Origin: a virus
Virus record (IMG/VR): IMGVR_UViG_3300034279_000160
Span: 1-20,767 of that record
Length of the DNA stretch: 20,767 nt
Strand: one strand, 5' to 3'
The position numbers and the translations under genes were made by a program. The notes beneath the pieces are model-generated. The model ran no database searches, was not told the origin of the DNA, and saw only the letters and a list, made by a program, of their open reading frames with translations. Of the stretch, positions 1 to 20,767 are shown piece by piece. Every line of letters starts with the position of its first letter. Position 1 is the stretch's first letter.

Positions 1-60
1 GGCGTGAAGCTGTACCGTCCTGAGAACCTTGTTGTCGTTCTGTCGAACGCTGCTGTGTAA
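1..60 (+). CDS. Major capsid protein, C-terminal end only
   Basis: Only the last 19 codons and the TAA stop are in the window; the gene begins upstream. The frame reads GVKLYRPENLVVVLSNAAV. A terminal 'LYRPE.LVV' strand is what I associate with HK97-fold major capsid proteins of phages, where the last beta strand of the coat subunit carries such a sequence. The position fits too: it is directly upstream of a decoration-type protein and of the head-tail adaptor genes. The frame is open from base 1 and the stop at 58-60 is followed by a strong ribosome binding site for the next gene. With so few residues the family call rests partly on gene order. Confidence 0.7.
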   Translation, partial: GVKLYRPENLVVVLSNAAV

Positions 61-74
61 TAGGAGGATAAATT

Positions 75-566
75 ATGGCTGATTGGACAAACTCGGACGG
101 TCTTGAAGTCCGTTTTACTAACCCGGAAGCTGGTCAGACTGGTGCTGGTTTGGCTACTTTGGGTGCTGTTAAGGTTCTTGAAGTGGATCTTGACTATACA
201 ACAAACATCTCGGCTGCTGCTGATGGTCATGAGGCATTCATTCCGGCTGGTGCTCAGATCGTTCGTGCTTACCTCATTGGTAAGACCGCGATGGCTGGTA
301 CTTCAGGTACACTGAAGATTGGTCTATCGTCTAAGGACGGTACAACGCTTACTGATGATGATGCTATCCTGACAAGCACTCTTGCTACACAGGCAAACCT
401 TGCTGCTCAGAAGTCTCTTCTGTGTGATGGTGCGGCTGCTGCGGCCTCGTCTGGTATCTTTACCAACTTTTCGGCTACTGTAGATGGGTATATCTACACA
501 ACAAAGGGTGGTACAGTGACTGGTGGTACGGGTAAGCTTATTGTCGAGTACATCGACAAGGATTAA
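75..566 (+). CDS. Putative capsid decoration (head-stabilising) protein
   Basis: This 163-residue protein is rich in Gly, Ala and Thr, has a single Cys and no membrane segment or signal peptide. It is predicted by eye to be mostly beta strand, with hydrophobic-alternating stretches near residues 32-42 (VKVLEVDLDY) and 153-160 (KLIVEYID). Its place directly after the capsid gene suggests a protein that binds the outside of the capsid in many copies; no family motif proves this. The start is firm: TAGGAGG at 61-67 lies seven bases before ATG 75. Its Arg codons are CGT, unlike the AGA-rich tail genes, which suits a very highly expressed product. Two in-frame TAA stops in tandem end it, followed by a hairpin, so it probably closes the capsid transcription unit. 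Confidence 0.6.
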   Translation: MADWTNSDGLEVRFTNPEAGQTGAGLATLGAVKVLEVDLDYTTNISAAADGHEAFIPAGAQIVRAYLIGKTAMAGTSGTLKIGLSSKDGTTLTDDDAILTSTLATQANLAAQKSLLCDGAAAAASSGIFTNFSATVDGYIYTTKGGTVTGGTGKLIVEYIDKD

Positions 567-579
567 TAATACTTGTCTT

Positions 580-603
580 GGGGGAGTCCTTTGGGATTCC
601 CCC
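580..603 (+). terminator. Strong hairpin after the capsid genes, possible partial terminator
   Basis: Bases 580-589 pair with 594-603 to give a 10-bp stem (GGGGGAGTCC against GGATTCCCCC) with a TTTG loop. The single wobble pair (586 with 597) is G.U in + strand RNA but C.A on the other strand, which points to function in rightward RNA. It has no run of U after it, so it may be a weak terminator or a 3' processing or stability element for the capsid mRNA. T7 has its terminator T-phi in the equivalent place, after gene 10. Confidence 0.5.
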
Positions 604-631
604 TTGACACCTTAAAAAGAAATGGTATAAT
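604..631 (+). promoter_or_regulatory. Consensus sigma70-type promoter for the tail/ejection genes
   Basis: A perfect -35 box TTGACA (604-609) is separated by 16 bases from a perfect -10 box TATAAT (626-631). The -10 box is preceded by TGG, giving an extended -10 (TGN). Transcription should begin near 638, about 38 bases before the next start codon. The -35 box touches the 3' arm of the preceding hairpin. This lies in the only + strand intergenic gap longer than 100 bases. It suggests that the late genes are read by the host RNA polymerase rather than a phage-specific enzyme. Confidence 0.8.
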
Positions 632-675
632 AATACTTATGGTCCCCACGGTTGATACTAATATAGGATACTTAA

Positions 676-1296
676 ATGGCTAACGTACAACATTCCGCTT
701 TGACTGATACAGATGGTATTCATGAACCGAAGGGTATTTCTACTGCCAGTTCAAATCAGGTTTATGTAGCCAATGGTAGTTCCTCTGGTAGTTGGAAGAA
801 CCTCTCTAATATTCCGGGTAGTGGTTGGGGATATTATACAAATACAACGTATACGAGTACAACATACTTCCAACTTAATACTACTGAACAACCAATACCC
901 TTTGATTTAAAGTCTGTTGAAACAAATCTTCCTGTAACTTTAAATGGTGTTGATAGTACCCTATTGACGTTGGGTACGGATACTCTTCTTTTTGTATCCA
1001 CTGGCGATTTGATGGCTATTACGCTATCTTTTGAATTGGTTAATCTATCAGCCACTCAGGCTTATCTTGATATCTCTTTGTATGGTTCCTCAGATGGAAC
1101 TACTTACAGTACTCTCCTTGCAGAGAAGACTGTTCCGTTGCTGAAAACTAATCAGTTTATTTCTGAAACTTCACTGGTGTATGTAACAGCAAATATGGCC
1201 TCTCATGGTGCTAGAATTAAATCCTCTCTTCCTTCTGGTACTGGTAATATTAGAGGTATTAGTTTGATTTCATCTAGAATACATAGGGCTAGATAA
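676..1296 (+). CDS. Head or tail fibre-like virion protein
   Basis: This is a 206-residue protein. Residues 3-20 (NVQHSALTDTDGIHEPKG) and the following 'STASSNQVYVANGSSSGSWK' match the N-terminal attachment module that I recognise from phage head-fibre and appendage proteins ('H..L.....HEPKG.S.A...QVY.A.G.GSG.W'). The rest is Thr/Ser/Leu-rich and looks like a beta-sandwich, with no catalytic motif. The start codon has AGGA at 665-668 seven bases ahead. It is the first gene after the sigma70 promoter and ends two bases before the adaptor gene. Whether it decorates the head or the tail cannot be told from the sequence. Its short length argues against a full receptor-binding tail fibre with a C-terminal host-range domain. 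Confidence 0.6.
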   Translation: MANVQHSALTDTDGIHEPKGISTASSNQVYVANGSSSGSWKNLSNIPGSGWGYYTNTTYTSTTYFQLNTTEQPIPFDLKSVETNLPVTLNGVDSTLLTLGTDTLLFVSTGDLMAITLSFELVNLSATQAYLDISLYGSSDGTTYSTLLAEKTVPLLKTNQFISETSLVYVTANMASHGARIKSSLPSGTGNIRGISLISSRIHRAR

Positions 1297-1298
1297 TA

Positions 1299-2054
1299 AT
1301 GGCTACAGCTAAAATGACACTATTGGAGATCGTTCAGGATGTCCTGAATGATATGGACTCTGATGAGGTAAACGGTATTGCTGATACCGTAGAAGCAACC
1401 CAAATTGCTAATATCTGTAGGAGTGTCTACTATGATGTAATTACAACTGTCGATCTTCCGGAACACTCGGAGTTGGTTACAGTAACTGGTCTTTCTAACT
1501 CCGCTAGACCCAACTTTATGGACGCGAATAGCGTTACAGAGATCAAGGAGTTGAGATACAATGTATCAGAGACTGGTGGGGAACTTGAATATAAGCTCAT
1601 TGATTATGTTCTACCGGATGAATTTGTTCAGAGAATTGTTACGAGGGATACCACTGCATCCGAAGTAATCATTGTTACCGATCCGACATCTGGTATTTCT
1701 CTTCCAATCCTGAATAACAAGATGCCTGACTATTATACATCATTTGATGATAGGTATCTTTGTTTCGATAGTTATGATTCTTCTATCGATACTACTCTTC
1801 AGACAAGCAAGTCATTGGTACTTGGTACAAAGCTACCATCTTTTACTATGACCAATGATGCAACGCCAGATATGGATGATAGTATTTTTCCCTACTACCT
1901 TGCAGAGGTTAAATCTCGGGCGCTGTCTCTCCTTAAGGGAGGGGCAGACCCGAAGGTAGAACAGTTTGCTAGAAAGCATAGATACTTCCAGAGAAACAAT
2001 AGATCTAAGACACCTGAAGTGAGGGTTTTGAATGACTATGGCCGAAACCGATAA
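1299..2054 (+). CDS. Head-tail adaptor / tail tubular protein A-like
   Basis: The 251-residue product begins with a helical segment, residues 6-45, that reads 'TLLEIVQDVLNDMDSDEVN.I.DTVEA.QIA.I....Y.DV'. This is the pattern I associate with the gatekeeper/adaptor proteins of podoviruses (T7 gp11 position), which sit under the portal and join it to the tail tube. The C-terminal third (YYLAEVKSRALSLLKGG, then a basic tail) is also typical of that family. It is longer than T7 gp11 (about 196 residues). The gene starts two bases after the previous stop and overlaps the next gene by 23 bases, so the genes are co-translated. The call depends on family resemblance plus position before the tail tubular protein B-like gene. 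Confidence 0.65.
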   Translation: MATAKMTLLEIVQDVLNDMDSDEVNGIADTVEATQIANICRSVYYDVITTVDLPEHSELVTVTGLSNSARPNFMDANSVTEIKELRYNVSETGGELEYKLIDYVLPDEFVQRIVTRDTTASEVIIVTDPTSGISLPILNNKMPDYYTSFDDRYLCFDSYDSSIDTTLQTSKSLVLGTKLPSFTMTNDATPDMDDSIFPYYLAEVKSRALSLLKGGADPKVEQFARKHRYFQRNNRSKTPEVRVLNDYGRNR

Positions 2055-2364
2055 TGACCTTATCGTTGTAGAAGACAATAAAGAAGGTACACTCCTTACA
2101 ATTACAAGTCCTAAAAGAAAAGCAAAGTACACAATTTACAAGCCTGAAGACGGTTACAGTATGTTCAGGATTGGTACAGACTCTGGTAGTATTCCAGACC
2201 ATCTTTCAGGATATTACACTAGCAGAAAGTCAGCATTAGCAGATCTTGAGTTTTGGTTGGACAGTGTACCCGAAAGCAAAGAGGCTAAGTGGGATAGAAT
2301 GTTTGGTGAGGATAAGGCTCCTCCACTGAAGACGAAGGATAAAAAGATTGGTACAGACGTATAG
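2032..2364 (+). CDS. Hypothetical protein between the two tail-tube genes
   Basis: This encodes 110 residues, hydrophilic and mixed charge, with a C-terminal lysine-rich tail. I do not recognise the family. It shows no signal peptide, transmembrane segment or catalytic motif; the middle (residues 20-60) reads as short beta strands. The start at ATG 2032 is favoured over ATG 2038 because GTGAGGG (2019-2025) sits at the right distance. It overlaps the adaptor by 23 bases upstream and the tail tubular protein B-like gene by 17 bases downstream. Genes held in such overlaps between the adaptor and nozzle genes are usually virion or assembly proteins, but that is inference from position only. Confidence 0.75.
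   Translation: MTMAETDNDLIVVEDNKEGTLLTITSPKRKAKYTIYKPEDGYSMFRIGTDSGSIPDHLSGYYTSRKSALADLEFWLDSVPESKEAKWDRMFGEDKAPPLKTKDKKIGTDV
2335..2339 (+). promoter_or_regulatory. Ribosome binding site that fixes a TTG start
   Basis: AAGGA lies eight bases before TTG 2348. No ATG or GTG exists close by in that frame, so this site selects a TTG start for the tail tubular protein B-like gene. It lies inside the coding sequence of the preceding gene. Confidence 0.65.
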
Positions 2365-4819
2365 CACTAAACCTGTAAACAACTTTATCAAGGGGCTTAT
2401 TACCGAAGCCTCTGTTATGACCTATCCTGATGGTGCTTCTTCTGATGAATTGAACTGCGATCTCCTTAAGAACGGGGCTAGACAAAGAAGGAGGGGTATC
2501 GAATTTGAAGAGAATTATGTTGCAAGTTCGTTTACTGCCGGATCTGGCGCATTTATTCATACGCAAAATTGGCAGAATGTTTCTGGTATTGGCGGTACTG
2601 AGTTTCTTGTTGTTCAGGTAAACAGCAGAGTTTACTTTTACGATAAGTCTTACTCAACACTTTCGCTTAGCGAGAAACCCTTTTCAATTAATCTTCTAGA
2701 CTATAAAGCTGAAAATGAATTTGATACTGCGACTTCTCCGATAAGTGTTTCTTCTTCCATCGGATACCTTGTAATTGTATCTCAAGCTATTCATCCAATT
2801 AGAGTAGTTTATAATTCAAACGATAATACTATCTCTGTCTCTAAAATTAAGATTGAAATTAGAGACTTTGAATACCTTAATATGTCTTCTGATATTGATA
2901 GTATTGTAAGAACTAGTAATACAGTTACGATTACTACATTGAACAAGCATGCTTTAGAAGCTGGGGATACTATCAAAATTGATTGTAATCTTTCTCAGTT
3001 TAACGGAGAGTTTTTAGTAAATACTGTTACTTCAAATAGAGTTTTTACTTTTACTCTTAGTGGTTCAAACTATTCTTTAGATGATAATATTACTGGTACT
3101 GTAACAAAAGTTATTCCAAATGATTTTGTTCCAGAAGATTCAAATGGTGGGATTACAAAAAATTACCAGTATGATCTATTCAATATGGGTTGGGCAGAAA
3201 GAGTTACTTTTGTCGGTTCTCCAAAAGAACCAACGCCTTATGAACAGTATTTAGTTGAGGAAGATTTTTATGGATATCCTCCTAGAAACAAACCTTGGTA
3301 TTTTGGAAAACTTTATGTAGAACAAACCTCTCCTAATGAAAAGGGTATTAAGTTTAATGCAAGCCAGTTTTATACAACTGCTTCAGGTAATACTCTTTCT
3401 CCAAATGGTTTCTTTATTCTTGACTTCTTTAATCAAGATAGATCTAAAGCTACAGAGTATACACCAGTTACAATAGGTAATCTTCCAGTTGTAAATGAAA
3501 GTTCAAGATTTTCTTGCACTGTTTCTTATGCTGGAAGAGTTTGGTATGCTGGTTTGAACTCTTCTAAGAATGGTGGAAAGATCTTCTTCTCGAAAGTTGT
3601 CGAGAATAAAGATGACTTTGGCAAGTGCTATCAGATGGCAAGTCCAACAGCAGAAGATACTGCTGGTGTTGTGGACTCAGATGGTGGATATATTATTATC
3701 CCCGATATCTCGGATATTAAAGCTCTCTTTCCGACAGGCTCCGTTCTTTATGTCCTCGCTAGTAATGGCGTATGGGCTATTGGTGGCGTTGATCAGGTCT
3801 TTAAGGCTACTGAATATTACGTTAGTAAGATCTCCAACTTTGGTATTGTAAATTCTAGAACACTTTCTAATGTTTCTGGAACACCGATTTATTGGGGAGT
3901 CTCTGGTATTTTTGCTATTACAGTAGAGAATAATTCTCCAACAGTTACTTCTATCTCTGATAATATTAAGACATTCTACGATAATATTGGTAACTCCGCT
4001 AAGAAGAATGCTACTTCTGTCTTTGATAGATTGAATAATCGAATTTATTGGATGTACTCTTCTGAGACTGAAACAATTGCAAATAAGAAAAACAAGATAC
4101 TTGTTCTTGATATGTCTCTTCAGGCTTTCTTTCCTTGGACTGTTTCTGATAAAGCAAGCAGTACTCCGTATATTGTAGATGGCGTGTTCCTTTCCGGTCT
4201 TGGTGCAGAAAATGCTGTTATTAACATTGTTGCTGGAACTGCCGAAAATCAAGTTATTGATGCTACTAACGATATAGTTGTAAAAACCGTAGATGTTTCT
4301 AGTACAGCCCCAACAGAAATAAAGTTTCTTACATCTATAGTTGTTTCTGGAGTTAGGAAACTGACTTTTGCTACTTTTACTAATAGAGACTTCCTTGACT
4401 GGGATACTGCAAATTACAGTTCATACGCTGAGACGGGATACGACTTCCAAGGATCTGCTACGGTTAAGAAGAATGCACCGTATATTACAACTTACTTGAA
4501 GAGGACAGAGGAAAACTTTGTAGCCTCTGGTGCAGGGTATGAAGCAGACTATCCTTCTAGTTGTACTCTTATTGTTAAGTGGGATCTATCTGGAGACAAC
4601 TCTAGGTGGAGTACACCTAGTCAGGTTTACCGTATCCTAAACTATCCTACTGTTGATCCCGGTGATTTGACATTTGATTACCCCTATGATACAATTGTAT
4701 GTAGAACAAAGATTAGGGGTAAGGGTAGGGTTCTACGCTTAAAATTTGAGTCAGAGCAAGGGAAAGACTTTTATCTCATTGGTTGGGAAATGATAAGTGC
4801 AAGCAACCCAAGATATTAG
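2348..4819 (+). CDS. Tail tubular protein B-like (tail nozzle / stabilisation protein)
   Basis: This is an 823-residue protein. The N-terminus (residues 6-50: 'TKPVNNFIKGLITEASVMTY', then 'DELNCDLLKNGARQRRRG') is the hallmark I know from the nozzle proteins of podoviruses: T7 gp12 and the related phage stabilisation proteins, in which a region near the N-terminus states that nodes were added to a coloured surface-exposed loop is not visible here, but the 'N.D....G.RRRG' turn is. The remainder is rich in beta strands with repeated 'GV.A' and 'SGI.A' turns (about residues 470-540), in keeping with the beta-propeller of this family. It forms the end of the tail tube. Translation starts at a TTG with a good upstream site. 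Arg codons are almost all AGA or AGG. It overlaps its neighbours at both ends. Confidence 0.8.
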   Translation: MVQTYSTKPVNNFIKGLITEASVMTYPDGASSDELNCDLLKNGARQRRRGIEFEENYVASSFTAGSGAFIHTQNWQNVSGIGGTEFLVVQVNSRVYFYDKSYSTLSLSEKPFSINLLDYKAENEFDTATSPISVSSSIGYLVIVSQAIHPIRVVYNSNDNTISVSKIKIEIRDFEYLNMSSDIDSIVRTSNTVTITTLNKHALEAGDTIKIDCNLSQFNGEFLVNTVTSNRVFTFTLSGSNYSLDDNITGTVTKVIPNDFVPEDSNGGITKNYQYDLFNMGWAERVTFVGSPKEPTPYEQYLVEEDFYGYPPRNKPWYFGKLYVEQTSPNEKGIKFNASQFYTTASGNTLSPNGFFILDFFNQDRSKATEYTPVTIGNLPVVNESSRFSCTVSYAGRVWYAGLNSSKNGGKIFFSKVVENKDDFGKCYQMASPTAEDTAGVVDSDGGYIIIPDISDIKALFPTGSVLYVLASNGVWAIGGVDQVFKATEYYVSKISNFGIVNSRTLSNVSGTPIYWGVSGIFAITVENNSPTVTSISDNIKTFYDNIGNSAKKNATSVFDRLNNRIYWMYSSETETIANKKNKILVLDMSLQAFFPWTVSDKASSTPYIVDGVFLSGLGAENAVINIVAGTAENQVIDATNDIVVKTVDVSSTAPTEIKFLTSIVVSGVRKLTFATFTNRDFLDWDTANYSSYAETGYDFQGSATVKKNAPYITTYLKRTEENFVASGAGYEADYPSSCTLIVKWDLSGDNSRWSTPSQVYRILNYPTVDPGDLTFDYPYDTIVCRTKIRGKGRVLRLKFESEQGKDFYLIGWEMISASNPRY

Positions 4820-5255
4820 TATTCGATATATTAAACCAGAAGATTACCTCGAAGTATTAGAACTAGCAAAAGAACCTGTTAAAGCTGTCCTACCGGATAA
4901 ACCCTTTGAAGAAGAGAAGATCGAAGCCCTCTTTAATATTGCCCTAATCAACGAACTATTTGCGGGGATTGTCCTCGTAATCAACGAAGAAATTAAGGGG
5001 TTTATCCTAGGGCATGTAACAGAACACTACTTTCACTCGACTAAACTAGCCTATTGTATGGCTATCTTTGTAAAAGAAGAAAGTAGAAAATACGGACTAG
5101 AAATGCTGAAGGCTTTTGAGTCTTGGGGAAAGTATATGAAGGCGGATACACTCTGCATCAGTACCTTTCATAATCTTAGTCCAGAATATCTAAACAAGGT
5201 GTACAAGAAACTTGGGTACACTGAGAAAGAAATAGTACATTGGAAGGAAATATAA
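4797..5255 (+). CDS. GNAT-fold acetyltransferase-like protein (gp13 position)
   Basis: This is a 152-residue protein with the GNAT layout: an N-terminal 'IRYIKPEDYLEVLEL' strand-helix start, a central 'GFILGHV' strand, then 'AIFVKEESRKYGLEMLKAF' (residues 89-107), and a C-terminal 'NKVYKKLGYTEKEIVHWK' end that is very typical of GNAT enzymes. The acetyl-CoA loop should read R/Q-x-x-G-x-G/A; here it is R97-x-x-G100-x-E102, so the last position is altered and activity is doubtful. It starts at GTG 4797, inside the end of the previous gene, with GGGA eight bases ahead; no ATG is available near the N-terminus. Its place just before a gp14-like gene is where T7 has gp13. It may be an internal virion or assembly protein rather than an enzyme. 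Confidence 0.7.
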   Translation: MQATQDISIRYIKPEDYLEVLELAKEPVKAVLPDKPFEEEKIEALFNIALINELFAGIVLVINEEIKGFILGHVTEHYFHSTKLAYCMAIFVKEESRKYGLEMLKAFESWGKYMKADTLCISTFHNLSPEYLNKVYKKLGYTEKEIVHWKEI

Positions 5256-5256
5256 C

Positions 5257-5727
5257 ATGGCTGCTGCTGTAGGTTTGTTGGTTAGTGCTGGTGCTGGTAT
5301 CTTCGGTATGGTCCAGCAGAATAAGGCTATTAAGGCGCAGGAGAAGGCTGCAAGAGAACAGAGAGCTTTGCAGAGGGGTGCTGATGCCCGTGAAAGACGG
5401 CGTATGCTTCGTGAACAGGCAATTGCAAGTGGTCAGACAGTCAACGTAGCCGCACAGGTTGGTGCTGGTCAGGGTCCGACAGCAAGTACAGCACTGACTG
5501 GTGGTCTCTCTGGTCTTCAGAATCAGGTTCTCTCTGCTACTGCTTTCCAAGGCATGACTGCTGAGAGTATGAAGAGACAACAGGCTGCTCTTAATCAGGC
5601 TGCTAAGTATCAGCAGAGTGCTAGTATTGCGGCTGGTATCGGATCTCTTGGTTCCTCCATTGGTGACTTTGCTTCTGGCCTACAGAGAACTAACTTTAGA
5701 TTTCCGAGTTTTGGACAGGTTGTATAA
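5257..5727 (+). CDS. Internal virion protein, T7 gp14-like (ejected channel component)
   Basis: This 156-residue protein has a hydrophobic N-terminus (residues 1-18, MAAAVGLLVSAGAGIFGM). A long Ala/Gln/Arg/Glu helix follows (residues 20-62, 'QNKAIKAQEKAAREQRA'). Then comes a Gly/Thr-rich linker, a second helix with 'QQAALNQAAKYQQ', and a small-residue stretch (SIAAGIGSLGSSIGDFASGL) near the end. That pattern is the one seen in T7 gp14-type proteins, which leave the virion first and help form a channel across the outer membrane. T7 gp14 is slightly longer (about 196 residues). The start has AAGGAAA ahead of it, and the stop overlaps the next ATG (TAATG). Gene order before two large ejection proteins supports the call. 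Confidence 0.7.
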   Translation: MAAAVGLLVSAGAGIFGMVQQNKAIKAQEKAAREQRALQRGADARERRRMLREQAIASGQTVNVAAQVGAGQGPTASTALTGGLSGLQNQVLSATAFQGMTAESMKRQQAALNQAAKYQQSASIAAGIGSLGSSIGDFASGLQRTNFRFPSFGQVV

Positions 5728-8700
5728 TGGATAATCCTACCAGTATTTTCCCTACCGTCGAAGAAACAACTCCTAATATCTTTCCAGAGTCTTCTGCTGA
5801 AAAGCAGATTAAGGAGAGAAAGGAATTTATTGTTTCTCTCGCTGAGAGGTATGCTGATAATACAGGTATGCCCGTTAGTCAGGCTGTAGATAAGGCTGAG
5901 TTTGAGGGAACTGCATCTATTACACCTTCAGCAGTTATTGGAGTTACTGAGAGAGATGTCTTTGAAGAGGCTTATCGCTCTTTGAAAACACCAGAGCAGA
6001 TGAAGCAGTCTCTCGAAAACTATGTAAAGAATAAGCAAATCTTTGCAGTTGCTAAAGAAGATATTGATGTAGCTGAGAAGGTTGTAGCAGATCCACTCTC
6101 TATCTCAGATACCCGTCTACTTAAGATGGCGAAGCTTAGGACAGCAGTTCAGAAGATTATGCCCGAGAGGAGTATCTTCGGAACAACAGTAGACTTCCTT
6201 GGATACCTTGGCAGAGAAGCTACCTACGGTTCTCTTGAGAATGTTGCCTATGTCCTTGGCATTGGTGGTAAGACAGCAAGAGAACAGGGGTGGTATAAGA
6301 GACTCCTCGACTCTCCGATTGAAGAAACAGATGCAGTAGCAGCAGAGATTGCTAACGAAATGGCATCTTTTGGTCTTATCGGAGATAATACATTCTACCT
6401 TTCTCAACTTTCAGAGGGTACTCTTGCACAGGGACTAACTGAGAATGAAGCCCTTTGGGCTGCTATAGACATTGCTGCTTTGGGTGCTGGCAAGGTTGCT
6501 AAGCTTGCAAAGGCGACAGATGCCGCAGTTGATGCTACCAGAGTTGCTACTGCCGTAGATCCAGCAGACATGAAGATTGCTACCAGTGGTATTGCTGCTG
6601 GTGATAATGTCGTTAAGAGAGCGATTGTAGATGGAGTAGAAACTTCTGTTGAGCTTCCCCGTCAGACTGCTCCCGGTATCTCTAGAGTAGCTACAGTTAA
6701 TGCTGAGAATGCTATTACTCCGACAATGAAGCCCGTCTACGATGTCGAAGCTTCTAATAAGATTAATGCGGTACTCCAGAAGACACTGAATATTTATAAG
6801 ACTCAGGTTGCAACTCCTAATGAACTTGTAAAGAGTGTAGAGAAGTATGCAGAGGATCTGACTAGGACAACAAGCTACGGCATTCTAAACGTAACGAGAG
6901 ATATACCAATTGTTGCTACTGGTAAAGCAGCAAAGACTGTTAAAGTTGCCGGTAAAACTGCTGGTGAACTCCTGCCGGGAGTTAGAAAGTCTGTCTATAA
7001 GAAAGCACTTGATGTTGTAAAGACTGCTGAGAAAGCTGGTAAGGATTTCAGCCTAACAGATTTTATGAAAGTCTCTGGTCTTGAGAAGAAGGATACTTTC
7101 CTGTATGTCAAGCAGCTTAGGCAGGATGGTATTATCTCTAGTTCAAACAAGATCCTGAATATTAAACCAAAGGTTACTACTACTTCTGTTGCCGCTGAGC
7201 CTGTATCCGATGTTACTGCTCCTCTTAAGGTTGAAGATATTGGTGGATTGAACTCCTACGATCTTACTGTTTACATGGGTAGGAAAGACGGTACTCCGTT
7301 TAAGACAAAGGTATCTGGTGAAAAGGCTGCTGCTCAACTTGGTGGGACTCTTGTTAAACTTGTAGATGGGTATGTCGTTAAGAGAAGTCGTACACTTCCT
7401 ATTGAGTTTTCTCTTAAGACCTCTCTTACAAAGGAACAACAGGAACTTAGAAGTCTTCCCCTTGACTTCCTAATGTCTCCGGAAGTTACCAGCAATCTTG
7501 CAACAGAAGCTATTATGAAAAGTGGTATTAGTAAACTTAATGCCGTTGGTAGACAGATTGGTAGAGAGCTTGGTAAGTCCCTTTCTGGTCTTTCTTGGAA
7601 GGAAAAAGATGGGCTGTTGAATGTTGTTAATGAACTGACTAATGACTATGCCAGAAGAAACTGGTATAATGAAGCTGAGTTTAATAACATTTACTATCGT
7701 TATACGAATACTCTTCCATCTGAAAAGGTCTACAAAGCCTATAAACTTAGGGCAGATCTTTACGAAACAGCTTATATTCTTAGGGCCGATGATGCTCTTA
7801 AGACAGCTATCAATAACAACGAGTTTATCGGTAGATTTAAGAACAGTATAGACAAGAAGATTAAGAAGGTATCTGTCGCAGATAGTGAAGATGTTTTTGA
7901 CTTTGATACTGGTAAACTTGTAAAGGCTAGTGATATTAAGGGTAAAGCTATTTACGAAATTAGAGATGAGGTTGGACTTGACCTCGGTGATTACAAGCAG
8001 TTTTACGTTACAGGGACTCTTGAAAACAACCGTGGTCTAGCTCACGCCGATGTTCTCGGTTATAAGCCGGGAGCTAATAGAGCCTTGCCGAATGCCAGCC
8101 ACGTTGTTGTTCAAGACAATATTGTTGAGACAATCTCTGGTGCTAAGAGAACACTTACTCCAAAGACAGTCCTTGTTGAGAGGACAGAGGGTATTACGAA
8201 TAAGGCTGTTACAGAAATTAATACAATCTTGAAAGCAGTGAGAGATGTTTATCGTGGTAATGTAGAAGCTGTTAGGGCTGCTCCCGGTCTAGATGACATC
8301 ATCCGTGCTAACAATTCTTTCAATCCCAATATCGAAGATGTGGATGACTTCATTAAGTTTATGGATGAAGCCGGTCTTTCTTACTCTGATGTTAGAGTTG
8401 AAAGAATGGATACTACCTTTGATGGTAAGAGGACATTCCGTGATCTTTATGATCTGAATACAAACCCTGTTGGTAGAAGACCTGACCTTATCCTCCACGG
8501 GTATGGGACTAAGGGCATTCACATGCGTAACCCTCTTGAGGCTATTGAAAGAGAGTATACAAGAGGCGTTAATATTGCAGCTACGACAAGATACTTCGAT
8601 ACAGCTATTCCTGATTTTATGAAGAAGGGTGAGAAGTATATCGACAACTTCAACAGCATTAAGAATCTTCCGAATATCCAGAAGATTAGAGAGGCTGTAA

Positions 8701-10394
8701 TTAATACAGGTACTATCGAAGGAAGAGCCTTTGCAAGAGAGCAAGCGGTTATTCTAAGCAGACTTAATGAGCAGAGCAACTTTGCTAAGTCTTGGGAAAG
8801 ATTTATTATCTGGAACAATGAACAGATTTTTAAGGCTTTTGGTGAAGAGTCTATTGGACTGGGCAAGGTTAAGTTTAGTACACTAGACTATCTCTCTTCT
8901 GATCCTACAACAGCTATTAGAGGTTTTGCCTTCCAGCTTAGAATGGGCCTCTTTGCTATGGACCAGTTGTATGTTCAGGGTTTGAACATTCTTCCTATGC
9001 TTGTCCTCCACCCCGTTGAAGGGTTTAAAGCGGCAGCAGCATACATGCCAATTAGAATGGCTATGAAGAATAGAAATCCGACTGTTATTAAAGAGGTGGC
9101 AAAGAGATCTGCTAAACTTCTTGATATGACAGAAGATGAATTTATTGAAATGACAGATCATTTTTATAACTCTGGTCGTTTTGATATTGGTGATACAATC
9201 TCTGAAGTTGGTGGTACTGGTGTAGACTTTGGAGCAGGGTACTTTAAGAAGGTGAAAGAAGCTGGCATGATCTTCTTCAAAGAGGGCGAAAGAATACCTC
9301 GTTCCTTCTCTCACTTCATTGCTTATAAAGAGTTTAAAAAGAAGTATCCGAATGTTAATACAAAAACAGCGGATGGTGCAAGAGTTCTTGATGAGTTCCT
9401 TATAAACTATTCTGAGGCTCTTACATTCAATATGAGCAGTGTTTCAAATGCTGGTTGGCAGAAGGGCTTTACTGGTCTTATGACACAGTGGCTATCTTAC
9501 AACGCAAGATTTATGGAAACAATCTTCTTCAGCAGAACACTAACTAAGGCTCAGAGATCTAAGCTTGCTCTTTCTCAGTTGTTCTTCTTCGGAGTTCAGG
9601 GTGCTGGCCTTGGTTATGCTCTTGACTACGGTCTTGAGAAAGCCGGTATTAGCTTGGATGTTAGTATGCACACTGGCGTTAAGCAGGGTATGTTGGACTA
9701 TCTCCTCACTGAGATTACAGGAGAGCCTACGAATATCAGCAGCAGACTTGGTATTGGTCAGGGTCTTGTAGACTACCTGTACAAGTGGGTTGAAGGAGAG
9801 GAAACCGCCCTTAGTCTTCTTGGTGGTCCCGGTACTAGTATCTCTCTTGACTTCTTGACTCAAGGTTTTAATCTTATGAAGACACTTGTAACTGGAGATG
9901 TTACACTTTCTAAGATAGCTCTTGAGAGAATGTTTAGAGAAATTAAGTCTGTCGATAAGACAATTCAGACTATCTACGCTTTGAATACTAGAGATATTAT
10001 AACGAAGAATGGCTTTGAACAGTTTAGAAATGCCTCTGATGCAGAGATATTCTTAAACGCTCTTTCTGTTCCTCTTCAGGAAAGCCAGATTGGGTTTACT
10101 ATTAGTGATGCCCTTAATAAGCAGAGAGAGTATACGAAGGAAATGGCTAATAAAGCTAAAGACCTTTATAGAAGAATGAACGATGCTTATAAAGCAGGGG
10201 ATATTGAAACAGCAAACCATTTGTCTAACACTATCAATGCTATTCGCTTGGGTATTACATATACTGAAAGAGATAATTTTGAATTTATGGTAAGACCAAG
10301 TTTGGAATCTTTTGCAGAAACAATGACTATGAAAGCTTGGAAGAGTGGTCTTGATTATCAGGCAACTCAGGGAAGAAAGGTAATAGAGGAATAA
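5727..10394 (+). CDS. Giant internal virion (ejection) protein, T7 gp16-like position
   Basis: At 1555 residues this is the largest gene here. Most of it is helical and charged. Residues about 1065-1115 ('RGFAFQLRMGLFAMDQLYVQ', then a hydrophobic 'GLNILPMLVLHPVEGF') and 1249-1310 ('GLMTQWLSYNARFMETIFF', then 'LFFFGVQGAGLGYALDYGL') are the features I recognise from large podoviral ejection proteins. These proteins form the inner core and then a tunnel across the periplasm and inner membrane. No lytic transglycosylase domain is visible at the N-terminus, unlike T7 gp16; a separate GH104 gene follows two genes later. Residues about 434-481 ('FSLTDFMKVSGLEKKDTFLY', 'VKQLRQDGIISSSNK') resemble a winged-helix DNA-binding segment. 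The start overlaps the preceding stop (TAATG). Arg codons are mostly AGA/AGG. Confidence 0.75.
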   Translation: MDNPTSIFPTVEETTPNIFPESSAEKQIKERKEFIVSLAERYADNTGMPVSQAVDKAEFEGTASITPSAVIGVTERDVFEEAYRSLKTPEQMKQSLENYVKNKQIFAVAKEDIDVAEKVVADPLSISDTRLLKMAKLRTAVQKIMPERSIFGTTVDFLGYLGREATYGSLENVAYVLGIGGKTAREQGWYKRLLDSPIEETDAVAAEIANEMASFGLIGDNTFYLSQLSEGTLAQGLTENEALWAAIDIAALGAGKVAKLAKATDAAVDATRVATAVDPADMKIATSGIAAGDNVVKRAIVDGVETSVELPRQTAPGISRVATVNAENAITPTMKPVYDVEASNKINAVLQKTLNIYKTQVATPNELVKSVEKYAEDLTRTTSYGILNVTRDIPIVATGKAAKTVKVAGKTAGELLPGVRKSVYKKALDVVKTAEKAGKDFSLTDFMKVSGLEKKDTFLYVKQLRQDGIISSSNKILNIKPKVTTTSVAAEPVSDVTAPLKVEDIGGLNSYDLTVYMGRKDGTPFKTKVSGEKAAAQLGGTLVKLVDGYVVKRSRTLPIEFSLKTSLTKEQQELRSLPLDFLMSPEVTSNLATEAIMKSGISKLNAVGRQIGRELGKSLSGLSWKEKDGLLNVVNELTNDYARRNWYNEAEFNNIYYRYTNTLPSEKVYKAYKLRADLYETAYILRADDALKTAINNNEFIGRFKNSIDKKIKKVSVADSEDVFDFDTGKLVKASDIKGKAIYEIRDEVGLDLGDYKQFYVTGTLENNRGLAHADVLGYKPGANRALPNASHVVVQDNIVETISGAKRTLTPKTVLVERTEGITNKAVTEINTILKAVRDVYRGNVEAVRAAPGLDDIIRANNSFNPNIEDVDDFIKFMDEAGLSYSDVRVERMDTTFDGKRTFRDLYDLNTNPVGRRPDLILHGYGTKGIHMRNPLEAIEREYTRGVNIAATTRYFDTAIPDFMKKGEKYIDNFNSIKNLPNIQKIREAVINTGTIEGRAFAREQAVILSRLNEQSNFAKSWERFIIWNNEQIFKAFGEESIGLGKVKFSTLDYLSSDPTTAIRGFAFQLRMGLFAMDQLYVQGLNILPMLVLHPVEGFKAAAAYMPIRMAMKNRNPTVIKEVAKRSAKLLDMTEDEFIEMTDHFYNSGRFDIGDTISEVGGTGVDFGAGYFKKVKEAGMIFFKEGERIPRSFSHFIAYKEFKKKYPNVNTKTADGARVLDEFLINYSEALTFNMSSVSNAGWQKGFTGLMTQWLSYNARFMETIFFSRTLTKAQRSKLALSQLFFFGVQGAGLGYALDYGLEKAGISLDVSMHTGVKQGMLDYLLTEITGEPTNISSRLGIGQGLVDYLYKWVEGEETALSLLGGPGTSISLDFLTQGFNLMKTLVTGDVTLSKIALERMFREIKSVDKTIQTIYALNTRDIITKNGFEQFRNASDAEIFLNALSVPLQESQIGFTISDALNKQREYTKEMANKAKDLYRRMNDAYKAGDIETANHLSNTINAIRLGITYTERDNFEFMVRPSLESFAETMTMKAWKSGLDYQATQGRKVIEE

Positions 10395-10395
10395 C

Positions 10396-12357
10396 ATGGC
10401 AAGTCTTTTCAAACCAGAGATTAGAGAAATTGGTGGTACAAATATTTCTGTCTACCAGCCCCCGTCTGTTGATTACTCAAATGTAATTGCCGGTGTAGGT
10501 AGTGCTTTATTTGAATCACTAACACCCCCGAAGCCTGAAAAGATGTCGGAGACAGAGCAGAAGAACCAGTTCCTTGCACCATATTTGCAGAGGCAGGAAG
10601 AGATCTTGAGTTCTGATATCCCTGATGTAAAGAAGTCAGTGCTGGTAAAGGAACTTGAAAAAGAAGTGGCAAAGAATAATGCTGCTTATCTTGATACCTT
10701 CCAGAAAGCTTCTCAGTCTATTACCTCCTATTACGATCCTTCTGGAGATCAAATTGGAAAGTACTATGAGCAACTGAATAAGTGGGCTAATAGTGATGAT
10801 CCTATTGGTCAGTCTGCTAGGGTAAATGCTCTTGCAAAGGCAACGGATAAAGAAGGTAATGTTGATGACTCTATCTTTATGTCAGAGTTGTCTGCTTCCT
10901 TTAACTATGATAATGCCAGAAAAGAACAACTTTCTGTAATGAACAGGAATATTGATACTAATAAAGCAACACAAGAGTTTACTTTTACAACTGAGTTTGC
11001 TCCTATGGCTGTCGATATTGTTCAGAAGGATATCGAAACATTCACTAGCAAGCCTATGATTCAGACTGTTCTCAATAAGATTAAGGATAGTTATGCTCTT
11101 TCTATCGGAGAGGCTGGTACAGCCAGCTATCTTTCTGGTCTTATCAAACAGCAGAAGGAAGCTATGAAGGCTAAGCTTCAGAAAGAACAAATCCTTGGAG
11201 GTATCAATCCAAATGATTCTAAGTTTAGTGTAGAGCCTCTCCTTGCGCCATATACTGATCTTGAGAATGCTCTGACAAATGCCAGTACGGCTGTTACAAA
11301 GGCTATTGAAACTTCTGAAAATCAGAAGAACGCTATCTTCCTTAAGACAGCACCAGAGGCTTTCCAGCAGTTTAAGGCTCTTGGTAATCTTCCTTCTGTT
11401 ATCGCAGATAGAGTGGCTATTAATTTAGCTGTTGCACAGGGAGAAACAAAAGTTATTCAAGAACTAGCTGATTCTTTGAAAGTTCCTACTTATGATCTTA
11501 ACTTGCCTTTTATTGGAACTGGAATGACTAGTACAATTGGTACAATTCCAAATCAGAGCATGAATGGTACTTCTGAAACTGAAAGACTTTTGCCAGAATG
11601 GGACAGTGCTAGTATTACACAGATTGCTGGTTCTACACCTACTAATCAAGCAGAACAGTTAAAGATTGCTAATATCCACTTTAAGGGGTATGTTTCTGGT
11701 ACGATTGATGATGCCCAGAAAGCAGATCAAATGTTTAAGGATCTTTCTGCTGCCTATGGTATTCTTGCAACAAGAGTACAGGGTAATGTCCAGACTGGTG
11801 TAACACCACTTGACCAGACAAAGCTTTTCTTCGGACCCTCTGCTTTTAATATGGTTAGTGATATCCAGAAGAAGTCTCCGAAGAGTGGTGAGTCCCTTTA
11901 TCTTCAGATGAATAAAACAATTCAGGCAGAGGCTATTAGGCATCGGGGGTATATTGGTTCTTATCTCTCTAGTGCTTTTAATAATAATAATCCATTTAGT
12001 CTTGTTATTAATGATCGTGGTGTTGTAGAGATTAAGGTTAATCCCGAAGCTAGGAAAGATCCTTTCCTCATTGCAGCGACTGCTCCGATTAAGGAAGATC
12101 CTACTAAAATTCCAGACTATATGTCAGACGATGAGATCTTCGATAAAGCCTTTGGAATGTACAATAAGCTTGTTGGTAGAACTGCTGATGTACGGAAGTC
12201 TATTGAGGCTCTTAATCTTCTCCTTAAGGCTTCTGAAAGACTTCCTGAGAACATTAAGAAGTCTCCTGACTTTGCCGGTATTCAGCTTAGAGAACAGCTT
12301 ATACTTCTGCCACAGTATCAGGGCATGACTGTTAACGGTAATGGTTCACCGGAGTAA
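10396..12357 (+). CDS. Internal virion protein, T7 gp15-like position
   Basis: This 653-residue protein is mainly helical and Lys/Gln/Ala-rich, with no Cys in the parts examined and no signal peptide. I do not see a catalytic motif. The call as the second large ejection protein is from position (directly after the giant ejection protein), size (T7 gp15 is about 747 residues) and composition. The N-terminal stretch 'LFKPEIRE....TNISVYQPP' resembles that of the next gene product (LYKPIINE...TNVTVQEP), which hints at a shared packaging or docking signal. AGAGGA at 10385-10390 stands five bases before the ATG; one base separates it from the preceding stop. Confidence 0.65.
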   Translation: MASLFKPEIREIGGTNISVYQPPSVDYSNVIAGVGSALFESLTPPKPEKMSETEQKNQFLAPYLQRQEEILSSDIPDVKKSVLVKELEKEVAKNNAAYLDTFQKASQSITSYYDPSGDQIGKYYEQLNKWANSDDPIGQSARVNALAKATDKEGNVDDSIFMSELSASFNYDNARKEQLSVMNRNIDTNKATQEFTFTTEFAPMAVDIVQKDIETFTSKPMIQTVLNKIKDSYALSIGEAGTASYLSGLIKQQKEAMKAKLQKEQILGGINPNDSKFSVEPLLAPYTDLENALTNASTAVTKAIETSENQKNAIFLKTAPEAFQQFKALGNLPSVIADRVAINLAVAQGETKVIQELADSLKVPTYDLNLPFIGTGMTSTIGTIPNQSMNGTSETERLLPEWDSASITQIAGSTPTNQAEQLKIANIHFKGYVSGTIDDAQKADQMFKDLSAAYGILATRVQGNVQTGVTPLDQTKLFFGPSAFNMVSDIQKKSPKSGESLYLQMNKTIQAEAIRHRGYIGSYLSSAFNNNNPFSLVINDRGVVEIKVNPEARKDPFLIAATAPIKEDPTKIPDYMSDDEIFDKAFGMYNKLVGRTADVRKSIEALNLLLKASERLPENIKKSPDFAGIQLREQLILLPQYQGMTVNGNGSPE

Positions 12358-12365
12358 AAGAAGAA

Positions 12366-13091
12366 ATGGAACTTTATAAACCAATTATAAATGAAGATAG
12401 AGCTTTTACTAATGTAACTGTTCAAGAGCCTAGCAAAACAGATACATCTTCTGATGCTATTTACATGCTTGGTCAGTCTATTGCTAAAGCTCTAAGTCAA
12501 TTTGGTGGGGAAAGACTAGCTGTAGAATCTCCGGAAGTTATTCAGCAAGCTCAGGCTGAAGCTGTTGTTACTCCTCAACCTGCTCAGATAAATGATACTG
12601 GTAGAGTGAACGATGGTAGGGTTCAGACTGTAACTGATACCGCTCTTCCGTTAGAGGCTAAAGCCTTCCTTGATACTATCTCAAGGTATGAGTCGAGGGG
12701 GTATAATATTATCGTCGGAGAAGGACGGTATGGCGCTCCTGCTACATTCTCAGACTTTACAAAACATCCTAATGTAATTGGCATGAGGACTATTGCTGGT
12801 CCTAGTACTGCTGCTGGTAGATACCAGTTTGTCTATAAAACTTGGAAGGCTCTGCAACAGCAGTATCCCGGTCAGTTTACAGACTTTACTCCTGTTACTC
12901 AGGATAGGGCTGCTTGGAGATATGCACAGGATGTCTTTAAGCAAAGGACAGGACAGGATCTCCTATCTGTTTTAAGAGAAGGTGGGGTAGGCTCTGCACA
13001 GACTTTCCTGAAGAATATCTGGATTGGTTTTGGTCTTGATCCGAATGTAATGGAAACTTACAATCAAGCTTTTAAGAGGTATACATCATAA
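12366..13091 (+). CDS. GH104 lambda R-like lytic transglycosylase, probably virion-associated
   Basis: This 241-residue protein has a catalytic half (about residues 98-235) that follows phage lambda endolysin R step by step: 'FLDTISRYESRGYNIIVG' with the likely catalytic acid E109, 'FSDFTKHP' (128-135), 'STAAGRYQF' (147-155), 'DFTPVTQD' and 'KNIWIGFG'. Enzymes of this family (GH104) cleave the MurNAc-GlcNAc bond of peptidoglycan without hydrolysis. The first 95 residues are not part of lambda R. They are Gln/Val-rich and begin with 'LYKPIINE...TNVTV', like the N-terminus of the preceding ejection protein. There is no signal peptide or membrane anchor. With no holin nearby and a gene order inside the ejection cluster, a role in opening the wall at infection is more likely than lysis, though lysis cannot be excluded. 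Confidence 0.8.
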   Translation: MELYKPIINEDRAFTNVTVQEPSKTDTSSDAIYMLGQSIAKALSQFGGERLAVESPEVIQQAQAEAVVTPQPAQINDTGRVNDGRVQTVTDTALPLEAKAFLDTISRYESRGYNIIVGEGRYGAPATFSDFTKHPNVIGMRTIAGPSTAAGRYQFVYKTWKALQQQYPGQFTDFTPVTQDRAAWRYAQDVFKQRTGQDLLSVLREGGVGSAQTFLKNIWIGFGLDPNVMETYNQAFKRYTS

Positions 13092-13363
13092 TGGCTATCG
13101 AATATCGTGGTGAAAGATTTGCTGGGTACAATAAACCTAAGAGAACACCGAATGCAGGGAAGTCTCACGCTGTCCTAGCTAAAGAGGGTAGCACTGTTAA
13201 GCTTATCCGCTTTGGTCAGCAGGGTGTCTCAGGATCTCCTAAGAAGGCTGGGGAGTCTGCATCGTATAGGAAGAGGCGTGAGTCCTTTAAGGCTAGACAT
13301 GCGAAGAATATTTCTAAGGGCAAGATGTCTGCTGCCTATTGGGCTGATAAGGTAAAGTGGTAA
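13091..13363 (+). CDS. Small basic phage protein ('KMSAAYW' family)
   Basis: This 90-residue, very basic protein reads 'RFGQQGVSGSPKKAGES', then 'KARHAKNISKGKMSAAYW' and ends 'ADKVKW'. I recognise this as a small conserved family of environmental tailed phages, usually annotated as hypothetical or structural; its biochemical role is not known to me. Its composition (Lys, Arg, Ser, Gly) suits binding to DNA or RNA or to an acidic partner in the virion. The ATG overlaps the previous stop by one base (TAATG) and its own stop overlaps the next ATG in the same way, so translation is coupled. It is the first of a run of short basic genes. Confidence 0.7.
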   Translation: MAIEYRGERFAGYNKPKRTPNAGKSHAVLAKEGSTVKLIRFGQQGVSGSPKKAGESASYRKRRESFKARHAKNISKGKMSAAYWADKVKW

Positions 13364-13500
13364 TGGCAAAGCAAGGTCTTTACGCTAACATTTGGGCTAA
13401 GCGAAATGCTGGCAAGAAAATGAGGAAGAAGGGTGAGAAAGGCGCACCTACAGATAAAGCCTTTAGGGAGGCTGCTAAGACAGCAAAGAAAAAGAAATGA
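13363..13500 (+). CDS. 45-residue basic protein ('KQGLYANI.AKR' family)
   Basis: This very short gene encodes 45 residues starting 'MAKQGLYANIWAKRNAGKKM', followed by 'RKKGEKGAPTDKAFREAAKT' and a lysine tail. I know the pattern 'QGLYANI.AKR....KMRK.G.KGAPT' from small phage proteins found near structural genes. The reading frame begins at an ATG that overlaps the previous stop (TAATG) and ends at TGA 13498-13500, which overlaps an ATG (ATGA). About two fifths of the residues are Lys or Arg. No function is known to me. It is easily missed because of its length, but the conserved motif and coupling on both sides make it a real gene. Confidence 0.75.
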   Translation: MAKQGLYANIWAKRNAGKKMRKKGEKGAPTDKAFREAAKTAKKKK

Positions 13501-13525
13501 TGACAACAAACAATACTGGTAATTT

Positions 13526-13534
13526 AAGAAGGAG
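13526..13534 (+). promoter_or_regulatory. Strong ribosome binding site that selects an internal start
   Basis: AAGAAGGAG lies seven bases before ATG 13542. It is one of the best sites in the window and argues that translation of this frame starts here rather than at ATG 13497, 45 bases upstream. Confidence 0.7.
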
Positions 13535-13541
13535 TTCTATT

Positions 13542-13799
13542 ATGCCGGGAAAAGGTCAGCCGTATAAGAAGCCAATGAAGAAGACAGTGCCGAAGCCGAA
13601 GGCAATGAGGAAAATAGACCCCTATGCTGAAGGTATTGATCCTTCTGCTGGTGCTGGTGTACCACTCAGTGCGTATAGAGAGTCTGTTCCTACGCCCCGT
13701 ATGAAGCCCTCAAGACCTCAGACAGTTAATAGAGTTGGTAAGGGTGATTTCCTCATGCCCTCTAATACTGGTAAGAAGGTTTACAGGAGAATGAAGTAA
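13542..13799 (+). CDS. Small basic Pro/Lys-rich protein carrying one PQTVNR module
   Basis: From ATG 13542 this gives 85 residues, beginning 'MPGKGQPYKKPMKKTVPKPK'. The frame is open back to ATG 13497 (100 residues), but the strong site at 13526-13534 favours the shorter form. It is rich in Lys and Pro and probably mostly disordered. Near its end 'RPQTVNRVGKGDFLMP' repeats, at protein and DNA level, the module that occurs in tandem in the gene at 14141-14902. The two genes therefore share ancestry or a binding partner. I do not recognise a wider family. The stop overlaps the next ATG (TAATG). Confidence 0.65.
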   Translation: MPGKGQPYKKPMKKTVPKPKAMRKIDPYAEGIDPSAGAGVPLSAYRESVPTPRMKPSRPQTVNRVGKGDFLMPSNTGKKVYRRMK

Positions 13800-13984
13800 T
13801 GGCTAAGAAGCCAACGAAGCAACAGAAGAAGATTTCTAAAGTAATGAGAGAGTTCAAGGCTGGTACTCTCCATGCTGGTGTAAATCCGAAGGGGCCAAAG
13901 AAGGCTAAAATAGTTAAGAATCCGAAACAGGCTATTGCTATCGCGCTTTCTGAAGCTGGTGTAAAAAGAAAAGGAAAAAGATAA
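13799..13984 (+). CDS. DUF6496-like small basic protein
   Basis: This is a 61-residue protein: 'KKISKVMREFKAGTLHAG', then 'KIVKNPKQAIAIALSEAG' and a basic tail. The combination 'K..KVM.EFK.G.L..G......V.N.KQA.AIALSEA' is the pattern I associate with the DUF6496 family, found in phages and also in bacteria, of unknown function. About a third of residues are Lys or Arg. Both ends are coupled to neighbours by TAATG overlaps. The part 'NPKQAIAIALSEAG' should form an amphipathic helix. Its place in a chain of similar short basic genes suggests a shared job, perhaps DNA or capsid binding, but this is inference. Confidence 0.75.
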   Translation: MAKKPTKQQKKISKVMREFKAGTLHAGVNPKGPKKAKIVKNPKQAIAIALSEAGVKRKGKR

Positions 13985-14139
13985 TGGCTAAGAAGTCTAT
14001 GAGACATGGTATGAAGGAAGAGAAAGCCGAGATGAAGGGCGGTAAGTATCGTGGTGGGTATAAGGAAGAGATGGCTGAGATGAGAGCCATGAAGAAGCCC
14101 GCTAAGAAGAAGAAGTCTTCTGGTAAGAAGGGTAAGTAA
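13984..14139 (+). CDS. 51-residue Lys/Met/Glu-rich protein
   Basis: This short gene encodes 51 residues: 'MAKKSMRHGMKEEKAEMKGG', 'KYRGGYKEEMAEMRAMKKPA', then a lysine/serine tail. It has seven Met and a strongly alternating charge pattern that would form a helix. The ATG overlaps the preceding stop (TAATG) and the stop TAA 14137-14139 is one base before the next ATG. I do not recognise a family. The regular coupling, the composition shared with its neighbours and the absence of any gap support a real gene, although direct evidence is thin at this length. Confidence 0.6.
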   Translation: MAKKSMRHGMKEEKAEMKGGKYRGGYKEEMAEMRAMKKPAKKKKSSGKKGK

Positions 14140-14140
14140 G

Positions 14141-14902
14141 ATGGATAAGGCAACATATCTTAACTCTCTTAAGAAGAAGAAGAAGAAAACAGATTCTTCT
14201 GCCAAACCTCAGACAGTGAATAGGACTGGTAAGAGTGATGTAATTAAACCTCAGACAGTGAATAGGACTGGTAAGAGTGATGTAATTAAACCTCAGACAG
14301 TGAATAGGACTGGTAAGAGTGATGTAATTAAACCTCAGACAGTGAACAGAGTTGATAAGGCAACATATCTTAACTTTCTTAAGAAGAAGAAGAAAGTAGG
14401 GGTAGAAGAAGGTCTTACTTCTGCATATGAATATGGGAAGGCTAAGATTAAACAGGCTTACGAAGCAGCTAGTAGACCAACTGGAACAAGCGCGCTTATA
14501 CCTACTAAAGCCAAGACAGCTAAGTCGGAAGGTCCGGGTAGAATGGGTAGTCAGACTATTACTACTGCTAAGACTAGATCTTCTGTTGGTGGTCCCGGTG
14601 CTGCAAGAGCATTGGAGGATAGACCATCAGTATCCGCTACTGCTGCAACTGCTGGTCCGGGTAGAATGGGTAGTCAGACTGTTACTGCTCCTAAGAGAAT
14701 CGGTGTTAATGCCACTCCTCCCGGTGGTCCTCCTTCAGGTACAAGACCATCAGTAGCCGCTGCTGCTGCAACTGCTGCTTCCGCAGTTAATAACAAAGGG
14801 GCTGCACCAAAAGGTACAACCCCTACTAAGCGTTATAAGAATGCCCGTGAGAGACGTATGGCTGAGAGGTACGCTATCGGTACTTCCGGTAGACCTATGT
14901 AA
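14141..14902 (+). CDS. Repeat-containing basic low-complexity protein, last late gene
   Basis: This is a 253-residue protein of three parts. Residues 1-21 are 'MDKATYLNSLKKKKKKTDSS' plus Ala. Residues 22-63 are three exact copies of a 14-residue unit (KPQTVNRTGKSDVI), then a fourth start 'KPQTVNRVDKATYLNFLKKK', which restates the N-terminus. Residues 131-212 hold two imperfect 41-residue copies beginning 'GPGRMGSQT'. The tail is Ala-rich and then basic (RYKNARERRMAERYAIG). No enzyme or membrane motif is visible and much should be disordered. It is the last gene of the rightward module, two bases from the stop of the converging gene. Its 3' part also contains the hairpin that I read as the terminator of the leftward transcript. 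Function unknown. Confidence 0.75.
   Translation: MDKATYLNSLKKKKKKTDSSAKPQTVNRTGKSDVIKPQTVNRTGKSDVIKPQTVNRTGKSDVIKPQTVNRVDKATYLNFLKKKKKVGVEEGLTSAYEYGKAKIKQAYEAASRPTGTSALIPTKAKTAKSEGPGRMGSQTITTAKTRSSVGGPGAARALEDRPSVSATAATAGPGRMGSQTVTAPKRIGVNATPPGGPPSGTRPSVAAAAATAASAVNNKGAAPKGTTPTKRYKNARERRMAERYAIGTSGRPM
14144..14395 (+). repeat. Direct repeat pair flanking the 42-base tandem array
   Basis: About 41 bases starting at 14144 recur starting at 14354 with one clear internal difference (ctct against tttc), coding DKATYLN-x-LKKKKK both times. The copies are 210 bases apart, exactly five times the 42-base unit that lies between them, which suggests one duplication history for the whole region. Confidence 0.85.
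14204..14350 (+). repeat. 42-base tandem repeat, three exact copies and a partial fourth
   Basis: Units at 14204-14245, 14246-14287 and 14288-14329 are identical; 14330-14350 begins a fourth that then diverges. Each unit codes KPQTVNRTGKSDVI. The absence of silent differences means the copies are recent or kept identical by slippage or recombination. A diverged single copy lies in the gene at 13542-13799 (about 13714-13758). Confidence 0.95.
14531..14776 (+). repeat. 123-base imperfect tandem repeat, two copies
   Basis: Copies at 14531-14653 and 14654-14776 code 41 residues each. Both start with 'GPGRMGSQT' and end with 'RPSV.A.AATA'; the middles have diverged. The first 27 bases are identical in both. 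Divergence here, against identity in the 42-base array, suggests an older event. Confidence 0.85.
14787..14824 (-). terminator. Intrinsic terminator of the leftward module, inside a + strand gene
   Basis: In leftward RNA, 14824-14813 pairs with 14808-14797 to give a 12-bp stem with a UUUU loop, followed by UUGUUAUUAAC. Two pairs (14802 with 14819, 14805 with 14816) are G.U in leftward RNA but C.A mismatches in rightward RNA, so the stem is complete only for - strand transcripts. It lies about 80-110 bases past the stop of the last leftward gene, within the coding sequence of the repeat gene. Confidence 0.65.
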
Positions 14903-14904
14903 GA

Positions 14905-15153
14905 TTAGAACTCGTACATATTAGCCATGATACGGGTCTTAGCTAGTTCCAACTGGAGGAATACTTCCTCTGGAGTTAGTTCAGAAGACCAGCTAATGCG
15001 GAAGTGTTCATCACTCCATCCAACTAGGATGAGGCTATCGTAGGATACGCTGCCAGCCTCTTTAAGAAGCTGCTTAGGATTAACCCCTTGGATCTTTTCC
15101 GAGGGGTTATTCTTTTGTACCAGCTTTACAACCTTCTCGTTATCGTCACTCAT
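14905..15153 (-). CDS. Small hypothetical protein downstream of nrdJ
   Basis: This is an 82-residue protein with an acidic N-terminus (MSDDNEKVVKLVQK). A central 'SLILVGWSDEHFRISWSSEL' strand pair is followed by a C-terminal helix 'TPEEVFLQLELAKTRIM'. Similar short proteins ('VKLV.K.....', then 'VGWD...', then 'LLE.AK..L') are common in tailed phages next to replication genes, but I know no function. Its ATG overlaps the nrdJ stop by four bases (ATGA), so the two are co-translated. It is the last leftward gene. Its coding sequence contains the hairpin that I read as the terminator for the opposite, rightward transcript, which constrains residues about 15-25. Confidence 0.75.
   Translation of the reverse strand: MSDDNEKVVKLVQKNNPSEKIQGVNPKQLLKEAGSVSYDSLILVGWSDEHFRISWSSELTPEEVFLQLELAKTRIMANMYEF
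15081..15116 (+). terminator. Intrinsic terminator of the late (rightward) module, inside a - strand gene
   Basis: Bases 15081-15091 pair with 15099-15109 to give an 11-bp stem with a 7-base loop, followed by TTCTTTTG. The pair 15089 with 15101 is U.G in rightward RNA and A.C in leftward RNA, so the full stem forms only in rightward transcripts. It lies about 180 bases beyond the last + strand stop, within the coding sequence of the small protein after nrdJ. Confidence 0.7.
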
Positions 15154-17072
15154 GATGTTAGATCCACAATCTCACAGGAACCAGCAGAGCAAGCAGCAGT
15201 CATACTAGACTTTGTACTGTCCTCAGTCTCATAGTCGGATAGCTTGCTCCAGTCAATTGTAGTAGGCATAAGATCCTTCAACCTATTGTACTCCTCTTCA
15301 GTGCAATCCTCATAGGGTGCTTGCTTATAAATGTGGTCTGAATGAGGAAGAAAGGACAGACCAGAAGCAATATTGAAGTTATCATAAAGCCAAGAGCCAA
15401 CTGATACCCACTCATCAGGCTTTACAGAGACGGTGATAGACGGCTTATGCTCACACCAGAACTCGGCGTAGATCTTCCAGAGATCAAGATGCTCCTCTGC
15501 CGAGAGATCATGGCGGGTGATAGCACCAGACGGAGCCTTAACAGGGAAGCTGAAGACAGTCGTATGGTCAGGCTTCATAATGTCAGGTTCATTCGGGATA
15601 CCCATGTCCTTCATGAACTGAGTGATCGGATCTTTATTGTCTCCACGGACACGGCGAATGTAATACGGGTTATGCCGTGGATGAATACCAGAAGCAGAGT
15701 CAACAAGCTGGGATACCGTACCACTCGGTTTGACACAGGTAATAGCAGCAGAGGTGGGAATACCAAGCTTCTCGGCCCACTCCCGGTTAGTATCAATTGC
15801 TGCATTCTTTAGTGCCGTTAGAGCAGCGGTAAGATTACCAAGAGGGTTAGTACCATTAAGGATATTATGGTCCATAATACCAGTAAGAGAAACACCAAGC
15901 AACCTTTCTTCCTCTGTATTCTTTGTCCAGATCTTCCTGAGATAGGGGAAGTGGGTATAAGTAGCCTGAATAGTACCAAGGATAGTAGCAAGCTTAACCT
16001 TGCGCTCAAGGTCTACAAGGGTATCTTCTGCACGGACTACAACCTCAGTGAGATTGCAGAACTGATAGGGACGAAGGATAATCTCTGAGCAAGGGTTAGT
16101 GCCAAACTCATGGTTAGGATCACGCCTACCGTTCTTACCCGTATGTTTCTGCGCTGCAACACGGGAGAACATACCACGCTCACCAGTACCAGAGTCTACA
16201 AGAGAGGCCCACTCATGGAGGAAGGTACTGGCATCAGGCTTCTCAGTATAGGCTACAGAGTTGTTAGCGAGGGACCGCTGGGGATTAGTCTCCCAAAACT
16301 GTCCAGTCTTAGCATTACGCATACGGTCATCAGAGAGGTTAGAGAGGGAGATCATAGCTGAGCGGCGTACTCCACCGACTACGACAACCTCACCAATCTT
16401 GCACATAATGTCATGGCACTCAAGACTATTAAGCTTCCTACCAGCAGCATTCTTAAAGATGGAGACAACAAAACGGAACAACTGGTCAAGAGGTTCAGGT
16501 CCAGATGCGCGGCCACCGAATACCTTTAAGCGAGAGCCAGCAGAGCGTACCTTGCTCATGTCCCACTTAGGTATCTCACCAGAGTAGAGGAGGGAAATGA
16601 GCTGTCGAAGGGCTTTAGCCCAACCTTCCTTGCTATCGGCTACAACAATTGTAGTCTGAGACTCGAACATCTTCTCGGGAACTTCTGGAAGCTTACTAAC
16701 ATACTGGCGCTCGACACTGAAGCCTACACCAGTACCACACATAAGAATAAACATAGCCTCATCGAATGACTTCATGTCATCGACGGGGAGATAGGAACAG
16801 TTATAAGCACAGGTGTTATCCCTGTCGAGAGCCTTACCGGCAGTCATCATAGCCCGCATACTGGGCATGATCTCAAGGTTGAGGATAGCATTTCGGATCT
16901 TGTCGTAAATACCACGATCCTCGGATTGTATCTTTTTAGAAACTACATCCTCCATAAACCTATCGACAGTCTCTTCCCAAGACTCTCGGCGGTTCTCTTC
17001 TTCAATCCACCGGGAGTACCGGGAGGTAGCAATGAAAGTCTGGTAGTCAGTTGGAAGTGTCATCTTCTTCAT
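15150..17072 (-). CDS. nrdJ: Adenosylcobalamin-dependent (class II) ribonucleotide reductase
   Basis: This 640-residue enzyme reduces ribonucleotides to deoxyribonucleotides for phage DNA synthesis, using vitamin B12 and no oxygen. Active-site features are intact: the N-terminal redox Cys in 'NTCAYNC' (C88/C92), the finger loop 'GTNPCSEII' with N326, thiyl-radical C328 and E330, the second redox Cys C339 (11 residues after C328, as in the Lactobacillus leichmannii enzyme), and the C-terminal relay pair C628/C633 ('CSAGSC'). The 'VGGVRRSAMISLSNLSDDRM' stretch and the overall length fit the monomeric triphosphate reductase type, somewhat shorter than the Lactobacillus enzyme (about 739). No intein or split is present. 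Arg codons are mostly CGN, unlike the late genes. ATG 17072 is chosen; ATG 17063 in frame is possible. It overlaps neighbours on both sides. Confidence 0.95.
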   Translation of the reverse strand: MKKMTLPTDYQTFIATSRYSRWIEEENRRESWEETVDRFMEDVVSKKIQSEDRGIYDKIRNAILNLEIMPSMRAMMTAGKALDRDNTCAYNCSYLPVDDMKSFDEAMFILMCGTGVGFSVERQYVSKLPEVPEKMFESQTTIVVADSKEGWAKALRQLISLLYSGEIPKWDMSKVRSAGSRLKVFGGRASGPEPLDQLFRFVVSIFKNAAGRKLNSLECHDIMCKIGEVVVVGGVRRSAMISLSNLSDDRMRNAKTGQFWETNPQRSLANNSVAYTEKPDASTFLHEWASLVDSGTGERGMFSRVAAQKHTGKNGRRDPNHEFGTNPCSEIILRPYQFCNLTEVVVRAEDTLVDLERKVKLATILGTIQATYTHFPYLRKIWTKNTEEERLLGVSLTGIMDHNILNGTNPLGNLTAALTALKNAAIDTNREWAEKLGIPTSAAITCVKPSGTVSQLVDSASGIHPRHNPYYIRRVRGDNKDPITQFMKDMGIPNEPDIMKPDHTTVFSFPVKAPSGAITRHDLSAEEHLDLWKIYAEFWCEHKPSITVSVKPDEWVSVGSWLYDNFNIASGLSFLPHSDHIYKQAPYEDCTEEEYNRLKDLMPTTIDWSKLSDYETEDSTKSSMTAACSAGSCEIVDLTS

Positions 17073-17226
17073 CTCTCTCGTATATGTTTCTTATATCCAG
17101 CTTCTGTCTCTTATAGTCTTTATCAGATTCTTTTATCCTCTGCCTGTATTGCCCCTCTTCCAACTCTTTTGCATATGGGTTTCTTTGACTAACCTTCTTC
17201 TGAAAACTTTTCTTTCTCCAGCCCAT
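17047..17226 (-). CDS. Small highly charged hypothetical protein
   Basis: From ATG 17226 this encodes 59 residues beginning 'MGWRKKSFQKKVSQRNPYAK', with a basic first half and an acidic end (ERDEEDDTSN). An upstream TTG (17250) is in frame but lacks support. I do not recognise a family; the pattern suggests a single charged helix. It overlaps the nrdJ start by 26 bases and the preceding gene by 38 bases. The dense overlap and the continuous open frame are the main reasons for calling it, so certainty is moderate. Confidence 0.55.
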   Translation of the reverse strand: MGWRKKSFQKKVSQRNPYAKELEEGQYRQRIKESDKDYKRQKLDIRNIYERDEEDDTSN

Positions 17227-17371
17227 TGTCAATCTCTTTGATCCGTTCAAGCTGCTCTATAATGATATCCTCGAACCTATCGTAGAACTCTTCTACGTCT
17301 ATGTCAAGTATCTCGACTAGTTCGTAGACAGTAAACCGATCAAGGATAAGCTGCTTAATCTCGAAACTCAT
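17189..17371 (-). CDS. Small acidic helical hypothetical protein
   Basis: From ATG 17371 this gives 60 residues: 'MSFEIKQLILDRFTVYELVE', then 'ILDIDVEEFYDRFEDIIIEQ' and a charged tail. I have seen the pattern 'ILDR.TV.ELVE.L...V.E..DRFED.I' in short proteins of tailed phages, with no known function. It is acidic and predicted fully helical. The spacing 'DRFTVYELVEILDID' resembles a helix-turn-helix, but this is only a suggestion. The frame extends upstream to ATG 17425, but the shorter start matches the pattern I recall and reduces the overlap with the metallophosphoesterase gene to 17 bases. Confidence 0.65.
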   Translation of the reverse strand: MSFEIKQLILDRFTVYELVEILDIDVEEFYDRFEDIIIEQLERIKEIDNGLEKEKFSEEG

Positions 17372-18110
17372 TCTTAATTCTTTCAATTGAAATAAACTCG
17401 AAGTCGTACTGTCCCTGAGAGACATTACGTTTAATGACTACTCCCGGCCACCACATCTTATTAGCTTGTCCTGCATATTCATGAATACGATCTACATAGC
17501 ATCCCACGACAAGGCCCATAACTCTTCGTCCGTCAGGTGCTGTTCGTTCTGCAAAATCTCTAGTGTGAGTGTGACCTTGGGTACAAGATACGAACTGTTT
17601 CGTAAGTAGGGTGAAAGCTTGATGTTCTCCACTCGTAGCTCTACCCATAACGCCTGTTGGGAAGTAGTGCGAGTAATATACACCGTCCACTTCAACAGGC
17701 TCCAGAAAAGGGTAAGCCTCCCAACCAAAGTCCTTGTATTGAAGATCTTCAACCGAGATAGTTCCATCCAAGACAGCATCTTTCTGGATAGCTTTTTCAA
17801 TCCTACCATAGTCATGGTTCCCTGTTGTCATGATGAAGCGAGGAAGCTTTTTCTTCGTATCTTTTATAGGCTTGAACATCAGTTCCTGTGCATGGGTAGA
17901 TGCTTCAATATCCTTCTTATACCGCCGTCCCTCGAAGCCCTTTGTACCCCTATCGTAGGAGCAGAGAGAAGGCATATCAGCCCAATCACCAATACAAATG
18001 ACAACATCAGGTTTCACTGATGCAATCAACTTACCAAGGTAGGTAAACCGTGACAAGTCCTCATCTGGTGTAGCGTGAGGATCAGGGATAATCAAATGAG
18101 TCTTCGACAT
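17355..18110 (-). CDS. Calcineurin-like metallophosphoesterase
   Basis: This 251-residue protein carries the metal-binding motifs of the calcineurin-like phosphoesterase superfamily in order: D10-x-H12 ('IIPDPHA'), G41-D42 ('ICIGDWADM'), G97-N98-H99-D100 ('TTGNHDYG'), a His in 'YYSHYFP' and the closing 'GHTHTRD'. Two metal ions held by these residues cleave phosphate esters; the substrate (nucleotide, nucleic acid end or protein) cannot be told from the sequence. There is no signal peptide, so it acts in the cytoplasm. ATG 18110 is selected because GGAG sits six bases upstream; a further upstream start would be a TTG. It overlaps the preceding gene by 29 bases. Phages often carry such enzymes among DNA metabolism genes. 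Confidence 0.9.
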   Translation of the reverse strand: MSKTHLIIPDPHATPDEDLSRFTYLGKLIASVKPDVVICIGDWADMPSLCSYDRGTKGFEGRRYKKDIEASTHAQELMFKPIKDTKKKLPRFIMTTGNHDYGRIEKAIQKDAVLDGTISVEDLQYKDFGWEAYPFLEPVEVDGVYYSHYFPTGVMGRATSGEHQAFTLLTKQFVSCTQGHTHTRDFAERTAPDGRRVMGLVVGCYVDRIHEYAGQANKMWWPGVVIKRNVSQGQYDFEFISIERIKNEFRD

Positions 18111-18297
18111 CAGTCTCTCCAGTTGAAGGATTAAGTAGCCCAACTGCTACTCTTAGATCTGTCTCTATCTCAGAGACAATATTATACCACTCTTCATCAG
18201 TGTAGAATGTTCCATCATCGTCCACTATCTCGAAGTACAGTCGAACAAGGGATCTCAGTTCTTCGTAAGATACTTTATACTCAGCTTCTATTGCCAT
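18082..18297 (-). CDS. Small acidic hypothetical protein
   Basis: This encodes 71 residues with many Asp and Glu (MAIEAEYKVSYEELRSLVRL, then 'YFEIVDDDGTFYTDEEWYNI'). I do not recognise a family and see no membrane or metal site. Its strong negative charge might mark a partner-binding or DNA-mimic role, but nothing specific supports that. GGAG lies eight bases ahead of ATG 18297. The gene begins 15 bases after the 3' end of tRNA-Thr, so its ribosome binding site lies directly beyond the tRNA processing site, and its end overlaps the metallophosphoesterase start. Confidence 0.65.
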   Translation of the reverse strand: MAIEAEYKVSYEELRSLVRLYFEIVDDDGTFYTDEEWYNIVSEIETDLRVAVGLLNPSTGETDVEDSFDYP

Positions 18298-18312
18298 TCT
18301 ACATCTCCATAG

Positions 18313-18388
18313 TGGTGCTGGCGGTAGGAATCGAACCCACGGCCTGATGATTACAAATCAACTGCTCTACCAACTGAGCTACGCCAGC
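18313..18388 (-). tRNA. tRNA-Thr (anticodon UGU)
   Basis: The 76-base gene folds into a full cloverleaf: acceptor GCTGGCG/CGCCAGC, D-stem GCTC/GAGC, anticodon stem GTTGA/TCATC with loop TTTGTAA, T-stem GTGGG/CCTAC with TTCGATT, discriminator A and an encoded CCA. The anticodon TGT reads ACA (and by wobble other ACN). One U-U mismatch lies in the anticodon stem (second pair). The 5' end is one base from the 3' end of tRNA-Arg, so both come from one precursor. Confidence 0.95.
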
Positions 18389-18389
18389 G

Positions 18390-18463
18390 CCTACCCTACA
18401 CGACTCGAACGTGTGACCCTCTGCTTAGAAGGCAGATGCTCTATCCTGCTGAGCTAAGGGTAG
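18390..18463 (-). tRNA. tRNA-Arg (anticodon UCU)
   Basis: This 74-base gene folds into a perfect cloverleaf: acceptor CTACCCT/AGGGTAG, D-arm AGCAGGATA with stem GCTC/GAGC, anticodon stem TCTGC/GCAGA with loop CTTCTAA, and T-stem ACACG/CGTGT. The discriminator is G, as in Escherichia coli tRNA-Arg(UCU). No CCA is encoded, so the host enzyme must add it, unlike its tRNA-Thr neighbour. It reads AGA and AGG, which dominate in the tail and ejection genes. Its first base directly follows the stop codon of the endonuclease VII gene. Confidence 0.95.
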
Positions 18464-18814
18464 TTAATCTGGTACTCTTCCGTAGCCTTTCTTCGAGGAT
18501 AGATATAAGTAAGCTCTCTTCGCCATACTAACGTCATCCCGAAAGATCCTTCCTAACAAAACGTGATTACATCGGTAACATAATAGCCCTCTGATTTCTC
18601 CGGTACTGTGATTGTGATCGACTGCAAGATTTCGTTTGGGTCTAATTTTGTCAGGAGATCTGTTACAGATTGCACAACATCCTCCTTGGATTGATAGAAT
18701 ATTGTTGTACGCATCTCTAGTAAGGCCGAACTTCTTAAGGATTTGTTTCCATCTTGAGGGTGAATCATTTAGTTTAGACCTCGACTTCGGGGACTTCTGG
18801 TTCTTTTTCGACAT
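18464..18814 (-). CDS. Recombination endonuclease VII (Holliday-junction resolvase type)
   Basis: This 116-residue protein has the endonuclease VII layout: two Cys pairs that bind zinc, C47-x2-C50 ('CAIC') and C79-x2-C82 ('CYRC'), around the catalytic beta-beta-alpha core 'LAVDHNHSTGEIRGLLC' with D66, H67 and H69, and N83 after the second pair. T4 endonuclease VII, the type member, resolves branched DNA before packaging, and many podoviruses carry a relative. A free-standing HNH homing enzyme is an alternative, since it sits beside tRNA genes, but the motif is that of the endonuclease VII family. The basic N-terminus (MSKKNQKSPKSRSK) would bind DNA. It overlaps the exonuclease gene by 41 bases and its stop touches the tRNA-Arg gene. 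Confidence 0.88.
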   Translation of the reverse strand: MSKKNQKSPKSRSKLNDSPSRWKQILKKFGLTRDAYNNILSIQGGCCAICNRSPDKIRPKRNLAVDHNHSTGEIRGLLCYRCNHVLLGRIFRDDVSMAKRAYLYLSSKKGYGRVPD

Positions 18815-19604
18815 GAGTTAGCCAAACTGGTCCGGTTGAATAGACGAATTTACGAAGTCCGACATCACTCCAGCATTCCTTCTTAAAGGCACAGTAGGAA
18901 CACCCAGCAGGAAGCTTCAAGTTACCAGACTTACCCATCGGCTCTGGTGAGAAGCACCTTTCGGGTGGTGTATCTTTATTTACAACATCTTTAATATATT
19001 CAATTCTTTTTACAATGTCAACTTTATCTGCATCTTCCAGTGGCATAACAGTAATGTTACCATTCTGTTTGTCTACTGCAATGTAAGCACCATCGTTAAT
19101 ACCAGTCCCGTGCATATACCCGGATAGCTGGGAGATGTAAGCGAAGGGATCATCGTTGCGGAGAGTACCGTCTTTGAACTTCTTAAAGGAATGGGGAGAT
19201 GTACTCTTCACATCAATCAAGACACCATCGACAACGCCATCAATGTGACCAACAATGTCACTAACAACAACTTGCCGCTGTCTATCTGATACTGAATGTC
19301 CAGCAACTTCTGCAAGAAAGAGGACAACTTCTTCGATAAGATCTCCATATAGAAACTTGAGATATGTCGGACCATTGAACTCTTCCTTCTCGACAGTGGA
19401 GTTGACCTCATACCAGAGCATACGGGCGGGCTTACCTACGTTGGACATACGAAGAGTACGCTTCTCTTCCTTCGGTCTAAGCCTATCTACTATGAGACTA
19501 GCGAGACGATTACCGAAAGCTAGAGAAGCTTCACGAATATCAGCCTCAGTACCTTCTTCAAGAAGCTTATAGATATCTTCGACTAGGGTATTAATTGATG
19601 CCAA
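18774..19604 (-). CDS. RecB/Cas4-like PD-(D/E)XK exonuclease
   Basis: From TTG 19604 this 276-residue protein shows the nuclease core: 'GDLIEEV' (E91/E92), 'GHIDG' with D122, D131-V-K133 ('IDVKSTS') and Q159-x3-Y163 ('QLSGY'), the QxxxY motif that marks RecB-family nucleases. Four Cys (C217, C235, C238, C244) lie together at the C-terminus, as C-x2-C-x5-C plus one, and could hold an Fe-S cluster or zinc. Cas4-type enzymes place one of the four near the N-terminus; here that one is absent. The likely role is 5'-3' degradation of host DNA and recombination, as T7 gp6 does. The start is a TTG with GGAG seven bases before; TTG codons further upstream lack such a site. It overlaps the glutaredoxin gene by 14 bases. 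Confidence 0.85.
   Translation of the reverse strand: MASINTLVEDIYKLLEEGTEADIREASLAFGNRLASLIVDRLRPKEEKRTLRMSNVGKPARMLWYEVNSTVEKEEFNGPTYLKFLYGDLIEEVVLFLAEVAGHSVSDRQRQVVVSDIVGHIDGVVDGVLIDVKSTSPHSFKKFKDGTLRNDDPFAYISQLSGYMHGTGINDGAYIAVDKQNGNITVMPLEDADKVDIVKRIEYIKDVVNKDTPPERCFSPEPMGKSGNLKLPAGCSYCAFKKECWSDVGLRKFVYSTGPVWLTHVEKEPEVPEVEV
18993..19021 (-). promoter_or_regulatory. Candidate sigma70-type promoter inside the exonuclease gene
   Basis: On the - strand TTGACA (19021-19016) is followed after 17 bases by TATATT (18998-18993), a perfect -35 and five of six bases of -10 at ideal spacing. It lies in a locally AT-rich stretch of the coding sequence. A transcript from near 18986 would cover endonuclease VII, the two tRNAs and the genes to nrdJ. 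Confidence 0.4.
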
Positions 19605-19815
19605 GGTAATTCTCCAGTGCCAGATATCCACCAACAAGTCTACCGTTGTGGAAGATTTGTGGTACGCTTTTTAGATTAGATTCCTTTAGAAAGATCTTTC
19701 CAGTTTCATCATCAGTTACATCAAACTCAACATAACTACTATTATGCTGCGTTAGAAGTTCCTTAGCTCTCGTACACCAAGGACAATCGGGCTTAGAGAA
19801 GATGATGAACTTCAT
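19591..19815 (-). CDS. Glutaredoxin
   Basis: This 74-residue protein has the complete small glutaredoxin fold: 'IIFSKPDCPWCTRAKELL' with the redox pair C11-P-W-C14, the cis-Pro signature 'SVPQIF' (residues 50-55) and the 'GRLVGGY' glycine turn that holds glutathione. It passes electrons to target enzymes in the cytoplasm; a natural partner is the ribonucleotide reductase encoded further down the same leftward module. The length is usual for phage glutaredoxins. The ATG overlaps the stop of the MazG-like gene by four bases (ATGA) and its end overlaps the exonuclease start. Confidence 0.93.
   Translation of the reverse strand: MKFIIFSKPDCPWCTRAKELLTQHNSSYVEFDVTDDETGKIFLKESNLKSVPQIFHNGRLVGGYLALENYLGIN
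19612..19615 (-). promoter_or_regulatory. Ribosome binding site that fixes a TTG start for the exonuclease
   Basis: On the - strand GGAG (19615-19612) lies seven bases before TTG 19604. TTG codons upstream at 19637 have no comparable site, and no ATG is present in the frame before the conserved N-terminal helix. Confidence 0.6.
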
Positions 19816-20162
19816 CGCTTATCACCATCGCCTTGGATCTTACCCTCTGCTTTACGCTTACCAAGCTTCTCAAGGTTATGCTCCGCGATAGCATTAAGAG
19901 GAAAGCCATGATAGTTAGCGAGGCAGGAGAGATACCAGAGGACATCTCCGAGTTCCTTAAACATCAGTTCTCGAAACAGTGGGGTATATCCAGAGAACAT
20001 ATCACTGCCATCCCAATAGCGGCTATCGTGCCTAGCAACCTTCTGCATCAGTGACATAACCTCACCGACTTCTGCTGCGAGACCATAGGTAAGATGCTCT
20101 TCTGTTCCGTAGAGAAGAGTATCAAGAGCCATCTTCTGGTACTCATCAAACTCCATTGTCAT
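19812..20162 (-). CDS. MazG-like nucleotide pyrophosphohydrolase
   Basis: From ATG 20162 this gives 116 residues with the metal-binding motif of the all-alpha NTP pyrophosphohydrolases: E31-x2-E34 ('LAAEVGEVMSLM') and E70-x2-D73 ('ELGDVLWYL'). These enzymes cut NTPs or dNTPs to monophosphate and pyrophosphate; in phages they may clear odd nucleotides, recycle host nucleotides or lower the alarm nucleotide ppGpp. The open frame continues 39 codons upstream but that part lies in the DUF3310 gene. The start is set by AGGAG four bases before ATG 20162 (ten before the alternative ATG 20156). It overlaps its upstream neighbour by 17 bases and glutaredoxin by four. Confidence 0.88.
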   Translation of the reverse strand: MTMEFDEYQKMALDTLLYGTEEHLTYGLAAEVGEVMSLMQKVARHDSRYWDGSDMFSGYTPLFRELMFKELGDVLWYLSCLANYHGFPLNAIAEHNLEKLGKRKAEGKIQGDGDKR

Positions 20163-20460
20163 CAAGCTCCTGAATAAGACGATTGAGATACCACTGTGCT
20201 TTCTTAAGATCTTCGAGAGGCTTCTTCTTATACCTCCAGCGATGGAGATACTTCTTCGTATTCCCTTCGAGATAACCAAGGTAGTTATCGAATGGCATGT
20301 TATCTTTCAGATAGTCAATGCACTCGACTTTACCGTTATTATAGTGGGAGGGGGACTCCACAGAATCCCCCAACTTACCTGTCATAATATCCATCTCTTC
20401 CTTAGTAATAAACATCTTGTTTATTTCTTCGGGAGTATAGTAATCCCACTCTTCCGTCAT
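20146..20460 (-). CDS. DUF3310 family protein, T7 gp1.7-like
   Basis: This is a 104-residue protein. The signature 'SPSHYNNGKVECIDYL' (residues 36-51) followed by 'YLGYLEGNTKKYLHRWRYK' and 'EDLKKAQWYLNRLI' is that of the DUF3310 family, which includes phage T7 gp1.7, reported as a nucleotide kinase acting on dTMP and dGMP. No Walker P-loop is present, which fits that unusual family. The N-terminal 33 residues are acidic and variable. It lies upstream of MazG and glutaredoxin, which supports a role in nucleotide supply. The ATG overlaps the stop of the preceding gene by four bases (ATGA). Confidence 0.85.
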   Translation of the reverse strand: MTEEWDYYTPEEINKMFITKEEMDIMTGKLGDSVESPSHYNNGKVECIDYLKDNMPFDNYLGYLEGNTKKYLHRWRYKKKPLEDLKKAQWYLNRLIQELDDNGV

Positions 20461-20767
20461 GCTTCAATCTCAAAAGTTACATCCTTCTTACGGCTCTTCG
20501 GAGTAACCGGAGCAGCGAGAGGTTCATCTTCTGTAACCTCTTCCATCGCTGATGCGAACTCATCGTTAGGCTTCTCGTAAGCGACAAGTTCAACGATCTT
20601 CATAGCACCGAACTTCTTCTTCTTATTCTCCTGATCCCAGTCGATCATCTTCCCAAGCTTGATAACCTTACCGTACTTCGGGGTATCGTAAGACCGCCAG
20701 TATACGATGCACTCAGAGTCGTTACCAACAAGTGCCTTCGTGCGCTTACCGTTCTGGTCAATGACAA
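20457..20767 (-). CDS. Unidentified early protein, C-terminal part (runs off the window)
   Basis: The frame is open from the window edge to TGA at 20459-20457, giving about 102 residues of an incomplete protein. An ATG at 20648 is internal, since the coding pattern continues upstream without a stop: 'VIDQNGKRTKALVGNDSECI' and 'VYWRSYDTPKYGKVIKLGK'. The end is acidic, then Pro/Lys-rich ('ATPKSRKKD'-like, with 'EEVTEDEPLAA' before it). The mix of a compact basic part and a flexible acidic tail is seen in single-stranded DNA-binding proteins and other replication factors, but I do not recognise the family and do not assign a function. It is the first visible gene of the leftward set. Confidence 0.65.
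   Translation of the reverse strand, partial: VIDQNGKRTKALVGNDSECIVYWRSYDTPKYGKVIKLGKMIDWDQENKKKKFGAMKIVELVAYEKPNDEFASAMEEVTEDEPLAAPVTPKSRKKDVTFEIEA

Follow-up and report, generated by a model that had tools for sequence, protein, structure and literature searches.

Why does the late operon of a podovirus close with six short tandem genes whose products are all strongly basic? The genes lie in a 20,767-nt fragment of a Cobavirinae-like podovirus (the whole stretch of DNA analysed, here called the window), directly after a putative lysozyme gene. On balance, their products are best read as accessory proteins, made late, that help to assemble the head and probably act inside the prohead. The relevant features are:

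12366..13091, plus strand: lys, 241 aa, putative lysozyme/endolysin-like protein (phrog_90 endolysin, E 1.9e-19), immediately 5' of gene 1 with TAATG coupling; a Pfam search gave no match
13091..13363, plus strand: gene 1, 90 aa, net charge +16, phrog_7595 family
13363..13500, plus strand: gene 2, 45 aa, net charge +13, phrog_16028 family
13542..13799, plus strand: gene 3, 85 aa, net charge +15, orphan, alternative start 13497
13799..13984, plus strand: gene 4, 61 aa, net charge +17, DUF6496 (PF20106)
13984..14139, plus strand: gene 5, 51 aa, net charge +13, orphan, Lys/Gly/Met-rich peptide with 4% V/I/L/F/W/Y
14141..14902, plus strand: gene 6, 253 aa, net charge +35, orphan repeat protein
14204..14346, plus strand: 42-bp tandem repeat KPQTVNRTGKSDVI, 3.4 perfect copies, in gene 6
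14144-14184 and 14354-14394: 41-bp outer repeat (DKATYLN..LKKKKK) flanking the 42-bp array
14797..14824, minus strand: terminator-like hairpin of the leftward operon, 12 pairs, within the gene 6 coding sequence
15081..15109, plus strand: terminator-like hairpin of the late operon, 12 pairs, within the convergent ORF 14905-15153

An earlier note on this DNA had described six Lys/Arg-rich genes of 90, 45, 85, 61, 51 and 253 codons, nearly all joined by TAATG or ATGA overlaps. The open reading frames are located as described, and the lengths agree with the second ATG (13542; 85 aa) taken as the start of gene 3, AGAAGGAG standing just 5' of it; the first ATG (13497) gives 100 aa. The coupling holds in part: TAATG joins four of the six junctions (lys/gene 1, gene 1/gene 2, gene 3/gene 4 and gene 4/gene 5), a 1-nt gap separates genes 5 and 6, and genes 2 and 3 share an ATGA overlap only with the upstream ATG of gene 3, the gap being 41 nt if the start is 13542. 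The basic composition was borne out for every product, with net charges of +13 to +35 (summed, +109), pI 10.3 to 11.4 and K+R of 20 to 37%. Among 14 other window genes for which charge was computed, 13 range from -17 to -1 (the gene at 5257-5727 is +9), and thus the run of six basic genes is not background composition. The six proteins are not a single family; as had been noted, three of them are similar to phage families without a known function (gene 1, phrog_7595; gene 2, phrog_16028; gene 4, DUF6496). Across many unrelated phages, these three families turn up next to capsid-building proteins or fused to them, and thus the cassette most likely helps to build or fill the head.

Gene 1 carries the most specific evidence. 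It belongs to phrog_7595 (E 1.6e-37; residues 2-90 on profile positions 6-96 of 96), a family without assigned function (members include KBS-S-2A CPKG_00042, P12053L gp37 and HMO-2011 gp69) that gene 1 matches over its whole length; the window copy has five more basic genes 3' of it. Relatives were matched in 152 phage records by tblastn and in at least 600 stretches by a collection scan. In three phages the domain is fused to an XkdF-type head protease (PF14550), on either side of it: in ICP1 gp125 an S78_2 protease (37-160, E 2.1e-9) precedes the gene 1 domain (184-261), whereas the domain comes first in PhAER-4 00088 (75-150, then protease 176-287, E 4.4e-19) and in CRP-6 gp55 (23-91, then protease 108-228, E 7.2e-18). 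A fourth fusion, the portal-MuF polyprotein CL131 gp012, places it at 535-604, between portal (60-419) and MuF (991-1103); phrog_220 ('minor head protein and DNA pilot') is the related family with a gene 1-type domain in this position. Direct searching with gene 1, without iteration, recovers ICP1 gp125 at E 9e-8 and PhAER-4 00088 at E 8e-10, and the phrog_7595 profile does so at E 6.5e-11 and 5e-12. In contrast to these proteins, gene 1 of the window is free-standing, lacks the protease domain (Peptidase_S78_2/XkdF) and has no Pfam match at E up to 1. The available text of the ICP1 papers gives gp125 as a predicted protease only (PMC9040626, PMC10945586, PMC12987554).

Gene neighbourhoods of the domain are more varied. 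Among 19 annotated records examined, it is fused to protease or portal in four, adjoins head or head-completion genes in three and lies between head and other structural genes in one; it is upstream of terminase genes in four, adjoins lysis genes in four and lies elsewhere in three (CRP-902, Melnitz-3 and immuto). It stands directly 5' of the head scaffold gene in the cyanophages KBS-S-2A and MED4-117 (phrog_206, E 3.3e-25 and 3.7e-28), and is unfused in 72 of 80 ICP1-type loci by the test applied here. Counting against a role in the head, the late arm of the window's relatives P12053L, ICBM2 and SIO1 carries gene 1 at its lysis end and outside the capsid module.

An alignment of 69 sequences has 22 invariant columns and a conserved core rich in aromatic residues and glycine. 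The AlphaFold2 model of gene 1 (pLDDT 74, pTM 0.55) matches a viral-library protein named XkdF at E 0.011. Against solved structures, sequence searches stayed at chance level (best E 0.16; 0.14 with the gene 1 profile), and a PDB fold search returned nothing at E 0.001 or better, with VIA-align Z up to 2.7. The chance-level rows were ribosomal protein L24.

Gene 2 belongs to phrog_16028 (E 1.1e-14; residues 1-44 on profile positions 1-49 of 50), the window copy being shorter in the segment after AKR, and relatives occur in 81 of 50,697 phage records. T7-like cyanophages and pelagiphages carry the family within their capsid module: in the three maps examined (P-SCSP1u, HTVC201P and S-CBP1), it lies between the scaffold or capsid gene and the tail-tube genes. 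Its profile matched solved structures at chance level only (best E 1.2). The product, under two numberings, and proteomics were sought in the available text of the P-SCSP1u cryo-EM paper and were not found there (PMC10575957).

Gene 4 belongs to DUF6496, scoring 38.5 bits (37.1 bits by six-frame search) against a curated cut-off of 24, with at least 600 matching stretches in the collection scan. Relatives lie beside the portal gene in ctjtQ328 and between portal and protease/major head protein in S-CBS4. The AlphaFold2 model has two helices; against solved structures the profile reached a best E of 0.23 (chance), and the PDB fold search gave none at E 0.001 or better (VIA-align Z up to 2.8). 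Unlike gene 4 in the window, the family is also found on bacterial chromosomes, as a single gene in all 10 cultured bacterial genomes examined, each picked as a carrier, and thus a DUF6496 protein need not be a head protein. In DUF6496 loci from bacterial genome records, a major-head-protein homologue lies within about 4 kb in 7 of 80, and the bacterial neighbours, among the matches listed, have no common non-phage gene beyond DUF6496 and antisense frames. Our literature search found no paper naming DUF6496.

The earlier note had treated the six genes as a coordinated set. This stands for genes 1, 2 and 4, although these are not obligatory companions and only a minority of viral loci have them together; genes 3, 5 and 6 are confined to the lineage as far as searched. 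Around 80 gene 4 anchors in viral loci, gene 2 is present in 17, on the same strand in all 17 and within 50 bp in 16, with an exact 4-nt overlap in 13 loci that show both orders (7 and 6). Around 80 gene 1 anchors, gene 2 is present in 13 (12 within 1 kb) and gene 4 in 19 (15 within 1 kb), all on the same strand, and in ctYwJ313 genes 2 and 4 are one ORF. After clustering of anchors at 80% identity, gene 2 accompanies 5 of 14 gene 1 clusters and 4 of 15 gene 4 clusters. Neither gene 2 nor gene 4 was found in 80 ICP1-type gene 1 loci, and none of the three in 34 tail-anchored loci, though most of these end short of the cassette.

These associations bear on the possibility that the cassette is no functional unit, and that the late arm ends in a hot spot for hitch-hikers, where small basic genes, some of them bacterial, come and go. 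P12053L, ICBM2 and SIO1 lack five of the six genes at this position, genes 3, 5 and 6 are orphans, gene 6 differs between near relatives, and DUF6496 is chromosomal in its bacterial carriers. However, the repeated same-strand, overlapping adjacency of genes 2 and 4, the nearby gene 1 in diverse loci and the domain fusions make this reading doubtful; for genes 1, 2 and 4 we did not find random gain and loss without shared context.

Under the head-assembly reading, all six proteins would be translated late, from one mRNA, by coupled re-initiation. Gene 1 would supply a small folded domain, joined elsewhere to proteins of the portal, scaffold and prohead interior (head protease, portal-MuF), and the free protein is most likely a minor head protein that docks inside the prohead, perhaps at portal or scaffold. 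Genes 2 and 4 may be small basic partners that travel with gene 1 and capsid genes and are probably also carried into the prohead. Genes 3, 5 and 6 would encode polybasic proteins that are peculiar to the lineage and for the most part unstructured, one of them with variable repeats, and that would use their charge to fill the interior or to contact DNA; their operon is their only tie to the head. Packaging help or inner-core filling, as previously proposed, fits the genome context of genes 1, 2 and 4, given the gene 1 fusions and the relatives that several unrelated phages carry in a capsid or packaging module. No virion proteomics covering cassette proteins was found in the parts of the literature searched: the available text of the Cobavirus paper contains no mass spectrometry that we found (PMC6775973), and in that of the cyanopodovirus and P-SS2 papers we found nothing said about these families (PMC4646655, PMC9860041, PMC2784084). 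Genes 1, 2 and 4 belong to the unannotated genes that are very common in aquatic phages, and the fusions supply a first concrete functional hypothesis for gene 1, the prohead interior, that is testable in culturable phages.

Charge alone would suggest that the six proteins coat and compact the packaged genome as protamine-like counter-ions, since all are strongly basic and encoded in one late operon, and genes 5 and 6 appear unstructured and Lys-rich. However, neutralising a genome of an assumed 40 kb would take about 734 copies of each of the six, which makes bulk charge neutralisation unlikely. The conserved core and predicted fold of gene 1, and its place within a protease in ICP1, are also unlike a simple counter-ion, and we consider condensation improbable.

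Spanins are absent in 13% of phages of this kind, and disruptins are described as short amphipathic cationic peptides, in the available text of PMC12819732. That some cassette peptides replace a spanin as such outer-membrane disruptors is quite improbable: gene 1 does directly follow lys, the genes after lys lack a lipobox or transmembrane stretch, and P12053L has two spanin-like PHROG matches (3e-5 and 0.0079) between endolysin and gene 1, but the window is a fragment, so that spanins may lie outside it, the gene 1, 2 and 4 families recur near capsid genes, and the peptides, though cationic and short, do not look like the amphipathic helices that a disruptin would require (best 18-residue windows of genes 2, 4 and 5: mean Eisenberg hydrophobicity -0.38, -0.51 and -0.63, moments 0.46, 0.60 and 0.49; gene 5 with 4% V/I/L/F/W/Y).

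The gene 1 family also resembles, place-specifically and below threshold, DUF5754/Tlr6F (PF19058), which is encoded by polinton-like and giant viruses and is itself uncharacterised. Tlr6F is conserved in nearly all polinton-like viruses, without any known domain (Yutin et al. 2015, PMC4642659, available text), and a DUF5754 protein is named from an algal virus in the accessible part of PMC12085832. All 16 colinear sub-threshold matches fall in gene 1-family genes; the best score in relatives is 15.9 bits (L125) against a curated cut-off of 27.4 bits, which none of 76 records exceeded; gene 1 of the window has no match, and a genuine DUF5754 member, sought at E 1e-5, was found in none of 793 bacterial genomes (395 + 398). 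We tentatively raise the possibility that the gene 1 domain is a phage branch of the Tlr6F/DUF5754 family known from polinton-like viruses, from virophages and from giant viruses, in which case the protease and portal-MuF fusions would reveal a capsid-interior docking module common to unrelated capsid folds. If so, tests of gene 1 would also inform the widespread, uncharacterised Tlr6F family.

Genes 3, 5 and 6 have no PHROG match, and the only Pfam row for gene 6 is at chance level (E 0.36). In the loci examined and by blastn of the whole cassette, genes 3 and 5 were met only in a near-identical contig (L130), which also carries gene 6; gene 6 was additionally met in one sister contig. A 109-aa ORF at 14427-14756, in another frame of gene 6, was rejected because it is broken in contig L131. 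Three features are absent from the earlier note: the terminator predicted within gene 6 for the opposite operon, a PQTVNR-type motif common to gene 3 (one copy) and gene 6, and the 42-bp repeats of gene 6. The window and L130 differ over 8 kb only in that one has two fewer 42-bp copies, and this 84-bp difference may reflect assembly collapse of a 143-bp array.

The cassette of six coupled, strongly basic short genes (g1 to g6, of 90, 45, 85, 61, 51 and 253 codons; 13091-14902, + strand) is real and well observed, and the earlier note's account of positions, lengths, coupling and charge holds with a few corrections: the 85 codons of g3 count from its second ATG (13542), which leaves 41 nt between g2 and g3, and 1 nt separates g5 from g6. 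The cassette combines known but unnamed families with orphans. Three genes do resemble phage families, as had been claimed: g1 matches phrog_7595, g2 phrog_16028 and g4 DUF6496 (PF20106). Among the loci compared, g3, g5 and g6 were found outside the window only in the near-identical contig L130 (the same contig as L128), with g6 also in the sister contig L131. A blastn comparison of the cassette and its upstream lysozyme-like gene with 50,697 phage records matched 22, the best ten listed covering 7 to 11% of the query.

In this 20,767-base IMG/VR virus record, the rightward genes match the late arm of two cobaviruses, P12053L and ICBM2, and keep its order: tail protein, tail appendage, acetyltransferase, internal virion proteins and lysozyme-like gene. 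The tail appendage shares 41% identity with its SIO1 counterpart. The leftward arm encodes ribonucleotide reductase, a metallo-phosphoesterase and a Cas4-type exonuclease. On the right, the late arm closes with the six basic genes. In the window, the lysozyme-like gene (12366-13091) has no spanin-like gene after it, unlike in P12053L, which carries two of them before g1. Terminator-like sites at this end number 8 versus 2.2 in shuffles, and promoter-like sites 2 versus 4.8, which gives no sign of an internal promoter. Two of the terminator-like hairpins face each other:

15081-15109, + strand: strong terminator-like hairpin, facing that of the leftward operon and lying within the coding sequence of that operon's last gene
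14824-14797, - strand: strong terminator-like hairpin inside g6, last gene of the opposite operon

A role in head assembly is likely for three of the six genes. The g1 domain lies C-terminal to an XkdF-type protease in ICP1 gp125, N-terminal to one in PhAER-4 and CRP-6, and between portal and MuF in the 1393-aa polyprotein gp012 of CL131 (L212:3417-7598). In KBS-S-2A and MED4-117, g1 is a free gene, and the gene immediately downstream of it matches a head-scaffold family. As the prohead interior is common to these fusions and scaffold neighbours, we read g1 as a putative minor head protein or one that docks on the prohead. ICP1 gp125 is a protease by prediction, and a review holds that it presumably carries out scaffold release (PMC9040626). 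Across 80 loci retrieved by an ICP1-type domain alignment, domain and protease share one ORF in eight (six domain-first, two protease-first) but not in the other 72. In the 19 annotated records examined, the domain is fused to or near head genes in eight, upstream of terminase genes in four, beside lysis genes in four and elsewhere in three; in a twentieth, unannotated record (ct2KA10), g4 immediately precedes g1. AlphaFold2 models g1 as two beta hairpins plus two helices; confidence is middling and differs among the five models (74 to 44). Against the viral library, two unnamed proteins rank first (E 8.4e-6 and 3.5e-5), followed by ChaB-named, unnamed and XkdF-named proteins (E 0.0046 to 0.011). 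CL131 gp012 also holds a domain that Pfam calls InPase. In the 650-aa gp18 of Melnitz-3 (L397:2348-4300), a g1-type domain close to the C-terminus accompanies a cytidylyltransferase-like region and DUF5824.

The products of g2 and g4 would be likely partners loaded alongside g1. Relatives of g2 in the three T7-like phage maps examined (P-SCSP1u, HTVC201P and S-CBP1) lie between the capsid gene and either scaffold or psbA on one side or tail-tube genes on the other. One g4 relative adjoins portal in ctjtQ328; another, in S-CBS4, has portal to one side and protease/head protein to the other. The protein encoded by g4 is modelled as a two-helix domain (pLDDT 80.6, pTM 0.61). For g3, g5 and g6, charge and operon position prompt the simplest guess, that they may be filler or make local DNA contact. 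DNA condensation by the six basic proteins, as had been proposed, is a possible but less likely role. Bulk neutralisation of an assumed 40-kb genome would take about 734 copies of each of the six.

The earlier note also proposed a survey of whether the set stays together in relatives; it does so in part. Matches to g1 occur in 152 phage records, mostly marine, including cyanophages, roseophages, HMO-2011 and ICP1-like Vibrio and Aeromonas phages; g2-type proteins match 81 and g4-type proteins 9 to 13, varying with the query. In viral contigs, g1 matched at least 596 stretches and g4 at least 590, of which the best 80 each were analysed. The strongest linkage signal is the g2-g4 pairing: g2 is present in 17 of these 80 g4-anchored loci, always on the same strand and 16 times within 50 bp, with an identical 4-nt overlap in 13 of the 17, in both gene orders (7 and 6). 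In the 80 g1-anchored loci, g2 occurs in 13 (12 within 1 kb) and g4 in 19 (15 within 1 kb), again all same-strand. With anchors of these best-80 sets clustered at 90% identity, g2 occurs in 10/35 g4 and 12/50 g1 clusters, and g4 in 17/50 g1 clusters; at 80%, the counts are 4/15, 5/14 and 5/14. Beyond the window's own group, all three families co-occur in nine loci of these sets and in two more among bacterial-genome records (L234 and L240). However, neither g2 nor g4 appears in any of the 80 ICP1-type loci, which counts against linkage. In ctYwJ313 from Manatee Spring, a single ORF (L125:6686-7027) is a g2-g4 fusion.

Near DUF6496 loci from bacterial genome records we found a major head protein homologue in 7/80, g1 in 4/80 and g2 in 3/80, which marks some of these loci as phage or prophage. 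DUF6496 is also a small single-copy chromosomal gene in diverse cultured bacteria, for example Chitinophaga, Sphingomonas and Flavobacterium (L231-L310), with one copy in each of 10 genomes picked for carrying it. Our literature search on DUF6496 found no paper.

A relationship of the g1 family to DUF5754 (Tlr6F, PF19058) is a lead from sequence comparison. DUF5754 weakly matches 35/69 family members (best E 0.0029), with unrelated families at similar E-values (DUF6321 in 22 members, a tail-tube family in 17). Among 76 records from phages or other viruses there are 16 matches at E up to 1 (the best at 3.2e-4), and all fall in g1-family genes; none passes the 27.4-bit cut-off. At this E-value, most g1-bearing records have no match, nor does the window's own g1, and matches also turn up in 3 to 4 of 14 control genomes. 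Two papers describe Tlr6f as a protein of unknown function that is conserved across nearly all polinton-like viruses, in several of the virophages, in many giant viruses and in some phages (PMC4642659, PMC12220804).

Allowing for short-read assembly, g6 appears from these alignments to be the fastest-changing piece of the region, given a two-unit gap in L130 and a differing segment in L131. Within it, a 42-bp unit is repeated perfectly 3.4 times (14204-14346); a 41-bp repeat of 98% identity brackets this array, and longer imperfect repeats lie further along. L130 aligns with the window over 8,093 columns with no mismatches and a single 84-base gap, exactly two units, which may reflect copy-number variation or assembly collapse. 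L131 is 97.3% identical over 5,565 columns, and its g6 (L131:38-565) has an internal middle segment replaced amid otherwise very similar sequence.
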